Source: a virus
IMG/VR virus record: IMGVR_UViG_3300047557_002951
Location: 95,557-159,556 of that record
Direction: 5' to 3' (one strand)
DNA: 64,000 bases
Within the stretch, counting starts at the first letter, position 1, and each line of letters starts with the position of its first letter. This document shows positions 1-64,000 of this stretch, one piece after another. The notes beneath the pieces were generated by a model, which did not search any database, was not told where the DNA came from, and saw nothing but the letters and a program-made list of their open reading frames with translations. The position numbers were made by a program, and so were the translations under genes.

Positions 1-336
1 CTTCCTTCTGCCTGGTCTCTTGTCATAAAGATATTTTTCGGTATCGGTCAAAATTGAGTCCAGGTAGTTTCGAATTTTACGAGCAAAAGGTTTTGATAAG
101 TATCCATATGCTTCTCTTAATTGCTTATGAATTTCGTCCTGTCCTCCTTCCAAATATGTATCTAAATCTTCCACCAAGAGTTTTAAATTGATTGCAGTGG
201 AACTTTCAAGAAATTGTTTAGCTTCTGCTCTTTTAGCTTCTTTCCCTCTGAGGTACTGATAGAAATTCATGACAAATTTTTGCTCGGAGAAAGCATAGTC
301 AATTGCTTTTTCTACATCAAAACAATACTCTTCCAT
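1..336 (-). CDS. Unknown protein, 3' end cut by window edge
   Basis: The first 112 residues are visible and the frame stays open to the window edge. The protein starts MEEYCFDVEKA and is mostly charged and helical, with no motif I recognise; the visible part ends in a basic stretch (RPGRRK). Its ATG follows the TAG of the glutaredoxin gene without a spacer (TAGATG), so the two are probably translated together. I infer a cytoplasmic accessory protein and assign no function. Confidence 0.7.
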   Translation of the reverse strand, partial: MEEYCFDVEKAIDYAFSEQKFVMNFYQYLRGKEAKRAEAKQFLESSTAINLKLLVEDLDTYLEGGQDEIHKQLREAYGYLSKPFARKIRNYLDSILTDTEKYLYDKRPGRRK

Positions 337-573
337 CTAGACAATTCCGTTTTCCTTTAGGTATTTTACTGTGTCTGTGCATCCACCTAGATGCAAATCA
401 TTCATAATAACCTGAGGAAAAGTAGAGCCATTACCAAATTCAGCATAAAAGTCATCTCTGGAAAAATGTTCTCCAAGAGTATAAACAACATAGTCAGATC
501 CGGCAAGATTCAAAACTTGCTTGATCTTTTCGCAATACGGACAACCGTTTTTTGAATATACAGTAAATTTCAT
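337..573 (-). CDS. nrdC: Glutaredoxin
   Basis: A 78-residue protein of normal glutaredoxin length. The redox motif CPYC lies near residue 12 after the first beta strand (MKFTVYSKNGCPYC), and the TFPQV cis-proline segment and a GGCTD helix cap follow, as in the family. In T4-like phages this protein reduces the phage ribonucleotide reductase, which here lies far away near 40-43 kb. A longer reading with 21 extra residues upstream exists, but it would overlap the neighbour and lacks homology-like character, so I chose the inner ATG. The preceding gene ends one base upstream of this ATG. Confidence 0.9.
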   Translation of the reverse strand: MKFTVYSKNGCPYCEKIKQVLNLAGSDYVVYTLGEHFSRDDFYAEFGNGSTFPQVIMNDLHLGGCTDTVKYLKENGIV

Positions 574-574
574 T

Positions 575-802
575 TTAATAATTTGTTGGGGTTTCTCGAA
601 CAGTAAGATTTCCTTTTCCTTCAAGGCTACGAACAAAGAGCTCTGTAAACCTTTCCATTTTCATATAATGAACTGATGCAGGATGTTCATTGATTGCATT
701 TTTAAGAACATTAAGTTCATTCCACTCATCGTCAGAAAGCATAGAGTTTTCAGTAACATCCATTACATTATAACACATTTCATTATTATGTATTGAAATC
801 AT
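575..802 (-). CDS. Small unknown protein
   Basis: 75 residues, acidic, no membrane segment and no recognised domain. It ends one base before the glutaredoxin start, so it is probably the first gene of a short operon with glutaredoxin and the truncated gene. A second in-frame ATG at residue 9 could also be the start. Function unknown. Confidence 0.6.
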   Translation of the reverse strand: MISIHNNEMCYNVMDVTENSMLSDDEWNELNVLKNAINEHPASVHYMKMERFTELFVRSLEGKGNLTVRETPTNY

Positions 803-821
803 AACTTTATCTTAAGATTTC

Positions 822-1061
822 TCAGAACAATCCACCAAAAAATGAAGACCCACCATTTCCGTCTTTCTTCATTTTATCGGTGATTTCTTCAATCTTATCT
901 GAAAATTCTTCAATCTTCATAATGCGATCGATACCAACTACAAGCTCTGAAATTGCATGAGCGATATTTGATTTTTCAGATCTTGCAGCATTAGCAAGTG
1001 CAGAACGAAGATAGCTTTGTGCTTCTTCGAGGTTTTCTTTTACATTCTTTGAGAGTGCCAT
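822..1061 (-). CDS. Small coiled-coil protein with Gly/Phe tail
   Basis: 79 residues. Residues 1-65 are predicted by eye to be one long amphipathic helix (NLEEAQSYLRSALANAA then repeated I/L with K/E). The C-terminus is a flexible GNGGSSFFGGLF tail. A good ribosome site, GAGGAG, precedes the ATG. Similar glycine-phenylalanine tails occur in proteins that dock on partners, but this is only an impression. Function unknown. Confidence 0.65.
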   Translation of the reverse strand: MALSKNVKENLEEAQSYLRSALANAARSEKSNIAHAISELVVGIDRIMKIEEFSDKIEEITDKMKKDGNGGSSFFGGLF

Positions 1062-1127
1062 GTGTGCTCCTCGATTACTTTACTATTTTAGCAGTTTGAT
1101 GGCTCAATGGTAGTGCGGATGACCGCC

Positions 1128-1706
1128 CTAAATCTTACGCAGTTCAAATGTACCATCTTTGCGGTCGATCCAGATCAGTTGATCATTTTCTTTCCAATTG
1201 ACTTGATCTAGAAGATCATCAGGAAGTTGAATGAAATAGTTGTCAATTCCTTCCTCAATTTGTTGCTGTACCGGAAGTAGCCATTTAGTTACTTTGTTGT
1301 GTTTAGGTTCTACTTTGCTACACATTTCATTCAATTGTTCTTCGGTATAACGAAGTGCTTCCATATCACTATGTCCCCAAGGAGGCATAAGATCTTCTAC
1401 CGTAGGTTCTTCGAATTTTTTATGTTCTTCGGGATAATAATTTTCTTCCCAAAAACTAGTCCAGGCTTTTTGGGATTCTGGCGATTTATCTTGCTGGTTA
1501 GAAACATGATCAACTCCATTGCCATTCAGAAGTGCCAGAAGTTCATAACAGTGTTCAGTCCGATTCTTATAAGTATAGTAATTATCTAGAACCACTGACT
1601 TAATGACATCATAAATTTCTTGTGGTGATGCTCCACTAGAGTTAATGGCATCTTCTACCCACTTTTCTAGATTTTCAAATGAATATTTTTTGTAATCAAA
1701 ACTCAT
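1128..1706 (-). CDS. Conserved cyanophage-type protein with AbrB-like C-terminus
   Basis: 192 residues. Residues 1-60 are helical. The middle (about 65-115) is rich in W, P, E and N. The last 45 residues read like an AbrB/SpoVT swapped-hairpin fold (YFIQLPDDLL, then a WKENDQLIW strand and an FELRKI end), a DNA-binding fold. I infer a possible transcription-linked role; the family is not certain. The start overlaps the stop of the upstream gene by 4 bases (ATGA). Confidence 0.75.
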   Translation of the reverse strand: MSFDYKKYSFENLEKWVEDAINSSGASPQEIYDVIKSVVLDNYYTYKNRTEHCYELLALLNGNGVDHVSNQQDKSPESQKAWTSFWEENYYPEEHKKFEEPTVEDLMPPWGHSDMEALRYTEEQLNEMCSKVEPKHNKVTKWLLPVQQQIEEGIDNYFIQLPDDLLDQVNWKENDQLIWIDRKDGTFELRKI

Positions 1707-1912
1707 GATTGATTCCCCAACATTTCAATTTTATTGTGAAGTTCATAAAGTTGATTTGATGTCTCTATTGATTCTATTTCTAAATCTTTAATTCGTTGGG
1801 CAAGATTCGCAACAATATCCATTACAGAATACTCAACTCCAGTAATTTCATCAGACATCTTGAAGTCGGTTTTTTCATAGTCCTGTATAAAACGATCAAT
1901 AAATTGTTTCAT
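1703..1912 (-). CDS. Small coiled-coil protein
   Basis: 69 residues. A long C-terminal helix (VANLAQRIKDLEIESIETS and on) has heptad-like L/I spacing. It overlaps both neighbours by 4 bases, which indicates translational coupling. No recognised family. Confidence 0.65.
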   Translation of the reverse strand: MKQFIDRFIQDYEKTDFKMSDEITGVEYSVMDIVANLAQRIKDLEIESIETSNQLYELHNKIEMLGNQS

Positions 1913-2193
1913 AATTTAATTTGACGAAAAGGAATGTTTAGTGTGTCTTCATATTTAAGTGGACATCCATCGGTAGATCCAAACTTTGCTACCCACTTAC
2001 GCAGAAGCATTCTAGCATACTCTGGACGGATTGAGAAGGCTTGAGTTCGTATTTGGAAGTATTCCGGTGACTTCTTAGGAAAATCTTCTGCTGAGGCCAG
2101 AATAGAGTATTCTAGTTCGTTTAAGGAAGTAAGAAAAGTGTTTTTGTTTTCTTCGGTTGGATTTTCGATTACAAGATCAATCAGTTCATACAT
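1909..2193 (-). CDS. Unknown protein
   Basis: 94 residues, helical, containing FPKKSPEYFQIRTQAFSIRP and an RMLLRKWVAKFGS segment. It overlaps the next gene by 4 bases and the upstream gene by 8. No recognised domain. It belongs to the cluster of short overlapping genes that is typical of early regions of T4-like phages. Confidence 0.6.
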   Translation of the reverse strand: MYELIDLVIENPTEENKNTFLTSLNELEYSILASAEDFPKKSPEYFQIRTQAFSIRPEYARMLLRKWVAKFGSTDGCPLKYEDTLNIPFRQIKL

Positions 2194-2386
2194 AATGAAT
2201 CTTTTTCTGTGGATTGTTTAATTGCTTTTTGATAAATTTTGTTGCCGATTCTAGTGAATGGAATTTTACTATTTTTGGAAATACTTCCATTTCCATAAAA
2301 TTAAGCCATAAAAACCATTTCCTATATTGTGGGAAAAAGCAGACCTCACCACTAAGATCTGCTTCCTCTATAATTCGGTACTTCAT
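2186..2386 (-). CDS. Small unknown protein
   Basis: 66 residues beginning MKYRIIEEADLSG, with an aromatic stretch (QYRKWFLWLNFME) in the middle and a lysine-rich end. This resembles short phage proteins that copy a host-type query domain, but no family is recognised. It overlaps its neighbours by 4 to 8 bases. Confidence 0.6.
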   Translation of the reverse strand: MKYRIIEEADLSGEVCFFPQYRKWFLWLNFMEMEVFPKIVKFHSLESATKFIKKQLNNPQKKIHYV

Positions 2387-2595
2387 TGTTGTTGGTAGAT
2401 GATTGGTTTATTGTACTCAATGTCATTCCAATGTCGCACCACTCCAGCAATAATGAAACAATTTGTAATGAGATAAGAAAGAAAGATTATGGTTCTAACA
2501 ATGGCGATCACATCAGATTCTCTATCACATTTTGATGCTTTCTCTCCAAGTGCTTTTGCCCACCATCGCCAGGCTGTATTACGCTTTAATTTCAT
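2383..2595 (-). CDS. Small membrane protein
   Basis: 70 residues. A single hydrophobic span of about 20 residues (IVRTIIFLSYLITNCFIIAG, roughly residues 28-47) is flanked by a basic N-terminus (MKLKRNTAWRWWAK) and a polar tail. The charge pattern suggests the N-terminus stays inside. Function unknown. Confidence 0.6.
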   Translation of the reverse strand: MKLKRNTAWRWWAKALGEKASKCDRESDVIAIVRTIIFLSYLITNCFIIAGVVRHWNDIEYNKPIIYQQQ

Positions 2596-2755
2596 TTGAT
2601 GCTCTTCCTAATTCCCAAGCAATATTCATCCACTCACGAAGTATTACATTTTTACGAAATGGGTCAGGACATTTTGCATCAGAAAAAAATCGTTCGGAAC
2701 GAAAGCTGTAACCTTCAAGTTCATCAAACCAATCTTCAAATGTTTTGTACTTCAT
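2579..2755 (-). CDS. Small unknown protein
   Basis: 58 residues starting MKYKTFEDWFDELEGYS, with a central CPDPFRKN. I chose the inner ATG because the longer version starts with GTG and overlaps the upstream gene far more. It overlaps the upstream gene by 20 bases and the downstream gene by 17. The FEDWFDELE opening is seen in several small phage proteins; function unknown. Confidence 0.6.
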   Translation of the reverse strand: MKYKTFEDWFDELEGYSFRSERFFSDAKCPDPFRKNVILREWMNIAWELGRASNEIKA

Positions 2756-2999
2756 TGTTTCGTTTTCTTTCTTTTGTTTCACTAATTGTATAATCCTTTT
2801 TATTTAACTTATAGCGAGTAATGTATTTGTCTAAATGTTCCTGACAAACAAAGTAACAAACTTTTTCTTCCTTTCCGTCCTTATGAACAAGAGTCAGTGG
2901 AAAACACTCATGAAAAGATGGAGTCTCAATGACTATTTGTTCTTTTGGTGGCTGTCTCTTACTTTGTGGTTTTACTTTGACTGGCTTTTTCTTTTTCAT
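2736..2999 (-). CDS. Small basic N-terminal protein
   Basis: 87 residues. The first 20 residues are almost all K, P, R and Q (MKKKKPVKVKPQ); the rest holds a CYFVC motif and a K/R-rich tail. A role in nucleic acid binding is plausible but not shown. The only start lies 41 bases inside the end of the upstream small gene, an unusually deep overlap for this region. Confidence 0.5.
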   Translation of the reverse strand: MKKKKPVKVKPQSKRQPPKEQIVIETPSFHECFPLTLVHKDGKEEKVCYFVCQEHLDKYITRYKLNKKDYTISETKERKRNNEVQNI

Positions 3000-3129
3000 T
3001 TAGTACAGATTGATAATAACGATTATAAGCAAGAAACCGATTCATACTTGGAGTAACCCCCAATGATTCACAGCAACGAATATATGATAAAAATTCATAC
3101 CAAGGTGATGTTGAATCTGTGTCACTCAT
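2959..3129 (-). CDS. Small unknown protein (56 aa)
   Basis: Reads MSDTDSTSPWYEFLSYIRCC and ends in KASQSKTTK. The ATG overlaps the TGA of the upstream gene (ATGA), the usual coupling in this region. The segment YEFLSYIRCCESLG is helical. It was found by reading the gap on the minus strand. No family recognised. Confidence 0.55.
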   Translation of the reverse strand: MSDTDSTSPWYEFLSYIRCCESLGVTPSMNRFLAYNRYYQSVLNEKEKASQSKTTK

Positions 3130-3341
3130 AACTTATACTCAATCTCTCCAGAATAAGTAGATTGCTGCCCCCATCCTTCTTGAATGCCTTTTAGATAAAA
3201 CCGAGTGGCTTTAATACATTCTTCCTCAGTAAGGCTTGTAATCAATCCTTTATCATCTTTATCAAAACTCTTCCAAGTTCCCCATCGCGCCTTCTCAACA
3301 TAGAAGGTACCGTCATCAATCCAGTTCTTTTGATGTTCCAT
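3126..3341 (-). CDS. Conserved small cyanophage-type protein
   Basis: 71 residues with W-rich strands (KNWIDDGTFYVEKARWGTW) and an EEECIKATRFYLKG helix, which suggests a small folded alpha/beta domain. It overlaps the upstream gene's end by 26 bases. Function unknown. Confidence 0.65.
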   Translation of the reverse strand: MEHQKNWIDDGTFYVEKARWGTWKSFDKDDKGLITSLTEEECIKATRFYLKGIQEGWGQQSTYSGEIEYKL

Positions 3342-3921
3342 AATACATCATATCCTCACGATAACGAGTAATCACAGCAGAAGCAAATTCAACAAAATTA
3401 TCCATATTAGCCTGTAGTTGATCTTCACTGCAATCAAAATTGTTTGTAATTCTTTCGATCATATCTTCACTTGGAAGCTGACACATCAGAAGAGAAAGAA
3501 CCGCAATTAGATAACATGCAGTATTGTGCGCAGGGCTGACATCTCTCATGGTAAGAATGACATCAAATGTGCTGGGAATTCCTTCTTCTTCGTCACCATC
3601 TTCATCTGCACCATAAGCAGCAATAGCACCCATACCACAAATCCAGATCAATTCAAAACACATAAAGTTTTGATCATCGGGAGAAATTAGAATTAGTTCT
3701 TCTTTTGTTGGAACTTTACCATTTCGGAGATCATCGACGATTTGATCTGGGACATCCTCAAGTTCAAAATCTGGTGGAATGCAATCCGCGAGATCATGAC
3801 GATACATCAGACAGCTTAAAAAATCATAAGTAAAATCAGTAATTTCTTCTCCTTCTTTTTTAATGTCATTAATTCTCGACTGAAGAGACTTCAGATCGAT
3901 CGAATTGGATTCGGTGCTCAT
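3316..3921 (-). CDS. Unknown acidic protein
   Basis: 201 residues, strongly acidic and helical. Residues 25-60 (DFTYDFLSCLMYRHDLADC) and 120-200 are packed helices; an acidic loop (YGADEDGDEEEG) lies at about 110-120. No catalytic motif is visible. The start overlaps the upstream stop by 4 bases. The acidic loop could bind a divalent cation; this is speculation. Confidence 0.7.
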   Translation of the reverse strand: MSTESNSIDLKSLQSRINDIKKEGEEITDFTYDFLSCLMYRHDLADCIPPDFELEDVPDQIVDDLRNGKVPTKEELILISPDDQNFMCFELIWICGMGAIAAYGADEDGDEEEGIPSTFDVILTMRDVSPAHNTACYLIAVLSLLMCQLPSEDMIERITNNFDCSEDQLQANMDNFVEFASAVITRYREDMMYYGTSKELD

Positions 3922-4190
3922 TGCGTTTTCGATTCAGACTCCATACTAACATGAGACTCATGGGCTGTCAACTCCTCAAGCAGGTCTTGTGCCAGTTTTT
4001 CATATTTCCACTTCATAATCAAATTAGTTATTGGATTTCTTGGATGAAAACGAATCATCCAATAGAATCGTTCTAGTTTAATTTGAAATAATTTAAACAA
4101 TAAAACAATCGCATCGGATACATTTTTATCCACTACAATAGCATAACCCAAAATAGAAAAAATAAACAACAAAGAGTAATATAAACTCAT
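3918..4190 (-). CDS. Small membrane-anchored protein
   Basis: 90 residues. Residues 1-21 form a hydrophobic segment (LYYSLLFIFSILGYAIVV) without a cleavage site, probably an N-terminal membrane anchor; the rest is amphipathic with many aromatics. It overlaps both neighbours by 4 bases. Function unknown. Confidence 0.6.
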   Translation of the reverse strand: MSLYYSLLFIFSILGYAIVVDKNVSDAIVLLFKLFQIKLERFYWMIRFHPRNPITNLIMKWKYEKLAQDLLEELTAHESHVSMESESKTQ

Positions 4191-4375
4191 AAGTTCGATT
4201 CTCCACTAATTGTGCGTCTTAAGTTCTGTAGATATTCAAGAACAAAATCTTGCCAAACAGTCAACTCAGAATCACATTCAAGTTTTTTTGCTCGCATTCT
4301 GATCTCATTGTGTGGAGTGCGGACATCTTCGATGAGGAGATCAATCGCCTCAAGTTGTTTATTTTTTGTTGTCAT
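4187..4375 (-). CDS. Small unknown protein
   Basis: 62 residues, predicted helical (KQLEAIDLLIEDVRTP, WQDFVLEYLQNLRR). Coupled to the next gene by a 4-base overlap. No family recognised. Confidence 0.6.
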   Translation of the reverse strand: MTTKNKQLEAIDLLIEDVRTPHNEIRMRAKKLECDSELTVWQDFVLEYLQNLRRTISGESNL

Positions 4376-4532
4376 TTTGGATTAAAATCGGACAGCTTGG
4401 AATTACTTTTTTTATTTCTTTTTTTATTTCGATCTTTTGTGTTGGTGTCAACCCAATTACATTTTGCAATCGATTGAATATCTCAACTACTTGTGAGCAA
4501 CTTATAATTGCGATCGAAAAAATTTCCAACAT
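4359..4532 (-). CDS. Small unknown protein (57 aa)
   Basis: Starts MLEIFSIAIISCSQVV, has a lysine-rich middle (KIEIKKEIKKVIP) and ends QNDNKK. The ATG shares bases with the upstream TGA (TGATG). The N-terminal 16 residues are hydrophobic and could act as a weak membrane segment. Found by reading the gap between neighbours. Confidence 0.5.
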   Translation of the reverse strand: MLEIFSIAIISCSQVVEIFNRLQNVIGLTPTQKIEIKKEIKKVIPSCPILIQNDNKK

Positions 4533-4843
4533 CAGTCTCTTCGCATTGAATCATCATCATTCTTAAAGAAATTATAAAGATCATCAACTGACATTGAAGA
4601 ATCTAGATGAGTAGATGGATCTGGATTTCCTAGATCCATGATCTGCATAAACTCATCCAAACTTCCGTCTTCTCCTTTTCCTTGTACCGCAACTCTTCGT
4701 GCCTTACGAATAATTCCAGCAGCAGATCGATTTGCTTTTGACCATTTTTCGGCAAAAATCATATCTTCTAAACTCACTTCTTCGCCATTTTCAATTCGAG
4801 TTGCAATCTGTTCTAGGCGAAGTCGTGTTTGCGTTGATAGCAT
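4532..4843 (-). CDS. Conserved cyanophage-type protein
   Basis: 103 residues. Helical N-terminal half (TRLRLEQIATRIENGEEVSL, then a basic NRSAAGIIRKARR) and an acidic C-terminus ending FFKNDDDSMRRD. The basic helix next to an acidic tail is a pattern seen in small regulators, but no family is recognised. Confidence 0.65.
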   Translation of the reverse strand: MLSTQTRLRLEQIATRIENGEEVSLEDMIFAEKWSKANRSAAGIIRKARRVAVQGKGEDGSLDEFMQIMDLGNPDPSTHLDSSMSVDDLYNFFKNDDDSMRRD

Positions 4844-4865
4844 AATGTCTCCTAATAAACAATAT

Positions 4866-5087
4866 TTATTTGGTCTTCCTTGGCTTTCTTATCTTAGAAG
4901 TGGAAGAAGATGAGTCAATAAAGATGGTGCCAATTCCTGGTTTGGCTCGATGATTTTCAATAAATTTTTTTGCTTGTAATTCTGTATTAACAACTTCTAA
5001 CTGTTCATTGTTAAAAATGATCATTAGCTGTTTCTTTCCATAAGGAACAACAGCATAATGATCTTGTGTGATAAATCCTTTTTTCAT
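4866..5087 (-). CDS. Small unknown protein
   Basis: 73 residues with alternating hydrophobic strands (HYAVVPYGKKQLMIIFNNEQ) and a Ser/Lys-rich tail. It overlaps the HNH gene stop by 4 bases, so the two are co-translated. Function unknown. Confidence 0.6.
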   Translation of the reverse strand: MKKGFITQDHYAVVPYGKKQLMIIFNNEQLEVVNTELQAKKFIENHRAKPGIGTIFIDSSSSTSKIRKPRKTK

Positions 5088-5452
5088 AAAATATTTTTAC
5101 GAGGTCTATAGACTCTCAATTCTTGTTTGACTAATTGTGTTCTCCATTCTTCAATTCTATTAAATTTTTCTTCGGTATAAAATTCTTGTTTTGGATACCA
5201 ATCATAAAAGTTCTCATGCGCTTTAGATCTATTACAAGATTCACATGCACAAACTACATTTGTAATGTGATCGGTTCCACCTTTTGCTTGTGGTATGATA
5301 TGATCTATTGTTAGATTTTCCTCAGATTCACAATAAGCACATTTATGTTCCCATTTTTCTTTAATCGATTTTCTCCACAATCTTCTTGCTTCTGATGGAG
5401 ATGATGTTTCTAGGTTATAAAGATAGTCGTCTGATGAATTGTAAAGTTTCAT
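5084..5452 (-). CDS. HNH endonuclease
   Basis: 122 residues. A full HNH core spans residues 35-85: CAYC, then DHIIPQAKGG (the first His of HNH), then NVVCACESCNRSK with the zinc CxxC pair. These are the McrA-type HNH zinc-binding and catalytic features. No separate DNA-binding domain is present. Freestanding HNH genes of this size in T4-like phages are usually homing endonucleases. It is followed by a coupled small gene. The 92-base gap upstream is AT-rich. Confidence 0.85.
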   Translation of the reverse strand: MKLYNSSDDYLYNLETSSPSEARRLWRKSIKEKWEHKCAYCESEENLTIDHIIPQAKGGTDHITNVVCACESCNRSKAHENFYDWYPKQEFYTEEKFNRIEEWRTQLVKQELRVYRPRKNIL

Positions 5453-5544
5453 TCTTTAAATGGGAACTTATAATATCTATAGTTTCTTTAATCGTAATAT
5501 AGATGTAAATGAATTCTATATGATATGAAATATCTTGATCTCTT

Positions 5545-5742
5545 TTAAGAAATTTTTGAACTCTTTTTAGCACAAGCACTCCTCGCCCAAGCACGACTTA
5601 AACTATTTACATAAGAACAAGACTTTTGTTTTTTACCACAATGGGGACACATTTCATTCGGTGGATCTGAAATATATCCCTCAGGAGTATACATCTTCTT
5701 CTTTTTTTGGTTTTCTGATTGTTTTCTTTTCCTATGATTCAT
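5545..5742 (-). CDS. Small zinc-ribbon-like protein
   Basis: 65 residues. Basic N-terminus (MNHRKRKQSENQKKKK), then CPHCGKK and two further cysteines, giving a possible C4 zinc site. SRAWARSAC follows. A role as a nucleic-acid-binding accessory factor is possible. It overlaps the upstream gene by 4 bases. Confidence 0.6.
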   Translation of the reverse strand: MNHRKRKQSENQKKKKMYTPEGYISDPPNEMCPHCGKKQKSCSYVNSLSRAWARSACAKKSSKIS

Positions 5743-6011
5743 ACAATCACTGGTTCTTGTGATCCCTCTGGAAGTTTTTCTCGATGTGGATTAAGTTGAT
5801 CAACTTTACCCATAGGCAATCCAATTTGACCAGGAAGTTGTTTGTCTGTTGTAGATGTTATATCAATTACCTGATCCATAATAAAGCGATAACGACTATA
5901 AGATCTATTATGTGAATCAAATGAAACCATCATGATTGCATCATTAATATCTCCACAATGTGCAATGATTCTGCCACTTTTATTGTCCTTTACTACCCAA
6001 TATTCGTTCAT
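5739..6011 (-). CDS. Small unknown protein
   Basis: 90 residues starting MNEYWVVKDNKSGRIIAHCGD. It resembles a small beta-rich domain (strand YWVVKD, strand GRIIAHC). The upstream in-frame ATG would add seven residues (MKKRLKL). No family recognised. Confidence 0.6.
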   Translation of the reverse strand: MNEYWVVKDNKSGRIIAHCGDINDAIMMVSFDSHNRSYSRYRFIMDQVIDITSTTDKQLPGQIGLPMGKVDQLNPHREKLPEGSQEPVIV

Positions 6012-6120
6012 AAGTTTCAGTCTTTTTTTCATTATACAGCTCTTTTGGCTTTCTGTAAAGACCTGGCCATGTGTCTCTTATGATTTCAGCACATTTATAT
6101 GGTGTCTCTGATGTAATCAT
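5980..6120 (-). CDS. Small unknown protein (46 aa)
   Basis: Reads MITSETPYKCAEIIRDTWPG and ends ILGSKGQ. It starts two bases after the stop of the gene upstream and overlaps the start of the gene downstream by 32 bases. The composition is protein-like (PYKCAEIIRDTWPGLY), but the deep overlap makes it uncertain. Confidence 0.45.
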   Translation of the reverse strand: MITSETPYKCAEIIRDTWPGLYRKPKELYNEKKTETYERILGSKGQ

Positions 6121-6122
6121 CT

Positions 6123-6284
6123 TCAAAGTCTAGATGGCGTGTGGTCAATATCTTTTAACATTTCCTCCAATAATGCACCATATTCTCTAAATCTTCTATC
6201 TCCCGCAATAAAACAACGCTGACGCATCCATACTGCATCTGCAAGAAGTTTTACTTGGTCTTCTGTGAATGTTATGGTTTTCAT
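6123..6284 (-). CDS. Small unknown protein (53 aa)
   Basis: Starts MKTITFTEDQVKLLADAVWM, a strand-helix pattern common in many short cyanophage proteins; the rest includes RQRCFIAGDRRFREYGALLE. Found by reading the gap. A function in binding nucleic acid or a host protein cannot be told from sequence. Confidence 0.6.
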   Translation of the reverse strand: MKTITFTEDQVKLLADAVWMRQRCFIAGDRRFREYGALLEEMLKDIDHTPSRL

Positions 6285-6318
6285 TTTAATATTGTAACTT
6301 TCTTATGTAGAAGAATAA

Positions 6319-6729
6319 TCAATCCCAAGAAATCTGACGAACCCAGAGATCTTTAGTAACTTCAGTAATAGCATATCCAGAAGGAAGTTTTGCGTCTTTA
6401 ACAACTCCAGCGGTTGGACTAGCAACTCGATACTGGTTCTTATATGCTGCTTGACGATCACTATCCCAGGTCATAAATCCTTGAGAACCAAACCAAGACT
6501 TAACAGTATAAGAAATCCCAGATTTATTTACTACTGCTTGAATAATTCGCTTATCTAAAAATCCTTGTTTGTTGCGAATATCAGTAATCTTACAGGTTGC
6601 CTTTTCAATCCAAGGATGATTCCTTTGTCCAAGATACCAACACATTTCAGTGTAAGTATAGGTTTTCTGCTGTGCGTTTGCAGCAAGCGGCGACAAAATC
6701 AGTGCCAGTGCAATCAATGCTTTTTTCAT
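6319..6729 (-). CDS. Secreted protein of unknown function
   Basis: 136 residues. A clear signal peptide, MKKALIALALILSPLAANA, has a likely signal peptidase I site after ANA. The mature part has two cysteines (MCWYLG and ATCKIT) that could form a periplasmic disulfide and an aromatic, basic beta-like pattern (YTVKSWFGSQGFMTWDSD). It probably acts in the host periplasm or envelope. A TATAAT -10 element lies about 25 bases upstream of the ATG. Confidence 0.75.
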   Translation of the reverse strand: MKKALIALALILSPLAANAQQKTYTYTEMCWYLGQRNHPWIEKATCKITDIRNKQGFLDKRIIQAVVNKSGISYTVKSWFGSQGFMTWDSDRQAAYKNQYRVASPTAGVVKDAKLPSGYAITEVTKDLWVRQISWD

Positions 6730-6808
6730 AGTTAAGGAAACTCTGTAAGTATTATAGGCGATATTTCAAGTTTATGAAAGAGGTCTGTGCCAATTTTTAA
6801 GGTGGCGG

Positions 6809-7474
6809 TTATTTCACAAAATACATACGACGACGATACTGCTCACCAGGGCAGTTTTCTAAATGCTCAATCTCTTCATCTGGTAGGAAGTTGACTCCAC
6901 CAAGTAGTTTAGCACCAATAAAGATTTCTGCAGACTTCTCACACATCAAAGTAGCAGCAGCACAATCCTTTTGATAAGGTGATGCTGTAATGATACCATG
7001 ATTCTCTAGAAGAATCAACTTAGGAAAGTATCTGTAGTGGTCTACAAACTCGCCAACATACTTGTCTACATTCTGAAGTAGACGAGCACCAGGAGGAGCA
7101 TAAGGAACCAGGCAGGACAGAACACCGTTTCTTACGATTTGGTCTGGGAACCAACGCTGCGTAGCAAAGTCATTGACCGCAGGAGAGCAGAGTATCTGTG
7201 TAGTCTTTGGTGGGTGTGTATGAGCAATATAGTTAATCTCTGGGAAGTGCTTCATAATCCAAGCATGAAAGAGCACTTCAATACTTGGTTTCTTTTGATT
7301 TGGATTTAGTTGTTGAGCATCAGTATTCACCAGAACTAAATCATCTTCTGATAGTGTATGAAGACTTGTACCACTTGCTTTGATTAAAAAAGTATCCTCT
7401 GTTTTTCTTTCTGATACATTACCTTCACCACAGATAGTATAGTCAGCAATTGTGTGTGCTAAGTCTAAAAGCAT
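6809..7474 (-). CDS. Class II aldolase/epimerase family protein
   Basis: 221 residues, the usual length for FucA/AraD-type enzymes. Visible family marks are GEGNVSER (phosphate loop), KASGTSLHTLSEDD, the metal pair HTHP (about residue 88) and ENHGIITAS with the third metal His (about 160). These enzymes use zinc to cleave or epimerise phosphosugars such as fuculose-1-phosphate or ribulose-5-phosphate. The substrate here is unknown. The gene stands alone, away from the sugar operon at 19-31 kb. As an auxiliary metabolic gene it could alter host pentose or deoxysugar pools during infection. Confidence 0.85.
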   Translation of the reverse strand: MLLDLAHTIADYTICGEGNVSERKTEDTFLIKASGTSLHTLSEDDLVLVNTDAQQLNPNQKKPSIEVLFHAWIMKHFPEINYIAHTHPPKTTQILCSPAVNDFATQRWFPDQIVRNGVLSCLVPYAPPGARLLQNVDKYVGEFVDHYRYFPKLILLENHGIITASPYQKDCAAATLMCEKSAEIFIGAKLLGGVNFLPDEEIEHLENCPGEQYRRRMYFVK

Positions 7475-7549
7475 CGTTAAGTATTGTAAAAAATTATTTA
7501 GAAATTGTACCAGATATTCAAAAGGTTTTGTTTTGATTTCTACAAATAC

Positions 7550-7630
7550 TTAATAATGGTAATGGTCTGTGAGTGATATGAGAGTCATAAAGAAACCGAA
7601 TGCTATGAAGAATATTAGAATTGGGAGCAT
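7550..7630 (-). CDS. Tiny membrane protein (26 aa)
   Basis: Reads MLPILIFFIAFGFFMTLISL followed by TDHYHY. The whole protein is one transmembrane helix with a His/Tyr tail. It starts two bases after the end of the EndoVII-type HNH gene. Size and shape recall photosystem or cytochrome small subunits, but I cannot match it to a specific one. A non-coding origin is possible given its length. Confidence 0.4.
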   Translation of the reverse strand: MLPILIFFIAFGFFMTLISLTDHYHY

Positions 7631-7631
7631 T

Positions 7632-8153
7632 TTATTGGTGCTTTTGTAGGTATTTAACGGCATTGCTTAATGTGCTGATATTATCACCGACCAATCCTAA
7701 CATTCTATTACAATTGCTACAAAGTAATCCACGCACCTTTCCAGTATTATGGTCGTGGTCCACATAAAGATTTTTACTATCTTTTCTACCATTAGTATTT
7801 GGATTTAGACAAATAGCGCATACTTCATTCTGCTCTTGTAATACACTTTTATACTGCTCTAAACCAAAGTCTTCTCCATAAGTATATTTTAACATATAGT
7901 CTTTCTTATCATCATAAGAAGGTCTCTTATCTTTATAGTCTTTACTATAACAATCTTTACACCTTTTATGACCTTTATAATACTCATCAATAAGTTTTTC
8001 TACACCACATTTATTGCAGACAATATGAGTTTTACTTGCCCAGTTTTCAGCATAAGTTTTCTCTTCACACCTCATACACCTTCTACGACCTTCTCTAAAA
8101 TCAGAGGAGGGAAGTTCTTGTGTGCAGGTTCTACAAATCTTCGTGGTTCTCAT
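7632..8153 (-). CDS. EndoVII-type HNH endonuclease (probable homing enzyme)
   Basis: 173 residues. Two zinc ribbons at the N-terminus (CRTC...CMRC about 7-28; CNKC...CKDC about 47-70) precede a recombination endonuclease VII domain: CAICLNPN, then the core LYVDHDHNTGKVRGLLCSNC and NRMLGLVGDN. T4 gp49 (EndoVII) resolves branched DNA, but copies with extra zinc ribbons next to photosynthesis genes are usually freestanding homing endonucleases; the psbA-linked enzyme of phage S-PM2 is the known precedent. It lies directly downstream of psbA, which carries two introns, and has its own TATAAATA late box. Confidence 0.88.
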   Translation of the reverse strand: MRTTKICRTCTQELPSSDFREGRRRCMRCEEKTYAENWASKTHIVCNKCGVEKLIDEYYKGHKRCKDCYSKDYKDKRPSYDDKKDYMLKYTYGEDFGLEQYKSVLQEQNEVCAICLNPNTNGRKDSKNLYVDHDHNTGKVRGLLCSNCNRMLGLVGDNISTLSNAVKYLQKHQ

Positions 8154-8174
8154 TATGGCGTTTAAACTTTTAAC

Positions 8175-8182
8175 TATTTATA
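8175..8182 (-). promoter_or_regulatory. T4-type late promoter box
   Basis: Minus-strand TATAAATA about 20 bases upstream of the EndoVII-type HNH gene. A TATAAT-like element (GCTATAATG) lies about 15 bases further upstream, between the psbA terminator and this box, so both early and late transcription seem possible. Confidence 0.6.
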
Positions 8183-8205
8183 AAATATTAAACTCCATTA
8201 TAGCA

Positions 8206-8233
8206 TAAAAAAAGAGACCCGTAAAGGGTCTCT
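8206..8233 (-). terminator. Terminator after psbA
   Basis: On the minus strand an 8-bp stem (AGAGACCC/GGGTCTCT, loop TTTAC) is followed by a run of seven T. It lies 8 bases beyond the psbA stop codon. Confidence 0.85.
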
Positions 8234-8240
8234 AATTTCA

Positions 8241-10272
8241 TTAACCGATGGTTGGAGCAGTAAGAGCAACAGGAGTTGTTTCTGCTGATGCCAAATCCAG
8301 AGGGAAGTTATGTGCGTTCCTCTCATGGAGCACTTCGAAACCAAGATTTGCTCGGTTAAGAATGTCTGCCCAAGTGTTAATCACATGACCTTGACTATCA
8401 AGAAGTGACTGATTAAAGTTAAAACCGTTACTCTGTTTCCTTAAATTTACCATCTTTAAGGAGAGGACTATATCTTCATCCCAGTAGGATGTTGGGCGCT
8501 AGTGTCGTATTACATTCCACGCTTGGAAAACCGACTAGTCTCTGAACCTTTCCAAGAAGCGTCTTGGACTTGGCTGCTGATTACCCATTTATGGAGGGCT
8601 TCCAGCAATTCACCCAAAGTTTACCGTCAAATTGCTAGGACGGGACCCCGACGATTGAGGTTAAATGCCATCGTAGAAACACCAAGAGCAGCGAACCAGA
8701 TTCCAACTACAGGCCATGCAGCAAGGAAGAAGTGTAGACTGCGTGAGTTATTAAAGGAAGCATATTGGAAAATAAGGCGTCCGAAATAACCATGAGCAGC
8801 AACGATGTTATAAGTCTCTTCTTCTTGGCCGAACTTGTAACCATAATTCTGTGACTCTTGCTCAGTTGTTTCACGAACCAAAGAAGAAGTCACGAGCGAT
8901 CCATGCATTGCTGATGCGAGAGAACCACCGAAGACACCAGCCACACCAAGCATGTGGAACGGATGCATAAGAATGTTGTGCTCTGCTTGGAATACAAGCA
9001 TGTAGTTGAAAGTACCAGAGATACCCAGAGGCATCGCATCAGAGAAAGAACCTTGACCGAAAGGATAGACCAGGAATACAGCAGAAGCAGCAGCAACAGG
9101 AGCACTGTAAGCAACGCAGATCCAAGGACGCATACCTAGACGGTATGAAAGTTCCCATTCACGACCCATATAAGCATAAATGCCGATAAGGAAGTGGAAC
9201 ACTACAAGTTGGAAAGGACCACCATTATAGAGCCACTCATCTAGAGAAGCAGCTTCCCAGATGGGGTAAAAGTGCAGTCCAATAGCATTGGACGAAGGAA
9301 CAACAGCACCAGAGATGATGTTGTTTCCGTACATTAAAGAACCAGCAACTGGTTCACGAATCCCGTCTCTTATCCCAATAAAACAGTCATATCTTGCGAC
9401 TTAGACCGTTTCAGTTGACCTATTTGATTTGCTCGTTTTGCGTTTTCTACTCTTCCACCATTTTCTACCCACTCTTTCCACTCATTAATATAAGAAATAC
9501 ATTCTTTAATTCTTTCACTTCTTCTATTTCCCATATGGGGAAGTATTTTTTCCAAAATGAAAAGAACTTTTTCTCTATTTCCTATATGAAGGACATAAAC
9601 TGGTTTTCCTTTGAGTGTTTTTCTATTAGGTACAAAATAGGGTTTATCTACAAAATTACTTAGTTTAGCAACCACATCTTCATCAGTCATAACAAGACGA
9701 ATGTATGGTGCTGGCGGTGCTTTAGAAAAGTCATAACGGTCTTTAGAACGATTATCTATTCCAAAGTATCCTTCACCTTCTAAAATTCCTGCAATCCAAG
9801 TAATTTGTGATTCTGTTAAATCAAGCATTTTGACTTCGCATCTACTGTTATATTTATACAGCAAGTGCGAATAAAAGTCAACTGTGAGATTTGGACTATA
9901 TCTTCACCCTTTAAATTTTTTAAAGGTGCTGGGCACTCTAGCCTGTTATTAAGGGGACTAAACCCCTCAGGTAGTCTCTGAACCTTCCTCAAGTGTACTT
10001 GAGGCTTGGCTGCTGATTGCCTTTCGGTTTCCAGCAATTCACCCAGTTTTAACATCATCCTTACGGATGAAGGACACAGATTAAAGCAGTATGTCTACGG
10101 GAGGTGCTGCAATAAATGCAACAATAAAACAGATAGTTGCCGCAAGAAGGCAAGGAATCATAAGAACTCCGAACCAACCAACATACAACCTATTATCGGT
10201 TGAAGTTACCCAGGAACAGAATTGTTCCCAGAGGTTTTCGCCAGAACGGCGTGAAGCAATTGAAGCAGTCAT
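8241..10272 (-). CDS. psbA: psbA, photosystem II D1 protein, split by two introns
   Basis: Three exons join to 1083 bases, encoding a 360-residue D1: exon 1 is 10091-10272, exon 2 is 8658-9368 and exon 3 is 8241-8430. Junction 1 restores V-D-I-D-G-I-R and junction 2 restores F-N-L-N-G-F-N, both exactly as in cyanobacterial D1, and no residue is lost. Both junctions obey group I rules (5' exon ends in T, intron ends in G). The GREWEL segment has Glu at the position that distinguishes high-light D1:2 (Glu) from D1:1 (Gln). The protein replaces photodamaged host D1 during infection. It ends ALTAPTIG, with the usual processed tail. It is driven by a near-consensus promoter and a late box. Confidence 0.95.
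8431..8657 (-). other. Group I intron 2 of psbA (no ORF)
   Basis: 227 bases. The 5' exon end ACCT pairs with intron GGGT nearby, giving P1 with the U-G wobble at the splice site. Core elements are visible in order: TGAATTGCTGGAA (P side), AATCAGCAGCCAAG (Q/R side), GGTTCAGAGACTA (P7 5') and GAAGATATAGTCC (P7 3'). The last base is G. It contains no reading frame for a homing enzyme. Its core is nearly identical to that of intron 1. Confidence 0.85.
9370..9828 (-). CDS. Intron-encoded LAGLIDADG homing endonuclease
   Basis: 152 residues from the MLDLTESQ start (a 12-residue longer version reads [12 protein letters not shown]). A single LAGLIDADG motif is seen as [14 protein letters not shown] near residue 11, with the acidic residue in place, so it probably acts as a homodimer. 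A basic C-terminal region follows ([16 protein letters not shown]). Such enzymes cut intronless psbA copies to spread the intron. It has its own late box TATAAATA about 25 bases upstream, as known for intron enzymes of T4. Its stop lies flush against the 3' splice site. Confidence 0.88.
9853..9860 (-). promoter_or_regulatory. Late promoter box inside psbA intron 1
   Basis: Minus-strand TATAAATA about 25 bases upstream of the LAGLIDADG start. T4 intron endonucleases are likewise expressed from late promoters within the intron, which keeps translation from interfering with splicing of early transcripts. Confidence 0.6.
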
Positions 10273-10425
10273 TTTTCGTTAAAGGGTAAGTAAAAAGTCC
10301 AGGGGGAACTGGATGGTTACAGTATATCCCACACCACCCTCCAGTGTGGGTATGAGAGACGGATTTTACTTGCCCATTAGTCTCGGTAGGGCAAGATAAA
10401 AAGAAAAGTATTGTATTTTCAATGT

Positions 10426-10468
10426 TCGGTGATGCAGTTTGTCAGGAAACCCTGACTTCCCTCACCGA
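10426..10468 (-). other. 5'-terminal stem-loop of the psbA leader
   Basis: A 7-bp outer stem (TCGGTGA/TCACCGA) encloses a 6-bp inner hairpin (GTCAGG/CCTGAC). From the -10 position the transcript should start at or within a base or two of the first stem nucleotide. Further downstream in the leader lies CCCACAC/GTGTGGG. Possible roles are mRNA protection or ligand sensing. PhotoRC-type RNA motifs are known near psbA in marine phages, but I could not check for a match. Confidence 0.55.
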
Positions 10469-10470
10469 CT

Positions 10471-10504
10471 TATTTATAGTACCACGAAATCTCTGGGCTG
10501 TCAA
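10471..10504 (-). promoter_or_regulatory. psbA promoter: sigma70 type overlapping a late box
   Basis: -35 TTGACA (10499-10504), 17-base spacer, -10 TACTAT (10476-10481). The T4 late box TATAAATA (10471-10478) overlaps the -10, so psbA can be transcribed early by host sigma and late by the phage factor from nearly the same place. An 11-base C run (G on the minus strand) abuts the -35. Confidence 0.8.
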
Positions 10505-10523
10505 CCCCCCCCCCCTCCTAAGA

Positions 10524-11954
10524 TCAATAAATCTCCCTCCACTGAAGAGCAGCAGCAACAGAAGCAACTGCGTTACCTGTGGTAGTGATAGTTCTTACTA
10601 CAAGTACATAAATTTCAGAATCTGTGGAATTTATGTTTTGAACAATAATATTTTTCTTTGCCTGACTTAATGTTCCAGAAGAAACTGGTGAAAGTGAGTT
10701 TTGTGATGATCCCGAAGGAACATAACCTGATGCAAAGACATCACCATTAAAATAAGTTGTTGCATCAATACAGTATTCAACACCACTATTAGCAGAAGCA
10801 GAAGTCCAAGTCAAAGTTCCTGCATTACTCAAATAAGCAGAACTTGGAAGTTTTATAACTTTATAAACAATACTATTTGTTTCGCAGAATAATGAAATAT
10901 TATTCAATTTAACTGATATTCTATTTGGATATTCCTGAAAGGTATTTTTAAGACGAATTGCAACCAAAGGAAGTTCTGTTCCTGCGGGTGTTGGTGTAGT
11001 TCTTGTGGTAAGCATTGTATAAGCAAAATCAATACCACTTTCTACATATCCACCTTCAGACATCACAGATGCACAAATCTGGTCAAATGATGCTCCAATA
11101 CCAACACCAGTGTTTCTAATTTCACAACGAACTGGTAGGTTTGGATTTGCAATATAAACTGTTGGACTATTGTTAGAATGTAAAAATTCGTGTGCTGTAA
11201 TAAGTTGCCCATCGTGAGCAAAACCACAACGAACTCTACCAACACCTAACCATTGGAAATCTATAAATGTAAGTTGAGTTTTTGTAATATCTAAATTAAA
11301 CCCAGATGCTCCTGTTCCATCACATTTATCTCTATTCCATTGTGATTGTGGAATTCTAGTTTCTGTCGCAATACCACTTACAAAAGATCTAATTACCCAG
11401 TTATGAGTTCCAATACCAGGATTTATTCCATCAGAAGTATTAAGTCCAACCTGCTCAAAATAAATTCCATCCCTATCATCAAAGTATCCAGTTCTTTTAG
11501 TAGCATTCTGCTGAGGTGCATAAAAGTTAAAAGAACTAAAAATTAGTTGTCCTTTTCCTGGTTGATAATGATGATAAAACTTTGTTTGATGAAAAGAAAA
11601 TGCAGTAGATCCAATACCAGTCTGCAATCTTGCACACGCTTGGTTTTGTAAAAATGTTACGGTTGAACCTGCTCCTGAAACACTATCTAAAAAGTTTGGA
11701 TCTATAGCATAAAGATGCTTATAGTCCCCAAGAGTAAAAGGTTCAGAAACTCTATTTCTACCAAATGCATCAACTGCATTTGTATCCGGATTAATAGTTA
11801 TAAGGGTTTCTGATGAAATGCCAACAGTTCCAGTAACTGGAAATGGGTTATCGAGTGTAACGACTTCACCATTTTTATTGGCGATCATATTCACTTCAAA
11901 AAGACTTCTTTCTTGATTTAAGAAATCTTGATTAACTTTATTAAATTGTGCCAT
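10524..11954 (-). CDS. Virion structural protein (tail/fibre-associated, probable)
   Basis: 476 residues, rich in G, S, T, N and beta-type strands, without cysteine clusters or catalytic motifs. Segments such as SFVSGIATETRIPQSQWNRD, GVGRVRCGFAHDG and VTLDNPFPVTGTVGI resemble large cyanophage structural proteins found in virion proteomes. The small gene upstream starts with a capsid-targeting-like peptide. The exact location in the particle is unknown. Confidence 0.65.
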   Translation of the reverse strand: MAQFNKVNQDFLNQERSLFEVNMIANKNGEVVTLDNPFPVTGTVGISSETLITINPDTNAVDAFGRNRVSEPFTLGDYKHLYAIDPNFLDSVSGAGSTVTFLQNQACARLQTGIGSTAFSFHQTKFYHHYQPGKGQLIFSSFNFYAPQQNATKRTGYFDDRDGIYFEQVGLNTSDGINPGIGTHNWVIRSFVSGIATETRIPQSQWNRDKCDGTGASGFNLDITKTQLTFIDFQWLGVGRVRCGFAHDGQLITAHEFLHSNNSPTVYIANPNLPVRCEIRNTGVGIGASFDQICASVMSEGGYVESGIDFAYTMLTTRTTPTPAGTELPLVAIRLKNTFQEYPNRISVKLNNISLFCETNSIVYKVIKLPSSAYLSNAGTLTWTSASANSGVEYCIDATTYFNGDVFASGYVPSGSSQNSLSPVSSGTLSQAKKNIIVQNINSTDSEIYVLVVRTITTTGNAVASVAAALQWREIY

Positions 11955-11962
11955 TAGTCACC

Positions 11963-12292
11963 TCAAATCCACTCTAATTTCGATGGATGATATCTTTTTA
12001 CTTCCGATACTTTATAAGAATTTTGAGTCGGTATTGCAGGATAAATGTTATGAACTATTGCACCAGGATATTCATTCTGAATTTGTTCACCTAGCTTTTC
12101 TCTAGTCGGAAGACTATTAGAATCCGACATCAATTCAATTCTATAAAGATTTCCTTCCCACATAAAGTCAGCATAAAACTGCTCACCAACAGAAGACGGT
12201 GAAGAATCAGATCCATTAACAATTAATGTTCCAATTGAAGCATTACCTGAAATGTTGACACCCTCAGATAAAAATTGTTTATAAGTCTTCAT
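11963..12292 (-). CDS. Probable internal head protein
   Basis: 109 residues starting MKTYKQFLSE, very close to the capsid-targeting peptide MKTYQEFIAE of the T4 internal proteins, which gp21 protease cuts after (L/I)-x-E. The expected cut is after residue 10. The rest (FMWEGNLYRIELM, NEYPGAIVHNIYP) is a small alpha/beta domain of unknown function. A GATAAATA late-type box lies just upstream. Confidence 0.7.
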   Translation of the reverse strand: MKTYKQFLSEGVNISGNASIGTLIVNGSDSSPSSVGEQFYADFMWEGNLYRIELMSDSNSLPTREKLGEQIQNEYPGAIVHNIYPAIPTQNSYKVSEVKRYHPSKLEWI

Positions 12293-12344
12293 TTTTGTTA
12301 AGATTCTTATGTCTTATTTATCATTGATTTTCATAAATAATCAA

Positions 12345-12560
12345 ATGACATTAAAAGGTACAATTGTGCCAAGAGAATTTAATACTCCGCATCGACAAGA
12401 CTGGAACGCACCGATACATAATATCCTAAAAGCAATAGATAATCATAATCAAGAATATTTTAAAACTCAAGATATATGGCATATAGAAAAAGCAAAAATA
12501 CTTCGAGAATATGTGTCAGAACTCAAAACCTGGATTCATAAACAAGAAAATGAACAATAA
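12345..12560 (+). CDS. Small unknown protein
   Basis: 71 residues from the inner start MTLKGTIVPREFN; a 12-residue longer reading exists but begins hydrophobic and lacks a ribosome site. The rest is a long helix (NILKAIDNHNQEYFKTQDI). First gene of a short plus-strand operon with overlapping genes. Function unknown. Confidence 0.6.
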   Translation: MTLKGTIVPREFNTPHRQDWNAPIHNILKAIDNHNQEYFKTQDIWHIEKAKILREYVSELKTWIHKQENEQ

Positions 12561-12747
12561 AAAAAGAAAATGTTGGGATTTTGTAATGTCTTCATTTGCA
12601 AGATCTTATGGAGTCAAAAAAATCATGGCAGAAGAAAAATTTCATGAGATTGCATTATTTTGGTGCGATGAAAACGAGATAGAAAAATATAAGACCCTAG
12701 AAGAATATGATAGATATTTTAGAGAACTTTATGAGAACTGGACATGA
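12550..12747 (+). CDS. Small unknown protein
   Basis: 65 residues starting MNNKKRKCWDFVMSSFARSY, with many aromatic and charged residues (RYFRELYENWT end). Overlaps the upstream gene by 11 bases and the next gene by 4. No family recognised. Confidence 0.55.
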   Translation: MNNKKRKCWDFVMSSFARSYGVKKIMAEEKFHEIALFWCDENEIEKYKTLEEYDRYFRELYENWT

Positions 12748-12851
12748 ATGATTTTCCTTGGGGCGTTAGTATAGGTCTTGGAATTGTACTTTTAGGAACA
12801 TTATCATTTATTGTTTATATAATGCTTCTAGACAAGTTAGAAAAAAATTAA
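12744..12851 (+). CDS. Tiny membrane protein (35 aa)
   Basis: Reads MNDFPWGVSI followed by a hydrophobic span (GLGIVLLGTLSFIVYIMLL) and a KLEKN tail. Overlaps the upstream TGA (ATGA) and the downstream ATG (TAATG), so it is tightly coupled. It lies three genes from the lysis pair. A holin or antiholin is conceivable, but there is only one span and no further evidence. Confidence 0.5.
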   Translation: MNDFPWGVSIGLGIVLLGTLSFIVYIMLLDKLEKN

Positions 12852-13192
12852 TGTACGAATACAAGATAAAAAAAGTAAATAAAATTATCGATGGTGATAC
12901 TATAGATGTCGATATAGATTTGGGATTTAATATTACAATTTCCCAAAGAGTTCGTCTAGCTGGAATCAATGCACCAGAAACAAAAACTAAAGATTTGAAA
13001 GAAAAAGAAAATGGAATAAAATCTAAAGAATGGTTAGAAAATAAATTAAACACAAAAGAACAACTAACCATAAAAACTGAAAAAGATGATAAGTATGGGA
13101 GAATACTTGGATGGATTTATATTGAGGAAAACCAAATTTCAATAAATAATCAGATGATAGAAGAAGGATACGCAATTTCTTATCTACCGTGA
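12851..13192 (+). CDS. Thermonuclease (staphylococcal nuclease family)
   Basis: 113 residues, a compact SNase fold. Conserved marks are IDGDTIDVDIDLGF (calcium-binding Asp), RVRLAGINAPET (catalytic Arg region) and DKYGRILGWIYI (second Arg). It has no signal peptide, so it should act in the cytoplasm, possibly on host DNA or RNA. Coupled to the tiny membrane gene by TAATG. The family is common in cyanobacteria and their phages. Confidence 0.9.
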   Translation: MYEYKIKKVNKIIDGDTIDVDIDLGFNITISQRVRLAGINAPETKTKDLKEKENGIKSKEWLENKLNTKEQLTIKTEKDDKYGRILGWIYIEENQISINNQMIEEGYAISYLP

Positions 13193-13252
13193 AAAATGCA
13201 CTACTCATTGGATTGTTGGTCATAAGACTCATCACCAACGAAGGAATTTTCA

Positions 13253-13585
13253 ATGAAGGAAGAAGACCTCAACCAAGAAAACAATTCCCAGAAATCATTA
13301 GATTCATCCGAAGACCAGCCAAAAGAGGTAGGAAAAAAGCAAAGTTCATTATTGAATAAACTTATCTTTATTATCTGTTGTTCTGTGATTGGATTTGTTG
13401 GAATCAATTTTATTGCATGTAACTTTATGGTTCCTGGAACAATTAGTAGAGCAAATGTTCTTGGAGGATTAAAAAACCCTCCTCCTTTAGATTGCAAAGA
13501 ATCTGAAAGAAGAGGGTATGAAACTTTATTAACTATTCTTACTACAGTAATTGCATTAAGAACACGAGTTGAAGATAGTGATTAA
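13253..13585 (+). CDS. Single-span membrane protein, possible holin
   Basis: 110 residues. A 36-residue charged N-terminus is followed by one strong membrane span (LIFIICCSVIGFVGINFIAC, about 37-56) and a tail with a second weakly hydrophobic helix (LLTILTTVIALRT). A good ribosome site (GAAGGAA) precedes the ATG. It converges with the endolysin gene, overlapping its stop by 4 bases. Position suggests a lysis role, but no holin family is recognised. Confidence 0.55.
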   Translation: MKEEDLNQENNSQKSLDSSEDQPKEVGKKQSSLLNKLIFIICCSVIGFVGINFIACNFMVPGTISRANVLGGLKNPPPLDCKESERRGYETLLTILTTVIALRTRVEDSD

Positions 13586-14139
13586 ATAACCTCACAACAT
13601 CTCTTATAATACTTCTCACGATCAGCAAGTCCATTTGCTGGATCTCTGCCATTAACTCTTGCTGATACCTGACGACAAGTAGCACCAGAATCACAAAGTT
13701 CATTCATCTTATTTGTCATCCACCAGAAACCAGAAATTGTGAATGGATAATTCTCTGCAACATAATTTACTCCATTCATTACATTAGGATCTTTAATATA
13801 ATTCGCAAACTGCTGATAATTATATCTCCCAGTTACCTGAATAAATCCAGCGCCTTTATATCTTGGCCCATCACCATTTTGAGTGTTTCCAAGATCTTTT
13901 CTTCCTTCATAATCAGCGCCAGAAGCAAGTTCTTTCATCCAACGACCACCATTACTCTCATGAGAACATTGAGCGAGAAAATGGCGAATTCTTACTTTTG
14001 TTGTAATGCTGAATGTAGTCAAACACTTATGAAGTTCCTGCACTTCCTTATCTTTGATTAAAGATTCTGCACAGTTCCAGATATAAGCAAGTTGTTTTTT
14101 TGTTGGTAAGGCACCACCTTGTGATGGTGCCTCTTCTAC
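13582..14139 (-). CDS. GH19 chitinase/lysozyme-type endolysin domain, reached by -1 frameshift
   Basis: 185 codons in the -1 frame after the C39-like gene. The GH19 domain begins near PTKKQLAYIWNCAESLIKD and continues through FLAQCSHESNGG (catalytic Glu region) and YKGAGFIQVTGRYNY. No ATG, GTG or TTG lies in front of the domain; the first possible start (a GTG at 14043) would delete its first 25 or so residues. The frame connects precisely to the upstream peptidase by -1 slippage. The product would degrade host peptidoglycan at lysis. A stand-alone short form from the GTG remains possible. Confidence 0.8.
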   Translation of the reverse strand, partial: VEEAPSQGGALPTKKQLAYIWNCAESLIKDKEVQELHKCLTTFSITTKVRIRHFLAQCSHESNGGRWMKELASGADYEGRKDLGNTQNGDGPRYKGAGFIQVTGRYNYQQFANYIKDPNVMNGVNYVAENYPFTISGFWWMTNKMNELCDSGATCRQVSARVNGRDPANGLADREKYYKRCCEVI

Positions 14140-14145
14140 TTTTTT
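14110..14145 (-). promoter_or_regulatory. Predicted -1 programmed ribosomal frameshift signal
   Basis: On the minus strand the heptamer A AAA AAG (14139-14145) sits in the correct phase (GTA AAA AAG), directly before the TAG of the peptidase gene. After a 7-base spacer comes a 7-bp stem-loop (GGCACCA/TGGTGCC, 8-base loop; 14110-14131). Heptamer, spacing and stem match the known dnaX-type signals. Confidence 0.75.
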
Positions 14146-14852
14146 ACTGGTTCAAAGATTCTGCCCCATCCATCATTGGGATGCTTTACTGTCCATCGTC
14201 TTTCTAGCATCCGTTTAGCATAAACAACTCTTTTCCCATTGGATACTGGACCAGAATACCCATCCAAAATTGAACCATATGGATCACTTACAATATAGTT
14301 TCCACTTTCGTTTTTCCCATGTACACAAATCATATGACCAGTTCCAGTAGGAGATAACTCTGGACCACGATGAAGAATTCCAATCACAACTGGACGACCA
14401 GCAGAAAGTTCTCGATCTAAATCATCAAATCCTAAATTATAATGAAACTTAGAGTCTAATCCATAAGACTTCAATACTCTCGTTTGAACATCATGATCTG
14501 TCGAATTCCCTTGTGCTAAAACTTTTCTAAGATAGGCATCATCACCTTTTGTCCCTGATGGTAATGATCCTGGCTTCAAATACTCAAGACACATTGCACA
14601 AGCAGATGAATTGCAAGTAGAATCTGGTAGTTGATAGTTATCTGTTTGTGGATAGAATGGTACATCCAAAAGAATTCCTTTTAAGTCCTGTGAGATATTT
14701 TGTGATCTATAGATTCTTATCCAGTTAGATGTGTCATCTAATAACTCTGGAACTTTTTCTGCCAATAGTCGTTCAAAATCATCTATTGCTGCACGATGCT
14801 TTGGATTCTTGTCGTCGTAGTACTTGAAAAAATTGTTTAAATCTACTCTCAT
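14136..14852 (-). CDS. C39-like cysteine peptidase (N-terminal half of a frameshift fusion)
   Basis: 238 residues from the ATG (MRVDLNNFFKYYD); an in-frame TTG two codons upstream is less likely. A papain-like C39-type triad is visible: Cys in LPDSTCNSSACAMC (about 78), His in GTGHMICVHG (about 177) and Asp in YIVSDPYGS (about 193). The N-terminal 50 residues are helical. Combined with the GH19 domain by frameshift it would give a two-domain lysin of about 423 residues, cutting both peptide and glycan parts of the wall. Without the shift only the peptidase is made. Confidence 0.82.
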   Translation of the reverse strand: MRVDLNNFFKYYDDKNPKHRAAIDDFERLLAEKVPELLDDTSNWIRIYRSQNISQDLKGILLDVPFYPQTDNYQLPDSTCNSSACAMCLEYLKPGSLPSGTKGDDAYLRKVLAQGNSTDHDVQTRVLKSYGLDSKFHYNLGFDDLDRELSAGRPVVIGILHRGPELSPTGTGHMICVHGKNESGNYIVSDPYGSILDGYSGPVSNGKRVVYAKRMLERRWTVKHPNDGWGRIFEPVKK

Positions 14853-14854
14853 TT

Positions 14855-15013
14855 TCAATACCTGAATTCTTCTAATCTATCTAGGAGTTCATTCAAATGT
14901 TTATGTGCCAGTGATTTGGGATCACTTGTATAATATGGTTCAGTTGAAACCTTATGTTTTTGCTTCAAAATTAAAACTTTAATCTCATCTTTCGTGATGT
15001 GATTTCTTGGCAT
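14855..15013 (-). CDS. Small unknown protein (52 aa)
   Basis: Starts MPRNHITKDEIKVLILKQKH and ends LLDRLEEFRY. Entirely helical and charged. It ends two bases upstream of the C39 peptidase ATG. Probably a small regulatory or accessory protein; no family. Confidence 0.6.
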   Translation of the reverse strand: MPRNHITKDEIKVLILKQKHKVSTEPYYTSDPKSLAHKHLNELLDRLEEFRY

Positions 15014-15074
15014 ATACAAAAAAACTCTACCACCTATTTAGTGGTAGAGTTTAAAATTTATAGTTTTTATGTTA

Positions 15075-15194
15075 TCAGAATACACCTGGAATTAATTGGC
15101 CAGTGGTGAGATAAGTGCCAACTGCAATTACAAATCCAAGCATTGCAAGTCGTCCGTTTAGCCTTTCGTTTGCTTCAGTCCATCCAAATTTCAT
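15075..15194 (-). CDS. hli: High-light-inducible protein (short)
   Basis: 39 residues carrying the chlorophyll-binding helix ERLNGRLAMLGFVIAVGTYL, including the ExxNxR motif of the light-harvesting superfamily. Hli proteins dissipate excess light energy and stabilise photosystem II. The ATG overlaps the upstream stop (ATGA). It ends the operon hli - small TM - ferredoxin - unknown - hli. Confidence 0.93.
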   Translation of the reverse strand: MKFGWTEANERLNGRLAMLGFVIAVGTYLTTGQLIPGVF

Positions 15195-15352
15195 TTTTGA
15201 TTCCTCCGTGTTGTGTTTTGAATTACAATAAATTTATCTTTGGGTAAAGTGCCTGCAACACAAACTTTGAGTTCATCATCGTTAGTCCAGGCACCAGATT
15301 CGACAAGTTCTTGAAGTGCTACTCCAAGTTGTCCTAGCATATCGGCACTCAC
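15191..15352 (-). CDS. Small unknown protein (53 aa)
   Basis: Starts with GTG (GTGA overlap with the ferredoxin stop) and reads [19 protein letters not shown]; an internal ATG four codons later is an alternative. The second half has strands ([19 protein letters not shown]) and a basic tail. It sits between ferredoxin and hli and is coupled to both. Function unknown, possibly linked to photosynthetic electron flow. Confidence 0.55.
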
Positions 15353-15639
15353 AGATTTTCTTCCTGTTCAGTGAGAATCACGCAATCACTAGTTGGATAT
15401 GCCGTACAGGTAAGAATAAACCCATCAGCGAGTTGATCATCATCAAGAAAGGTTTGATCCTCATTATCCACTGTACCAGAAACAAGTTTACCAGTACAAG
15501 CAGAACAAGCACCAGCACGACAAGAAGAAGGCAGATCGATTCCTGCCTCTTCAGCAGCGTCTAGAATATATTGATCTTCAGGGCACTCAAAAGTACTCTC
15601 AGTGCCGTCAGGAGATTGTAGAGTAATAGTATAATTCAT
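15349..15639 (-). CDS. petF: Ferredoxin, [2Fe-2S] plant type
   Basis: 96 residues, the standard length. The cluster ligands are in CRAGACSAC (three Cys) and a fourth Cys in ILTCTAYP about 30 residues later. The acidic surface is typical of photosynthetic ferredoxin. It accepts electrons from photosystem I and could feed phage reductases. Coupled by 4-base overlaps to a 29-residue membrane peptide upstream and an unknown gene downstream. Confidence 0.95.
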
Positions 15640-15725
15640 TCGTAAGTTTTTGATAGTTGATTTACAGAGTGTGCTAGCAGTACAAAGAATGCAATACTAG
15701 TTACGGTAAAGATAACTTCAGTCAT
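15636..15725 (-). CDS. Tiny membrane protein (29 aa)
   Basis: Reads [20 protein letters not shown] and ends VNQLSKTYE: one membrane helix with a short polar tail. It overlaps the hli stop (TGATG) and the ferredoxin start (ATGA), which makes chance coding unlikely. Size is similar to small photosystem or cytochrome b6f subunits, but I cannot assign it to a known one. Confidence 0.6.
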
Positions 15726-15934
15726 CAAAAGATACCAAAGAAAAGTTTGCCAGTGAGAGCATAAGAAATGATACCAGAAACGATACCAATCATTGCCCAA
15801 CGAGAATTCGCTTTTTCTGCCTTTACAGCATAAGGTTCAAAACCATAACGCTCAATATCTTCTTTAGACATCCACATTGTTGGTTCTTTGGCAAACATAT
15901 TCATTTGGCCAAATTCATTTTTTGTAACGGTCAT
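15725..15934 (-). CDS. hli: High-light-inducible protein (long)
   Basis: 69 residues. N-terminal extension (MTVTKNEFGQMNMFAKEPTM) followed by the chlorophyll-binding helix AEKANSRWAMIGIVSGIISY with the ExxNxRxAM pattern. It is the first gene of the photosynthesis operon and has a near-consensus promoter about 30 bases upstream. Confidence 0.93.
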   Translation of the reverse strand: MTVTKNEFGQMNMFAKEPTMWMSKEDIERYGFEPYAVKAEKANSRWAMIGIVSGIISYALTGKLFFGIF

Positions 15935-15961
15935 TTATTTTTTATAAAGTTTTACAACAGA

Positions 15962-15990
15962 ATTATATAGGAAGAATGAAGGCTTGTCAA
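15962..15990 (-). promoter_or_regulatory. Sigma70-type promoter for hli/ferredoxin operon
   Basis: TTGACA (15985-15990), 17-base spacer, TATAAT (15962-15967): perfect hexamers at ideal spacing. Confidence 0.85.
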
Positions 15991-16015
15991 GCATCCCTTA
16001 AAGTTTTGTTTGAAT

Positions 16016-16981
16016 TTACTGACTGATCCGGTTTACGGCAAGTCGTGCTCGGTTGAGGATAGAACCACTAAGGGGAACATATCCAAGGTCATCAGCAATT
16101 GATTGTGCCTTTGAACTCAGGGCGTAGTTGAGTGCTCCACGAATGGCAGGAGCGTTAGAACCATTGCCAGTCTTATATGCAAGAATCCAAGTCAGAGTTG
16201 AAATTGGATAAGAAGTTGCACCAGCAGGATTTGGATTTTCGCCAGCAAGGTTCGCATCCAGTTTGATGCCATTCAGTGCGGCAGAACCAGCAGCAGCAGT
16301 AGGAAGAACAAACTTACCTGCTTTATTTTGAAGTGCTGCTGCTTGGAGTTTATTTGCTTTCACAAATCCAGTGTTCACATAACCAATCGCACCATTGCTT
16401 TGACGAATGCGACCAGCAACACCTTCATTACCTTTAGCACCAATACCAGTAGGCCAGTTTACAGACTTAGCAGCACCAGCAGTCCAACCACCAAATGCTT
16501 TCAGAGAGTTAGTAAATGCAAAGGTAGTTCCAGAACCATCAGAACGATGAACCACAGTCATAGGACCAGCAGCACATCCAACTTGGTTCCAGTTCTTAAT
16601 CCGACCAGCAAAGACATCAACTGCTTGCTTCTGAGTGAGTTTCAGAGTACATCCTGGTTTGTTATAGGCAATAGCAATAGTACCACCAACCATAGGAATT
16701 TGTACGACACCACGCTTTACTTTGGCGGCATCTGCTGCGCTGATTGCTTCATCACTTGCTCCGAAGTTAATCGTTCCCGCAAGGAATTGACGAACACCAG
16801 CACCAGAACCAACGGACTGATAATTAACCCGATTCCCAGTAGCTCGTGCATAGTCAGCAAACCATCGTTGATAAATTGGAGCAGGGAATGAAGCACCTGC
16901 ACCGTTAATAGTAGGTCCAGCAAGAGCAGCAGTAGGAACAGCAGCAACTAAACCAATAGCAAAAATATTTTTCAGTTTCAT
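16016..16981 (-). CDS. pstS: Phosphate-binding protein PstS
   Basis: 321 residues. Signal peptide MKLKNIFAIGLVAAVPTAALA, then the mature start GPTINGAGASFPAP. Phosphate-contacting motifs are visible: GAGASFPAP, VGSGAGVRQFLAG, FGASDEAIS and VHRSDGSGTTFAF. This is the periplasmic component of the host Pst phosphate transporter and is known from many cyanophages. I chose the inner ATG at the signal peptide rather than the 21-residue longer reading. The upstream region holds a Pho box, so host PhoB likely controls it. Confidence 0.95.
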   Translation of the reverse strand: MKLKNIFAIGLVAAVPTAALAGPTINGAGASFPAPIYQRWFADYARATGNRVNYQSVGSGAGVRQFLAGTINFGASDEAISAADAAKVKRGVVQIPMVGGTIAIAYNKPGCTLKLTQKQAVDVFAGRIKNWNQVGCAAGPMTVVHRSDGSGTTFAFTNSLKAFGGWTAGAAKSVNWPTGIGAKGNEGVAGRIRQSNGAIGYVNTGFVKANKLQAAALQNKAGKFVLPTAAAGSAALNGIKLDANLAGENPNPAGATSYPISTLTWILAYKTGNGSNAPAIRGALNYALSSKAQSIADDLGYVPLSGSILNRARLAVNRISQ

Positions 16982-17015
16982 AAAAAGTTTTAGAAGTGAA
17001 TTGACTTCACGAATA

Positions 17016-17060
17016 ATGATACCAGAAGACAAGCTTAAAGTCAACTAAGATTTGGTTAAG
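17016..17060 (-). promoter_or_regulatory. Pho box and promoter of pstS
   Basis: Three 8-base Pho-box-like repeats spaced 11 bases apart: CTTAACCA (17053-17060), CTTAGTTG (17042-17049) and TTAAGCTT (17031-17038). They overlap TTGACT (17039-17044), a 17-base spacer and TATCAT (17016-17021). PhoB binding to such repeats controls pstS in cyanobacteria and in other cyanophages. Confidence 0.75.
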
Positions 17061-17074
17061 GTTTCGATTACCAA

Positions 17075-17104
17075 ATAAAAAAGCACCCAAAAAATAGGTG
17101 CTTT
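17075..17104 (-). terminator. Terminator insulating pstS
   Basis: Minus-strand stem GCACC/GGTGC with a 9-base loop and a following run of T. It ends transcription from the porin side just before the pstS Pho box. Confidence 0.75.
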
Positions 17105-17126
17105 CACTCAAGTTATGAGTAAGTTA

Positions 17127-17204
17127 TCAACCAACAATACTATCTCTCCACTCTTCACTCATATTCACCATAATTGCTTCTGCTGCTTCTGGGGTTTCAG
17201 CATA
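17127..17204 (-). pseudogene. Remnant of a GYA-motif protein
   Basis: A 25-codon stretch without a start reads YAETPEAAEAIMVNMSEEW and ends SIVG*. It matches YANTPEGAVAIMANMSEGW in the intact gene at 36752-37123. A TGA directly precedes the YAET codons where the intact copy has EG. It is the leftover C-terminal end of a degraded gene of that family. Confidence 0.6.
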
Positions 17205-17242
17205 TCAGTATAAAACATATTAGTATTTTTCATCTGCTCTTA

Positions 17243-17322
17243 AATTGGTTCGCAATACTATTTATAAAAGAAAAGAGGGCATTTCTGCCCTCCAATCTCT
17301 ACCTTAAAGATGCGAACCAATT
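17243..17322 (-). repeat. Paired-stem terminator/late-promoter element, copy A
   Basis: An outer 12-bp perfect stem (AATTGGTTCGCA/TGCGAACCAATT) encloses an inner terminator hairpin (GAGGGC/GCCCTC) and a minus-strand late box TATAAATA (17259-17266). The element at 34745-34820 has the same layout and conserved single strands (ATTTCT loop, ACCTTAAAGA, AAGGCAT after the stem) but different, compensated stems. It lies just after the porin stop. Confidence 0.65.
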
Positions 17323-17342
17323 AAGGCATCATTATTTATACC

Positions 17343-18809
17343 TTAGAACTTAAAGGTTGTTTGTAAAATTCCTCCCCAATTTGAAGAGTTACCAGCAAGG
17401 CGCTGATTATCACTACCATAAATGATAGCAGGGGTGACGCTGATGTTATCAGACACTTGATACTTGTAGAAGATTTCAAGCATCGTGGACTTCTCAAGGT
17501 TCTCACCAGTAGGAGCTTGACCGATAGCAACACCAGCAGAGTTACCATCAACAAATACATCATCCCAAGTGAGACCAGCAAACCAGGACTGACTATTGGT
17601 AGCATCACTTTGGGTGCCACTTACAGTGTTCCAACCATAACCACCAGAGATGGAGGGAACCCAACCAGATTGGGTTGGTTGCCAGTAAGCGTTGATAGCA
17701 TAACCGTTGGAAGTTTGACCAGGAACAAGAGTTCCAGAAGCGCCGTTCAGACCGTTGTAGGTACGAACACGAGTGCCTTCAGTACCATAACGATAACCGA
17801 AAGCAGCACCCCAGTTAGTACCACGATAACCGATTTGTGCCAGAGTATTCAGAGCACCAGAACGGTCAAACTCACCAGTGGAACTATCACTGCCGTTTTG
17901 GGCAACATAGTTTACGCCAGCAACAAGACCTGTGCTCTTGCCATATTGAATGCCGAAACCAGAACCAACTGCCTTGTTATAAACACCAGGAGCACCTGCT
18001 ACTTGGAAGAAGTCAAGAATCTTGGAGTTATATGCCGAAGGAATCCAAGAGATTTCAGTATTACGAACCAGAGCGCCAGCAGTAATAGTGGTGGTGTTAT
18101 TAAACGCAGGGAATGAATAGTACAGACGATCGATAACTACATTGTTGCCAACTTCACTAGAAGTGTTATCTGCTTTATCTAGTTTGAAGATTGAAGAACT
18201 GGAACCGAAAGGATTGCTGCTAAAGTTGGCAGAACGCAAACGAGTACGAAGTAGATCCTTACCAGTGAATGAAGTATCCAGGTTCAGACGCAGATCGTAG
18301 TTAAATGCGGTGTGAGTGATATCACCATCTTTGGTCTGGTAGTTATCAACACCACCGATTACGAAGTTTGCTTCACCACGCAGTTTGGTAGTAGTGGAGA
18401 ACTGTTGTGCTTCAAGTGTAGTGACTTGTGCTTCCAGACCATCTACACGACCTTTGAGAACTGTAAGTTCTTGTGCGAATTCTGCCTGAAGACGCTTAAG
18501 TTCATCAGTAACTTCAGTCACGCGGTCAAGGCAAGCATTCAGAAGTGCTGCTGCCTCATAACGAGTCATAGCACGAGCACCACGGAAGGTGCCGTTAGGA
18601 TAACCAGCAACGCAACCATAACGCTCTACGAGGTTGCTAAGTGCTTGATATGCCCAATCAGTTGGTTGGACATCAGAAAATTGTGTAATACTTGTGACCT
18701 GTTCTTGTGAATATTGATTTACTCCAGATGTAAGGTCAGCAGCCATCGCTGCAGGAGCAACAATACCTAGAGCAACAGGTGCAAGCATCAGTTGTTGAAA
18801 AAATTTCAT
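17343..18809 (-). CDS. Cyanobacterial-type outer membrane porin with SLH domain
   Basis: 488 residues from MKFFQQLMLAP. Signal peptide to about residue 23 (VAPAAMA). An S-layer homology domain follows (FSDVQPTDWAYQALSNLVER, then GYPNGTFRG and MTRYEAAALLNACL), then a coiled coil (TDELKRLQAEFAQELTVLKG) and a beta-barrel of OprB/SomA type with many G/Y/T strands ending in F. It probably forms a diffusion channel for phosphate or other anions in the host outer membrane, beside pstS. It has a strong own promoter. Confidence 0.9.
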   Translation of the reverse strand: MKFFQQLMLAPVALGIVAPAAMAADLTSGVNQYSQEQVTSITQFSDVQPTDWAYQALSNLVERYGCVAGYPNGTFRGARAMTRYEAAALLNACLDRVTEVTDELKRLQAEFAQELTVLKGRVDGLEAQVTTLEAQQFSTTTKLRGEANFVIGGVDNYQTKDGDITHTAFNYDLRLNLDTSFTGKDLLRTRLRSANFSSNPFGSSSSIFKLDKADNTSSEVGNNVVIDRLYYSFPAFNNTTTITAGALVRNTEISWIPSAYNSKILDFFQVAGAPGVYNKAVGSGFGIQYGKSTGLVAGVNYVAQNGSDSSTGEFDRSGALNTLAQIGYRGTNWGAAFGYRYGTEGTRVRTYNGLNGASGTLVPGQTSNGYAINAYWQPTQSGWVPSISGGYGWNTVSGTQSDATNSQSWFAGLTWDDVFVDGNSAGVAIGQAPTGENLEKSTMLEIFYKYQVSDNISVTPAIIYGSDNQRLAGNSSNWGGILQTTFKF

Positions 18810-18878
18810 AGAAATATTTTTGTTTGTTCTATAGGACAAAAAGTTAAGAATTACAACAGAATTCCCAACCGAGTATTT

Positions 18879-18907
18879 ATTATAGGACGGTTCTCAAAAT
18901 TTGTCAA
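18879..18907 (-). promoter_or_regulatory. Sigma70-type promoter of the porin gene
   Basis: TTGACA (18902-18907), 17-base spacer, TATAAT (18879-18884). The TGA inside the -35 box is also the stop codon of the upstream glycosyltransferase gene. The -10 runs into an AATAAATA late-type box. Confidence 0.85.
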
Positions 18908-19695
18908 GCGTCCGACTTAGATGGTTCGGTAATCCGACCAAGATAAGGATCAAAGGAAGTAATTTGATCCACTGTGAAATTGGCACCTCTTTGATGCCAA
19001 AAATTTCTAATTCCATCATGACTATTACGATGAAAAATATCAATATGATCGGGATGAATGGATGAGCCAAGTTCAATTTTATAGAGAAAAATTGGAGTGG
19101 CATAAGTACACCCAGAATTATAAATCAAATCATCGGCTACTGGACGAGGCTTTACTCCATTATCAAGTTTATACTTATCTCCACGAATATGATACTTTAT
19201 AAGTTTTTCTGCATGATGTCTCGTAATGACATAACAAGCCGTTGAGAAATCATTAACAAATCTTGTATGAATTGGCACTACAATATCGCCAGTACAAATG
19301 ATGGCAAGTTGAATGACATCCCAACAATAGGGAACTTTAGCAATAAAATCAGACCAAGTGAAATTCCAACAGTGTGCAAGACTCATATCACAATCATCTT
19401 CCATAATAATCGCATAAGGACTATCAGAAGTATTATACCAATGATTAATTGCTTTCAAATGTGATGTAACACACCCAATTTCACCAGATGTCATCATATC
19501 TGGGTACTTACCTTTAATAACATCACTCAAATCATCATCTCTACCATCATGCGCAGAAATTCTCATATAATTTTCAATTTCCCAGTGTTTAAACTGAGAT
19601 TCCATGTATTCCCATCTTTCTGGTTGATCGTCCAGATTAATACAATAAACTGGACCAAAATTTTTTAGTTTATGTACAGATTTATTTTTTTCCAT
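18904..19695 (-). CDS. Glycosyltransferase family 25-like
   Basis: 263 residues from the ATG in TAATGG; a start five codons upstream is possible. Family marks: VYCINLDDQPERWEYMESQF at the N-terminus, GEIGCVTSHLKAINHW, and the metal site IIMEDDCDMS. GT25 enzymes add galactose or glucose to lipooligosaccharide. It is the last gene of the glycan operon and its TGA lies within the -35 box of the porin promoter. Confidence 0.85.
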   Translation of the reverse strand: MEKNKSVHKLKNFGPVYCINLDDQPERWEYMESQFKHWEIENYMRISAHDGRDDDLSDVIKGKYPDMMTSGEIGCVTSHLKAINHWYNTSDSPYAIIMEDDCDMSLAHCWNFTWSDFIAKVPYCWDVIQLAIICTGDIVVPIHTRFVNDFSTACYVITRHHAEKLIKYHIRGDKYKLDNGVKPRPVADDLIYNSGCTYATPIFLYKIELGSSIHPDHIDIFHRNSHDGIRNFWHQRGANFTVDQITSFDPYLGRITEPSKSDA

Positions 19696-20501
19696 TAGAT
19701 TGTCATCCATCTTTCAGGTATTAGATCCTTTGTATTTTTATTGGAGTTACCTTCTCCAAACCATTTTATTGGTGCAATTACTTTATCTGAATTTGCAAGC
19801 CAAGCCCCCCACCAAGAAAATGAAGAGTTTGCAATAATATGATATGTACACAATGTCATAAGACAAAGATCGACATAATGATCCTGAGATTCGGAGATCA
19901 TAAAACGATCAGAATCAAATAAACTTTGCTCTTTGCACCATTCAACATCATCAGAAAAAACTATCACTGGAATTTCAGAATCAAATGATTTTAATGCTTC
20001 TTCATAATAATCCAAATCAAGAGTAGTATGATTTGGATTTTTAAGATAATCAGTTCTCCTCACATGTAAACTAATTGCATCACCAACAGATTCCATCATA
20101 TCTTTACATGGTTGTAAAATATGATCCCGAAAAGAAAAATCTTCTCTAATTTCAGATTCGATGTGTTTAAAATATTTCTCAGACTGAAAAAATCCAGCAA
20201 GGCTAATTTCATCTGGACACATATTGAAAAGAATTTCATCGAAATGAAAATGTCTTTCTTCTGCTATCGGTGCATATCCTCGGTCAAGTAGTTTAGTATT
20301 GCGCGGAAGAACATTAATCATATTGAACGCATCAAACAATTCAATCTTCATATCAAATCCATAAGGATCTTTAATGATATGATCATGTCTTGGAATACAA
20401 AAATCGTATCCACGATTTCTAGCAATACCTCGCAATGATGCATATTGAAACATCTGATTTCCAAGTCTGCCAAGTTGCCCTAAATGATTAAATGCCAACA
20501 T
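19695..20501 (-). CDS. Alpha-1,2-fucosyltransferase family GT11 (copy 1)
   Basis: 268 residues, full GT11 length. Motifs: LGRLGNQMFQYASLRGIA at the N-terminus, the GDP-fucose binding SLHVRRTDYL (about 147), VFSDDVEWCK and IANSSFSWWGAWL. It transfers fucose from GDP-L-fucose to a sugar 2-OH. It overlaps the next glycosyltransferase gene. Three GT11 copies lie in this operon. Confidence 0.92.
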   Translation of the reverse strand: MLAFNHLGQLGRLGNQMFQYASLRGIARNRGYDFCIPRHDHIIKDPYGFDMKIELFDAFNMINVLPRNTKLLDRGYAPIAEERHFHFDEILFNMCPDEISLAGFFQSEKYFKHIESEIREDFSFRDHILQPCKDMMESVGDAISLHVRRTDYLKNPNHTTLDLDYYEEALKSFDSEIPVIVFSDDVEWCKEQSLFDSDRFMISESQDHYVDLCLMTLCTYHIIANSSFSWWGAWLANSDKVIAPIKWFGEGNSNKNTKDLIPERWMTI

Positions 20502-21315
20502 TTAATTGTCTCCTCAATTTCTTTACATATTTTTGTTGCTCATAATAATTCACTAATCTTTCTTTGTCCCAAGTTCGTATTGAGTTCCACAAGTTAAAAT
20601 TATCCTGCCATTTTGGATTATTATAATGTGAATTGAAAGTTCTTGCATGTTCAAAATGATACCCATAGTTATTAACTCTGCCAACTTTGAGTCCCATTAC
20701 TTGTATTCTATACAAAAATTCACAATCTTCGGGTCCCCAAGACATAAAATTTTCATTCCAAAAATAAGAATCAATTTCAGATTGTTTTCTTATCATTTGT
20801 CCCCACCCCATTACAGATGTACCCAAACGACAACTATCATTAAGTATTTCTAAGTTGAAATTAGATTGAATAAATTTTTCAAGCAATTCGTCAGAATGAT
20901 TTACATGAAGTTGATAAGCACCAACCCCATAAGTATAAACAGCATCATAATTTTGGGTAGTTATCATATGATATGCCTTATGATAACTTGATACTGGAAA
21001 TACTATATCAACATCGTAATTATAAACAATATCAGTATTTGCTTCAAGTAACAAATTGTTTAAAACTTTAGTTTTGTGAAAAAATGAATTCTCATCGCAA
21101 TTAAATATATGTCTCAGATTTATTGGTTCTTTCCCAAAAATATTTTTGATATTTGGTAGTACATTTTGAGAATATATAGACTGTTTATCAGATTCATAAA
21201 CAATAATTTTTGATTCTGGAAAATTATACAAAAGATAAGAAATCGATGTAATTATATTTCTCAATCGGTCATTAGATTCTATCCTACACGGCATTAAAAA
21301 TGTTAAATTTTTCAT
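20488..21315 (-). CDS. Glycosyltransferase, GT-A fold
   Basis: 275 residues. N-terminal LTFLMPCRIESNDRLRNI, a metal motif in VYNYDVDIVFP (about 95) and a GPEDCEFLYR acceptor motif (about 200), as in GT2/GT27-like chondroitin-polymerase-type transferases. Sugar donor unknown. Overlaps the downstream GT11 gene by 14 bases. Confidence 0.82.
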   Translation of the reverse strand: MKNLTFLMPCRIESNDRLRNIITSISYLLYNFPESKIIVYESDKQSIYSQNVLPNIKNIFGKEPINLRHIFNCDENSFFHKTKVLNNLLLEANTDIVYNYDVDIVFPVSSYHKAYHMITTQNYDAVYTYGVGAYQLHVNHSDELLEKFIQSNFNLEILNDSCRLGTSVMGWGQMIRKQSEIDSYFWNENFMSWGPEDCEFLYRIQVMGLKVGRVNNYGYHFEHARTFNSHYNNPKWQDNFNLWNSIRTWDKERLVNYYEQQKYVKKLRRQLNVGI

Positions 21316-21327
21316 TTTACTAACACA

Positions 21328-22170
21328 TTAAAAATTTATTTTTGTCCATTGACTTGGAATTAAATCTTTAGTATCCAAAAAAGATTGGTTTCTTCCAAAC
21401 CAAATTGATGGTGCAATTACAGTCTTATTTTCATTTTCACTCAGCCATGCCCCCCACCAACTAAAAGAACTATTGGCAATAATGTGATCACTACAATTAG
21501 ATATTAAACAAAGATCAAAGTGTGCTTTCATAATACTATCAGATACAAAATCATTTATAATAAAATTTTCTCCGCTGAAAATTTTTTGATTTTTGCACCA
21601 TTCTACATCATTTGAACAAATTATATAAGTTCTATCTTTACCCATGAAATCAATAGATTTTTTGTAATAATCCATCGGTAAATTATAATGATTGTTCTCT
21701 ACTCCCGGATAATCATAAGTGTCGGAAAATCTACGAATAACAATTGATATGGGATCATATTTTAAATATTCACCAAAAACAGCATTGACTTCATCTAAAA
21801 TGTTTGACTTGAAAGTAAAATCTTTTCTAATTTCACTTTTTGCATTTTGAAAATATTTTTCAGTTTCGAAATATCCTTTGAGAGTTACATTATCTGGACA
21901 CTCATTAAAAAGTTCTTCACAAAATTCATACTGATGTAATTCAACTTCATCACCATCAATATAACCAAATCTATCACCAAGATAATTCATCCCAAAACAA
22001 TGATGGAGTTGGTGATGCGTTGAAATTGCATTACCAAAATTTGTAGCATCCTTATGATTGGGTATGCAGAAATCATAATTCATATTCTTTGCAATCCCAA
22101 CAAGAGATGCATATTGAAACATTTGATTTCCAAGTCTTCCATTTTTACCAAGTATGTTCATCCCAATCAT
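21328..22170 (-). CDS. GT11-like fucosyltransferase with altered donor motif (copy 2)
   Basis: 280 residues. GRLGNQMFQYASLVGIAKN, ICSNDVEWCK and IANSSFSWWGAWL are intact. The donor motif HxRRxDY reads SIVIRRFSDTYDY, so the His is replaced by Ile and residues are inserted before DY. The two Arg remain. Activity may be altered or lost. Start overlaps the upstream stop (ATGA). Confidence 0.85.
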   Translation of the reverse strand: MIGMNILGKNGRLGNQMFQYASLVGIAKNMNYDFCIPNHKDATNFGNAISTHHQLHHCFGMNYLGDRFGYIDGDEVELHQYEFCEELFNECPDNVTLKGYFETEKYFQNAKSEIRKDFTFKSNILDEVNAVFGEYLKYDPISIVIRRFSDTYDYPGVENNHYNLPMDYYKKSIDFMGKDRTYIICSNDVEWCKNQKIFSGENFIINDFVSDSIMKAHFDLCLISNCSDHIIANSSFSWWGAWLSENENKTVIAPSIWFGRNQSFLDTKDLIPSQWTKINF

Positions 22171-23027
22171 TCAATCATCTCCCATTCATTCGGAATTATA
22201 TCTGCCATATCATAATGGCTATACATTGGACCAAACCAATTATTATAATGTGGAGAGATTATTTGTTTATTTTCATTTTTTATTAGCCATGCCCCCCACC
22301 AACTTAAAGAACTATTAGCTATAATTCCACCTTTACACATAGACATTAAACACAAATCATAAAATGGAACTAAAGGATACTCCATAGCACCATCTCCCAC
22401 TTGAACTTTTTGGTTAAATTTTACTTCATTTTCCGATATAAAAAATCTATCTGGCTTAAATATATCTTGCTTTTTGCACCAATTAGAGTCATCAGATAAG
22501 ACAATAACAGAAAGATTAGAATCAAATCTATCTAAAGCTTTTTTATAATATGATTCACTTAAAAGAGGATGATATTCTTGTACCCTAACGTAATCACCTC
22601 TCCTCACATGTAAAAATATTGCATCACCAATTTCATCCATTACTTCCAAACAAGAAGATTTAATATCATCATTAAATTCATAATCTTCTCTAATTTCATC
22701 AGAAATGTGTCTAAAATATTTTTCAGTCTGAAAGAATCCACTGATATCTACATTATCTGGACAAGTATCAAAAAAATTTTCATCAAAGTTAAATTTTTTA
22801 ATTTCATACAATTTACACTCACTACCATTAAATCCCTTATTTTTTTCACTGACATTAGTCATCTGAAATGATTCAAATAAACAGTATTTTGTCTTTCCAA
22901 TGTGATTTTCCGGAGGCACTAAAAAATCAAACCCTCGATTTGCCGCAATTCCACGAAGAGAAGCATATTGAAACATTTGATTTCCCATTCTACCGGTTGA
23001 GCCAAGTCCATTATAACTTATCGCCAT
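22167..23027 (-). CDS. Alpha-1,2-fucosyltransferase family GT11 (copy 3)
   Basis: 286 residues from MAISYNGLGSTGRMGNQMF. The donor motif FLHVRRGDYVRV is intact, as are VLSDDSNWCKK and IANSSLSWWGAWL. The longer reading (13 extra residues) overlaps the upstream gene and has no family resemblance. Overlaps the upstream GT10 gene by 17 bases. Confidence 0.9.
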   Translation of the reverse strand: MAISYNGLGSTGRMGNQMFQYASLRGIAANRGFDFLVPPENHIGKTKYCLFESFQMTNVSEKNKGFNGSECKLYEIKKFNFDENFFDTCPDNVDISGFFQTEKYFRHISDEIREDYEFNDDIKSSCLEVMDEIGDAIFLHVRRGDYVRVQEYHPLLSESYYKKALDRFDSNLSVIVLSDDSNWCKKQDIFKPDRFFISENEVKFNQKVQVGDGAMEYPLVPFYDLCLMSMCKGGIIANSSLSWWGAWLIKNENKQIISPHYNNWFGPMYSHYDMADIIPNEWEMIE

Positions 23028-23844
23028 TATTTCCACCCAAATAAGTTTTGTAAATGTAATCTTCATTGATCAGAAAATTCTTGACTATTTCTAGATTTTC
23101 TTTCACCGCATCTATTTTAGCATAATATAAATCAGGCGTCAAGCTAGAAATATCAAAATCTTCTGTTAGTGAAATGATGCCATCTGGATTAAAAAATTTT
23201 CCAATATCTGGTGATCCATAATAAATTGGGATAGTTCCAGTCGCAAAACAGTCTTGAATTTTTTCAGTAAAGTAAGACTCATATGAAGCATTCTCGATTG
23301 CGACAGAAAACATATAGTCTTTTAGTCCTTCCTCTTTAGATTGAATCTCATCAAATCCTCTGCCATAAAAATCAACTTTACCTTGAAGTTTTTGTGCCCA
23401 TGATAAACGATATTGATGACCATTGCACATTAACTTATTAGAGCATATCATTGAGACCAGCTTTGTTTTCTCATATAGTTGTGATTCAGTAATCCAGGTA
23501 CCATAAAGAGGAGCAAATTTAAATTTACGATGAAGTTGAAGTAGTTCTTGATTATGAGTAAAAATATAATCAAATACTCTTACATAATGAAGATAATTGC
23601 TTTTAACATCATCAATGACTTGTGGTTTGATGTCTTTTGATTCTAACAGCCACGCATATTTCTTTTTACTTGTTCCGTCATCAAATGCCAAGCCAATGTA
23701 TTCATCTACATAAAAAGTTTCTTCCGCCCCAGAATCTACCCATTCAATGAATTTGGATTCTTGCTTGTGAATAGATGATGCTTTATTCCAATTGTGATAG
23801 TTATTAAAACCACCACCAACTAAATTGTATTGTTTTTTATCCAT
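23011..23844 (-). CDS. Alpha-1,3-fucosyltransferase-like, family GT10
   Basis: 277 residues. The C-terminal GT10 donor region is clear: YMFSVAIENASYESYFTEKI, then DCFATGTIPIYYGSPDIGKFF. The N-terminal half is more divergent. GT10 enzymes put fucose on a 3-OH, as in Lewis-type structures. Together with three GT11 genes and a GDP-fucose-type pathway downstream in this operon, this points to a fucose-like decorated glycan. Confidence 0.87.
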   Translation of the reverse strand: MDKKQYNLVGGGFNNYHNWNKASSIHKQESKFIEWVDSGAEETFYVDEYIGLAFDDGTSKKKYAWLLESKDIKPQVIDDVKSNYLHYVRVFDYIFTHNQELLQLHRKFKFAPLYGTWITESQLYEKTKLVSMICSNKLMCNGHQYRLSWAQKLQGKVDFYGRGFDEIQSKEEGLKDYMFSVAIENASYESYFTEKIQDCFATGTIPIYYGSPDIGKFFNPDGIISLTEDFDISSLTPDLYYAKIDAVKENLEIVKNFLINEDYIYKTYLGGNNGDKL

Positions 23845-23867
23845 ATATAATGAAAATGAATTGTGTC

Positions 23868-24548
23868 ATGAAAGTTATATCGTTTTCCTTATGGGGAGAT
23901 AATCCAAAGTACACTATTGGAGCAATTAAAAACTCACAGCTCAAAGAAAAATTCTACCCGGATTGGAAAATGTGGGTTTACCACGATAGTTCTGTTCCTC
24001 CTTATATATTAGAAGAATTACAAAGGAATAATGTACAATTGATAAAGAAAAAAAATCAAAGTCATTCTAATGCGATGTGGAGGTTTGCTCCAGCATCAAA
24101 TAAGGCGATTGATTGCTTCATATCAAGAGATTGCGACTCTCGTTTGTTTGAAAGAGATGTTGCCGCAGTGAATGAATGGATAGAATCAGATAAAAAATTT
24201 CATATCATTCGTGATCATCCCGGTGGCCATGCATGGGAAATCAGCGCAGGAATGTGGGGCTGTAAAAAAGGATTTATAGAAAATATTGAAAATAAGATAG
24301 AACATTATATTAAGACAAGTTCTTGGATTTCCGATAGAGCAGTAGACCAAAGATTTTTACAAGAAGTAATTTACCCACAAGCAGTCGCAAGTCTTTTTCT
24401 TCATGATGAATATTTTAATTATGAAAAAATCGGCACTCCAATTAAAAGAGATCGTAAACTCGACAACTTTGCATTCATTGGAGAACCATTTGATGAGAAT
24501 AATAATCAGTTATCAAATCACCGGGATATGATCATTCAAAGATATTGA
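23868..24548 (+). CDS. Probable glycosyltransferase on the plus strand
   Basis: 226 residues from MKVISFSLWGDNPKYTIGAI. The segment CFISRDCDSRLFERDVAAVN holds a DCD metal-type motif, and FHIIRDHPGGHAWEISAGMW is conserved-looking. Similar proteins occur in capsule loci. It is the only plus-strand gene in the glycan region, starting about 20 bases from the divergent GT10 start, and converges on a GT2 gene with a 13-base overlap. Confidence 0.65.
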   Translation: MKVISFSLWGDNPKYTIGAIKNSQLKEKFYPDWKMWVYHDSSVPPYILEELQRNNVQLIKKKNQSHSNAMWRFAPASNKAIDCFISRDCDSRLFERDVAAVNEWIESDKKFHIIRDHPGGHAWEISAGMWGCKKGFIENIENKIEHYIKTSSWISDRAVDQRFLQEVIYPQAVASLFLHDEYFNYEKIGTPIKRDRKLDNFAFIGEPFDENNNQLSNHRDMIIQRY

Positions 24549-25243
24549 AGACTTTCTGGGAGAATTTGTTGCCTGTAAAGAGAAAGATTCTTTTCGTATA
24601 GTTGTTTATCCGATTGATATGGGATGGCGACTTTATTTACCGGCAAAGAACACACTTTAATGTGCCTCAAATCTTTAACTTTATATCCAAAAGAATAAGC
24701 ACGATATGACATATCACCATCGGCATAATAATATTGATATTCTGGATTATACATTCCTATTTCTCTGAAGATTTTCTTCCTGTATAATCCATAATTCATC
24801 ACAATTTCTCCACCAGAGTTTGCCACATTACATAAACACCATCCAGATGTATGATCTGTACCATTCAGCCAATTGGAATCTTTAGTTTCCCCAAATGATC
24901 CATATTTCCAGTTAAAAAGATAAAAGTCGTCATTTGACCGTGCCTCAAGAATTACATCCGACCAATCATTACACAAAATAACATCATCATTCCATTGACA
25001 TATTATTTCATATGTAGATTCCCGAATGCCAATATTCATAAAATGTGGGTAAGAACTTCTACCACCAATTTCAATCAATTTAATTTTAGGGTGATTAAGT
25101 TGCTTGACATAATCTATAGTTCCATCTGTACTTCCACCATCTACTAAAACAAGTTCCAATCTATCATCAGAAAGAACTGTGTTTGCAATTAAATTGGGAA
25201 GCATCCCCACACGATTTAATGTGCCGGTTACAATACTAATCAT
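24536..25243 (-). CDS. Glycosyltransferase family 2
   Basis: 235 residues. SIVTGTLNRVGMLPNLIAN at the start, the nucleotide-binding ELVLVDGGSTDGTIDYV and a catalytic-metal WNDDVIL. A typical single-domain GT2, cytoplasmic. Donor and acceptor unknown. Coupled by a 4-base overlap to the upstream gene. Confidence 0.88.
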   Translation of the reverse strand: MISIVTGTLNRVGMLPNLIANTVLSDDRLELVLVDGGSTDGTIDYVKQLNHPKIKLIEIGGRSSYPHFMNIGIRESTYEIICQWNDDVILCNDWSDVILEARSNDDFYLFNWKYGSFGETKDSNWLNGTDHTSGWCLCNVANSGGEIVMNYGLYRKKIFREIGMYNPEYQYYYADGDMSYRAYSFGYKVKDLRHIKVCSLPVNKVAIPYQSDKQLYEKNLSLYRQQILPESLQYL

Positions 25244-26013
25244 TTGTTTAAGTAATCTATGAAATCAAAATTATTTGCACCAATTATTAGTGCCAATAGA
25301 CTAACATTTGAAAAACTATACAAAAAGTTATTACAGTTCGAAAGTAAATAAACGCTAGATAACACTTCTTCATTTACTTTAGAACGATTGGAGCAATGAT
25401 GATGAATTGATTTGGATCCACTACTTATTTGGAGTGTGTCGTCATAAATAATTCGATTGCCATATCTATCCAATAAACAATCAAGGTAATATTTGTCATC
25501 AGTAGCAACAAATATTTTTTCACTTTCAATGGAATCAATCAATCTAAAAATGTTATCGGATTTTATCTCAGGAAGTTCTTGTTTTTTATCTGTACCTCTT
25601 ATCTGAACACCCAAAGTATTTTTATCGATTCCTAAGTTTTTTTTCTTCTTCTCAAACTTTTCCAAATATTCGTGTTTAATTTTGAGAATGTTATTGTAAA
25701 CTTTATTTTTAATTTTCAGATTATCAATATTTGCAGGAGTGTGTGCATTATATTCTCCCTGATAAATTTGATTAGAAAAATATCTTTCCAACCACCAAGA
25801 TCCTATGTCATATGTTTTATTTGTTTTTGGAGAAATATTATCAAATAAATTTAAAGTCTGACTTTCAGATATTTCGATATTAAAGTTGCCATTCACAATA
25901 TAATGCTCAAGAGCCATATCAATAATTCCACACACAATAGAACAAAAACCTTTATATGGATAATTAAACCTTGAGTCGGAATATGATATGTAACCGGTCT
26001 CAGTCAATTCCAA
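25240..26013 (-). CDS. GT23/NodZ-like fucosyltransferase superfamily protein
   Basis: 257 residues. The motif LGVQIRGTDKK (about 140) matches the donor-binding HxRRxDK of NodZ/FUT8-type enzymes, with Gln for the first His. IFVATDDKYYLDCL and LSSVYLLSNCNNFLYSFSNV follow the same family pattern. Assignment is to superfamily only. If active it would add a fourth type of fucosyl linkage. Confidence 0.7.
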   Translation of the reverse strand: MELTETGYISYSDSRFNYPYKGFCSIVCGIIDMALEHYIVNGNFNIEISESQTLNLFDNISPKTNKTYDIGSWWLERYFSNQIYQGEYNAHTPANIDNLKIKNKVYNNILKIKHEYLEKFEKKKKNLGIDKNTLGVQIRGTDKKQELPEIKSDNIFRLIDSIESEKIFVATDDKYYLDCLLDRYGNRIIYDDTLQISSGSKSIHHHCSNRSKVNEEVLSSVYLLSNCNNFLYSFSNVSLLALIIGANNFDFIDYLNK

Positions 26014-26701
26014 TTACCTCATTAAGACCTTTCGAATGAATTGATGTAGGATAATTTCTGACATAATTATGCCTATAAATTTTTGGTTTATTCATTTTAT
26101 ACGAATTAACCATATCCAGAAATCCAGTTTGCATCATATGAATTTCTTCAGCATTCTCAAGTAGTTTGATATAATCAAACATTTTGAATTGAAAATCATT
26201 ACGAATTACTTTATATTCATCCATAACTTTAGTCATGTCAATATTGTATCCTCTTTTGGGGTCATCCAATACAAAGATATATTTTTCCCCATCAGGATTT
26301 AGAGTTTTGCAGACTTCTTCTTCTTTTTCCAAATCTCTTTCAAAATAAAACTCATCAAATCTAATTTGAAAATCAAGATTTGCAAGATGATAGAATGCTT
26401 CATCAAAGGTCATTCTATCTAAACAACTATCCAAATTCTGGAATCCAGGTTTAATCAAATTATTTTTGACAGTACTATTATTCTCAACGAATCTAATAGC
26501 ATCCCCTTCAACATCAAAATTGAAAATTTCTAGATTGTCCAAATCACGATACATATAACTCACATTATCATAGTAATGTGTATAGCAAAAGAGAACTATA
26601 TTATCGTATTTTTTACAAAAATGGCGTACCATACCATTGCAAATAATATGGTCTCCAAGTCCTAGATGGTGGTGAATATACTTGAGTGACATATCACTCA
26701 A
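26000..26701 (-). CDS. GT9-like protein, probable glycosyltransferase
   Basis: 233 residues. The start KYIHHHLGLGDHIICNGMVRH resembles the glycine loop of heptosyltransferase-type GT-B enzymes (GLGDxI). The rest has alternating alpha/beta segments with an MMQTGFLDM stretch that may form the second domain. It overlaps both neighbours. Moderate confidence for the family. Confidence 0.6.
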   Translation of the reverse strand: MSDMSLKYIHHHLGLGDHIICNGMVRHFCKKYDNIVLFCYTHYYDNVSYMYRDLDNLEIFNFDVEGDAIRFVENNSTVKNNLIKPGFQNLDSCLDRMTFDEAFYHLANLDFQIRFDEFYFERDLEKEEEVCKTLNPDGEKYIFVLDDPKRGYNIDMTKVMDEYKVIRNDFQFKMFDYIKLLENAEEIHMMQTGFLDMVNSYKMNKPKIYRHNYVRNYPTSIHSKGLNEVIGID

Positions 26702-27038
26702 CTCCTTTATAAAGTTTTACAGAATCCTCACGAAGTGTTCTTCCAGTTGCAATAGCATTATCTACAAGAAGATTAACTGCTTGCACTAAACGAGGACGCT
26801 TTACCTTAAAGCAAATATCAATTTTACGCTTCAACTCAGCAACTTCTGTATCAGTCTTTGCTTCCTGAATTGCATCTTCCAACATCCACATACGAGTGTG
26901 AAGAATAGAAAGTTTTTCAATTACTTCACCTAGATTGTCAGTCTCAATGTATTCAACATCAGGAAGTTCTCTGCGAGAAAGAACTTCATCAATAGTTTCT
27001 TTGATGCACTGATCAATTAAATCACCAAACTTACTCAT
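26694..27038 (-). CDS. DUF4254-like helical protein
   Basis: 114 residues. The pattern LSILHTRMWMLEDAIQEAKT followed by VKRPRLVQAVNLLVDNA resembles the DUF4254 family found next to glycosyltransferases in capsule and LPS loci. Function unknown; the location within the glycan operon supports a role there. Confidence 0.6.
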   Translation of the reverse strand: MSKFGDLIDQCIKETIDEVLSRRELPDVEYIETDNLGEVIEKLSILHTRMWMLEDAIQEAKTDTEVAELKRKIDICFKVKRPRLVQAVNLLVDNAIATGRTLREDSVKLYKGVE

Positions 27039-28207
27039 AACTCTCCTAAGATTTTTTCTAAAAAATTCATATCTTTATTCGAAACAAATTGATTGTTTCC
27101 AATGTAGATTCCATTCTCATGAAGAATGTCAACATTTAAGTTTTCTGTCTTACCACTGATTGAATATCCTCTGAGATAAGGTTGTCTTAAAAGATTTCCA
27201 CCAACCACTGGTCTATATTCAATTTTATATTTGTTTAGTAAAGAAATTAGTTTCATTTTAATTTCTTTAGTTTTACAAATAAAAGGAAAACAGAAACAAC
27301 TATTACCTTGATTATACACTATTGGATAAAAATTGTCTTTATTTTTTTGGGAGGACATAATTTCTACAAATCTAAAATATGCCTTGTCTCTATTATCAAT
27401 AAACTTGTTAATCCTCTTTAATTGAGATAGTCCTAACACAGCACCAAACTCAGTATTCCTAAAGTTATATCCATCACTCACAAATAGAAATGACTTTTCT
27501 ATTTCTGGATTTTTATTCTCATAGTATTTGAATTGGTCCGAAACTCTTGCCAGTCCGTGAGACCTTTTCATCTTCATCAAATCATATAGTTCCCAACTAT
27601 CAGTAGAAATCATTCCACCTTCTACAGTAGACATATGATGTCCAAAGTAGAAACTAAAAGTTGCACCAAGACTAGTTTTACCTATCTTATTTCCATTTTT
27701 ATCAAGACATCCATGAGACTCACAAACATCATCAATAAACAGTGCGTTCGGAAGTATCTTCTTGTATTCTTCAATCTCTGCAGGAATACCTAATAAATGA
27801 GTTACAAATACTAATTTAATATCTGGATGAGACTTAGATATGGTTTTTAGATTGTCTAAGTCAAAACTATAATTCTCAAGATTTACATCACAAAAAATAG
27901 GAGTAAGTCCCAGTTGAATAATTGGATTGATGTTTGTAACCCAAGTGCAAGATGGAACTAAAACTTTGTCACCTTTTTGGAGACCGTACTTTTCTATTAT
28001 TGCAGAGACTAATAAAAAATTTGCAGTGCTTCCAGAAGTCACAAACAAAGAATACCTACAACCCAACCACTTTGACCACTCTTTTTCAAATTGTTCAACA
28101 TTCTTACCTTGAGTAAACTTATCAGAGGTTAAAACAAACTTAGCAAGTTGAATTCTATCCCATAAAGAGATAGAATTCTTCATAAGTGGCCACTTATAGT
28201 CGGACAT
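27035..28207 (-). CDS. DegT/AHBA aminotransferase-fold sugar enzyme, ColD-like dehydratase
   Basis: 390 residues, full-length PLP fold type I. FVTSGSTANFLLVSAI binds the phosphate, FIDDVCESHGC holds the PLP Asp, and the position of the usual Schiff-base Lys reads SFYFGHHMSTVEGGMIST. His instead of Lys is the hallmark of the 3-dehydratases ColD and E1. ColD converts GDP-4-keto-6-deoxymannose to a 3,6-dideoxy intermediate on the way to GDP-colitose. Next to gmd and an epimerase/reductase this fits a GDP-colitose or related branch. Confidence 0.8.
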   Translation of the reverse strand: MSDYKWPLMKNSISLWDRIQLAKFVLTSDKFTQGKNVEQFEKEWSKWLGCRYSLFVTSGSTANFLLVSAIIEKYGLQKGDKVLVPSCTWVTNINPIIQLGLTPIFCDVNLENYSFDLDNLKTISKSHPDIKLVFVTHLLGIPAEIEEYKKILPNALFIDDVCESHGCLDKNGNKIGKTSLGATFSFYFGHHMSTVEGGMISTDSWELYDLMKMKRSHGLARVSDQFKYYENKNPEIEKSFLFVSDGYNFRNTEFGAVLGLSQLKRINKFIDNRDKAYFRFVEIMSSQKNKDNFYPIVYNQGNSCFCFPFICKTKEIKMKLISLLNKYKIEYRPVVGGNLLRQPYLRGYSISGKTENLNVDILHENGIYIGNNQFVSNKDMNFLEKILGEL

Positions 28208-29138
28208 AATTACTCCTATTCTTTAGGAACCAATCAATTGTAATTTTTAAACCATCTTCAAGAGAAGTTTTTGCCTTCCATCCTAAGGAATCCATCTTCG
28301 AAGTATCTAGTGCTCTACGAGGAGTGCCATTTGGTTTAGAAGTATCCCAAACTAGCTCTCCAGTATAACCAACCAGGTTAGATACAATCTCAGAAAGTTC
28401 TTTAATACTTACTTCTCTCTCAGGTCCAATATTAATAATTTCAGGATCATCATAGTTATTCATCAAGAAAACAAGACCATCTGCAAGATCATCAGAAAAA
28501 AGAAATTCTCTAGTTGGACTTCCATCACCAAAACACATTACACTTTCCACACCAGAGTCTTTTGCACTCACAAACTTATTGATGAAACTTGGAATTACAT
28601 GACACTGCTCCAGAATAAAATTATCATTAATACCATAAAGATTATTTGGCATTACAGAAACAGTTGGAAATCCATATTGCTCTGTGTATTTTTTACACAT
28701 CATATATCCAGCAATTTTTGCTAGAGAATACGAAATGTTAGTTTCTTCAAGTGGCCCAGTCATCAAATACTCTTCTTTGATAGGAACTGGAGCGTGCTTA
28801 GGATAAATACAAGCAGATCCTAAAAATAGCAACTTCTTGCAACCATTACGATATGCTGCATCAATTACATTCGTTTGGATCTGTAAGTTTTCACGAATAA
28901 AGTCTCCAGGAATTGCTTTGTTATAGCCAATGCCACCTACCTTTGCTGCGCCTAGAAAAACATATTCAGGTCGTTCTTCTGCAAAAAATTCGTCAACATC
29001 TTTCTGAATTCTCAAATCTAATTGTGATCTTGAGCGAGTCAAAAGATTTGTATAACCATTAGATGTCAAATTTCTGGAAATTGCAGAGCCTACAAGTCCT
29101 CTATGTCCTGCAATAAAAATTTTAGAATCAGTTTCCAT
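28194..29138 (-). CDS. GDP-L-fucose/GDP-colitose synthase-like (SDR epimerase-reductase)
   Basis: 314 residues from [20 protein letters not shown]. Rossmann motif GHRGLVG; catalytic Tyr-Lys in [30 protein letters not shown] and [12 protein letters not shown] as in Fcl. Fcl uses NADPH to make GDP-L-fucose from the Gmd product; the homologous ColC uses the ColD product and makes GDP-colitose. The sequence alone cannot separate the two. The 11-base overlap with gmd indicates coupling. Confidence 0.88.
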
Positions 29139-30129
29139 TAATACACATATCCTCAACTAATTGTTTAAAAGAAGTTCTAGGTTCCCATCCTAGTTTTTCT
29201 TTTGCCTTAGTGGCATCACCTAATAAGGTCTCTACTTCAGCAGGTCGAAAATATTTAGGATTGACTCCAATGACTTTTCTTCCAGTAAGTTTATCAATAC
29301 CAACTTCATCCAGACCTTCACCTTCCCAGATAATATTCATGCCAAAATATGGTGCCGCCTCTTCAACAAACTGACGAACTGAATATTGTTCTCCTGTAGC
29401 AATCACATAATCATCTGGTTCGTCTTGCTGAAGCATCAGCCACATCGCCTCCACAAAGTCTTTTGCATGTCCCCAATCACGCTTTGCATTCAGATTCCCG
29501 AGATATAGTACATCTTGTTCCCCAGTTGAAACAGATGATAATCCTCTAGTGATTTTTCTTGTGACAAAAGTTTCTCCTCTTCTAGGGGATTCGTGATTGA
29601 AAAGAATTCCAGAACTTGCATGTAGTCCATAAGATTCTCTGTAGTTTTTGACGATCCAATATCCATAAAGTTTTGCGACTCCATATGGCGAACGAGGGTA
29701 AAATGGTGTTGTTTCTCTTTGAGGAATTTCTTGGACTAATCCATAAAGTTCTGAAGTAGATGCTTGATAAATTCTAATGGAATCTTCCATTCCAAGCAAT
29801 CTAACAGCTTCAAGAATACGAAGAGTCCCTAGTGCATCAACTTGCCCTGTATATTCTGGAGTTTCAAAAGAAACCTTGACATGACTTTGCGCACCCAAAT
29901 TATAAATTTCAGTTGGTTTAACCTTTTGAATAATACCAACAAGATTTGTGGAGTCTGTCAAATCCCCATAGTGAAGATGAAGTTTATTGTAAATATGGTC
30001 AATTCTCTTTGTGTTGATGGAAGACGACCTACGAACAATGCCATGGACTTCGTATCCTTTATCCAAAAGAAGTTCCGCAAGATATGAGCCATCTTGGCCA
30101 GAAATTCCACTAATTAAAGCTTTTTTCAT
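29128..30129 (-). CDS. gmd: GDP-mannose 4,6-dehydratase
   Basis: 333 residues. [20 protein letters not shown] (NADP loop), [10 protein letters not shown], catalytic Tyr-Lys in [13 protein letters not shown], and [18 protein letters not shown] are all typical of Gmd. Makes GDP-4-keto-6-deoxy-mannose, the entry point to fucose, rhamnose, perosamine and colitose. Substrate GDP-mannose would come from the host. First of the sugar-nucleotide enzymes. Confidence 0.96.
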
Positions 30130-30132
30130 AAA

Positions 30133-30474
30133 TTAGATTCTCCCATAATCATCTTGAATTCTAACGATGTCTTCCTCATCGCATATTTTTCCTAATTGAA
30201 TTTCAATAATCATTATACCATCATTTCCACCAGAAACTCTATGTCTGAAATTTAATGGTACGAATATATAGTCTCCAACTTTGACCTCTCTAACCACATC
30301 ATCTAAATCAACTGTACCACTACCAGAAACTACAACCCAATATTCGTTTCTATGATTATGGTATTGTAGTGATATTTTTTCATTTGGTTTTATATAAAGT
30401 CTTTTTACTTTATATCCATTCTCTTCCTGTAAGTTTTCGTACCATCCCCAAGGTCTATTCACTTTCTCTATCAT
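30133..30474 (-). CDS. Mannose-6-phosphate isomerase-type cupin
   Basis: 113 residues, matching only the C-terminal cupin of bifunctional ManC/type II PMI proteins: RPWGWYENLQEENGYKVKRL, then KISLQYHNHRNEYWVV with metal His residues, and FVPLNFRHRVSG. It would supply mannose-6-phosphate for GDP-mannose. The guanylyltransferase half is absent here, so GDP-mannose relies on host ManC. Confidence 0.88.
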   Translation of the reverse strand: MIEKVNRPWGWYENLQEENGYKVKRLYIKPNEKISLQYHNHRNEYWVVVSGSGTVDLDDVVREVKVGDYIFVPLNFRHRVSGGNDGIMIIEIQLGKICDEEDIVRIQDDYGRI

Positions 30475-31295
30475 ACTTCACAATTAGTAAAATCTACTTG
30501 TCCATTTCTAGTTGCCCAAATTGGATATTCTCTACCATAGGTGTTCCATATCTTTGCTTGTTCTGGACCAACAGGAACTCCAGATAATTCAGCAGCATTC
30601 CAGATTGTTTCATATGTGTCATCTTCATGGAAGGTAAAATCGTGCGTTTCTGCTTTTTTCTTTAAAAGCAAAGACCAAATAGATTGATCGTGACGATTTT
30701 CTCTAAAGATACTATTATTAGGAAGCATTGAAGGACTATCATCCAAATACCTTCCACTATCTTCGACACAAATATCCATCCATTTTTGAACCAATTCTTT
30801 TATCATTACAGTATTCTTTAAAAGAAAGATACCAGAAATAATTTGTCTGGTCATTAGATACCTATCATCATTTCCAATAATATGACGATAGGTATCCATT
30901 TTCGTCCACTGAATTTCTGGTAGATCTAATGTAAAAAACACTCCTTCTGTATCCAAACATTCTTGATAATATTGTTGAAGTTTTTCTAGTCCGTTTTTAT
31001 TCAGTTCACAACCAGAATCAACATAAAGCAAAACATCATTTTCTGGAATAGAATTTAATGCTTGCAGAATAAAATAAGGTTTACATGCATAATAACCATA
31101 GTATCTACGCTGCATTCCAGAACGCTGAGTCATCATCGACTTTGCGTGATTTTCCCAAAATGAATTATTTTCTAAATCTTTTTCACCATATTCAAAAATA
31201 GATTTAAAAACTCCAAAATTATCTGCTTGCGCTCTGATTCTATTTTTACCAATAGAAAAGTTATTGTCACCAAAATAGGTTAAATGTAAATCCAT
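30471..31295 (-). CDS. Probable glycosyltransferase, first gene of the glycan operon
   Basis: 274 residues. VLLYVDSGCELN (about 97) looks like a GT-A metal site; YYGYYACKPYFILQALNSIP precedes it, and FRENRHDQSIWSLLLKK (about 215) resembles an acceptor region with catalytic HDQ, as in galactosyltransferase-type GT8/GT34 proteins. Family not certain. It follows a strong promoter by about 25 bases. Confidence 0.65.
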   Translation of the reverse strand: MDLHLTYFGDNNFSIGKNRIRAQADNFGVFKSIFEYGEKDLENNSFWENHAKSMMTQRSGMQRRYYGYYACKPYFILQALNSIPENDVLLYVDSGCELNKNGLEKLQQYYQECLDTEGVFFTLDLPEIQWTKMDTYRHIIGNDDRYLMTRQIISGIFLLKNTVMIKELVQKWMDICVEDSGRYLDDSPSMLPNNSIFRENRHDQSIWSLLLKKKAETHDFTFHEDDTYETIWNAAELSGVPVGPEQAKIWNTYGREYPIWATRNGQVDFTNCEV

Positions 31296-31319
31296 GCTTT
31301 AGTTATGGCCGATATATGT

Positions 31320-31356
31320 ATTATACCAAAAAAGAGGAGCTGTTGTCAACTCCTCC
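31320..31356 (-). promoter_or_regulatory. Glycan operon promoter nested in a terminator
   Basis: TTGACA (31344-31349), 18-base spacer, TATAAT (31320-31325). The -35 box is in the loop of a hairpin GAGGAG/CTCCTC, and the spacer is the T run that follows the hairpin. So an incoming transcript would terminate exactly where the new one is started. Confidence 0.75.
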
Positions 31357-31440
31357 GATCAGGTCTGCCATGCACGCCACCAATTCTTTAACTGGAAATT
31401 GGAAACCAGGCGGAGAATTAATTCCCCATCCGCACCAGGG
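31357..31440. other. Structured non-coding stretch
   Basis: Two hairpins are visible: CCAATT/AATTGG and a larger GCGGA/TCCGC stem holding GAATT/AATTC. No reading frame of useful length. It could be a leftover tRNA-like or 3' UTR structure; identity unknown. Confidence 0.35.
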
Positions 31441-31445
31441 CAAGA

Positions 31446-31643
31446 TTATTGTCGTTCCGAGACAAAATTATTGATAATTTCCGATTGCTTAAGAACTTGA
31501 TCTAGAGTTGGAAACTCTGGAAATTCTGATTTACCAGAATTTTGATGTTCCAAATTAGAAATCTCATATTTCATACAGTATTCATCATGTAACATATTAT
31601 ATGCTTGCTTGAAAATTTCAAATCGTAATTCATAAGGTGTCAT
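31446..31643 (-). CDS. Small unknown protein
   Basis: 65 residues starting MTPYELRFEIFKQAYNMLHD, a helix pattern found in many T4-like cyanophage small proteins. It ends in INNFVSERQ. Function unknown. Confidence 0.65.
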   Translation of the reverse strand: MTPYELRFEIFKQAYNMLHDEYCMKYEISNLEHQNSGKSEFPEFPTLDQVLKQSEIINNFVSERQ

Positions 31644-31684
31644 TTGTTTTTCCTTTGTATGTGTGTTGTGTGTGTTGGGTCATT

Positions 31685-31764
31685 GGCTCCACCAGTACTT
31701 TTAAAGTCTCTCCGTGACTAAAGGATCGCTCCGACCAGGATTTTTAAAGTCTCTCCATGACTCA
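31685..31764. repeat. Two imperfect direct repeats, 42-base period
   Basis: Two copies of GCTCC-N2-ACCAG-N-A/T-rich-TTTTAAAGTCTCTCC-R-TGACT lie 42 bases apart. Sequence in the copies differs at a handful of positions. They sit in the 3' region of the gene at 31762-31986. Purpose unknown. Confidence 0.55.
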
Positions 31765-31986
31765 AGCAGGGACATCAACCTGAAGATCTTCACAAAGAAG
31801 ACTCAGAATCAGTTCGTAATCTGCCTCAGATTCGTTATAAAATTCTACTCCTTGCTCCTCATAAAACTTTTTAATTTTTTTGAAAAGCTTTGGTTGATCA
31901 TATTCAAGATCAATTTCTCGATTTGCTGCTCGTGTGAGTGTATAAATTGATTTACGAAATTTAGAGTTAAAAGAATAGTCAGACAT
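31762..31986 (-). CDS. Small unknown protein
   Basis: 74 residues from MSDYSFNSKFRKSIYTL; a 17-residue longer reading is possible but overlaps the promoter-like region. Contains LFKKIKKFYEEQGVEFYNE and an acidic end. No family recognised. It follows the Phd-like gene in the same direction. Confidence 0.6.
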   Translation of the reverse strand: MSDYSFNSKFRKSIYTLTRAANREIDLEYDQPKLFKKIKKFYEEQGVEFYNESEADYELILSLLCEDLQVDVPA

Positions 31987-32059
31987 GTGTTGAATTAAAT
32001 TCGTTCTTAGTATAGAGTAAATGCTGAGTTTTGTCAAGTAGATGAGCGATTAAGAAATC

Positions 32060-32269
32060 TTATGACGCTTCTTCGTGGTCTGTATGAATTTTTATAAAAT
32101 CTTCGTCCGTGGAAGTTCCCCCATATGATTCTACGATCTCATTATAAGGAACAATCACCGCGTTTCCATATTCACTACTTATGATGAATGATTCTCCGTT
32201 TTCTACTCTTGTCATCAGATTGTCGAAGTCTGCTTGAAATTCTTCTACTGTAAATGTTTGCATTTTCAT
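32060..32269 (-). CDS. Phd/YefM-type antitoxin-like protein
   Basis: 69 residues. The N-terminal half TFTVEEFQADFDNLMTRVEN and SFIISSEYGNAVIVPYNE follow the Phd/YefM DNA-binding fold. No toxin of the Doc or YoeB type is adjacent. An orphan antitoxin could neutralise a host toxin or act as a repressor. The tRNA-Pro gene lies 17 bases upstream. Confidence 0.75.
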   Translation of the reverse strand: MKMQTFTVEEFQADFDNLMTRVENGESFIISSEYGNAVIVPYNEIVESYGGTSTDEDFIKIHTDHEEAS

Positions 32270-32286
32270 AAATTAGAGTTTTATGA

Positions 32287-32362
32287 TCCGGATATTCAGA
32301 TTTGAACTGAAATTATTCCTGCTCCCAAAGCAGGTGCCATGACCAAGTTAGGCGATATCCGG
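32287..32362 (-). tRNA. tRNA-Pro(UGG)
   Basis: Acceptor CCGGATA/TATCCGG, D-arm GCC...GGC, anticodon stem CCTGC/GCAGG with loop TTTGGGA (anticodon TGG), T-arm TTCAG-TTCAAAT-CTGAA, A73. No encoded CCA. Confidence 0.9.
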
Positions 32363-32374
32363 ATGTTAATGTAT

Positions 32375-32403
32375 ATAGTACCACAAGAACCCAGAATCGT
32401 CAA
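32375..32403 (-). promoter_or_regulatory. Promoter of tRNA-Pro
   Basis: TTGACG (32398-32403), 17-base spacer, TACTAT (32375-32380). The TGA in the -35 is the stop codon of the 37-residue gene upstream. Confidence 0.7.
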
Positions 32404-32513
32404 GCATCTTCTTCATCCTCATATGAACTGGGTTCTTCGAAGAGTTCCACCATTTTCAATTGTAAAACTCTTTCTTGTAATTTTTCTAAGTCTTGTTCAG
32501 TAATTTCGCTCAT
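32400..32513 (-). CDS. Small acidic protein (37 aa)
   Basis: Reads MSEITEQDLEKLQERVLQLK and ends SSYEDEEDA. One helix with an acidic tail. Found by reading the gap; overlaps the upstream gene by 17 bases. Function unknown. Confidence 0.5.
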   Translation of the reverse strand: MSEITEQDLEKLQERVLQLKMVELFEEPSSYEDEEDA

Positions 32514-32652
32514 CACCTAAAAATTTTGCCAATGGATCTTTTTTCGTTTTTACGATTTCACATGCTCTTTTGTAAAACATATTATCTAAGTTCCCAGAAG
32601 CCTCAAAAGTTTCTTTTATCTTAACCCAATTACTATAGGTTCGGTCGTCCAT
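32497..32652 (-). CDS. Small unknown protein (51 aa)
   Basis: Starts MDDRTYSNWVKIKETFEASG and ends FLGDERNY; the middle has NMFYKRACEIVKTKKDPL. The pattern is conserved-looking in small cyanophage proteins. A near-consensus promoter lies about 27 bases upstream. Confidence 0.6.
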   Translation of the reverse strand: MDDRTYSNWVKIKETFEASGNLDNMFYKRACEIVKTKKDPLAKFLGDERNY

Positions 32653-32678
32653 TGAGGCACTCCTGCATATTGATACTA

Positions 32679-32706
32679 ATTATAATCTGCAGGATTTTTA
32701 TGTCAA
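32679..32706 (-). promoter_or_regulatory. Sigma70-type promoter
   Basis: TTGACA (32701-32706), 16-base spacer, TATAAT (32679-32684), ahead of the two small overlapping genes and tRNA-Pro. Confidence 0.8.
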
Positions 32707-32723
32707 TCTCATGTTAGCGAATC

Positions 32724-33095
32724 TTAATATCCATGATTCATGATTGTCTTTGTGTATTTTCTTAAGATCTCGCCAGCCCTTGAATTTGCCTCATTCTCAC
32801 ATTCACTGCCAGTATCTCCACTCATTTCTTTACCACTTTGTTTTTGATGATAATGAACTAACTCATGAGCAAGAGTCCTATAAACATCTAATGGATGTCT
32901 TTTTGCAGTCTGGACTTTAATTTCATCTGTACCTAAATTAAAACAGCCAAAAGTTTTATTGTCGATAGAAAACTGTGGGTCATCTATAACAACAACTTTA
33001 GGTAAGTTTGTTAGGCCAAGTTCATCCTTTACAAAGTTCATAAAGTCCTTAACCTGGACTTTCTTTGATTCATTTAGAAACTCTCTAAATCTCAT
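32724..33095 (-). CDS. HEXXH metallopeptidase with capsid-targeting N-terminus
   Basis: 123 residues. The N-terminus MRFREFLNE resembles T4 capsid-targeting peptides with a cut after (L)-N-E. The zinc motif AHELVHYHQK lies at about 79-88 and a downstream acidic segment GSECENEANSRAGEIL could give the third ligand. The fold may be minimal zincin or SprT-like. Packaged in the head, it could be injected with DNA and cut host proteins. A GATAAATA late-type box lies upstream. Confidence 0.75.
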   Translation of the reverse strand: MRFREFLNESKKVQVKDFMNFVKDELGLTNLPKVVVIDDPQFSIDNKTFGCFNLGTDEIKVQTAKRHPLDVYRTLAHELVHYHQKQSGKEMSGDTGSECENEANSRAGEILRKYTKTIMNHGY

Positions 33096-33110
33096 GAGTT
33101 TTTTATATAT

Positions 33111-33362
33111 TTATCGAACTTCAAAATCAAGTTTGCGAACTTTGCGTTGTCGTCTTTCTTCTTGCCAGCGAATATCTTCATTTGTCAGAACTCTATTTGA
33201 TTCTTTCTGAACATAAGAATTTAACATGACTATCTTAGATAAATCCATGGCAGATATTTTGTCACCTTTAATGGTTGCCATGTTGAGACAGCCGCAAGAT
33301 CTGGATTGGCCTGGATGCCCAATCACCTCAGTATTGCATTCTTTGCATCTTATTTTTAGCAT
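33111..33362 (-). CDS. Small zinc-finger-like protein
   Basis: 83 residues. CKEC near the N-terminus and CGC in SRSCGCLNMATIKGD give a possible four-cysteine zinc site; the rest is basic and helical (RWQEERRQRKVRKLDFEV). Possibly nucleic-acid-binding. Late-type box GATAAATA upstream. Confidence 0.65.
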   Translation of the reverse strand: MLKIRCKECNTEVIGHPGQSRSCGCLNMATIKGDKISAMDLSKIVMLNSYVQKESNRVLTNEDIRWQEERRQRKVRKLDFEVR

Positions 33363-33403
33363 TTTGATTCATAATGTGTATTTGGATCTTATTATTTATC
33401 ATT

Positions 33404-33440
33404 AAAAAACTCACCTTCTCCACAAGAAGGTGAGTAAAAA
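33404..33440. terminator. Bidirectional terminator
   Basis: A 10-bp stem CTCACCTTCT/AGAAGGTGAG with T runs on both sides (A run on the left reads as T on the minus strand). Separates tRNA-Gly from the zinc-finger gene. Confidence 0.8.
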
Positions 33441-33441
33441 A

Positions 33442-33511
33442 GCGGATGATCGGTTCTGCCCCGACGACCTCTGGGTGGAAACCAGAAATTATACTATTTA
33501 ACTACATCCGC
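33442..33511 (-). tRNA. tRNA-Gly(UCC), atypical loops
   Basis: Acceptor GCGGATG/CATCCGC is perfect, anticodon stem TCTGG/CCAGA with loop TTTCCAC (anticodon TCC). The T-stem pairs GTCGG/CCGAT, but the loop is GGCAGAA instead of TTCRANY, and the D-loop lacks the GG pair. A strong promoter precedes it. It may be a degenerate or unusual tRNA. Confidence 0.65.
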
Positions 33512-33523
33512 AGTAATAAGGTA

Positions 33524-33552
33524 ATTATACCCTATTTATGATCTTATGTCAA
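33524..33552 (-). promoter_or_regulatory. Promoter of tRNA-Gly
   Basis: TTGACA (33547-33552), 17-base spacer, TATAAT (33524-33529). The stop TGA of the upstream 56-residue gene lies within the -35. Confidence 0.8.
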
Positions 33553-33719
33553 GAGTTTTTTGATACTACTTCAAGATCAGTTCCAATGGCACGAAGCCAG
33601 GTGTTTAGATTTTCCATAAGAAATTCATCTGATGGATTCTCGAAGTTAATACGAATGTCACGGATGGTATCATGATTTTCGTTTCGTGCGGAGTATCCTA
33701 GGTCGTATGAGATGTTCAT
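33549..33719 (-). CDS. Small unknown protein (56 aa)
   Basis: Starts MNISYDLGYSARNENHDTIR and ends EVVSKNS. One strand-loop-helix unit. Preceded by a strong promoter; its TGA is part of the next promoter. Function unknown. Confidence 0.6.
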   Translation of the reverse strand: MNISYDLGYSARNENHDTIRDIRINFENPSDEFLMENLNTWLRAIGTDLEVVSKNS

Positions 33720-33744
33720 TTGGGTCTTATATGTTGTTGGAGTT

Positions 33745-33774
33745 ATTATAGCATGTTTGTTGGGGGTTTGTCAA
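33745..33774 (-). promoter_or_regulatory. Sigma70-type promoter
   Basis: TTGACA (33769-33774), 18-base spacer, TATAAT (33745-33750). The TGA of the double-HNH gene is inside the -35. Confidence 0.8.
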
Positions 33775-34730
33775 GTACTCCACAAATCTTTGGCGTGAAT
33801 TTCGCGGTGACAATTACTACAAACTATTATGCAGTTTTCCAGTTCTTTCTTTTGGCGTTCAAATCCCCAATAACAAAATCGTCTAGAATATGTTGGAGAT
33901 TTTTTACTTGGATCTACATGATGAAACTCTAATGAATTGATGCATTGATCATATCCACACACAGAACAACAACCACCCATATATTCAACTGATTTTTCTT
34001 TTCCCTTTATTCCCCTCTCAACAAAATTTTTACTATCACAAGATTTGCATGTTTTACTATGAGTCCCAGATCCGGTATTTTCTTCTGTGAGAACTATATC
34101 ACATTGTTTACAAGAATTTTTTCCAGTATTTCTACCAGTAAAGATAACATCCGAAAGATTATTCACTAGATTAGCCGAAAATTCTTTTTCTAGTTTCTTC
34201 CTTTTGTTAATTATATTATGTTCTTCTCGGTGGCAATTAGAACAAAGTAAAACACATTTATTCAGTTCATTTCTAATCGTATCCCAAGTCTTATTCATCA
34301 TTTTTGATGGATTAAATTCTTTTTCTTTCGGGTTCAAATGATGAAAATCTAGGGCAGTTAAATTTTTGTCATATCCACATTTTTGACATTGATTTCCTTT
34401 ATACTCTACGCACTTTTGCTTAAAAAACAATCTTTTGTTTAGAGTATTATTGCAATAGCAAGATTTACAGTACGAAGAATAAGTATTTTTATTTTTTCTA
34501 TCATATGCATTTTCTGGAGTTAACTTTGCATTACAAGAACAACAGTATTGATTATTTTTATCTACTCTTTTTGGATAATTATAACCCTGCGTAAAAGATT
34601 TATTTTTAGTTTTTAGATTAAATTTCTTTAACCAGTATCTTATAGTCGTTTGTCCCTTATTAAAATAAAGAGCTAATTCTCTCATGGACATACCTTGTTC
34701 CACAAGAGACGCTAGTAGGTCTCTATTCAA
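33771..34730 (-). CDS. Endonuclease with two HNH domains and N-terminal HTH
   Basis: 319 residues. Residues 1-45 form a homeodomain-like HTH (MSMRELALYFNKGQTTIRYW). A zinc ribbon with Cys pairs leads to HNH 1: CQKCGYDKNLTALDFHHLNP to LLCSNCHREEH (about 115-170). A second ribbon and HNH 2 follow: CSVCGYDQCINSLEFHHVDP to IVCSNCHREIH (about 255-315). Both HNH sets keep the HH and NCHRE residues. The tandem arrangement in one chain resembles an internal duplication. A freestanding homing endonuclease is the most likely role. Confidence 0.85.
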   Translation of the reverse strand: MNRDLLASLVEQGMSMRELALYFNKGQTTIRYWLKKFNLKTKNKSFTQGYNYPKRVDKNNQYCCSCNAKLTPENAYDRKNKNTYSSYCKSCYCNNTLNKRLFFKQKCVEYKGNQCQKCGYDKNLTALDFHHLNPKEKEFNPSKMMNKTWDTIRNELNKCVLLCSNCHREEHNIINKRKKLEKEFSANLVNNLSDVIFTGRNTGKNSCKQCDIVLTEENTGSGTHSKTCKSCDSKNFVERGIKGKEKSVEYMGGCCSVCGYDQCINSLEFHHVDPSKKSPTYSRRFCYWGFERQKKELENCIIVCSNCHREIHAKDLWST

Positions 34731-34744
34731 TTCTTATTCTCCGT

Positions 34745-34820
34745 AGTTGATTGGCATTATTATTTATACAAGAAAAGGAGCATTTCTGCTCCTTTTCCAC
34801 CTTAAAGACGCCAATCAACT
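34745..34820 (-). repeat. Paired-stem terminator/late-promoter element, copy B
   Basis: An outer 11-bp stem (AGTTGATTGGC/GCCAATCAACT) encloses an inner 10-bp hairpin (AAAAGGAGCA/TGCTCCTTTT) and a minus-strand TATAAATA (34761-34768). It shares layout and single-stranded blocks with the copy at 17243-17322. It sits directly upstream of the double-HNH gene and downstream of the tRNA cluster. Confidence 0.65.
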
Positions 34821-34848
34821 AAGGCATTTTTATTTAGTTGTTTTCAAC

Positions 34849-34920
34849 AGGCGCATCTGGATTCGAACCAGAGATGAGGAGGTAGAAGCTCCTAGTGATA
34901 ATCCACTTCACCATGCGCCC
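34849..34920 (-). tRNA. tRNA-Arg(UCU)
   Basis: Acceptor GGGCGCA/TGCGCCT (one G-U), anticodon stem AGGAG/CTCCT with loop CTTCTAC (anticodon TCT), T-arm TCTGG-TTCGAAT-CCAGA. UCU decodes AGA, common in AT-rich phage genes and rarer in hosts. Confidence 0.9.
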
Positions 34921-34931
34921 ATAACAAGACA

Positions 34932-34960
34932 ATCATAACATATTTATGTCATATTGTCAA
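34932..34960 (-). promoter_or_regulatory. Promoter of tRNA-Arg
   Basis: TTGACA (34955-34960), 17-base spacer, TATGAT (34932-34937). GACAAT near the -35 and ATTGTC after the -10 form an inverted repeat, as in the other tRNA promoters. Confidence 0.75.
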
Positions 34961-34961
34961 G

Positions 34962-35241
34962 TCCGGAATGACAGATTCGAACTGTCCCTTGAGCGATTTT
35001 CTTACCACTATAGTTTTCACTACCAATCATAAGATCGTTTGTGGTCTGGACTTTCTCTTTTCCATATCCATAAGGACTTAGGAACCACCTTTTAAGTCTC
35101 TACACCTTCATCTTACGATGCTTGGCTCGGGATTGCCATTTTAAAGGTTTCCCCGAATTTAAGTGGATTCACACACAGAGTTTCCAACTGTGGTGCTCAA
35201 ATTATTTAAGTCGCTTGCCTCTTCCGCTGGGCTAATTCCGG
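34962..35241 (-). tRNA. tRNA-Leu(UAA)-type gene with group I intron
   Basis: Exon 1 is 35208-35241 and exon 2 is 34962-35000. Spliced: acceptor CCGGAAT/ATTCCGG with A73, D-arm GCC...GGC, anticodon stem AGCGA/TCGCT, loop CTTAAAA (anticodon TAA), T-arm GACAG-TTCGAAT-CTGTC. The intron sits between U34 and A35, the site used by cyanobacterial tRNA-Leu(UAA) introns. The body has only a 5-base variable loop, so it is not the usual class II Leu tRN form; identity by aminoacylation is therefore not certain. Confidence 0.85.
35001..35207 (-). other. Group IC3-like intron in the tRNA anticodon loop
   Basis: 207 bases, starting AAATAATTTGAGC after CTT and ending GGTAAG before AAAATCGC. The 5' exon CTT pairs with GAG in the intron start with a U-G at the splice site. 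Core blocks: GGAAACTCTGTG, GGGGAAACC, GGCAATCCCGAGCCAAG (R), TAGAGACTT (P7) and GAGAAAGTCC (S). These match the cyanobacterial tRNA-Leu intron. No ORF inside. Confidence 0.87.
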
Positions 35242-35268
35242 AAGTATAAGACTCATAAAAGAGTCTAG

Positions 35269-35340
35269 TGGTTCTGCAGAGAATTGAACTCTGTTCACAG
35301 CTTTATAAGAACTGGGCCTTAACCAATAGGCGACAGAACC
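35269..35340 (-). tRNA. tRNA-Ile(UAU)
   Basis: Acceptor GGTTCTG/CAGAACC, D-arm GCC...GGC, anticodon stem CAGTT/AGCTG with loop CTTATAA (anticodon TAT), T-arm CAGAG-TTCAATT-CTCTG, A73. UAU reads AUA, a codon common in AT-rich phage genes. Transcribed with the intron tRNA from one promoter. Confidence 0.82.
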
Positions 35341-35349
35341 AATAAGACA

Positions 35350-35378
35350 ATCGTACCACATAAGAAGTAGATTGTCAA
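35350..35378 (-). promoter_or_regulatory. Promoter of tRNA-Ile and intron tRNA
   Basis: TTGACA (35373-35378), 17-base spacer ending CTTATGTGG, TACGAT (35350-35355). A 7-base inverted repeat GACAATC/GATTGTC spans the promoter. Confidence 0.75.
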
Positions 35379-35379
35379 G

Positions 35380-35461
35380 TCCTCGTTTTCAGATTTGAAC
35401 TGAAACTCCGTTAGGAAACGGTTTTTGAGACCGTCGCGGCTACCGATTACGCCAAACGAGG
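35380..35461 (-). tRNA. tRNA-Leu(CAA)
   Basis: Acceptor CCTCGTT/AACGAGG, anticodon stem ACGGT/ACCGT with loop CTCAAAA (anticodon CAA), a long variable arm of class II type (about 13 bases), T-arm TTCAG-TTCAAAT-CTGAA, A73. Confidence 0.88.
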
Positions 35462-35471
35462 AAGTGAAACA

Positions 35472-35500
35472 ATCATACCACATAAGAAGTAGGTTGTCAA
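35472..35500 (-). promoter_or_regulatory. Promoter of tRNA-Leu(CAA)
   Basis: TTGACA (35495-35500), 17-base spacer ending CTTATGTGG, TATGAT (35472-35477). Nearly the same sequence as the neighbouring tRNA promoters. Confidence 0.75.
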
Positions 35501-35543
35501 GTATCAGTTCCATAAGATCCAAATCTCCGAAACCAACAAGACA
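35501..35543 (-). other. Possible tRNA remnant between two promoters
   Basis: 43 bases (GGTTTCGGAGATTTGG on the minus strand and following) flanked by two near-identical promoters. Too short for a tRNA and without a matching acceptor. Probably what remains after deletion of a tRNA by recombination between the promoter repeats. Confidence 0.35.
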
Positions 35544-35572
35544 ATCATAGCACATAAGAAGCGGATTGTCAA
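35544..35572 (-). promoter_or_regulatory. Promoter repeat, upstream-most of the tRNA set
   Basis: TTGACA (35567-35572), 17-base spacer ending CTTATGTGC, TATGAT (35544-35549). The transcribed part directly after it is only a remnant. Confidence 0.7.
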
Positions 35573-35607
35573 GTCCTTACACAAGAGATCAAATAGTTTA
35601 AAAGTTA

Positions 35608-36285
35608 TTATTCATCATCATATCTGGTATGACGATGCAAATGTCTTGGTTCAATCGGTGAAAGTCTTTTTTTACCTTTTGCTTGTTGTTTGGGGGATGG
35701 ATTTCTTCCTACTTTCGCAAATTGATCCCCTTCAGAATCTTTTGTTCCGAATCCACCTCGTTTTGAATACAATCTTTCTCTACGATTTCTATGTTCATTT
35801 CCCAAATCGTCTGACCCAGAACTCAAAGGACTATTATGTGCTACTGTATTATGAGGTAAACGATGAGATACATGTTTATTCCAAACTCTTTCTGCATCTC
35901 TTGCAATTTTAATTTTTTCTCCTTTTGTTTCTGGAGTTTTATTATGTCCCCATTCTATTGTATTCATATTATTTGCTGGAGATTCTGGAGTTTTATACAC
36001 TCTATATGTAATTCCAGATGGTTTATGATGGACATCAATTCCATCAGAATGTGAGTTTACCTTTACTTCCTTTTTATCTTTATGGCTTACATGTGGATTT
36101 GGCTTTGGATTATCAGCACCGTGTCTAACTTTAGTTTGAGTTAAATCTCGTTGCCTTTCTTGTCGTTGTTTATCTTTAAATTTTTTATTACTTGCTTTTT
36201 GCATGGGGGTTTTACCAGAAGGAAGATTCTCATCTGGTGCATAATATTTCTCCACAACATACATGAATTCTTTAAAAGTTTTCAT
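35608..36285 (-). CDS. Basic protein, probable internal head protein
   Basis: 225 residues, very rich in K, R, H, N and P, with MKTFKEFMYVVEKYY at the N-terminus similar to capsid-targeting peptides. A folded stretch may lie at SDGIDVHHKPSGITYRVYKT. Basic, low-complexity internal proteins bind and enter with phage DNA in T4. CTAAATA lies just upstream as a weak late-type box. Confidence 0.65.
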   Translation of the reverse strand: MKTFKEFMYVVEKYYAPDENLPSGKTPMQKASNKKFKDKQRQERQRDLTQTKVRHGADNPKPNPHVSHKDKKEVKVNSHSDGIDVHHKPSGITYRVYKTPESPANNMNTIEWGHNKTPETKGEKIKIARDAERVWNKHVSHRLPHNTVAHNSPLSSGSDDLGNEHRNRRERLYSKRGGFGTKDSEGDQFAKVGRNPSPKQQAKGKKRLSPIEPRHLHRHTRYDDE

Positions 36286-36321
36286 TTACCTGAAAATTGC
36301 CTTCAAATATTTAGTAAACCA

Positions 36322-36350
36322 CTCAAACCACATAAGAATTGGATCGCCAA
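36322..36350 (-). promoter_or_regulatory. Decayed copy of the tRNA-type promoter
   Basis: TTGGCG (36345-36350), 17-base spacer with TTCTTATGTGG, TTTGAG (36322-36327). Spacer matches the tRNA promoter repeats while both hexamers are mutated, so it is probably inactive. Confidence 0.45.
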
Positions 36351-36359
36351 GACTCCCAC

Positions 36360-36755
36360 TTAAGGGCACCCATCAACCCAAGGAGCACAGATTCGGATTT
36401 CTCCTCCCAGTGCTCGACACTCATCAGTATAGCACACAGAGGTGTCTACTGGTTTTTCTGAGCGCCTTGGTTCTAGTATTGTAACAGATCCATCGTCACC
36501 TGTCAAGCGTTCATAGTCTCGGATTGCCTTGTCTACAGTCCGCTCCACATCTCGCTCAACGATACCAGGATCTTTCTGTAATTCAGGTATGAGTGGTGAA
36601 TTAGGTTGATAAGTCTGTAAATATTCGTAAACAATATCCCAGATTGTTTTTTCTTCTATCTTTAAGCAAGATGAAAGAGATGCAACAATAAGACTCAAAA
36701 TCACAAGAGTCTTAAGAGATGCTTTCTTCTTACCGAAGTGGAAGTTGAATTTCAT
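36360..36755 (-). CDS. Putative lipoprotein
   Basis: 131 residues. The basic start MKFNFHFGKKKASLK and hydrophobic LVILSLIVASLSSC make a type II signal with a lipobox Cys at about residue 30. Four further Cys lie in the tail (CYTDECRALGGEIRICAPW...GC), suggesting disulfides in the periplasm. Outer-membrane spanin subunits are small lipoproteins, but this protein's tail is different. Role unknown. Confidence 0.7.
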   Translation of the reverse strand: MKFNFHFGKKKASLKTLVILSLIVASLSSCLKIEEKTIWDIVYEYLQTYQPNSPLIPELQKDPGIVERDVERTVDKAIRDYERLTGDDGSVTILEPRRSEKPVDTSVCYTDECRALGGEIRICAPWVDGCP

Positions 36756-37123
36756 TCAAGAGGAATTCCAGTCAGTGCACCTAGTATAGTATTACCCACA
36801 AATCTACCTGCTTTTTTCTTGAGATTTTGTACAGTTTTCGATTTATTTACTGCCTTCGCTACTCGCTTTGTGCCTCTTGCAGTTGTTCTCAATGCTTTTG
36901 TTGCAAGTTCAGTCTTCCATCCCTCACTCATATTTGCCATAATAGCCACAGCACCTTCTGGAGTATTGGCATAACCTTCATCTAGAAGATGAGTGAGAAT
37001 AAGATCGTAAATGTCTAGATCTTCTGTGAATTCACTGACCCAAAAATCAACTTCATCCTGAATATTACCACCATAAACCCCAACATAAGCCTCCTGAAGA
37101 CCACGAAATCCCTGCAAATCCAT
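36752..37123 (-). CDS. Probable internal head protein with GYA motif
   Basis: 123 residues. N-terminus MDLQGFRGLQE then AYVGVY, fitting a head-protease cut after L-Q-E. Middle: helix LILTHLLDEGYANTPEGAVA and MANMSEGW, a motif shared with other proteins in this window. Tail is basic (RGTKRVAKAVNKSK). Overlaps the lipoprotein gene by 4 bases. Late box TATAAATA 20 bases upstream. Confidence 0.7.
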   Translation of the reverse strand: MDLQGFRGLQEAYVGVYGGNIQDEVDFWVSEFTEDLDIYDLILTHLLDEGYANTPEGAVAIMANMSEGWKTELATKALRTTARGTKRVAKAVNKSKTVQNLKKKAGRFVGNTILGALTGIPLE

Positions 37124-37144
37124 AAGAATACAATCGTTTGAAAA

Positions 37145-37175
37145 TATTTATAAAAAAAGAGAGGCATCGCCTCCC
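37145..37175 (-). terminator. Terminator followed by late promoter
   Basis: Minus-strand hairpin GAGGC/GCCTC and seven T, then immediately TATAAATA (37145-37152). Ends the RlpA transcript and starts the next late gene. Confidence 0.75.
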
Positions 37176-37182
37176 TTATTTA

Positions 37183-37545
37183 TTATACCCTACTATAACA
37201 AACTCTCGCTACGCCTTGACTTGGTGAAGCAATAGAAGAGAATGCACCATAAGAAAGATCGAGGTCTCGACCGCCCACATAAGGCCCACGATCATTTACA
37301 CGCACAATTACTGATCTTCCATTCGATTGATTTATAACTCTTAATCTTGTGCCAAATGGAAGCCAACGATGTGCAACTGATTTTCCATAAGCATTATATC
37401 GTTCGCCATTTGCTGCAATTTGTCCATGGTAGGAATCCCCCACACCATAATGAGAAGCGAGAGTGCAGCCGCTCGCTGCCTTTGCTTGCAGAGGTGCCAA
37501 TCCCGCAGTAGCAACGGCTAGAAAAGAAAGTGTTTTAAAAAGCAT
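37183..37545 (-). CDS. RlpA-like double-psi beta-barrel protein, secreted
   Basis: 120 residues. Signal peptide LFKTLSFLAVATAGLAPLQAKA. DPBB marks: ASHYGVGDSYHGQIAANGER, SVAHRWLPFGTRLRVIN, RVNDRGPYVGGRDLDLSY. RlpA-type proteins cleave naked glycan strands in peptidoglycan and may help lysis or entry. Two Cys could make a disulfide. Led by a structured 5' leader and a perfect promoter. Confidence 0.9.
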   Translation of the reverse strand: MLFKTLSFLAVATAGLAPLQAKAASGCTLASHYGVGDSYHGQIAANGERYNAYGKSVAHRWLPFGTRLRVINQSNGRSVIVRVNDRGPYVGGRDLDLSYGAFSSIASPSQGVARVCYSRV

Positions 37546-37662
37546 TAAAATTCGGTAACTCTACATCCGTATAGGTAAAGGAGAAGTTCCCCTTCTCAGG
37601 GGCAGTACCCACGGCTCTAATTCAAATCAAAGACTCATCATAAAAACCCTGCTCATAACAGG
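37546..37662 (-). promoter_or_regulatory. Structured leader of the RlpA gene, bistable hairpin
   Basis: About 117 bases. Two exclusive hairpins share bases: GAGAAG/CTTCTC (37581-37597) and CCCCT/AGGGG (37589-37602). A third hairpin CCCTG/CAGGG lies at the 5' end. This layout suggests an RNA switch or attenuator. wcaG-type or other marine phage RNA motifs could be compared. Confidence 0.5.
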
Positions 37663-37670
37663 GATTTAAC

Positions 37671-37699
37671 ATTATAAGTGAATATTTAGGATTTGTCAA
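37671..37699 (-). promoter_or_regulatory. Promoter of the RlpA gene
   Basis: TTGACA (37694-37699), 17-base spacer, TATAAT (37671-37676): both hexamers perfect. The -35 contains the TGA of the upstream 57-residue gene. Confidence 0.85.
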
Positions 37700-37869
37700 T
37701 CTAGTGTCATGACTTCAATATTTTCATCAAGACCATGACCAAGCCACTCAGAAAACTCCTCCTCTAAGGCAATTGCGTTTTCTATTTGATTTTTCCTGGT
37801 CAATTTTGCAAAACGATCAATACTCCAATCTCGAATATCAAAAACCAATTCTTCTGTTGTCATGGCCAT
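37696..37869 (-). CDS. Small unknown protein (57 aa)
   Basis: Starts MAMTTEELVFDIRDWSIDRF and ends NIEVMTLD. Acidic helix pattern (NAIALEEEFSEWLGHG). Own promoter about 20 bases upstream, and its TGA is within the RlpA -35. A start two codons later is possible. Confidence 0.55.
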   Translation of the reverse strand: MAMTTEELVFDIRDWSIDRFAKLTRKNQIENAIALEEEFSEWLGHGLDENIEVMTLD

Positions 37870-37888
37870 AAGACTTTAGTGCCCATAC

Positions 37889-37917
37889 ATAATAAGTCAT
37901 AAAATCAAAATTGTCAA
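37889..37917 (-). promoter_or_regulatory. Sigma70-type promoter
   Basis: TTGACA (37912-37917), 17-base spacer, TATTAT (37889-37894). Ahead of the 57-residue gene, divergent from the GIY-YIG gene. Confidence 0.75.
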
Positions 37918-38337
37918 GTGTGGAATATAAAAGGAAAAGTTATTGATGAAGTGCCAGATGGCATGGAAGGATTTGTATATCTTATCACTAATCTGGAGAA
38001 TGGAAAAAAGTATATCGGAAAGAAAACTTTCTGGGAAAGAAGAAAAGATAGAAAAACAGGAAGACGAAAGAAAAAAGAAAGTAACTGGAGAGATTACTTT
38101 GGTTCTTGTGATGAATTGATAGAAGATGTAAAGTTATTAGGAAAAGATAAATTCCTTCGTGAAATATTATATCTTTGTCCACATAAAAAATCCATGAGTT
38201 TCTATGAAACCATGGAACAATTTAAACGAGATGTAATTTTAAGAGAAGATTATTATAATACAAATGTTGAAGGAAAGTTTTTTTCCAGTGAGTCAGAAAG
38301 AATTTATGGTATCGTAATTAAATCTGAAGAATTCTGA
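37918..38337 (+). CDS. GIY-YIG-like endonuclease
   Basis: 139 residues, GTG start (MWNIKGKVIDEVP). GIY-YIG features: GFVYLITNLENGKKYIGKKT (VYL for GIY; KYIG for YIG), a basic helix (WERRKDRKTGRRKKK) and conserved Glu in the C-half (SFYETMEQ). Similar freestanding GIY-YIG genes in T4-like phages are Seg-type homing enzymes. Isolated on the plus strand with its own terminator. Confidence 0.75.
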   Translation: MWNIKGKVIDEVPDGMEGFVYLITNLENGKKYIGKKTFWERRKDRKTGRRKKKESNWRDYFGSCDELIEDVKLLGKDKFLREILYLCPHKKSMSFYETMEQFKRDVILREDYYNTNVEGKFFSSESERIYGIVIKSEEF

Positions 38338-38342
38338 AGAAT

Positions 38343-38371
38343 AAAAAAGGGAGCCGAAGCTCCCTTTTCTT
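38343..38371. terminator. Bidirectional terminator between converging genes
   Basis: Stem GGGAGC/GCTCCC, loop CGAA, with T runs on both strands. Shared by the GIY-YIG gene and the convergent basic protein gene. Confidence 0.85.
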
Positions 38372-38386
38372 TATGTGAGATTTGAA

Positions 38387-39586
38387 TCAGCCTTCAAGAT
38401 ACATCTCAGTCAGTTCCACGATAGAACTTTCTGATAGATTTTCTAGAATCTCAAATGCATCCTCATAAGTATCTGCATAACCTTCATTGATGAAATCTTC
38501 TAGGATGTATTGTGCTAGGAGTTCGAAGTCTTCTTTCTGTACAGTTGGCTCAGAATATCCAGCTCTCTTCAGATTTAGAGTACGCTGGGTACCTCCTTTC
38601 TTTGGCTTTTTCTTAGCACCAAATCTTCTTTGTCCACCGGAAGGAACTTTTACTTCGGCTCCAACTTCTTTGCCTTTTGGTGCTTGGGTAAACAGAGTAG
38701 TTTGTCCGGATGGTTCAGTTGGATATCTTCTTGGTGAAGATGGTGGAGTTGAGGTAGTATCAGCAGCAGATCTAGCGGCAGCAGCTCTACCAGCTTTTCT
38801 TTCTTCATATTCGCCTCTGGTCATACGAGATGGCTTAGACTTCATAGCTCCAGCTATTGCCTTACCAGCACCTTTTAATATACGACCAAGTGCTCTGCGC
38901 TTTGCGCCACCAGAAATAGATTTTGTAGTTACAGTAGATGGTGCTACACCGCGACCACCACCAGAGGTAGATGTTGTAGTTATTGTAGTTCTTTCTGCCT
39001 CTTTTCCTGCTCTTTCAGCTGATCTACCCGACTTAATAGCAGCAGCAGCACCTTTACGCGCAAGACCCTTAAGTGCGGCCATGGCTTTACCAGGAAGACC
39101 TTTAGCACGCTCATATGCGCCAGCAGCAGCTTGTTTACCATCTCTCATTGCACCCATAGCAGCAGATCCTACATTAGAAGCTGCTTTTCCTACGGTTTCT
39201 TTAGCTTTTTTAAGACCACGAACAACAGCAGCCTTTCTAGCTTCTCTTCTTTGAGTTGCTTTCTGTCCAGCAACTTGCTTTAGTGTTTCTTGTCTTTGTG
39301 CGCCTACTCTTGCGGCTCTTTCAGCTTTCTGTCGTGGAGTCATTCTAGCTTCAGTTAATACTTCTTCTAGAATCACATCATCAGAAAATACACCTTGAAT
39401 AAGACCATAAGATTCATCAAGATTATTACCATAATCCATAAATTCCCAAAGAAGAGATTCCATGACTTCTTCAATCTCTTCTTGCATGAGATAATCTACG
39501 AATCTTAAATTCTCATAGAATGTCTCATCAGCTTTTCTTGGGTTATATAGCTCACCGTAAGCTTCTGTTAAGTAATATTTTGACAT
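38387..39586 (-). CDS. Basic Ala/Gly/Lys-rich internal head protein (probable)
   Basis: 399 residues. N-terminus MSKYYLTE then AYGELY fits a head-protease cut after L-T-E. Residues 85-350 are low-complexity Ala, Lys, Arg, Gly and Thr. The C-terminal 45 residues hold the GYA motif (FINEGYADTYEDAFEILENL and SESSIVEL). Fits a DNA-associated core protein. Upstream: terminator plus TATAAATA. Confidence 0.7.
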   Translation of the reverse strand: MSKYYLTEAYGELYNPRKADETFYENLRFVDYLMQEEIEEVMESLLWEFMDYGNNLDESYGLIQGVFSDDVILEEVLTEARMTPRQKAERAARVGAQRQETLKQVAGQKATQRREARKAAVVRGLKKAKETVGKAASNVGSAAMGAMRDGKQAAAGAYERAKGLPGKAMAALKGLARKGAAAAIKSGRSAERAGKEAERTTITTTSTSGGGRGVAPSTVTTKSISGGAKRRALGRILKGAGKAIAGAMKSKPSRMTRGEYEERKAGRAAAARSAADTTSTPPSSPRRYPTEPSGQTTLFTQAPKGKEVGAEVKVPSGGQRRFGAKKKPKKGGTQRTLNLKRAGYSEPTVQKEDFELLAQYILEDFINEGYADTYEDAFEILENLSESSIVELTEMYLEG

Positions 39587-39620
39587 TGTTATACAAAAAA
39601 AATTCTTGTTTACCTTGATT

Positions 39621-39650
39621 TATTTATAAAAAAAGAGCCTTGCGGCTCTA
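39621..39650 (-). terminator. Terminator followed by late promoter
   Basis: Hairpin AGAGCC/GGCTCT and a run of T on the minus strand, ending in TATAAATA (39621-39628), about 35 bases before the basic protein gene. Ends the nrdA-nrdB unit. Confidence 0.8.
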
Positions 39651-39653
39651 TGA

Positions 39654-40796
39654 TCAAAGTTTAAAATCTGCGAATGCATTCGTGTCCATGTCCTGATTCA
39701 GTGCACCAACTAAGTAACTGATTTTTTCAGTTTCTTGTGGAGCTTCTTGGACTTCCTTACTATTCAACCAGTGTTCGGTCCAAGGAAGTGGATTATTCTT
39801 CATTGGGATGTCAAATAATGGCTTGAGTCCAATTGCCTTCATCCTGCGATTTGCAATCCACTCAACATAATTATAAAGAAGCTTATCATTTAGTCCAATC
39901 ATAGAACCATCTTTAAACAGATATTGAGCCCAATGCTTCTCTTCGTTAACAGCAGTTTCGAACATTTTATAGACATACTGTTCTTCATCTTTGATGATTT
40001 GCAGCATTTCCGGATCATCCCCTTTGCTCCATTTGTTGAGTATCTTTTGTGTGAGGTTTAGATGCTGACTCTCATCACGAGAAATTAGTGAGATAATCTT
40101 AGCTGAACCCTCCATAAGCTTCAGCTCACCAAAAGCAAATGAACAAGCAAAGCTAACATAGAAACGAATACCTTCAAGAACATTTACATTCGCAATTGCT
40201 CTATAGAGTTTTCTCTTAAGTTCGATTCTATCATTTTTTCCAACATCAACTCCTTCATTCGCAAACTTCCACATACTACCAGAATCGTACTGATGAGCAG
40301 AATTGATAAAGTCGTCATAAGCACCAGTGACTGAAGATGCCCTCTCAAGGATCATTTCATCTTTAATGATCGTGTCAAAAACTTCACTTGGATTCGCATA
40401 AACATTCTTAATAATATAAGTATATGAGCGGCTATGTACCATCTCCATAAACTCCCAGACTGTCATTGCCGCCTCAAGTTCAGGTAGAGAACAGTAGGGA
40501 ATGAAAGCCATCCCTGGCCCTCTACCTTGAACACTATCAAGAAGAATTTGATACTTTAAATTAGAAGTAAAGATATGCCTTTGTTCTGGGCGAAGTGTTA
40601 GATAATCTGCTTTATCTTTTTGAAGAGAAATTTCTTCTGGTCTCCAAAAGAAACTCAATTGCTGTTGGGTCAACTTCTCAAACTCTGGATACTTGTAAGT
40701 ATCATATCTTTGAACTCCAAGAGGACAACCAAAGAACATAGGTTGTTTGAGAGTATCAACTTCTTGTGTGTTAAAAACAGTCATTCCTTCTACCAT
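39654..40796 (-). CDS. nrdB: Ribonucleotide reductase small subunit (class Ia)
   Basis: 380 residues from MVEGMTVFNTQEV, chosen because AAGGAGA lies just upstream. Di-iron ligands are visible in WEFMEMVHSRSY, IKDEMILERA and ISRDESQHLNL; the radical Tyr should be in FFWRPEEI-TLRPEQ-adjacent helices. Forms NrdA2B2 and makes dNTPs for replication. Follows nrdA by 10 bases. Confidence 0.95.
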   Translation of the reverse strand: MVEGMTVFNTQEVDTLKQPMFFGCPLGVQRYDTYKYPEFEKLTQQQLSFFWRPEEISLQKDKADYLTLRPEQRHIFTSNLKYQILLDSVQGRGPGMAFIPYCSLPELEAAMTVWEFMEMVHSRSYTYIIKNVYANPSEVFDTIIKDEMILERASSVTGAYDDFINSAHQYDSGSMWKFANEGVDVGKNDRIELKRKLYRAIANVNVLEGIRFYVSFACSFAFGELKLMEGSAKIISLISRDESQHLNLTQKILNKWSKGDDPEMLQIIKDEEQYVYKMFETAVNEEKHWAQYLFKDGSMIGLNDKLLYNYVEWIANRRMKAIGLKPLFDIPMKNNPLPWTEHWLNSKEVQEAPQETEKISYLVGALNQDMDTNAFADFKL

Positions 40797-40806
40797 TTGT
40801 CTCTCC

Positions 40807-43095
40807 TTAGATTGTGCAGCTATCACAAGATTCTTCATCACTATTCATAATTTCATCTATTAGTCCTTGAATGTCATCTTTAGAATCATCCTTTCTACCA
40901 TCGTAAGTATTTTGATAATATGCTGTTTTATGGCCCAAACGGTAAGCAGAGAGGAAATCATTTACGATTACACTCATTGGAACTTCATTATTTGGATAAT
41001 GCTCTGGATTATAATTCCAGTTTACACTCATTGCTTGATCAAAAAATTTCTGCATCACAGCAACAATATTGAAATAACCCTCATTTGTTTTCATATCCCA
41101 GAGCAAGGTATAGTTATTTTTGAGTGTATTGTATTGTGGAACAATTTGTTTGATTGTACCTTTCTTAGACTGTTTAATTGACATATAACCACGAGGAGGC
41201 TCAATACCATTTGTGGCATTTGATGTGACAGAACTACTCTCGCTAGGCATGATTGCGGTAAGTGTAGTATTTCTCAAACCATACTCAAGGATATCTTTGC
41301 GAAGTCCTTCCCAATCGTGCTGGTATGGATCATTACAAACCGCATCAACTTCTTTCTTATAAGTATCGATTGGAAGAATTCCTTTTGCATACTTTGTCGA
41401 AGGAAAGTCAACACAAGCACCTTTTTCTTTCGCCAATTTATTAGAAGCTTTTAATAGATAATATTGAATACTTTCAGCCAGTCCATGAACTGCACTCCAT
41501 GCTTCTGGTTGTTCGTACTTGAATCCAAGTTTAGCCAAATAATGCGCGAGACCAATAACACCAATACCAAGTGTTCTACCTTCTTTAGCTGCAAGCTCTG
41601 CTGCTTTAACTGGATAAGACTGATAATCAATAAGCTCATCGAGAGTTCTTACACATAAATCACAAAGTTCTTCTAGTTCATCATCTGATTTAATTTTACC
41701 AACATTAAGTGCCTTCAAAATACAAAGTGCGATTCTACCTTCTTCATCATGAAGATCTTGAATTGGTTTTGTACGAAGTGTAATTTCACAACAAAGATTG
41801 CTCATTACAACCTGCTCAAGAAATGAACTGTGAGAATTACAATGATCAATATTCATGAGATAAATACGACCAGTTTCAGCTCGCTCTTTCAGTAAATCCA
41901 GAATAAGTTTTTGTGCTTTGACTGTTTTCTTTGGAACTTCTGCGTTATTTTCATATTGGACATAAAGTTCATCAAATTCAGGCATTCCAAACAAATCATA
42001 TAAACCGGGAACATCATGTGGAGAAAATAGAGTTATATCTTGATTTTTAATGAATCTTTCATAGAAAATTTTAGATAGTTGAATCCCATAGTCAAGCTTA
42101 CGAACTCTGTTTTCTTCTGTCCCCTTATTATTTTTGAGTACGATTACATCTTCAATTTCACTATGCCAAATTGGAAAATATACGGTAGCACTACCTTGTC
42201 GAATTCCACCTTGATGGCAAGATTTCAGAGAACCTTCAAACTTTTTAAGGAAAGGAACAACTCCAGTAGAAACAACCTCACCATTACGAATTTTACTACC
42301 GATTGCACGAAGTCTACCAACATTAAGACCAATACCAGCACGACCCGAAACATACTTCATCATTGCACCATCTGAAGCAATAATGCTATTCAATGTATCA
42401 TCAACATCAATTAAAGTGCAACTTGCAAACTGACGAAGTGGAGTTCTCACTCCAGCCATAATAGGTGTTGGGATATTAATCTTATGCTTTGATATCGCAT
42501 CATAATACTTTTTCACATAAGATAAGCGAGTTTCTTTTGGATACTTAGAGAACATTATCAATGAAATCATAATATAAGCAAATTGAGGAGTCTCATAAAG
42601 TTCACCAGAACTCCTATCCTGCACAAGATACTTATCGACTACCTGACGAAGCCCAGCATAAGTAAACAAAAAATCTCTATCGTGGTCAATGAAAGAGTTT
42701 GCCTTATCAATCTCCTCCTTTGAATAGAAATTATAAATCTCATGGTCATAAACATGATTCATGACACAAGAATTAATATGATCTTCTAGGTGTGGTAATT
42801 CAATCCTGCCACCATAGATTCTTTTACGAATAGAAAACAAAAGAAGTCTAGCTGCAACATACTGATAATTTGGAGCATCCAAAGAAATTAAATCCGAAGC
42901 AGACTTAATCAGAATTTCTTGAATCTCATTAGTTGTAATTCCATCATAAAATTGAAGACCAGAGGACATCTCCACCTGAGAAGCAGAAACACCAGAGAGG
43001 CCACTACAAGCCTCTTCAACCATCATGTGCATCTTATCAAGGTCTAGACCCTCAATGGTACCATTTCTTTTTTGAACTTTAATTCCGTTGCTCAT
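40807..43095 (-). CDS. nrdA: Ribonucleotide reductase large subunit (class Ia)
   Basis: 762 residues from MSNGIKVQKRNGTIEG. Radical-site marks: FASCTLIDVDDTLNSI (first Cys), SNLCCEITL (second Cys and Glu) and the C-terminal redox tail SCDSCTI. The N-terminal ATP-cone is short. The internal PSESSSVTSNATNGIEPPRG substrate loop is intact. Start overlaps the primase TGA. No intron or intein visible, unlike nrd genes of some T4-like phages. Confidence 0.96.
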   Translation of the reverse strand: MSNGIKVQKRNGTIEGLDLDKMHMMVEEACSGLSGVSASQVEMSSGLQFYDGITTNEIQEILIKSASDLISLDAPNYQYVAARLLLFSIRKRIYGGRIELPHLEDHINSCVMNHVYDHEIYNFYSKEEIDKANSFIDHDRDFLFTYAGLRQVVDKYLVQDRSSGELYETPQFAYIMISLIMFSKYPKETRLSYVKKYYDAISKHKINIPTPIMAGVRTPLRQFASCTLIDVDDTLNSIIASDGAMMKYVSGRAGIGLNVGRLRAIGSKIRNGEVVSTGVVPFLKKFEGSLKSCHQGGIRQGSATVYFPIWHSEIEDVIVLKNNKGTEENRVRKLDYGIQLSKIFYERFIKNQDITLFSPHDVPGLYDLFGMPEFDELYVQYENNAEVPKKTVKAQKLILDLLKERAETGRIYLMNIDHCNSHSSFLEQVVMSNLCCEITLRTKPIQDLHDEEGRIALCILKALNVGKIKSDDELEELCDLCVRTLDELIDYQSYPVKAAELAAKEGRTLGIGVIGLAHYLAKLGFKYEQPEAWSAVHGLAESIQYYLLKASNKLAKEKGACVDFPSTKYAKGILPIDTYKKEVDAVCNDPYQHDWEGLRKDILEYGLRNTTLTAIMPSESSSVTSNATNGIEPPRGYMSIKQSKKGTIKQIVPQYNTLKNNYTLLWDMKTNEGYFNIVAVMQKFFDQAMSVNWNYNPEHYPNNEVPMSVIVNDFLSAYRLGHKTAYYQNTYDGRKDDSKDDIQGLIDEIMNSDEESCDSCTI

Positions 43096-44066
43096 ACCTT
43101 TTTCCATTCGTTAAACTTGAGTTTTGCTTCTAATCCAGAATAAGTGTTTAATTTTACAAGAGATTGGACATCATGTCCAGATAAGTACATTTCATTCACA
43201 TCTTTTTCATTAATTGTCGTCGGCCATATGATGAGTTTATTCCCAGCATCAATTCGAGAAATCATTCTAGCGTGAATCTCTCGATTTCGCGGTTCGTTGT
43301 CATAAACATAGACTGGGTGAGAAATATTTAGATTTGTTAAATTTAGATCGGAACCGCACATTGCAACTGAATTTTTGATGAATGTGGAGTCAAATGGACC
43401 TTCCAAAATATAGACAGGAAAACTAACATCCACATCATCATATCCATAAATTTTTGGAGCATCTTCATCCAACATAATTGTAATATATTTAATTGGATTT
43501 GGGTGAATTGCCCTTCCTTGAAATCCAATCAATTCTTTTTGATAATAAAGAGGAATGATGATTCTTGGCTCATCATACTTTAATGCCTTCTGATCGAAAG
43601 TCTTAACTAATGTGTTAGTCCATTCTTTAAATTTTTCGGTATAATAAAATTTATCTGGATTTAATTTTCGGTTTTCTAGATAATGTCTAGACAATAAATT
43701 TTCACTTGCCTTGGGTAAATCTAGTCTTGATTTAAATTTTGGCTTTTTAAAGTCAAATTTTGGAGATTCCGCCGGAAAATTCTTTCCAGTAAATCCAGAA
43801 GAATACTTTTCAAGGCAATATTCTTGATGTAACACTGGATCAAATGTTTTCAAGAAATTATTAAATGAAGTGTTAATTCCACAATTGTGACACTTGTAAT
43901 TAGTATTATTTTTTACCTGATAAAAATATCCCCTTGCTCTAGATTTATTTTTTCTCGAATCCCCACAAATGGGACACCTACAGTTGTATAAATTTTGATT
44001 CTTTTTTGAAAACTTCTCCAATCTTGAAGACAGTAGATTAATGTACTTGTCATCAATTAAATCCAT
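43092..44066 (-). CDS. 61: DNA primase, T4 gp61 type
   Basis: 324 residues. Zinc ribbon CRCPICGDSRKNKSRARGYF with the second pair CHNCG, then TOPRIM marks VYILEGPFDSTFI and YVYDNEPRN. It primes lagging strands with gp41 helicase, which lies at 50-52 kb. C-terminus NEWKKV overlaps the nrdA start. Confidence 0.93.
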   Translation of the reverse strand: MDLIDDKYINLLSSRLEKFSKKNQNLYNCRCPICGDSRKNKSRARGYFYQVKNNTNYKCHNCGINTSFNNFLKTFDPVLHQEYCLEKYSSGFTGKNFPAESPKFDFKKPKFKSRLDLPKASENLLSRHYLENRKLNPDKFYYTEKFKEWTNTLVKTFDQKALKYDEPRIIIPLYYQKELIGFQGRAIHPNPIKYITIMLDEDAPKIYGYDDVDVSFPVYILEGPFDSTFIKNSVAMCGSDLNLTNLNISHPVYVYDNEPRNREIHARMISRIDAGNKLIIWPTTINEKDVNEMYLSGHDVQSLVKLNTYSGLEAKLKFNEWKKV

Positions 44067-44089
44067 GCACTAAGATCCCATCGGAACTC

Positions 44090-44118
44090 AGTATAGCATA
44101 AGGATGACTTCAAGTCAA
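44090..44118 (-). promoter_or_regulatory. Promoter of the primase-nrd operon
   Basis: TTGACT (44113-44118), 17-base spacer, TATACT (44090-44095), about 25 bases upstream of the primase ATG. Confidence 0.75.
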
Positions 44119-44120
44119 GC

Positions 44121-44531
44121 TCAGCGTGTTCTATTAATTTGGTGATGCTGTTGCATTTCAGATGGTGTCCACCAACCTGATGCTAATGAAGCTAGAGCAC
44201 CAGTCATGACAACAAGAAGAACTCCACAACCAACAGTCATCCATTTAATTTTATTGATCTCTTCTACTTTCAATTCTATCTTTTCTACTCTATCTATTAC
44301 ATTCTTATGATCTTTATCATTACTTTCTCTGAACCCATCAACCATCTTTACAATGAGATCATCAGAACGATTGCACTGTTCAATCTTTTCATCGTGCACT
44401 GCTAACATCTTAATCACATTCGAATTAACTTCACTGATTTTTTCAATCGCATCATCTAACTTTTTTACGATATTAGAAAAATCCAATAGCTTTTGCTCTA
44501 ATACCGCTATCTTTACTGCTTCGTCTGACAT
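44121..44531 (-). CDS. Coiled-coil membrane protein
   Basis: 136 residues from MSDEAVKIAVLEQKLLDF. Residues 1-95 form a long coiled coil; one membrane span (MTVGCGVLLVVMTGALASLA) lies near 100-120 with a short tail. The layout resembles XhlA-type or spanin-like proteins, but the function is unknown. Confidence 0.65.
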   Translation of the reverse strand: MSDEAVKIAVLEQKLLDFSNIVKKLDDAIEKISEVNSNVIKMLAVHDEKIEQCNRSDDLIVKMVDGFRESNDKDHKNVIDRVEKIELKVEEINKIKWMTVGCGVLLVVMTGALASLASGWWTPSEMQQHHQINRTR

Positions 44532-44591
44532 GGTAGTGAAGTAATTGTATACCACCAACAAATCAAGTATAATAATATTTATGATTCCGAA

Positions 44592-44825
44592 TCACAGCAG
44601 ACCCATTGACTTAAGCCATTTTTCGTATTTCTTACTATACTGTTTGGATCTTTTATCAACTAATCCACCTATTGTTCTGCGAAACATTCCTAATTCATTT
44701 TTTGGATCAAATCCAGCTGTAGGACCTTCTGATGAAGAACTTCCACTAAATCCACCACTTTGACCCGGCGCATTTGCAACCATATTTTCTCTAACAATCT
44801 GTATGACTCTATCCAATTTGCTCAT
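44592..44825 (-). CDS. Small unknown protein
   Basis: 77 residues. Flexible Gly/Ser/Pro middle (GQSGGFSGSSSSEGP) between two helices, ends in KKYEKWLKSMGLL. Could be a virion assembly component. Overlaps the upstream gene by 17 bases. Confidence 0.6.
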   Translation of the reverse strand: MSKLDRVIQIVRENMVANAPGQSGGFSGSSSSEGPTAGFDPKNELGMFRRTIGGLVDKRSKQYSKKYEKWLKSMGLL

Positions 44826-45198
44826 TTGAAATTTTCTCCAGTTCTCTAGCGCAGTATGGATCTATTGGTATGTCATGTATATATCCCCTCGGATACTCTG
44901 GCAACCGATTCAAAAATACTACAAAGGTTTTCATATAAGACCAAAGGTCGTTATCGATCTTAAAAAATAACATTGGTGTTGTCGCCTCACCAAAGATATT
45001 ATAAAGAATCACAAAATGATTAATTAACAGGTGCGTTTTTAACACACCTGTATTTTTATATCTTCTGAATAATCTCTTAATGTACTTAAAGTGATTGAGA
45101 TCTCGATCAAAATCTTCTTTAGTTACTGCCTGAGGATTCTCATAATTTTTTATCGCAAATAGAAGAAAATTTTCCTCATTCAGTTCAGTAAATAGCAT
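44809..45198 (-). CDS. Conserved cyanophage-type protein
   Basis: 129 residues with FLLFAIKNYENPQAVTKEDF at the start and FKYIKRLFRRY in the middle; helical and aromatic. Widespread-looking in T4-like cyanophages, function unknown. Confidence 0.7.
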   Translation of the reverse strand: MLFTELNEENFLLFAIKNYENPQAVTKEDFDRDLNHFKYIKRLFRRYKNTGVLKTHLLINHFVILYNIFGEATTPMLFFKIDNDLWSYMKTFVVFLNRLPEYPRGYIHDIPIDPYCARELEKISNEQIG

Positions 45199-45213
45199 GT
45201 AATTAAATGAATA

Positions 45214-45741
45214 TCAAACTAGAGGATTTGAATCATAGAGAGGAGCATTGCCAGTTTGAATGCCAGACATTGCAACTAATACTTCTGTTTTAACTCGATA
45301 ATTTCCACCAGCATCAACATAAGTTTTAATACCGACCCAACCGGCATGAGAAGGTGAATATACAGTACCTTGAGCTGCATTTATACCAGCAGTAGACACA
45401 CCAGCAATATATGGCTCATAATTAGTATGAGTTTGACTGAATTCGCTATCCAGAACAGTGTACTTTGGAAGTTGAGATACAGAGAAATCAGTATTTGCAA
45501 TTGCTGCACCACTAAGACCAGCAGTAGTGCCAATTGATAGCTGAGTTGTGCTTGCAATGCCAACAATCACAGCATCACCAAAATATGTGCCCCCAACAAC
45601 GCCAAATCGGATTACATCACCAACAGAAGCTGCACCAGCACCACCAAAGTTAGTTCCAGTAGCAGTTACAATACCTGTGGTATAGTTAAGCCAAACTTTA
45701 CCATTAGATGAAATATTGTCACTATTTCCCCAGAGTGCCAT
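45214..45741 (-). CDS. Virion structural protein (probable)
   Basis: 175 residues, Gly/Ala/Thr/Ser-rich beta-type sequence (KVWLNYTTGIVTATGTNFGG, GVGIKTYVDAGGNYRVKTEV). Starts MALWGNSDNISSNGK, like several small structural proteins of cyanomyoviruses. AATAAATA late-type box upstream. Confidence 0.65.
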   Translation of the reverse strand: MALWGNSDNISSNGKVWLNYTTGIVTATGTNFGGAGAASVGDVIRFGVVGGTYFGDAVIVGIASTTQLSIGTTAGLSGAAIANTDFSVSQLPKYTVLDSEFSQTHTNYEPYIAGVSTAGINAAQGTVYSPSHAGWVGIKTYVDAGGNYRVKTEVLVAMSGIQTGNAPLYDSNPLV

Positions 45742-45784
45742 TCTTGTGTACCTTTACTAAATTTTTTATCTAAGAGTATTTATT

Positions 45785-45815
45785 AAAAAAGAGATCTCAT
45801 GTGATTGAGATCTCT
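45785..45815 (-). terminator. Terminator
   Basis: 9-bp stem GAGATCTCA/TGAGATCTC followed on the minus strand by a run of T and AATAAATA. Separates the 56-residue gene upstream from the structural gene downstream. Confidence 0.8.
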
Positions 45816-45837
45816 TTGTTTTTTTATAAAATTTTTA

Positions 45838-46008
45838 TCAACAATTTTTAAGAAGTGCTGTTCTAACAGACCCTGCAATAAGATTGTCGATATCATTATC
45901 GGTGGTTTTTACATAACGCTCAAGTAGCTCTACTACGAGACGCTTTGTATGACAAGAATTCATTGCTGCAATAAGAAGTGGTTTTACGACCTCTACTAGT
46001 ACGCCCAT
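45838..46008 (-). CDS. Small unknown protein (56 aa)
   Basis: Starts MGVLVEVVKPLLIAAMNSCH and ends ALLKNC. An excellent ribosome site (AAGGAGG) precedes the ATG. Two amphipathic helices, not strong enough for a membrane span. Found by reading the gap. Function unknown. Confidence 0.65.
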   Translation of the reverse strand: MGVLVEVVKPLLIAAMNSCHTKRLVVELLERYVKTTDNDIDNLIAGSVRTALLKNC

Positions 46009-46051
46009 GATGTCCTCCTTTGTAATTTTTTTGGATAATATCCAGAAATAT

Positions 46052-46468
46052 TTAGGAATTGATAGTGCTCCGACGATATAAATCCAAAAACTCTTTAAGT
46101 TTTAACGGAAGTTGTCTTGTTTTGGGTCTTGGTGATTTTACTCTCTTTTCTGGTTTTGATAATGTTGACTTTTTATGTGGTTTAACTTTTAAATCTTTTG
46201 GAGCTGGAAACCCAGGAATCCACTTTTGAACATACTCTTTATTTGGTTTTGGAGTTTTTACTTCAGCTTTTGGTTTTTCTGGTTCTGGGGCAATAGTAAC
46301 ATAAGATACTCCACCACCAGTTCTTTGTATTGGTGTTCTATCTCTTCGAGTACTAAATCTTGCTCTTTCTGCTGGAGTTAAGATGTCTTTACCTCTTGGT
46401 CTAGGTCTAGATCCAGAAATATTAGCTTCATCTAGTTTACAGAGAAATTCATTGAATGTAATTGACAT
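46052..46468 (-). CDS. Basic internal head protein (probable)
   Basis: 138 residues. N-terminus MSITFNEFLCKLDE then ANIS fits a head-protease cut after L-D-E. The rest is rich in R, K, P, S and T (KVKPHKKSTLSKPEKRVKSP). Likely packed with DNA. Confidence 0.65.
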   Translation of the reverse strand: MSITFNEFLCKLDEANISGSRPRPRGKDILTPAERARFSTRRDRTPIQRTGGGVSYVTIAPEPEKPKAEVKTPKPNKEYVQKWIPGFPAPKDLKVKPHKKSTLSKPEKRVKSPRPKTRQLPLKLKEFLDLYRRSTINS

Positions 46469-46469
46469 A

Positions 46470-47735
46470 TCAATCTTCTACTTTCTTTGGTAGACCTTTA
46501 TGTGGAGTTTTTGCAAACTTGCGAATTTCTTTCTCTGACATGCCATCCACAATGTCAAGAACTGCTTTGCTTACCTCAGACCTTGGAGTTTCACCACGCT
46601 TTACAGAAAGAGCAAGCCCAAAGAGTTTTTGTTGTTGTTGGCTTTCTGATTTTTCTAAAAGGAATGTTTCAATTTCTTCTTTTACTCCAACTTTTCTTCT
46701 AGCTGTTTCCTTTGCTGCCACATTTACAGCAGCTTTTGTTGCTTTTCTTGCCCCTTTAATTAATGCAGCCTGGACATTTCTACCAGCTTTTGTAGTCTCA
46801 AAAGGTTTTCTCAACTCAGAACCGGCTTGACGAACTCCAGAAATTACTTTCCCTGCAGTTTGCGCTGTTTGTTGAGCTGCAGTAGATAATCCTCGTCTTG
46901 CATTACGGTCTCTTTCTATACCTTTTTGTACAAATTTGGTGGCAGAAGTTATTCCTCTAGCCAAAGCATCAAGTGCGGGTCTAGCTTTTGGTTGTGTGGC
47001 AACAGCTTTTGCCACAGCTTCATCTCCTCTTGAAACTGCAACTTTTTTAGCTACCGTTGGTTTTTTCTTAACTGCTTCCCTAGCATCAATTTCTGCCTTT
47101 ATTTCTTCATATGATTTGCCACCTTTTCTCTTCTTTGCTTTTCTAGCTTCAGTCAATAAAAAGTCTTCGGAAATGTAAAATACATATTCAACAAATTTGT
47201 CGCATCCTAGATCTTCAATTACCATTTCAAGACCATCTTCATTTAAACCTTGATCATAAAAATACTGAGCAGCAACACCAACAACTTCTTCAATATATTC
47301 CTCAGATAGTTCTACTTGTTCACCAATATTAACATTTGGATTAATATCAATTTTATTTTTAATGTCTGATCTTTCTTCTATTTTTTTCTGTTTTAGATTT
47401 TCTATATCAGATTCTACATTGCCTACTTTTTCATGTAGTTCACATCTCCAATCAGAGAATGATTCTTTCATGGATTTTTTCTTTTTGTTAAATTTGCCGC
47501 CAACTTCTCCCTTTTCATAACCTATACCATCACCATCATCGTCCCACCACCTATTTGGTTTACCCTCTTCGTCTTTATCTTCATCTTCTTTATTTTCATC
47601 TTCTTTTTTCTTCATTTTCATTTTCTCTTCAATGTACTGAAGATATTCATCTCTTTTGGAGATTACTTGTCCAGAAACAGACTCTAGATAAATCTGCTTC
47701 ATCTCATTTAAACTTTCTACGATACGATCAGACAT
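46470..47735 (-). CDS. Large internal head protein (probable), with acidic metal-binding-like loop
   Basis: 421 residues. N-terminus MSDRIVESLNE then MKQIYLE offers two (L)-x-E cut sites. A K/E-rich segment leads to RWWDDDGDGIGYEKGEVGGK, an acidic calcium-loop-like motif. ESFSDWRCELHE is a short repeat typical of such proteins. Middle has the VAAQYFYDQGLNEDGLEMVI helix pair (GYA-like); C-half is basic, Ala-rich. AATAAATA late-type box upstream. Confidence 0.65.
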   Translation of the reverse strand: MSDRIVESLNEMKQIYLESVSGQVISKRDEYLQYIEEKMKMKKKEDENKEDEDKDEEGKPNRWWDDDGDGIGYEKGEVGGKFNKKKKSMKESFSDWRCELHEKVGNVESDIENLKQKKIEERSDIKNKIDINPNVNIGEQVELSEEYIEEVVGVAAQYFYDQGLNEDGLEMVIEDLGCDKFVEYVFYISEDFLLTEARKAKKRKGGKSYEEIKAEIDAREAVKKKPTVAKKVAVSRGDEAVAKAVATQPKARPALDALARGITSATKFVQKGIERDRNARRGLSTAAQQTAQTAGKVISGVRQAGSELRKPFETTKAGRNVQAALIKGARKATKAAVNVAAKETARRKVGVKEEIETFLLEKSESQQQQKLFGLALSVKRGETPRSEVSKAVLDIVDGMSEKEIRKFAKTPHKGLPKKVED

Positions 47736-47763
47736 TTGTATAAATTCTAAAAAACCTATACTG

Positions 47764-48987
47764 TTATTTATTCTTTACGCTCTTTCTATATTTTTTTATA
47801 AAATTCTTTATCTCATTTGTATCACTCATTTTCATAGCATATTCTCTATAGGAATCAGTTCCTACTAATCGTTGATCCGCTGGAACACCAGAAATATCAG
47901 TCCATTCTGTAAGATCCTTAATCCAAGATTTAAACATTATATTATCTTCAGTAACACAAATAAGATAATTTGGCCCACGACGAGTCACCTTTCCCACCAA
48001 ACCAGTATTCAAATTTTCAACAATACTACCAACTTTAAATATATTTTCTTGGTAATATTGCTCTCGTAATTCTTCGTAATCTAGTTTAGGTGCATATTCC
48101 CAAACTTCAGATACTTCTTTTGGTGCTTTATCTCCAACCATTACACGCTGAACAGCAAAAAACATTGCCTGAGAATCTTTGTCTTTCATTCTCTTAGGTA
48201 AACCAGTTTTAAATTGCTGATAATTATCATCAACTGCTGCTTTGCGAAGTTTTGATGCCGACATTCCCGTTGGTCCAGCCGCATCAGGATCTCTAGGACC
48301 TGCTGGGACTACATTGATTTCATCAAAAGAATATATTTGACCATTATATTGATTTGCCAATCTTTCAAATTCCGGCAATCTTTCAGTTCCAACTACAATA
48401 TTTACTTTTTTGTAGCCATCTTCATTCGCTCCAACCAATACATCAAATATTGTTTTCATTTTATCATCATTAACAATATTTTCCTTATAATCTGGAAACA
48501 TCTTTTTCATGTACTTAACTTTAGATGCTGGATCCAATGGATTTTTATTTGCATCCTGCGTTCTTGATGGATAAATCTTAAAATCTCCGCCAGTAGATAT
48601 TTCCTTTGCTTTTTTGATTAATTTCTCATGACCAATTGTTGGTGGATTAAATCTACCAAATACAACAGTTAGTGGAACTTCTTTGTCAATTTCTTGTGGT
48701 GCTGGTTCTTGTTTTGGTGGTGATATTCCTAATCTTTCTTTTGGTGCTGCTGGCTTTTCAAATGCTCGTTCACCTGGCTTCGCACCTTTTGGTTCTGGTT
48801 CTGCTTTTTCTGGTGATGGACTTTTTTTGCGGACCATCTCTAAGTCTCCCCCAACTGTTTGGGCTACAACTTTTCCACTTCTATCCACCCAGTTCCCATG
48901 ACCATCAGAAGTTAATCCAAGGCGATATGCCTTCTCTGATGCTCTAGAACCACGAAATTCTAATATAAATTGCGAAAACTTTTTCAT
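47764..48987 (-). CDS. Internal head protein with nucleotidyltransferase domain
   Basis: 407 residues. N-terminus MKKFSQFILE then FRGSR resembles the T4 capsid-targeting peptide with a cut after I-L-E. Residues about 100-290 form a cytidylyltransferase/NMNAT-like domain: LTVVFGRFNPPTIGHEKLIK (HxGH family), KIYPSRTQDANKNPL, and GMSASKLRKA (the ISSTxIR-type motif). C-terminal region has a small beta domain (VGSIVENLNTGLVGKVTRRG). A late-type AATAAATA lies upstream. Confidence 0.8.
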   Translation of the reverse strand: MKKFSQFILEFRGSRASEKAYRLGLTSDGHGNWVDRSGKVVAQTVGGDLEMVRKKSPSPEKAEPEPKGAKPGERAFEKPAAPKERLGISPPKQEPAPQEIDKEVPLTVVFGRFNPPTIGHEKLIKKAKEISTGGDFKIYPSRTQDANKNPLDPASKVKYMKKMFPDYKENIVNDDKMKTIFDVLVGANEDGYKKVNIVVGTERLPEFERLANQYNGQIYSFDEINVVPAGPRDPDAAGPTGMSASKLRKAAVDDNYQQFKTGLPKRMKDKDSQAMFFAVQRVMVGDKAPKEVSEVWEYAPKLDYEELREQYYQENIFKVGSIVENLNTGLVGKVTRRGPNYLICVTEDNIMFKSWIKDLTEWTDISGVPADQRLVGTDSYREYAMKMSDTNEIKNFIKKYRKSVKNK

Positions 48988-49014
48988 TCTTGTGTGGAAT
49001 TCCTTATCTATTTA

Positions 49015-49536
49015 TTATCTACTCGATCCTCTTGTGCCATATGTACCGCCAGTTCTACTCCTATTAGTTCCTCTGCCACCAGCAGTGCGGCGATCTGCAT
49101 ATCTACCACCAGTTAATACGTCTGATGGCTGTTCATCGGCAATTTTTCTCCCAGTTCTTGGATCGTAAATGCCAGTTTTCATGACACCTGAAATTGTACC
49201 GGAACCAATTACATCTCTTCCTTTTTGTGGTTTTTCACCCCTACCAGGAACTCGTTTTGGCTTTGGTTTTCGTTTGTTTAACTCTGCGCCAACTTTAGCT
49301 GAAATATTGGCTTGTTTCGCTAATTCGGTTGCGCGATCATGTAATCCTTGAGGAACTGGCTTGCCTCTCTGAATTAATTGTTGAATTTCTCTCCTAATTT
49401 TGGCCAATTCAACTTGATCTTCATTGATAAGTTCATCATACCAATCATCGCTAGCAACATGAAGTATCTTCAATGCAGAAACCATATCATTGGCAAATCC
49501 ATTTTCTACCAAATACTCAGCGATGTATAATTCCAT
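49015..49536 (-). CDS. Internal head protein (probable), GYA-like N-terminus
   Basis: 173 residues from MELYIAE, with IAE as a possible cut site; three more residues could precede it. NGFANDMVSALKILHVASDD fits the GYA-type motif. The C-half is R/G/T-rich (GGRYADRRTAGGRGTN). Late box TATAAATA about 25 bases upstream. Confidence 0.65.
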   Translation of the reverse strand: MELYIAEYLVENGFANDMVSALKILHVASDDWYDELINEDQVELAKIRREIQQLIQRGKPVPQGLHDRATELAKQANISAKVGAELNKRKPKPKRVPGRGEKPQKGRDVIGSGTISGVMKTGIYDPRTGRKIADEQPSDVLTGGRYADRRTAGGRGTNRSRTGGTYGTRGSSR

Positions 49537-49559
49537 TTGTAACAATTAGAACTTTTTAT

Positions 49560-49592
49560 TATTTATATTAAAAAACCTCCCGAAGGAGGTGA
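49560..49592 (-). terminator. Terminator followed by late promoter
   Basis: Hairpin ACCTCC/GGAGGT with loop TTCG (minus strand), six T, then TATAAATA (49560-49567). Ends the small gene upstream and starts the internal protein gene. Confidence 0.8.
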
Positions 49593-49595
49593 GAT

Positions 49596-49772
49596 TCAAA
49601 TAATAAATTTTTCTAGCTCTTGATCCAATTGTGACATCAACGATCTGAGTCTTGAAATTCGTTCTGGCTCATACTCTTTACTATAACCAAATGTAGAAGA
49701 ATCTAAAATTTGTAAAAGATCTAATGCTGTTAGCGCATTAAGTTTTATGGTTATTTGTTTTTCTTTTGTCAT
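49596..49772 (-). CDS. Small unknown protein (58 aa)
   Basis: Starts MTKEKQITIKLNALTALDLL and ends DQELEKFII, a strand followed by helices. Found by reading the gap. Its ATG lies four bases from the upstream stop. Function unknown. Confidence 0.6.
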   Translation of the reverse strand: MTKEKQITIKLNALTALDLLQILDSSTFGYSKEYEPERISRLRSLMSQLDQELEKFII

Positions 49773-49775
49773 AAT

Positions 49776-50273
49776 TCAAGATAGTGATTTAGATAATTCA
49801 GAATTAATCGTATATGCAATTTCTTTAGGGACATTATTATATTCTGCTCTAAAATCTCCATTTTGAATTATAATAGAACACAAATCCTCTTTTTGTACTT
49901 TATGAATGGAAAATTTATCTGGAATTCCGTTCAAATCTTCCACAAATGAAATCAACCCAACATTTTTTTCTGGAAATATATTTGGTAATTTATCTCTCCA
50001 ATCATTCCACTCAGGAGACAATTTTCTTGAATTAAATCGATTCGATATCATATCAACCACTTTATTCAATTCAGAATCCTCAAGCAAGATTGTAAAATGA
50101 TTTCTGGTAATTTCCTTTACTCCCCTGAGAATTTTACTTGATGGATTTTTTGCTACTTGTTCGGCTAGTGCCTTCCTAAGTATTGGACGCCAATTTTTCG
50201 CAAACTCAGCAGAGAAACTTGGATACTTCCTTTCTAAATCTGAAACACTAACTTTTTTAGTGGTAGTTTTCAT
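49776..50273 (-). CDS. Unknown protein
   Basis: 165 residues, mixed alpha/beta with basic N-half (SAEFAKNWRPILRKALAEQV) and VGLISFVEDLNGIPDKF. Overlaps the MazG stop by one base, so probably co-transcribed with replication genes. Function unknown. Confidence 0.65.
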   Translation of the reverse strand: MKTTTKKVSVSDLERKYPSFSAEFAKNWRPILRKALAEQVAKNPSSKILRGVKEITRNHFTILLEDSELNKVVDMISNRFNSRKLSPEWNDWRDKLPNIFPEKNVGLISFVEDLNGIPDKFSIHKVQKEDLCSIIIQNGDFRAEYNNVPKEIAYTINSELSKSLS

Positions 50274-50689
50274 CAGATGTCGCCCTCTACTCGATTTTCA
50301 GATCGATAAACATCAAAAGTTCCTTCTGGATATCGAGCACTCAACTTCTCATAATTCATTTCCAAGATTTCATCAAAATTAGTATCAAGTGCCATACAAG
50401 CTTGAGCAAGATACCAACACAAGTCTCCCAACTCCCGTTTCATATGGAAAACATTTTCTTCATTATAAGGTTTACCTTGTAGAAAAATTTTTTTTACTAC
50501 CTCCGTAAATTCCCCGGCTTCGGCACTCAATCCATAAGCGGCAGTCATAAGACGAGGAACATCAGCATCATGAGCTTCAAGTTCAGACATTCTAGCCATA
50601 AGAGCTGCAAAATCAGAACTGGCTGGACTAGTAGTTTGCCTAACAAATTCAATGTATTTCTGGCTGTCAATTTTTTGATTATTTTCCAT
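50273..50689 (-). CDS. mazG: MazG-like nucleotide pyrophosphohydrolase
   Basis: 138 residues. GLSAEAGEFTEVVKKIF and ELGDLCWYLAQACMALD give the ExxE and ExxD metal ligands of the family. It removes pyrophosphate from nucleotides; in cyanophages it was first thought to lower ppGpp, though later work favoured dNTP substrates. Overlaps helicase gene 41 by one base. Confidence 0.92.
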   Translation of the reverse strand: MENNQKIDSQKYIEFVRQTTSPASSDFAALMARMSELEAHDADVPRLMTAAYGLSAEAGEFTEVVKKIFLQGKPYNEENVFHMKRELGDLCWYLAQACMALDTNFDEILEMNYEKLSARYPEGTFDVYRSENRVEGDI

Positions 50690-52071
50690 CAGAATGTAAA
50701 ACTCCTAAATTTTTGTTTTAAGTCGGTTTGATGTGCCTCACCATTATACTCCGTTTCCTGCCCAGAGTCAAGTATGTCCTGCTGTGCTGATTGATCCACA
50801 TCATAAAGACGCATTTTCGATCGATCAATTCCAACAACAAACTTCTTGAATATAGTTGGATCCGCATATCTATTTTTAAGCTGCTTCACCATAATTTGAT
50901 TAAGTTCTTCAAGTTCTTGAGTTGAAATCAACGCAAGAAGTAAATCAGCTGTCATTGGGCCACCAATGCTTTCTGATGTATCGGTAAGATCAATATCAGA
51001 ACTGTTCATGCCACTTCGATTAACTTGAGTTGCCGTCACCAAAGGAACATTAAATTCAACTGCAAGCCCTCTAAGTTCTTCTGCGATAGATTTAATATAC
51101 CCATAAGAATTACCAGAGATGTTATTCTTATAACGAGAAGAAGAGCAGATATTCATATAATCGACTATAAGAACATCAGGAATAAAATTCTTCTTAAGTT
51201 CCAGTTCTTTAAGTAGAGACTTAAAATGACCAACATGAGCAGATGCAGTTGGATATTCTTTGATGATAAGTGATCCTTGTGTCTTTCTTGAGATGTTTGA
51301 TACTTTACTATCAAAAATTGATTTAGATAGTCCAACTAAATCTTTAATATCTACATCAAGTAAGTTTGCATCAATTCTTTCTGCAATTTTTTCTTCTGAC
51401 ATTTCAAGAGTAATGTATAATACATTTTTTCCTTGAAGTAAAGTAGATGATGCAATATGACACAAAGTCAAACTCTTACCAACGCCAGTAGATGCCATCA
51501 ATATGGTCATCGTTTTCCTGGATATTCCACCTTTTGTAATTTTATTAAAATATTCTAGATCAAAAGGAATTTTTTCTTCTTTTCTTTGATAAAATTTATA
51601 CCGTTCTTCATAATCTTGAAGATAATCATGACCGATATGATTATCGAAACTTACTGCTAAAGCCTCCGAAAGAACAGAAGGTATGGAGTCACGATTTCTT
51701 TTTTCATCATTACCGTCAGCAATTTGAATTGACTCCATCAAAGCAAGATAAATTGCTCTATCTCTACACCATTTTTCTGTGGTATCAACTAACCATTGAA
51801 GCTCTACTGGAGAATCGTCTAGTAAGTCAATAATAGATGTAACATCTTTGTATGATGTTTCATTTAAATCAGTTCTGTTTTCTATTTCAATAAGCAAAGC
51901 TTCCTTAGAAGCAAGTTCATTGTACTTAGAAACGAAAGAACATATTTCAGAAAATACTACTTTTTGCGAATAATCCTGAAAATATTCTGGCTTAATATAT
52001 GGTAGTACTTTTCTTGTGTATTCATCATTAAATACCAAATTCCTTAGAATTGTCGTTTCAACCTTTTCCAT
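50689..52071 (-). CDS. 41: Replicative DNA helicase, T4 gp41 type
   Basis: 460 residues. N-terminal helical domain, then a DnaB/RecA-type core: Walker A MASTGVGKSLTLCHIASS (about 195), Walker B DVLIVDYMNICSS and TQVNRSGM. Moves 5'-3' on the lagging strand with gp61 primase. Eight bases after uvsX. Confidence 0.95.
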   Translation of the reverse strand: MEKVETTILRNLVFNDEYTRKVLPYIKPEYFQDYSQKVVFSEICSFVSKYNELASKEALLIEIENRTDLNETSYKDVTSIIDLLDDSPVELQWLVDTTEKWCRDRAIYLALMESIQIADGNDEKRNRDSIPSVLSEALAVSFDNHIGHDYLQDYEERYKFYQRKEEKIPFDLEYFNKITKGGISRKTMTILMASTGVGKSLTLCHIASSTLLQGKNVLYITLEMSEEKIAERIDANLLDVDIKDLVGLSKSIFDSKVSNISRKTQGSLIIKEYPTASAHVGHFKSLLKELELKKNFIPDVLIVDYMNICSSSRYKNNISGNSYGYIKSIAEELRGLAVEFNVPLVTATQVNRSGMNSSDIDLTDTSESIGGPMTADLLLALISTQELEELNQIMVKQLKNRYADPTIFKKFVVGIDRSKMRLYDVDQSAQQDILDSGQETEYNGEAHQTDLKQKFRSFTF

Positions 52072-52079
52072 TATTCAGT

Positions 52080-53084
52080 TCAATTACCATAACTAAATTC
52101 TTTTTTTGCAATTTCATCTAATTGTTGCATTACTTCATCCGTAAAATATTCTTCTGGATTTGCTAGTATTTGCTTGCCATAAATTTTCTTTCCGGCAATT
52201 TCATACCGACCTGCTTTGTTTTCCCATAGTCCACCAAGTTGACCAAGTTCCAATAATCCATAATACCGATCAAGTCCACGCTCATCATAATAAAGACGAA
52301 TTGAAACTTCTTGATTTTCTTTACTTAAACGAGATTTGAATGTTTTTGCTTTTATGATGTTTCCAATAATCTCAGTACCATCTTTTTCCTTTGACTTAGA
52401 TAGTTCAATAATTGTTGATGCCGAATACTTGAGACCTGATCCACCACTTTGGACAGTAGGAGCACCATAACCACCAACATTAGCATAGATATGATTTGTG
52501 ACAATCATTGGAATTTCAGCTTGACCCAATTTAAGTGTAAGCATTCTAAAAGCACCTTTAATTAATGAAGCTTTTGTCATGTCTCGTTTGTCATTATCAG
52601 TAAGAGCATCATTAATCTCTTTATTAGTAGAGAGCATCCCAAGACTATCAAGAACAAAGAAACATGGTTTTCTGTCTTCTTTTGGTTTTTTTAAATATAG
52701 ATCAACTGCTTTCAGTGCTTTGGTTCGAAATTCTTCTACCGTAACAACATTAATAACTACAATTCTAGAAACATCAAGTCCTCTACTCTCCAAGAGAGAC
52801 TTTGTAATCGCAGCCTCAGTATCAAAATACAAACAGTATCCTTCTGGATTTTCATCCAAAAAATTTTTAATTACAGCTAGTGCAAAGAAAGTTTTTCCAG
52901 TTGAACTCTCCCCAGAAATAGCGGTAATTTTGTTCCCTGAGACTCCACCAAAAATCGAGCCACTAACGAGAGCATTAAAAATATAAGAGCCAGTATCAAC
53001 AAATGTTTCCGATTCGTTGATTTCAGATGCCAGCTGCGTATATTCACCGCCAATTTCTTTAACAATATCTTTCAAGAAATCCAT
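52080..53084 (-). CDS. uvsX: Recombinase UvsX (RecA family)
   Basis: 334 residues from MDFLKDIVKEIGGEY. Walker A AISGESSTGKTFFALAVI (about 60) and Walker B CFFVLDSLGMLS; loop QSGGSGLKYSA follows. Drives strand exchange, recombination-dependent replication and repair with gp41 and gp46. Starts 17 bases after gene 43. Confidence 0.95.
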   Translation of the reverse strand: MDFLKDIVKEIGGEYTQLASEINESETFVDTGSYIFNALVSGSIFGGVSGNKITAISGESSTGKTFFALAVIKNFLDENPEGYCLYFDTEAAITKSLLESRGLDVSRIVVINVVTVEEFRTKALKAVDLYLKKPKEDRKPCFFVLDSLGMLSTNKEINDALTDNDKRDMTKASLIKGAFRMLTLKLGQAEIPMIVTNHIYANVGGYGAPTVQSGGSGLKYSASTIIELSKSKEKDGTEIIGNIIKAKTFKSRLSKENQEVSIRLYYDERGLDRYYGLLELGQLGGLWENKAGRYEIAGKKIYGKQILANPEEYFTDEVMQQLDEIAKKEFSYGN

Positions 53085-53101
53085 AGTTTTCTCCAATAAA
53101 T

Positions 53102-55603
53102 TTAAACAAAAAATGAATCAAGTGTACTTTTCTTTTCTGTATGCCAACCAATAATATGTAGAATTGCCTCTAATGGTTTCATAAATGTTTTATCAAATTG
53201 CATTTCATAATCAATGTACTTATTTAAATTAAATTCTGGTGGCAATGTTTGAATGAATGCAATGACATTTTCTTGAATTGGATTTGGAAGTTTCAAATAG
53301 CAAAATTTAATTTTTTCTCCATTCTTGATATCAGAATATTTTTTCTGAAGTTTATGCTGCTTCACATAATGATTATAAAGTATTGATCCCCTCACATGAA
53401 TTGGTGTACCTTTAATATACATTGAAAGATTTGATCTAAATTTAGTCAACTCATTTACGGATTTAGTAAATGACACCTCTTCTGGAGTGAGATTAAAAAA
53501 TTCAATCCTAGTAGTTTCAATATAATCAATTAATTCAGCTTCAGTAGATGACATAATTAACTGAATTGCTTTCTTAATTCTATCGCGGCAAAAAGCAGGA
53601 GTAGAAGATCGAATAGCCTCAATGCCAGTCATTGCAAGTTCTGGCTCTGAATACCGAACTCCTTCATTATCCCACACATTTGCGATGTATCGTTTTTTTG
53701 CCAAAAATACTGCACGATCAGTAATCTTCTCTCGCTTCATATGTAGCTTATGTGCATAAGCATTCAAGTAATCTGCAAGTTCTTTGTATGATTTGTCAAC
53801 ATAATCTTGAATTTTAGTAGAAAAAATCTGATCCAGAAAATCAATAATTTCCAGCTTTGATGGACTTTTACCCCTATAAATTGTATCTACTAAAGGTTTC
53901 ATATTCAAAAATGCAGAATCAGTATCACAATAAACTACATAATCTACATTTTCTGTTTTTAATACCTTATTGAAATACTCATTAAATTTTTTTTCTATCC
54001 AACGAATTGCAAGTTGTCCAGTATAAGTAACTGCCTCAGCATTCCTTAGATCATAAAACCTAAAATAAGGATTACCAGTTGCTCCATAACAAGAATTTAA
54101 GCAAACTTTGATCGACTGCTCCTTTATACTATACATTGAAATTTGTTTTTTAAGCTTAATATTGTGAGTTTTCTCATACTCTCTTTTAAGCTCTTTCATT
54201 TGATCTTTGTATAATTTCCTCTTTTGAAACATTTTTTCTAGAAGCTCTGGAAGAAATCCCATCTTATCTTTTCTATACATTGACCCATTTGGAGCAACAG
54301 CATATTCAAAATTATCTGGTATTTTTGCAGTTTTATCTAAAACCGAATCAATTGATATCGAAGAAAATTTTCTGTCAATCAATGTATCTGGACTCAAATT
54401 TAATAACATCATAATGTGTGGATATAGCGATGTCAAGTCCATACTTACCACATAATCATAAGAACCAGGAATTGGTTCTTTAACAAATGCACCAGCAAAT
54501 TTACTCAATTTTTCCTTTGCTTCAGACTTTAGTGGAATAACAATGTTCTGCCTGCGAAGATAATTGTAAATGATTGTATCCCACATTCTAACCTGATAGA
54601 AAACATCTTCAAAATTAGTTTTAGAATCATATGCCAACATTATAGCTAGCTCTATCATATGAAGTTTGTCTTCTAATTTATTTACGAGTTCTGTATCAAT
54701 AACATTATATTCTACGAAAGTATCCCAATCTTTATCGTAAAAATCTTTAAATGTTTCATATTGACTATGATCGAGTTTATTTTTTCCAAGCTCATTATAA
54801 GCGATAGTATCAAGTCTAAAATTCTCTGGTTTCTTAAATGAATATTTCTTATAAACATCAAGATAATCTATAATAGATACACCAAAAATATCATAGACAG
54901 TTTGTTTTTCTCCAATACGAACCTCAACTTGTCGGTCAGAAATCCAATGATATGGAGATAGTTTTTTAGTTTCTTTCTCTCCTATTATTCGGTACATTCT
55001 ACCAATAATATATGGAAAATCATAATAAGTACAATTCCAACCGGTTACAATTTCTGGGGTATTATTCTGCCAAAAATTTAAGAAGGAATGGATTAGTGCT
55101 GTTTCATCTACACAATAAATGTATTCATGGTTTTGTAATTTTTTAGAAAATTTTCTTGTACCCCATGTGTAGATTTTCTTCGATGTGTAATCTTGGATTG
55201 TAATTAATAAAATTTCTTCATCACAATTTTTTGGATCAGGGAAGCCATTTTCAGATGAAACCTCAATATCTATTGCCCAAATAGACATTTTTGATATATC
55301 ATAATCAATTTGATCTTCTTGATAATTATCAGAAATGTACTGATAAATTGGAGTTTCATTCCCGTAAATTTCAAAGCCTTCTACATCTTTGTAATTTTCA
55401 ATGTATTGTTTACACTCTTTGATTGTTCCTGGCTGTATTGGTTTTACATACTTCCCATCTAATGTCTTGTATTCAGTTTTTACTTTTGAAGCAACATAAA
55501 ATGTTGGTCTATACTCTACTACATCCGAAAATCGTTGTCCATTTTCATACCCTCTGACATAAATTCTGTTCCCAAGTTGTTTGACATTAGTATACCAACG
55601 CAT
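53102..55603 (-). CDS. 43: DNA polymerase, family B (T4 gp43)
   Basis: 833 residues in one uninterrupted frame. Exonuclease motif IWAIDIEVSSENGFP (DxE), WNCTYYDFPYI (Exo II), polymerase motif A SMDLTSLYPHIMMLLNLSP, motif B around KVCLNSCYGATGNPYFRFYD and motif C VVYCDTDSAF. C-terminal clamp-binding tail ends TLDSFFV. No split or intein visible. Confidence 0.97.
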   Translation of the reverse strand: MRWYTNVKQLGNRIYVRGYENGQRFSDVVEYRPTFYVASKVKTEYKTLDGKYVKPIQPGTIKECKQYIENYKDVEGFEIYGNETPIYQYISDNYQEDQIDYDISKMSIWAIDIEVSSENGFPDPKNCDEEILLITIQDYTSKKIYTWGTRKFSKKLQNHEYIYCVDETALIHSFLNFWQNNTPEIVTGWNCTYYDFPYIIGRMYRIIGEKETKKLSPYHWISDRQVEVRIGEKQTVYDIFGVSIIDYLDVYKKYSFKKPENFRLDTIAYNELGKNKLDHSQYETFKDFYDKDWDTFVEYNVIDTELVNKLEDKLHMIELAIMLAYDSKTNFEDVFYQVRMWDTIIYNYLRRQNIVIPLKSEAKEKLSKFAGAFVKEPIPGSYDYVVSMDLTSLYPHIMMLLNLSPDTLIDRKFSSISIDSVLDKTAKIPDNFEYAVAPNGSMYRKDKMGFLPELLEKMFQKRKLYKDQMKELKREYEKTHNIKLKKQISMYSIKEQSIKVCLNSCYGATGNPYFRFYDLRNAEAVTYTGQLAIRWIEKKFNEYFNKVLKTENVDYVVYCDTDSAFLNMKPLVDTIYRGKSPSKLEIIDFLDQIFSTKIQDYVDKSYKELADYLNAYAHKLHMKREKITDRAVFLAKKRYIANVWDNEGVRYSEPELAMTGIEAIRSSTPAFCRDRIKKAIQLIMSSTEAELIDYIETTRIEFFNLTPEEVSFTKSVNELTKFRSNLSMYIKGTPIHVRGSILYNHYVKQHKLQKKYSDIKNGEKIKFCYLKLPNPIQENVIAFIQTLPPEFNLNKYIDYEMQFDKTFMKPLEAILHIIGWHTEKKSTLDSFFV

Positions 55604-55902
55604 TATTTTTTAATAAGTGACTTGTACTTTTTGAGAATTGTGGGTTTCGGATGTTCTATAACTGTCAGTATCTTATCGGAGCAAATTAAGAATGTTTGTT
55701 GGTCTGCAACCTCTATTAGCCATTGCTGCAAAGATATAGAGTTTGTGATTTTATCATACAAAATCACATAAGGATCATCTAGCTTACAATTTGGTTCTCC
55801 GATATCAGCGACAACTTCTTCAATTTTTGATATCAATTTTTGACCACTTTCAAGAACCAAAATTTGTATAGATTCATTTGTTTCTACTGTTGCGTCTTCC
55901 AT
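55603..55902 (-). CDS. Conserved small protein before DNA polymerase
   Basis: 99 residues from MEDATVETNESIQILVLESG. Strand-rich Sm-like or OB-like pattern (QILVLESGQKLISKIEEV, YVILYDKITNSISLQQWL). It overlaps the polymerase start by one base, so may be translationally linked. A post-transcriptional role has been suggested for small beta proteins, but nothing specific is known here. Confidence 0.65.
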   Translation of the reverse strand: MEDATVETNESIQILVLESGQKLISKIEEVVADIGEPNCKLDDPYVILYDKITNSISLQQWLIEVADQQTFLICSDKILTVIEHPKPTILKKYKSLIKK

Positions 55903-55923
55903 GGGTACCTCATTGGTGCTCCC

Positions 55924-55976
55924 ATCATAGCACAAAAAAAGAGGGGAGTCAACTGGTTTTTGCCAGTTCTCCCCTT
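55924..55976 (-). promoter_or_regulatory. Promoter of the gene 43 operon nested in a terminator
   Basis: TTGACT (55947-55952), 17-base spacer with a T run, TATGAT (55924-55929). The -35 sits in the 3' arm of a long hairpin (GGGGAG-AACTGG/CCAGTT-GA-CTCCCC), whose T run forms the spacer. So hsp20 transcripts end where the polymerase operon begins. Confidence 0.75.
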
Positions 55977-56007
55977 TGCGCCGACGATATTTAATAGGCA
56001 GAACTAT

Positions 56008-56439
56008 TTAGAACCAAACTTTCTTCTTCTGATGTTCCGGAATAATTTTAGTAAGCCGTACACACAAGAGACCATCTTCAAATAAAACTTCTTTTACTTC
56101 AACATCATCCGATATTGTCCAAGATCTTGTAAACGCTCGTTGTGCTAGCCCATGATGGACATATTCTTTACCCGAATCCACTTCCCGTTCACCTTCGATG
56201 AACAGTTTATTATTTTCTGTGTACACAGTGATTTGATTTTTCTTAAACCCAGCCAAAGCGACTTCTAATCTAAATTCTGTGTTACTTTCACGAATTACAT
56301 TATATGGTGGATAATTAGTTTCCGTTTGATGTAATGCGCCAAATCGATGAAACCATTCATCCATTCCAATTGAATACTTTTCAATATCGTTTAGAAATTT
56401 TTCGATATTTCCAGTATTGTACCGAACTAATGCGTTCAT
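56008..56439 (-). CDS. hsp20: Small heat-shock protein Hsp20
   Basis: 143 residues. Alpha-crystallin domain in the centre: YNVIRESNTEFRLEVALAGF, KLFIEGEREV, and the FTRSWTISDDVEV-FEDGLLCVRLTKI end with the L-x-I/V-like segment. Holds unfolded proteins. Present in nearly all T4-like cyanophages. GGAGAA precedes the ATG. Confidence 0.94.
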   Translation of the reverse strand: MNALVRYNTGNIEKFLNDIEKYSIGMDEWFHRFGALHQTETNYPPYNVIRESNTEFRLEVALAGFKKNQITVYTENNKLFIEGEREVDSGKEYVHHGLAQRAFTRSWTISDDVEVKEVLFEDGLLCVRLTKIIPEHQKKKVWF

Positions 56440-56468
56440 GTGTTTTCTCCTTAATAAGCGAGGTAATA

Positions 56469-56490
56469 AGTCAAACCCGAAGCGTTTGAC
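56469..56490 (-). terminator. Hairpin between regA and hsp20
   Basis: 7-bp stem GTCAAAC/GTTTGAC, loop with GCTTCGG on the minus strand. The T run after it is short. The 3' arm contains a TTGACT -35-like sequence, similar to the hybrid at 55924-55976, but no clear -10 follows. Confidence 0.5.
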
Positions 56491-56545
56491 ATTACTATTT
56501 TATAAGAGAAGTACAAAAAATCAATAGTATGAAAACCGTAAATAA

Positions 56546-56983
56546 TTATTCGGTTTCCATCCCACGCTTTTTGGAGCCGATGGAATATTTTGCTTCTAAA
56601 ATCCAATCGTCCTTTTCTTTGTAAGGAAGAACCTTGATTTGATTCAATGGAGCAATATCCGTAATTTTATCTGGATTGACTACAGTCACGAGACCCCAAT
56701 CAGAAAGGAGTTTGATGATTCGATTTCTACGCTGAACATCATTGACTGTTAGATTAGCATATTTACCATCAAGTGCAAATAGCTCCTTAAAGCTCACTAG
56801 GTAATACTTACCTTGTTTGTGGAGAATGTGAACTGATTGATATAGCTTCTTTTCTTTCCTGGAAGCAACACCAATTCTAGTTAAAGTTTCTCGAACTTTA
56901 AGGAAATCATCAGGTTCAGATAAAGATATCTCAACCATCATATCAGGAGTCCATTTTACCTGAGGTTCATTAATAGTAGTCAT
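56546..56983 (-). CDS. regA: Translational repressor RegA
   Basis: 145 residues. N-terminus shows EISLSEPDDFLKVRETLTRI as in T4 RegA; HILHKQGKYYLVSFKELFAL and VNDVQRRNRIIKLLSDWGLV are conserved. Binds ribosome sites of early mRNAs and represses translation. Overlaps gp62 stop by 4 bases, the T4 gene order 44-62-regA. Confidence 0.94.
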   Translation of the reverse strand: MTTINEPQVKWTPDMMVEISLSEPDDFLKVRETLTRIGVASRKEKKLYQSVHILHKQGKYYLVSFKELFALDGKYANLTVNDVQRRNRIIKLLSDWGLVTVVNPDKITDIAPLNQIKVLPYKEKDDWILEAKYSIGSKKRGMETE

Positions 56984-57366
56984 TTTGTGCCACCAGTATC
57001 AAGTTTAGCTTTAATGTAATTAATTTGATCTTTAGATAGAATATTTAAAACTTGAGATGCTTTCTCATCATTATAGCCATAATAAGCTTTAATGTATTTT
57101 AAATTTTCTACTGTATCTTTTGTGATCCAAGAAGAAAATCTCTTCTTTTTTCTCAAACTATTTAGATAAAATGAATATTGCATATCTTTATCTAGATTGC
57201 AATGTATATTCATTTCATTTGCAAAAAGTATGGTATCTAAAAACGAAGATAAACACCTATTAATAATATATGGTGGATAAGACTTTATATTGTCTACATC
57301 TCCCCCAATCAAATTTTCTTTTGTAAAATTTACTGAGTTCAACCAGTCTTTTAATTCATAATTCAT
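56980..57366 (-). CDS. 62: Clamp loader small subunit gp62
   Basis: 128 residues from MNYELKDWLNSVNFTKENL. LPPYIINRCLSSF-like segment (YPPYIINRCLSSFLDTI) is the typical gp62 mark. Works with gp44 to load gp45. ATG overlaps the gp44 stop. Confidence 0.92.
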   Translation of the reverse strand: MNYELKDWLNSVNFTKENLIGGDVDNIKSYPPYIINRCLSSFLDTILFANEMNIHCNLDKDMQYSFYLNSLRKKKRFSSWITKDTVENLKYIKAYYGYNDEKASQVLNILSKDQINYIKAKLDTGGTK

Positions 57367-58301
57367 TTCCATTCGACCTCACACATAACTTCTGTGAGGC
57401 ACGCAAGAAGATTTATCTCATTATCAGCAACAAATGCACTTCTATATTGATATTTGGAAATGATCAAAATAGCCGCTGGAATCGTAGATTCCAAGGCATA
57501 TTCATATAAAGTGTCGTAAACTTTACGAAGAACGATATTTGGATCATTATCCATATTTTGTACAACCCATTTACGAACTTCAGTGAAGTTCTTATTTTTC
57601 ATGAAATCAACCAAATTTGAAACTTTAATATCAGCTACATTTGCAAGTATTCCAGAATCAACTTTTCCACCTGAAGAATATCGTTGAATCTCATTCAATG
57701 TTCGACGAAAATCTGGAAAATATTTGTTAATTAACCCAACAATTGCCGAAGTATCATATTCAATTTTTTCTGTAGTTAGAATCTCATTAATCCTCTTCAT
57801 AAACTCAGCAGCGAGCTTTGGCTTTTCCTTCGTTGGAATTGAAAAATCAATAACAGCTGCACGAGAATGCAGTGGCGGAATAAGTTTATTTTTATAATTG
57901 CAAGTAAACACAAAAGTGCAATTGGTCTGAAGCTCTTCAATTGATGCTCTGAGTGCAAGTTGAGCATCATTGGTTAGATTATCTGCTTCGTCAATTAAAA
58001 GAATTTTTTTCCCTGTGTTTGAAAGAGAAAGTGTAGAAGCATAGTTCTTGACTTTATTTCGAATAATGTCAATAGATCGTTCATCGGATCCATTGATGAT
58101 CATAAAATCACGGTCTAGTTCATTTGCTAGTGCTTTAATAGTTGAAGTCTTTCCAATTCCAGGTGGACCAGAAAGAATCATATTCGGTACTTTACCAGAA
58201 TTTCTTACATCAATAAAAAAGTCCTTGATGGACTGAGGAAGAATACATTGCTCTACTTTTTGTGGAGCATATTTTTCAACAAAAATAAAATCACTGTTCA
58301 T
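57363..58301 (-). CDS. 44: Clamp loader ATPase gp44
   Basis: 312 residues. Walker A ILSGPPGIGKTSTIKAL, Walker B ILLIDEADNLTNDAQ, sensor region FTCNYKNKLIPPLHSRA (arginine finger). Loads the gp45 sliding clamp. Standard length. Confidence 0.96.
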   Translation of the reverse strand: MNSDFIFVEKYAPQKVEQCILPQSIKDFFIDVRNSGKVPNMILSGPPGIGKTSTIKALANELDRDFMIINGSDERSIDIIRNKVKNYASTLSLSNTGKKILLIDEADNLTNDAQLALRASIEELQTNCTFVFTCNYKNKLIPPLHSRAAVIDFSIPTKEKPKLAAEFMKRINEILTTEKIEYDTSAIVGLINKYFPDFRRTLNEIQRYSSGGKVDSGILANVADIKVSNLVDFMKNKNFTEVRKWVVQNMDNDPNIVLRKVYDTLYEYALESTIPAAILIISKYQYRSAFVADNEINLLACLTEVMCEVEWK

Positions 58302-58323
58302 AATAACTAACTCAAAAATTTAC

Positions 58324-58833
58324 TTAGATCCAATCGGGTTTTCGTTCTGGCATACGAAGATAATTATCTTTAACCCAAGGTTTTGAGGCAATGTACATTT
58401 TGTATGCTGTAAATGTGTCAATGCTATCATCAAACTTATATTCGTCTGGCATCGCACGAACAAATGGTGTGACTTCTGTGATTTTACCTTTCGGGAAAAG
58501 ATAATAGGCATGAACCAATGTATTATAGCAGGAGTGGATCTTCCCATAACGAAGATAGAATTCATCACATAAATTCATACCGTGTTTAATGAGCCAGTAT
58601 GAATTGTGAATGGATTCGGCAGCCCACTTTGTACATGGATGATTACGAAATGCACCTTTCTTGGTAGAATAAGGAGTGCCATCTGCCTTAGGTAGAGTTC
58701 CATAATTATTATACCAAGAGGAAGCAACAATTGCTAAGAGTTGGCAGGTTTCTACTGGCATTTTTACAACTAATTTATCAGGGAGTACTATTGCACTCTC
58801 CGTTGGAAATTTGTTTGTCACAAAAACATTCAT
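58324..58833 (-). CDS. Conserved phage protein of unknown function
   Basis: 169 residues from MNVFVTNKFPTESAIVLPDK. Marked by KLVVKMPVETCQLLA, KGAFRNHPCTKWAAES and YRYGKIHSCYN, a conserved pattern in many T4-like and other phages. The His and Cys in these blocks might bind metal. Lies between gp44 and gp45 genes. No confirmed function known to me. Confidence 0.75.
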   Translation of the reverse strand: MNVFVTNKFPTESAIVLPDKLVVKMPVETCQLLAIVASSWYNNYGTLPKADGTPYSTKKGAFRNHPCTKWAAESIHNSYWLIKHGMNLCDEFYLRYGKIHSCYNTLVHAYYLFPKGKITEVTPFVRAMPDEYKFDDSIDTFTAYKMYIASKPWVKDNYLRMPERKPDWI

Positions 58834-58942
58834 AATATTCTGCAAGTAATTTCAATTCTTCAATTGTAGCATCTCTCTTTAAAATATTTGCTCTTCGTGA
58901 TACTACTGTAATATTTCCTGGAATATAACCTTTGTAGATCAG
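58778..58942 (-). pseudogene. Remnant of an HNH-type homing endonuclease C-terminus
   Basis: A 54-residue open stretch without a start reads LIYKGYIPGNITVVSRRANI followed by LKRDATIEELKLLAEYY. This matches the C-terminal end of phage HNH proteins of the GYVKGNVxxISxRANxLKxDATxEEL type. The catalytic HNH part is missing. It lies between the gp45 stop and the next gene, overlapping both. Confidence 0.65.
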
Positions 58943-59607
58943 CTAACAAAAGTAGAATCTGGCTCCAATGCAATCCAATAAGTCAGATTTCTACTTCTAG
59001 ATTGAAACTTAGAAATAAGACGCTTGGAAATAGTCACATCATAAGATCCTGGAACAATCTTAATATTTTCTACCTTAAAATTCATAGTGAACTCTTGGTT
59101 AGTCTCACCAACTACAATAGAAAATTCATTAGATGTGTCATTCTTCTTATCACGAACAACCATACTAATAACACCATTTTCACCTACTGCAGCAAGATCT
59201 GGAAGTTGGTAGATACTGGATGCTTTAAGTAACTTTTCAAGCTGAGAATGTTCTAATTGAAATTCAACATCATTCGATGGAACTTGAATTTCTTTCTCTG
59301 GCGGAGAAACAATCACAGAAGGATCAGCAAAGAAATACTTGACTCTACGCTTACCTTCTCTAATTGTCAAATAAGAGTCGTTGGAAAAATCAAGCTCTGG
59401 TTCATCATGAAGACTGATTCCATTAAGAAATTGATTTAGATCATAAATTGCAAAGTCTTTTGGGAATTCTTCTTCAACTGTCGCCTCAGCCAACACATTC
59501 TTCATGACTGACATTGTTTTTAGGGTGCTACCACCCCTAACAAAAATTGATTGATTGATTGAAGCGAAGTTCTTGAGGATAATAATAGTGTCGGCTGAAA
59601 GATTCAT
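58939..59607 (-). CDS. 45: Sliding clamp gp45
   Basis: 222 residues, T4 clamp size. Two repeated folds with strands TIIILKNFASINQSIFV and FSIVVGETNQEFTMNFKVEN; acidic outer face. Acts as trimer for polymerase processivity and late transcription. The late boxes in this window need this clamp for activation by analogy with T4. Overlaps the upstream gene by 4 bases. Confidence 0.94.
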   Translation of the reverse strand: MNLSADTIIILKNFASINQSIFVRGGSTLKTMSVMKNVLAEATVEEEFPKDFAIYDLNQFLNGISLHDEPELDFSNDSYLTIREGKRRVKYFFADPSVIVSPPEKEIQVPSNDVEFQLEHSQLEKLLKASSIYQLPDLAAVGENGVISMVVRDKKNDTSNEFSIVVGETNQEFTMNFKVENIKIVPGSYDVTISKRLISKFQSRSRNLTYWIALEPDSTFVS

Positions 59608-59987
59608 TTTTGTTCAATAAGGTTGAGATGGTTAATCAGAAGAATTGTATAGTGTAGAACTTTAAACAGATCTGCTCGTGGAGTTCCTTTAGTATCATAC
59701 CGATCAATGTATTTGGTAACATTACCAGCACAGAATCCTTCTCGGCGGTTGTGTTTGATTTTATCGAGAGTCTGTTCAGTTCCACCACCAGTACGATCAA
59801 CATAATGCTGACGGTAAGTTCCGGCAATATATTCTTCAAGTTGCTTAAGAATTTTGTCCTCATTATATCGCCAAAATCCATTGGCATTTGTATTGTTTGT
59901 CATTGTAGGGAATGTAATCACATCATCAGAATTTGAACTTGAATTTTTTTGATTGAGAAATGTAATCTCATCGTCTGCTGTAAACAT
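59604..59987 (-). CDS. DUF3310 (SaV-like) protein
   Basis: 127 residues. Asn/Ser-rich N-terminus, then a DUF3310 region: EGFCAGNVTKYIDRYDTKGT and RADLFKVLHYTILLINHL. The family is common in phages and has nucleotide-kinase-like annotations without proof. Coupled to gp45. Confidence 0.85.
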   Translation of the reverse strand: MFTADDEITFLNQKNSSSNSDDVITFPTMTNNTNANGFWRYNEDKILKQLEEYIAGTYRQHYVDRTGGGTEQTLDKIKHNRREGFCAGNVTKYIDRYDTKGTPRADLFKVLHYTILLINHLNLIEQK

Positions 59988-60015
59988 AATAATAGATTAA
60001 ACTATGGTTATTGTA

Positions 60016-61116
60016 TCACGATTCTGATTCGCTGTCAACTTCTTGGTCGCCATCCTTGTCAAATTCTTCATCAATTGCGTTATAAAGTTGAATGAAAGAA
60101 GACTTTGTATCATCATCAAAACGAGCAATAGAAAGTTTGATTGCTTTCGTTTTGTTCTTGAAGATTGCATATGCCTTCAAAAGATGTACTAAACGACGAG
60201 TGGAAATAATTTCATCGATACCACCATCATAAAATGTCTTACGAACTGTATCGCTCCAAGTTACAAGTTTGGTGATAAAATCACCTTCATCTTGAATACC
60301 TAGAGATTTTGCTAGTTTTGTAAGAATTTTGGTTTCAATTGAACTGGATGGATAATTCTGCTCAAAGGTCACACTAAATCGTTCTAGGAATGCTTCGTTG
60401 AGAACATTGGTTCCAATAAAGCGTCCATCATCGGATCCTTTACCTTTTGTGTTTGCGGTTGCAATGATGTTAAATCCAGGTTTTGGATGAACAACCTTAC
60501 CAATTTTTTTGAGGAACAGCGGTTTACCTTCGAGTACAGATTGCAGTACCATAATTTTATTGGATGCTAGATCACACTCATCAAGAAGAAGAATTGCTCC
60601 TCGCTCCATTGCCTCAACAACTGGACCATTATTCCAAACAGTATTTCCATCCTGTAGACGGAATCCGCCAATAAGATCATCAGAATCAGTCTCGACAGTA
60701 ACATTGAAACGAATCATCTCTCTCTTTAACTGAGCACAAGCTTGCTCGACACACATCGTTTTACCGTTACCAGAAAGACCAGTAATAAAAACAGGATAAA
60801 AAAGTTCAGATGAAATAATTTTCTTCACATCAGAAAAGCAACCAAAAGAAACAAATCCAGGATGCTTTTCTGGAACAAGATTTTTTTCTGTTGCGGGAAT
60901 TACCGCAGGTGCTTCATAAGATTTTTCAATCAAAGAAACAGCTTCTACAGTTACTTCAAGATTCCACTTACCGTGACTAGACTTATAGTTCTCAAGTCGC
61001 TTAGTTACAGTAGGATACGAGATAGTCTTCATTGCACAATAGGCACGAATGTCAGCAGATGTGACATTAGCACCATACATATCCATAAGATCTGAAATAA
61101 TTTCTTGTTCGGTCAT
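60016..61116 (-). CDS. cobS: CobS-like AAA+ ATPase
   Basis: 366 residues from MTEQEIISDLMDMYGANV. Walker A ITGLSGNGKTMCVEQAC (about 120), Walker B GAILLLDECDLA, sensor ATANTKGKGSDDGRF and FLERFSVTFEQNYP, all MoxR/CobS type. CobS is the ATPase of cobalt chelatase; in cyanophages its role is unproven. Partner VWA protein is next door. Confidence 0.9.
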   Translation of the reverse strand: MTEQEIISDLMDMYGANVTSADIRAYCAMKTISYPTVTKRLENYKSSHGKWNLEVTVEAVSLIEKSYEAPAVIPATEKNLVPEKHPGFVSFGCFSDVKKIISSELFYPVFITGLSGNGKTMCVEQACAQLKREMIRFNVTVETDSDDLIGGFRLQDGNTVWNNGPVVEAMERGAILLLDECDLASNKIMVLQSVLEGKPLFLKKIGKVVHPKPGFNIIATANTKGKGSDDGRFIGTNVLNEAFLERFSVTFEQNYPSSSIETKILTKLAKSLGIQDEGDFITKLVTWSDTVRKTFYDGGIDEIISTRRLVHLLKAYAIFKNKTKAIKLSIARFDDDTKSSFIQLYNAIDEEFDKDGDQEVDSESES

Positions 61117-61206
61117 TTTTTTGTACATGATTTGAGTGGTGAACAAATATATTGTATCAGGCTCGGATCCAATATTGATGAGATTCGAGCCACTTTGAAA
61201 ACTGTC

Positions 61207-63279
61207 CTAGGCAATAAGATCAATAAACTGAGAAAGAATTTTCTTGTTCATTTTTTTAGACTCTAGTGACTTTTTGAATGCATTGCGAATAGAAGTTACT
61301 GATGCATCTTCTTCTACTGCAAATTCAGTGGATGAATTAAGTGCTCCAGAATAAATTCCAAAATAAGAATCATATCCAGCACATCGAATGGCACATGATC
61401 GATGCTTTTTCCATTCATCCATAATTTTATCATAAGAATTCAATTTATTGTTATTATTCAAGTGATTACGAACAAATCCAGAAATTTCACCAGCAGTAAG
61501 AAGGCGAATTCCAATAAAATTCACTTGGGAAAATACATCCTTAAGATGACGAAGTAATACATCAGTAAATTCATGTGAGGCATAATATGAATATCTGGGG
61601 AATCGATAAGTAGTCTTCAGTTTTTTGTCTTTCAAATAACAATCATCGCCAATTCCACGCATTCCAACATTCGTTACCATGGGTAGAGCACTTGCTTCAC
61701 CATCAGTAAGAACTACACACTGAACTTTTTGTACTTTTGTTCTACTTACAAATTCTGGAATAATATAATGCAAAGAGACCAAAGATTCATTCAGAGGAGT
61801 TCCAGAAAGATTCAACTCATTTGGAATTGAATATGTGCAATAGTTACAAGTGTGAGCATATGCCAAACGATATAGATTTTGCATATGATTTTCCAATGTT
61901 TGTGAATTGACTGTGCTGGAAATTACATTGAGAAGATTGAAATTGTTATCAATTACGATTGAATTCAATGGATCTAACGATTTATTATTATAATTGTAAG
62001 ACCAAGAATTAGTAAAGGCATAAACCTCAAATGGAATAGATACTTTCTTACAAAACCAGATAAGATTGAAGAGTTGCTTGCATGTATCTAAAATGATGCG
62101 ATCCATAGATCCAGACCAATCTAGAATAAAAATCAATCCATGATTTTTCCCATCTTCAAGGGTAATAACTTTTTTGAAAATATCATCATTAAACTTATAA
62201 GTGTGCAAAGAATTGCAATCCAAAATTCCTGTTTTTGATTCTGATGCCCTGGAGTATGATTCTGCTGCTTTTTTACACTCAAATTCTTTGACGAGATAGT
62301 TTACTTCTTTTCTGGCAGAAGACTTGAATTTCTTATAATCCAAATCCACAGAAGTAAAATCATTCCCATGATTATTACTCCAATAACGATTGCACTTTGT
62401 ATGAATCTGTTTTGGGGTCACAATAATTTTACTTAGATCAAGTTTTGGGATATTAAGGTAATTAATTTTTTGTCCCGTATTTGCAGATAGTTTATTGATT
62501 GCTTGCTGCAAAGAAGAAGAAGTCTTGACATATCCAGATTTTCCAGCTGGATCATAATCCCCATCAGAAGAATTTTGATTTTTTCCACTTTGCTGTTGTC
62601 CGCCATTCGTGGCATTAGATTGCGATTCCGATTGTTGATTACTATCAGTTGGTGAAACTTGCATAGGTTCACCAGAAGTGCCTTGTCCAGATCCAACCCC
62701 AAAAGAAATAGAATCTAAATTCTTCTGAGTTTCCATTTCCTTGCAATATTCATATAACTTTTCCGCACAACGAATGGAATCTTCAAATGTCTCAGCATCT
62801 GCAATTTCATCCAGAAGTTCCTTTTCTTTTTCTGTGAACTGTATCTCGACAAAATGTCCAATCTTAAAGTATAGATTGATGCGATCTGCTAGATTATATT
62901 TGTCTAAATTTACACCAGAAATTCCAAAGAAGTTATCATCATTTAGTTGTTTATATCCACCAAAGAATGTCTTCTTAAGTCCTGGATATCTACGCTTCAT
63001 GAGTTTTTCGATGCGAGCATCCTCAGTCACATTTAGAAAGTGCATTGGAACACTGGTCAACTCAGTCCAATCTGTATTTGGAGTATAAATCGCATGTGCA
63101 CACTCATGACTGAGAAGAAGTTCATAAACAAGATCAGATGCTCGTTCCCAAATTGGCAGAGTCAAAGTCCTAGTCTCAACATTGAAACAAGCGGTATCTA
63201 CATTTGCATTCTCAATGTTTAAATTTTCCGTGGCAAGAAGCCTAGCAAGATTACCACGAATTTCATGATTGTGCTGCAT
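61207..63279 (-). CDS. cobT: CobT-like VWA-domain protein
   Basis: 690 residues. The N-terminal part holds LLSHECAHAIYTPNTDW, a HExxH-like zinc motif with Cys (HECAH). A Gln/Ser/Asn-rich acidic linker lies near 205-250. A C-terminal VWA domain has the MIDAS motif FILDWSGSMDR, then SGTPLNESL and VVLTDGEAS. It pairs with CobS as in AAA/VWA metal-insertion or protein-remodelling systems. Confidence 0.85.
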   Translation of the reverse strand: MQHNHEIRGNLARLLATENLNIENANVDTACFNVETRTLTLPIWERASDLVYELLLSHECAHAIYTPNTDWTELTSVPMHFLNVTEDARIEKLMKRRYPGLKKTFFGGYKQLNDDNFFGISGVNLDKYNLADRINLYFKIGHFVEIQFTEKEKELLDEIADAETFEDSIRCAEKLYEYCKEMETQKNLDSISFGVGSGQGTSGEPMQVSPTDSNQQSESQSNATNGGQQQSGKNQNSSDGDYDPAGKSGYVKTSSSLQQAINKLSANTGQKINYLNIPKLDLSKIIVTPKQIHTKCNRYWSNNHGNDFTSVDLDYKKFKSSARKEVNYLVKEFECKKAAESYSRASESKTGILDCNSLHTYKFNDDIFKKVITLEDGKNHGLIFILDWSGSMDRIILDTCKQLFNLIWFCKKVSIPFEVYAFTNSWSYNYNNKSLDPLNSIVIDNNFNLLNVISSTVNSQTLENHMQNLYRLAYAHTCNYCTYSIPNELNLSGTPLNESLVSLHYIIPEFVSRTKVQKVQCVVLTDGEASALPMVTNVGMRGIGDDCYLKDKKLKTTYRFPRYSYYASHEFTDVLLRHLKDVFSQVNFIGIRLLTAGEISGFVRNHLNNNNKLNSYDKIMDEWKKHRSCAIRCAGYDSYFGIYSGALNSSTEFAVEEDASVTSIRNAFKKSLESKKMNKKILSQFIDLIA

Positions 63280-63301
63280 AGTATTTGTGTCGTACTAAAA
63301 A

Positions 63302-63334
63302 ATTATACACAAAAAAACCACCTATTGGTGGCTA
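63302..63334 (-). terminator. Terminator of gene 46 followed by a -10 element
   Basis: Hairpin CCACC/GGTGG with loop AATA (minus strand) and seven T, then TGTGTATAAT (extended -10; TATAAT at 63302-63307) for the CobT gene. No clear -35, so the extended -10 may suffice. Confidence 0.75.
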
Positions 63335-63354
63335 GGTAGACAGTTATAGAACTG

Positions 63355-64000
63355 TCACTTACGAATCATAGAAAAGTTACCTTTTTTCTCAAATTCCATG
63401 ATTTGATCGAATTTATCTTGTACGCCATCTTTATGCGAGATCACAAAAATATTAAAATCTTTGACTACATAACGAATAATTTTCAAAAAATCATCAATAC
63501 CAGAAGAATCCAACGAAGAATCAAAAATTTCATCTAGAATTAATAAATTGACATTAGCCGAGTTTTTAATCTTTGCTAATTCCCTCCAGGCAAACAATAG
63601 AGCTAAATTGATTCTTTGTTTCTGACCTTCAGAAAAACTACCATAACTAAAGTCCTCATAAACTGGGGTTCTAATCTGCTCATTGAATTCTTCATCTAGA
63701 GTAAAATTCAAGTAGAAATCCATCATCTGGAGATACTTATTTACGCTCTGATTAATCAATGGAAGATACTTTCTTATAATTCTAGATTTTACCCCATTAT
63801 CTTTAAGTAATAGATGAACATAGTCATAGTATTCAATTTTTTCTTTCTTATCTACATACTCAGTTTTAATATTTTCCAGTTCGATTTCTAGAGATTTTAA
63901 TTTATCATGTTCTACATTTTTATTTTCTATTTTTTCCTTAATTTTTACTATTTCTGACTCAAGTTCTAGAATTTGATTTTTAGACTGTTTTACTTTAAGA
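63355..64000 (-). CDS. 46: Recombination endonuclease subunit gp46, C-terminal part
   Basis: 215 residues visible; the 5' part lies beyond the window. SbcC/Rad50-type: a coiled coil, then NGVKSRIIRKYLPLINQSVN, signature SYGSFSEGQKQRINLALLFA, Walker B LLILDEIFDSSLDSSG and D-loop/H-switch FVISHKD. Works with gp47 to process DNA ends for UvsX. Confidence 0.93.
   Translation of the reverse strand, partial: LKVKQSKNQILELESEIVKIKEKIENKNVEHDKLKSLEIELENIKTEYVDKKEKIEYYDYVHLLLKDNGVKSRIIRKYLPLINQSVNKYLQMMDFYLNFTLDEEFNEQIRTPVYEDFSYGSFSEGQKQRINLALLFAWRELAKIKNSANVNLLILDEIFDSSLDSSGIDDFLKIIRYVVKDFNIFVISHKDGVQDKFDQIMEFEKKGNFSMIRK

Follow-up and report, generated by a model that had tools for sequence, protein, structure and literature searches.

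The window analysed here, a 64,000-nucleotide stretch of the IMG/VR virus record IMGVR_UViG_3300047557_002951 (positions 95,557 to 159,556), holds on its minus strand what reads as a tRNA-Leu(UAA) gene split in the anticodon loop by a group I intron, which confirms the central observation of a first-pass annotation. With its intron option on, ARAGORN called tRNA-Leu(taa) at c[34961,35241] and put a 207-nt intron between positions 34 and 35; run without that option, it did not report the split gene. The 5' exon (35208..35241, 34 nt, CCGGAATTAGCCCAGCGGAAGAGGCAAGCGACTT) ends in GCGACUU, its U34 lying at the splice site, the intron (35001..35207) has no ORF and a final G, and the 3' exon (34961..35000, 40 nt, AAAATCGCTCAAGGGACAGTTCGAATCTGTCATTCCGGAC) begins with AAAAUCGC and supplies A73, CCA not being encoded. 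The first-pass annotation had described a perfect acceptor and T-arm broken by 207 bases between bases 34 and 35, and both points agree with the exons, in which the acceptor stem (7/7), anticodon stem (5/5) and T stem (5/5) are fully paired and the D stem has three pairs and a C.A mismatch; its coordinates were nearly right in extent, but the gene is encoded on the minus strand, its end being at 34961, not 34962. The repeated A's at the junction would let the splice point slide by up to 3 bases if only the sequence were considered, and the terminal-G and U.G rules set it at 34/35. A second contig (L009) has an identical copy extending over 9,928 bp and probably belongs to the same phage population, so the copy does not count as independent support. 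Viral-contig matches to a pattern of the intron's first bases were set aside as mostly chance sites, L009 alone being real.

The group I core for which a covariance-model check had been proposed was found by Rfam Intron_gpI (RF00028), which matched 35217-35026 (minus strand) end to end (model positions 1-253) with 54.8 bits and an E value of 2.3e-13, the curated cut-off being 50 bits. This was the third-best RF00028 match in the 159.6-kb phage record, behind two introns near psbA; a gathering scan of the whole window lost the intron in the filters, and it was found once a short stretch was searched. The R (AGAGACU), P7 (GACU/AGUC) and S blocks named in the first-pass annotation are all present, and in P1 the exon CUU pairs with GAG, leaving a U34.G pair at the 5' splice site. 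For covariation we aligned 18 tRNA-Leu(UAA) introns (that of the window, 12 from viral contigs, those of LR756501 and Agrobacterium phage Atu_ph07, and three from alphaproteobacteria) and counted the structure with P3 as a pseudoknot against P7. Across P1-P9 of these introns 97% of cells were paired and both sides had changed in 26/46 pairs, with a covariation score of 0.508 compared to 0.157 in shuffles and 0.04-0.10 in slid controls. P3, P7 and P8 were fully paired in all 18, with compensatory changes in P3 and P8 and an invariant P7. A pairing of the 5' exon GACU with the 3' strand of P7 proposed by RNAalifold was rejected as an artefact, because the method allows nested pairs only, and the pseudoknotted structure was counted instead. 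The terminal G occurs in the window intron and in 59/59 distinct relatives among the matches listed.

GAAA loops cap P2 and P9 of the window intron, and its P8 contains CCUAAG...UAUGG, which fits the form of the 11-nt tetraloop receptor and arose in 0.3% of shuffles; CCUAAR together with UAUGG was present in 30 of the 59 distinct relatives (among the matches listed). The Azoarcus intron is among the tRNA introns known to have the 11-nt GAAA receptor, and we take GAAA loops in P2 and P9 combined with a P8 receptor to be features of the Azoarcus intron and used them as criteria for subgroup IC3. Both the anticodon-loop site and the GAAA/receptor motifs were found, and judged by these features the window intron appears to be of the tRNA (IC3-like) kind of group I.

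The source record can be assigned by its genes to a T4-like cyanophage, which bears out the earlier call of a phage genome: its DNA polymerase shares 57% identity with the Synechococcus phage B23 enzyme, its ribonucleotide-reductase matches Synechococcus and Prochlorococcus phages, and the window also holds a Photo_RC (psbA) gene, a PhotoRC-II RNA (10314-10407) and two psbA-adjacent group I introns (8439-8667 and 9871-10100, minus strand), and an endonuclease VII-like ORF occupies 7632-8153. The split gene belongs to a minus-strand tRNA cluster. Upstream of it, and probably on the same transcript, is a tRNA-Ile(UAU) (35268..35340; ARAGORN and Rfam), preceded by a sigma-70-type promoter-like site (35350..35378, TTGACA-17-TACGAT, a consensus match only) and an intronless 83-nt tRNA-Leu(CAA) (35379..35461; ARAGORN); downstream is a tRNA-Arg(UCU) (34847..34921; ARAGORN) with its own promoter-like repeat. 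The site at 35350..35378 is one of four related repeats in the cluster, each with a TTGACA-17-TATGAT-like predicted promoter. Adjoining the cluster is a free-standing HNH endonuclease gene (33771..34730, minus strand, 319 aa; Pfam PF01844, PHROG 2255, E 2e-49), for which no viral relatives were found outside the same phage population and which may possibly act as a helper of intron mobility. The window has 35% G+C, and UUA accounts for 20% of leucine codons in 23 of its long ORFs. Elsewhere in the window, we noted a wcaG RNA motif (31366-31467, minus strand, 72.7 bits), a tRNA at 33441-33511 (minus strand) that Rfam scored at 47.2 bits and ARAGORN did not call, and an ARAGORN tRNA-Pro (32285-32363) that Rfam did not find.

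The variable loop of the split tRNA-Leu is 5 nt long and the tRNA body is therefore of class I, unlike bacterial tRNA-Leu; as to identity features, the spliced tRNA would carry the UAA anticodon and A73 and lack the long class II variable arm. In viral contigs, at least 120 stretches fitted a pattern of the spliced gene, and 120 of 121 pattern matches (among those listed) fold as an intronless tRNA-Leu(UAA) of 73-76 nt, so that class I tRNA-Leu(UAA) can be regarded as a common phage type. Such tRNAs without a long variable arm were very common in viral contigs (L352-L471). The nearest intronless gene among the matches listed (L470) has 57/58 bases identical from the D arm to the T arm, and its two halves fall on the two window exons by blastn, which marks the insertion point; a MAFFT placement of its 5' exon was misaligned and the blastn placement was used. 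The L470 contig also encodes a DnaB-like helicase gene with a 68% match to that of the window phage, and this locus is an empty site, an intronless allele on another phage contig. In related phages found through a neighbouring gene, no such tRNA lay near that gene.

Introns of the same type were found by blastn in tRNA-Leu(UAA) genes of the annotated phages LR756501 (735 kb), LR756511 (595 kb) and the cultured Atu_ph07, whose intron scored 48.9 bits with RF00028, just under the cut-off. We then counted relatives gathered by a P9-motif scan of viral contigs together with the loci already found, the window gene being counted once; many of them come from metagenomic contigs whose viral classification was made by others, with phage proteins confirmed on only some. 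The intron type occurred at a minimum of 124 distinct places, 109 of them inside tRNA genes (among the matches listed) called as Leu, Arg, Asn, Met and others, while at most of the 15 places outside called tRNAs a tRNA-like 3' half came next, in many cases at the end of a contig. Among the matches listed, all 77 Leu(UAA)-type distinct places had the site ACTT/AAAAT (the slash marking the insertion), with class I bodies in 16 and class II in 61, and 16 of the 77 had introns longer than 500 nt. ARAGORN calls of tRNA-Tyr(ata) with exons ACTT/AAAAT were rejected as Leu(UAA) genes with shifted boundaries. An HNH-like ORF was present in 11/12 distinct introns longer than 500 nt (among the matches listed), and likewise in the 700-nt tRNA-Leu(UAA) intron of LR756511 (L019, 2977-3690), whose HNH endonuclease is about 154 aa long; when five HNH-like ORFs, one from LR756511, were tested in Pfam, four scored above the curated HNH-family score and the fifth matched weakly. 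No endonuclease is encoded within the 207 nt of the window intron.

Several other phages gave observations in their own right. The 286-nt 'tRNA-Arg' annotated in GenBank for the cyanophage Microcoleus phage My-WqHQDG (L338, 2813-3098) can be read as a tRNA-Arg(CCU) interrupted by a 213-nt intron, which scored 37 bits with RF00028, below the cut-off (E 4e-8). In Gordonia phage Daredevil (L339, 1840-2151), a tyrosine integrase and an HNH gene lie close to an unannotated split tRNA, whose 238-nt intron is of this kind judging by its motifs and has a weak Rfam score. A segment between two capsid ORFs of Pelagibacter phage HTVC120P (L023, 1501-1665) has 72-78% identity to phage tRNA-Leu introns, and the intron family may therefore also occupy protein genes.

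The first-pass annotation had noted that the intron shares its position and first bases with the cyanobacterial tRNA-Leu(UAA) intron and had proposed a transfer from the host line to the phage, or the reverse. The likeness itself holds (position 34/35, ACTT/AAAAT, similar first bases), but the CUU/AAAA site is occupied in many alphaproteobacterial and other bacterial tRNA-Leu genes too, so position is not evidence of a cyanobacterial source. Group I introns in tRNA-Leu(UAA) were frequent in alphaproteobacteria and were also seen in acidobacteria and Bacteroidota genomes (L145-L262). The nearest relatives of the window intron are phage Leu introns (mean identity 71%, best 77%), followed by a rarer Leu type from cyanobacteria (two introns, 67%), Leu introns of other bacteria (mean 64%) and 19 canonical cyanobacterial Leu introns (mean 57%, best 61%). 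The rarer type represents a second, divergent tRNA-Leu(UAA) intron in two cyanobacterial genomes (L311, L316). The window gene as query matched 20/386 cyanobacterial genomes, mostly at tRNA-fMet introns (best 2 candidates per genome). In the tree with cyanobacterial tRNA-Leu introns that had been called for, phage, bacterial and cyanobacterial Leu introns clustered by group (6 label changes compared to 65.6 in shuffles) and the canonical cyanobacterial introns formed their own 100/100 clade with the window intron outside, but the deep branches were weak and a sister placement of the window intron to that clade was not rejected by the AU test (p = 0.60 and 0.41 in two sets). Constraining the phage Leu introns to a single clade gave p = 0.44 in one set, which is no rejection, and p = 0.03 in another, a marginal one. 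The exons belong to a class I tRNA of the phage type. The gene therefore does not derive from the class II tRNA-Leu of the host, and the class of the tRNA body rules out whole-gene transfer from the host. An exchange of the intron with the cyanobacterial host's own tRNA-Leu(UAA) gene, to which the shared site, the unrejected sister placement and the 67% identity of the second type lend something, is accordingly improbable on identity, clade and exons. A phage pool appears to be the best supported source; because the deep branches are weak and the sister placement is not rejected, we name no specific donor.

Two further readings concern what the intron does. An adaptive intron, whose split loop would shield the tRNA gene or precursor from host anticodon nucleases or from elements aimed at intact tRNA genes and whose splicing would time tRNA supply, might be read from the strong preference for the Leu(UAA) anticodon loop and from recurrence in different phages and in both tRNA classes, but phages commonly carry this tRNA in intronless form, the HNH-bearing copies point to a selfish element and the mature tRNA would be unprotected once spliced, which makes this reading no less improbable than host origin. 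Less credible still is a decaying, non-splicing insertion in a tRNA pseudogene: the RF00028 score lies barely above the cut-off and the D stem has its mismatch, but every core helix is intact, as are the terminal G, the two GAAA loops and the remaining exon stems, and intronless phage tRNAs share the D arm.

We favour, with a probability of about 0.86, a phage-type class I tRNA-Leu(UAA) carrying an ORF-less, probably self-splicing intron drawn from a pool that circulates among phages. The split tRNA-Leu would be co-transcribed with tRNA-Ile from the upstream promoter, and in the pre-tRNA the exon CUU would pair with the intron guide UUUGAG (P1, with the U.G at the cut). A guanosine bound in P7 would attack after U34, the freed U34 would attack after the last intron G, and the joined exons would give the junction GACUUAAAAUCGC; after end trimming and CCA addition, the tRNA, presumably charged with leucine, would read UUA codons. 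The pool would sit in the loop CUU/AAAA of tRNA-Leu of either class, and some members would move by their HNH-type homing endonucleases, the window intron having lost one or relying on one elsewhere. A more far-reaching version, which we consider unlikely at present, is that phages own a large, mobile anticodon-loop intron family that moves between tRNA classes and isotypes in phages unrelated to one another, has served as a reservoir seeding cellular tRNA-Leu introns and is partly kept by hiding tRNA genes from tRNA-targeting defences.

Collectively, the window intron is, as far as sequence comparison goes, a single example from a set of phage tRNA introns that is widespread and little described, and about a hundred of these were found. 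Phage introns have been said to be confined to protein genes, every phage intron known by 2014 lying in a protein-coding gene according to a review of that year (PMC3984707), whereas the phage tRNA genes described here carry relatives of ancient tRNA-Leu introns. Since there are related phage introns, some with homing endonucleases, as well as intronless alleles, the spread of tRNA introns between lineages becomes testable. Genes of this kind can escape tRNA and Rfam scans run at default settings, and phage tRNA sets, including that of the cultured jumbo phage, are therefore probably undercounted.

Group I introns in tRNA-Leu(UAA) are the textbook case of ancient introns. The cyanobacterial form resembles the window intron in anticodon, U34/A35 site, P1 U.G pair, group I core and lack of an ORF, and differs in its sequence (57% mean identity), its separate clade, its class II tRNA body and its 3' end (GTGGTAAG, compared to GAGAATG in the window). 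Proteobacterial and other bacterial tRNA introns (Arg(CCU), Ile(CAU), Leu(UAA)) have the same core and lie in the anticodon loop, many of the Leu(UAA) introns sharing both site and 3' end with the window intron, but they reside in cellular genes and, for Leu, average 64% identity. Among phages, tRNAs with 'enigmatic introns' were described in Lak megaphages in 2019, in what was said to be the first such report (Devoto 2019, PMC6784885), and the available text of that paper does not name them group I. The tRNA-Leu(UAA) of Prevotella phage Lak-B1 has an intron at the same ACTT/AAAAT site as the window gene. Two group I introns seem to be present in this Lak-B1 gene (L336, 1663-2406), the first close to the D loop and the second in the anticodon loop; the upstream core scored 40.5 bits with RF00028 (1809-1983), below the cut-off. 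The word 'intron' is absent from the main text of the Atu_ph07 paper and of the huge-phage paper, and in the open literature, subscription papers lying outside the search, we found no paper that treats the group I introns of phage tRNA genes as one family. The introns of T4-type phages (td, nrdB, nrdD; cyanophage psbA) are likewise phage-borne and group I, often with homing endonucleases, but they sit in protein genes, whereas the window intron sits in a tRNA gene.

What the first reader, a model, noticed from the sequence alone, without database searches (positions are those of the whole stretch)
47764..48987. Head-targeted nucleotidyltransferase (NMNAT/cytidylyltransferase-like)
The N-terminus has a targeting-like peptide and the middle carries the HxGH and SxxxLRK motifs of NMN adenylyltransferases. 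A packaged NAD or nucleotide-transfer enzyme could modify host molecules or counter NAD-depleting defence.
Basis: partly seen in the sequence, partly recalled or inferred. Interest (0 to 1): 0.55.

Follow-up and report, generated by a model that had tools for sequence, protein, structure and literature searches.

The report
Cyanophage head-packaged nucleotidyltransferase with targeting tag
A virus related to those that infect marine cyanobacteria carries a gene for a nucleotide-transferring enzyme bearing the same short tag that phage T4 uses to load proteins into its head, so the enzyme is probably injected into the host with the viral DNA; its exact substrate is still unknown.

Summary
The ORF is real (407 aa, minus strand, 47764-48987). 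It is the cyanophage 'cytidyltransferase' (PHROG 395), a core protein already reported in virions of relatives, with a NAD role already proposed in print. The 'targeting peptide' holds up: MKKFSQFILE resembles the T4 IPII/IPIII capsid-targeting sequence MKTYQEFIAE, and F4, F7 and E10 are identical in 82 of 82 rows (81 distinct loci), at positions that govern T4 targeting and cleavage. The 'HxGH' is really TxGH (as in CoaD); SASKLRK is present. The modelled fold is the adenylyltransferase fold, tied between CoaD, NadD and NMNAT, so 'NMNAT' is not established. New here: in the relative S-CREM2, 5 of 6 strictly tagged proteins are virion proteins (47 of 211 without); a ~40-residue 'SDGHG' module behind the tag recurs on other packaged proteins; a terminator and T4-type late promoter precede the cassette; in many relatives the enzyme lies beside, or fused to, DUF6267, possibly a divergent nucleic-acid ligase. 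Best reading: a T4-style internal head protein delivering an active nucleotidyltransferase; substrate open. Against: jumbo-phage relatives and some cyanophages (Syn1, MED4-213) have the enzyme without the tag, and virion detection could be carry-over.

The parts
47764..48987 (-). 407-aa tagged nucleotidyltransferase (PHROG 395 'cytidyltransferase')
   Evidence: ORF; PHROG 395 E 2e-98; 528 phage records with a relative at E<=1e-5, 376 of them covering at least 80% of it
48958..48987 (-). residues 1-10 MKKFSQFILE: T4-type capsid-targeting sequence with a predicted gp21 site (I-L-E, cut after E10; cleavage inferred)
   Evidence: F4, F7, E10 82/82 rows; T4 IPII/IPIII N-termini; T4 rules from PMC9026906 passages
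48820..48948 (-). residues 14-56: 'SDGHG' module that recurs on other packaged proteins
   Evidence: module HMM hits S-CREM2 gp14 and gp12 and S-CRM01 g128; residues 1-56 are the most constrained part
48682..48819 (-). residues 57-102: variable, predicted disordered linker
   Evidence: low pLDDT 54-101; highest dN/dS, 0.18-0.68
48124..48681 (-). residues 103-288: HIGH-superfamily nucleotidyltransferase domain
   Evidence: AF2 model; VIA-align Z 13.9 to CoaD, 13.3 to NadD, 13.2 to MthNMNAT
48628..48639 (-). T117-I-G-H120 catalytic motif (TxGH)
   Evidence: E. coli CoaD also has TNGH, E. coli NadD HYGH
48241..48261 (-). S243-A-S-K-L-R-K249, the ISxTxxR-type motif
47902..48069 (-). residues 307-362: small beta-rich C-terminal domain (SH3-like by eye), a separate gene in Syn1
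   Evidence: no Pfam family or convincing PDB match
49560..49567 (-). TATAAATA, T4-type late promoter element ahead of the cassette
49575..49590 (-). intrinsic terminator-like hairpin just upstream of the late promoter element
49015..49545 (-). first gene of the cassette, about 173-176 aa, unknown
   Evidence: in-frame ATG lies 9 nt inside the listed TTG start
46470..47735 (-). downstream gene, 421 aa, DUF3008 at its C-terminus; a DUF3008 protein is labelled a virion protein in S-SCSM1 (ORF93)
45214..45741 (-). downstream gene, 175 aa, 56% identical to S-SCSM1 ORF95 (labelled virion protein)

Best explanation
It is a T4-style internal head protein whose cargo is an active HIGH-superfamily nucleotidyltransferase. 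Made late in infection from a gp55-type late promoter, it is drawn into the prohead core by its N-terminal capsid-targeting sequence, probably cut by the gp21 protease after E10 (I-L-E), locked in the head with the DNA, and ejected into the next host at the start of infection, where it transfers a nucleotide from ATP (or CTP) to a small phosphate-bearing substrate. Shown here: the tag and its conservation, the fold by modelling, conservation of catalytic residues, purifying selection, the promoter-like element, the tag-to-virion association in a relative. Reported by others: detection of relatives in virions. Inferred: cleavage, ejection, catalysis. Substrate undecided: NMN is the single most likely guess (about 0.35).
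For: Tag: F4, F7, E10 in 82/82 rows, residue 8 I, L or F in 81 of 82; T4 CTS uses residues 4 and 7 for targeting, 8 and 10 for processing, gp21 cuts after L/I-x-E (PMC9026906 passages); T4 tag sequence read from the record. Tag versus virion: in S-CREM2, 5 of 6 strictly tagged CDS are in the published virion list against 47 of 211 untagged, p 0.0033. Published virion detection: S-SM1 T4-GC190, S-CREM2 ORF154, S-SCSM1 ORF91 (53% identical to this protein), S-SZBM1. Enzyme: H120 and R248 82/82, S243 80/82; fold match to CoaD/NadD/NMNAT; dN/dS 0.02-0.20 in the catalytic part. Late unit: terminator plus TATAAATA upstream, TATAAATA on the gene strand in 27 of 76 relatives and on the opposite strand in 0 of 76, shuffle expectation 14.8.
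Against: No virion data for this phage; its record is a fragment in which no portal, gp21, gp22, major capsid or large terminase relative was found, so a protease for the cut cannot be shown. The S-CREM2 and S-SCSM1 authors say carry-over of abundant soluble protein is possible; S-CREM2 had only 3 unique peptides. The catalytic domain also exists without the tag in Syn1, MED4-213 and jumbo phages Muenster and MIJ3, so packaging is not universal in the wider family. First catalytic His is Thr/Ser here. TATAAATA is not enriched in the window as a whole (9 found, shuffles 6.5 +/- 2.9; 29 of 100 shuffles reach 9). The strict tag pattern was written after seeing examples; with the looser first pattern the S-CREM2 result is weaker (5 of 9 against 47 of 208, p 0.038).
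Confidence: 0.7

Rival explanations
1. It is specifically an NMN/NaMN adenylyltransferase that rebuilds NAD+ early in infection, possibly against NAD-depleting defence.
For: Of specific subfamily models, NMN/NaMN ones match more members of the family (TIGR00482 20 of 30, TIGR01526 15 of 30) than CoaD (TIGR01510 3 of 30), all weakly; for the window protein TIGR01526 E 7e-4 against coaD 0.1. Fold compatible. Published suggestion.
Against: TxGH rather than HxGH; the window protein is far below the curated cut-offs (18.9 against 341 bits); fold tied with CoaD; no PF04095 (Nampt/NAPRTase) partner in the record, a fragment.
Confidence: 0.33
2. It works with DUF6267, a divergent nucleic-acid ligase or similar lysine nucleotidyltransferase, in an end-modification or repair pair (for example recycling NMN to NAD+ for the ligase, or preparing ends for sealing).
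For: Of 54 DUF6267 viral loci, 3 have both domains in one ORF and 41 have the NTase downstream on the same strand within the held flank, 40 of these with the NTase match starting within about 530 nt; PHROG 455 spans both. DUF6267 has invariant K52-x-D-G55, E367-G-x-V370 and K379 (20 sequences), like ligase motifs I, IV and V (recalled); 49 of the 50 listed VIA-align rows are nucleic-acid ligases or ligation complexes, best Z 7.7.
Against: Z 7.7 is within the range of models without a clear match, and Foldseek found no match at E<=0.001. 10 of 54 loci show no NTase, several because the contig ends. Both genes are common in the same phage family, so mere co-occurrence is weak. No DUF6267 in this record, which is a fragment; in P-SSM2 the two genes lie about 100 kb apart. 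Jumbo phages have the NTase and are absent from the ten organism names listed for DUF6267.
Confidence: 0.25
3. It is an ordinary soluble auxiliary metabolic enzyme made during infection; virion detection is carry-over.
For: Authors' own caveats; untagged relatives exist; the gene sits between replication genes.
Against: Tag invariant in 82/82 rows at the T4-critical positions; residues 1-56 are under at least as strong constraint as the catalytic part in 11 of 11 comparisons; tag-to-virion association; several independent virion reports.
Confidence: 0.12
4. It is a head structural protein that no longer has enzyme activity.
For: First His lost; Pfam score below cut-off.
Against: H120, R248, K156 invariant and S243 80/82; CoaD is active with TxGH (E. 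coli sequence, activity recalled); a multidomain head scaffold would not need these.
Confidence: 0.1

Closest known systems
PHROG 395 / T4-GC190 cyanophage 'cytidyltransferase' (called NMNAT in S-SCSM1)
   Same: Same protein family: E 2e-98; S-SCSM1 ORF91 53% identical over 409 aligned columns, same tag, module, catalytic and C-terminal parts. Virion detection published.
   Different: No difference in kind; the tag, the shared module, TxGH and the DUF6267 link were not mentioned in the passages I saw.
T4 internal proteins IPII/IPIII and Alt
   Same: Ten-residue N-terminal tag with aromatic 4, F7, I/L8, E10; late expression and head packaging inferred.
   Different: Cargo is a nucleotidyltransferase, not a small basic protein or ADP-ribosyltransferase; gene lies between replication genes.
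Phosphopantetheine adenylyltransferase CoaD
   Same: TxGH motif; best structural score, Z 13.9, rmsd 3.2, 159 residues.
   Different: Subfamily model TIGR01510 matches 3 of 30 members weakly.
NMN/NaMN adenylyltransferases (NadD, NadM, NadR)
   Same: Fold (Z 13.3 and 13.2); ISxTxxR-type motif; weak profile matches.
   Different: TxGH instead of HxGH in this clade; no curated cut-off reached by the window protein.

Membership tests
T4-type capsid-targeted internal head protein | N-terminal ~10-residue tag with key residues 4, 7, 8, 10 | tested here: met
   F4, F7, E10 82/82, residue 8 I/L/F in 81 of 82; T4 rules in PMC9026906 passages
T4-type capsid-targeted internal head protein | gp21-type L/I-x-E cleavage site at the end of the tag | tested here: met
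   I8-L9-E10 in sequence; actual cleavage not tested
T4-type capsid-targeted internal head protein | present inside the virion | not testable with these tools
   no virion data for this phage; relatives reported in virions
T4-type capsid-targeted internal head protein | phage encodes a gp21 prohead protease | tested here: inconclusive
   none found, but portal, scaffold, major capsid and terminase are also missing from this fragment
HIGH-superfamily nucleotidyltransferase (PF01467) | fold | tested here: met
   AF2 domain 103-288, Z up to 13.9; Foldseek best E 6e-6
HIGH-superfamily nucleotidyltransferase (PF01467) | Pfam gathering score | tested here: inconclusive
   19.3 bits against 21 for the window protein; 27 of 30 relatives match at E<=0.01; S-CREM2 protein 22.3 bits, over the cut-off
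NMNAT/NaMNAT | HxGH motif | tested here: not met
   T117-I-G-H120
NMNAT/NaMNAT | ISxTxxR-type motif | tested here: met
   S243-A-S-K-L-R248
NMNAT/NaMNAT | curated NMNAT model cut-off | tested here: not met
   window protein: TIGR01526 18.9 of 341.15 bits, TIGR00482 12.1 of 112.45
NMNAT/NaMNAT | makes NAD+ or NaAD | not testable with these tools
   needs an assay
CoaD (PPAT) | TxGH motif | tested here: met
CoaD (PPAT) | curated coaD model cut-off | tested here: not met
   TIGR01510 12.6 of 103.3 bits
Phage NAD+ reconstitution with a Nampt-type partner (NARP2, recalled) | Nampt/NAPRTase partner gene | tested here: inconclusive
   PF04095 absent from a fragmentary record; control rang in 6 of 14 genomes
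Nucleic-acid ligase superfamily (for the neighbour DUF6267 of relatives) | KxDG, EGxV and K motifs in order | tested here: met
   20 sequences
Nucleic-acid ligase superfamily (for the neighbour DUF6267 of relatives) | ligase fold | tested here: inconclusive
   49 of 50 VIA rows are ligases or ligation complexes but best Z is 7.7; Foldseek has no E<=0.001 match

The most novel reading that the evidence does not exclude
T4-like cyanophages carry a head-delivered enzyme kit: a capsid-targeting tag, often followed by an SDGHG module, is attached to different enzymes (a nucleotidyltransferase here; a SAM lyase and a kinase in S-CREM2), and the nucleotidyltransferase works with the ligase-like DUF6267 as a nucleic-acid sealing pair that acts at the first moments of infection, possibly an NAD+-using ligase with its own NMN-to-NAD+ recycler in one polypeptide.
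Probability: 0.15. Interest if true: 0.8.

Novelty: new variant of a known kind. Interest (0 to 1): 0.5.

Why it matters
If right, a protein listed among cyanophage core genes and usually filed as an auxiliary metabolic gene is instead delivered inside the particle by the T4 tag system. That answers the carry-over doubt left open by earlier proteomics, gives a ten-residue sequence rule for predicting other delivered enzymes in T4-like marine phages, and points to DUF6267 as a testable enzymatic partner.

Tried and rejected
Single-sequence PDB search gave nothing; the profile gave only weak hits, best E 0.16, with NMNATs at 0.67 and 0.99. NMNAT against CoaD could not be separated: the fold is tied and profile scores are weak. 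Namat of the NARP1 pathway was considered and dropped: it is Nampt-like (PMC12774641, outline and passages). PF04095 and PF03420 were not found in the record; PF03420 rang in none of the 14 control genomes, so that search alone says nothing. DUF6267 is not found in this record; the family search again had no positive control. C-terminal domain: no Pfam match up to E 10 and one weak PDB hit (E 0.35, antifreeze protein), taken as chance. The module HMM also hit 19 residues of the S-CREM2 major capsid protein (E 0.016), taken as chance. CTAAATA as an alternative late element was not enriched (10 found, 16.1 expected). The 'Cas9' label of S-CREM2 gp12 gained no Pfam support (0 families at E<=0.05). 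Expression timing of this gene was not settled by PMC7238727 (passages); another paper was not held. Paper searches for the tag in cyanophages: 'capsid targeting sequence' + 'cyanophage' gave 1 paper, the T4 review, whose only mention of cyanophages is a reference title; 'capsid targeting' + 'Synechococcus' + 'virion' gave 1, seen as a listing only; 'DUF6267' gave 0.

Rows dropped: L057 and L147 left out of alignments A1 and A2 because their reading frames hold a stop. S-CREM2 test used 217 of 219 CDS; gp51 and gp118 straddle the fetched pieces. Upstream scan used 76 of the 80 loci: L028, L052 and L063 have under 1.5 kb upstream, L005 was left out by oversight. In the context print nine loci were asked for, five held TATAAATA, and four of those five have the hairpin in front (not L029).

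Full report
What is there. The ORF at 47764-48987 (minus strand, 407 aa) is intact. It belongs to PHROG 395, 'cytidyltransferase' (E 2e-98), and also matches PHROG 3041 and the C-terminal half of PHROG 455. tblastn finds a relative in 528 of 50,697 phage records at E<=1e-5 (376 over at least 80% of its length), mostly Synechococcus and Prochlorococcus phages; the best is 57% identical (B23), followed by S-SCSM1. The record is a 159,556-base virus fragment in which no portal, prohead protease, scaffold, major capsid or large terminase relative was found with S-CREM2 queries.

Already known. Sullivan et al. 2010 (PMC3037559, passages) list a putative 'citidylyltransferase', T4-GC190, as a cyanophage core protein detected in S-SM1 virions; Syn1_161, a relative found here, carries that cluster number. 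Relatives were also detected in virions of S-CREM2 (3 unique peptides; PMC10665884, passages and section 18), S-SCSM1 (PMC9602691, passages) and S-SZBM1 (PMC9146016, passages). The S-SCSM1 and S-CREM2 papers suggest NAD+ synthesis and warn of carry-over. So virion association and the NAD idea are not new.

The tag. In 82 aligned rows (the window gene appears twice, so 81 distinct loci) M1, K2, F4, F7 and E10 are invariant, and residue 8 is I, L or F in 81. T4 IPII and IPIII begin MKTYQEFIAE. According to the T4 review PMC9026906 (passages), the first ten residues of IPIII suffice for packaging, residues 4 and 7 govern targeting, 8 and 10 govern processing, gp21 cuts after L/I-x-E, and CTS-fused proteins are delivered into the host on infection. 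The window tag meets these rules. In 11 of 11 comparisons with relatives, residues 1-56 have a lower or equal dN/dS (0-0.09) than the catalytic part (0.02-0.20), and the linker is the least constrained (0.18-0.68) (dS is near saturation in several).

Does the tag predict packaging? In S-CREM2, whose virion proteins are published, a strict tag pattern fits 6 of 217 CDS (0.07 expected from internal windows); 5 of the 6 are virion proteins, against 47 of 211 without the tag (p 0.0033; 0.0002 when assigned structural and lysis proteins are left out). The five are a SAM lyase (gp6; Pfam support), gp13, a kinase (gp14), gp136 and the nucleotidyltransferase (gp154). The strict pattern was written after a first look at 106 of these CDS; with the first, looser pattern the result is 5 of 9 against 47 of 208, p 0.038. 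Gp12, labelled Cas9, carries a tag-like stretch behind an 18-residue extension and was not counted. In the window's own record the strict pattern fits 3 of 391 start candidates, 0.29 expected.

A shared module. Behind the tag, residues 14-56 form an 'SDGHG' module. An HMM of it finds S-CREM2 gp14 (two copies, E 6e-17), S-CREM2 gp12 (8e-13) and S-CRM01 g128 (7e-14), among 7,026 open segments of the loci searched (the 80 relatives were left out of that search); two weaker hits are the Syn9 nucleotidyltransferase (0.03) and a probable chance hit in a capsid protein (0.016). In S-CRM01 the module is a separate tagged gene just before the tagged nucleotidyltransferase. So tag plus module looks like a reusable cargo part, at least in cluster C cyanophages and this clade.

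Late unit. The cassette begins 3' of a hairpin terminator (49590-49575) and TATAAATA (49567-49560), the T4 late promoter sequence (recalled). TATAAATA is not enriched in the window (9 found, 6.5 expected), but all 9 are on the minus strand. Upstream of the gene in 76 relatives it is found in 27 on the gene strand and in 0 on the other, shuffle expectation 14.8; in L006, L011, L012 and L018 the hairpin lies directly in front of it, in L029 it does not.

The enzyme. The AF2 model is good for the catalytic domain (blocks mostly 80-93 pLDDT, 65 at 231-240), poor for the linker and overall (mean 70.4, pTM 0.46). Foldseek gives NadD first (E 6e-6) with CoaD and NMNAT close behind; VIA-align gives CoaD Z 13.9 (rmsd 3.2, 159 residues), NadD 13.3 (3.3, 162), MthNMNAT 13.2 (2.7, 153), which count as tied. 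H120, R248, K156, N114 and P116 are 82/82, S243 80/82. The HxGH first His is T or S in this set, as in E. coli CoaD (TNGH); S-CRM01, S-CREM2 and Muenster keep HxGH. Subfamily models lean to NMN/NaMN enzymes (TIGR00482 20 of 30, TIGR01526 15 of 30, coaD 3 of 30) but very weakly. I conclude: very probably an active nucleotidyltransferase; substrate undecided.

A partner in relatives. In Syn1, S-CRM01, Syn9, MED4-213 and Melnitz-2 a DUF6267-type gene lies upstream. Among 54 DUF6267 viral loci, 3 carry both domains in one ORF, 41 have the nucleotidyltransferase downstream on the same strand (40 starting within about 530 nt), 10 show none, several because the contig ends. PHROG 455 covers both domains. 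DUF6267 has invariant KWDG, EGxV and K379 in 20 sequences. Its model (pTM 0.71) gave no Foldseek match at E<=0.001, yet 49 of 50 listed VIA-align rows are nucleic-acid ligases or ligation complexes, best Z 7.7 to Naegleria RNA ligase. That is suggestive, not proof. The window record has no DUF6267, and in P-SSM2 the two genes lie about 100 kb apart, so the link is not universal.

Limits. Relatives in Syn1, MED4-213, Muenster and MIJ3 have no tag. Cleavage, ejection, catalysis and substrate are inferred. The finding is a known virion protein for which this work supplies a delivery mechanism and a candidate partner.

Noticed in passing
window 32724-33095 (-): 123-aa protein with a strict T4-type tag (MRFREFLNE) and an HExxH motif (HELVH); weak Peptidase_M78 and Tox-MPTase3 matches, E 0.001, below cut-offs: a possible head-packaged metallopeptidase.
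   Followed up: partly
window 11963-12292 (-): 109-aa protein of unknown family starting MKTYKQFLSEG, close to the T4 IPIII tag.
   Followed up: no
L153 (S-CREM2) 7704-10313 and 10579-12846: Virion proteins labelled Cas9 and APH-like kinase share the SDGHG module with the nucleotidyltransferase; the Cas9 label has no Pfam support.
   Followed up: partly
L153 (S-CREM2) 3837-5081: A SAM lyase with a T4-type tag is among the published virion proteins: a possible injected anti-restriction enzyme.
   Followed up: partly
L099-L152, L083 976-2169: DUF6267 (PF19782) may be a divergent nucleic-acid ligase.
   Followed up: partly
PHROG 4808: Named 'ribonucleotide reductase alpha subunit' but matches the C-terminal small domain of this protein (residues 301-360), so the name is probably wrong.
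   Followed up: no
window 8175-49567: All 9 TATAAATA octamers of the window lie on the minus strand, though the number itself is not above shuffles.
   Followed up: no
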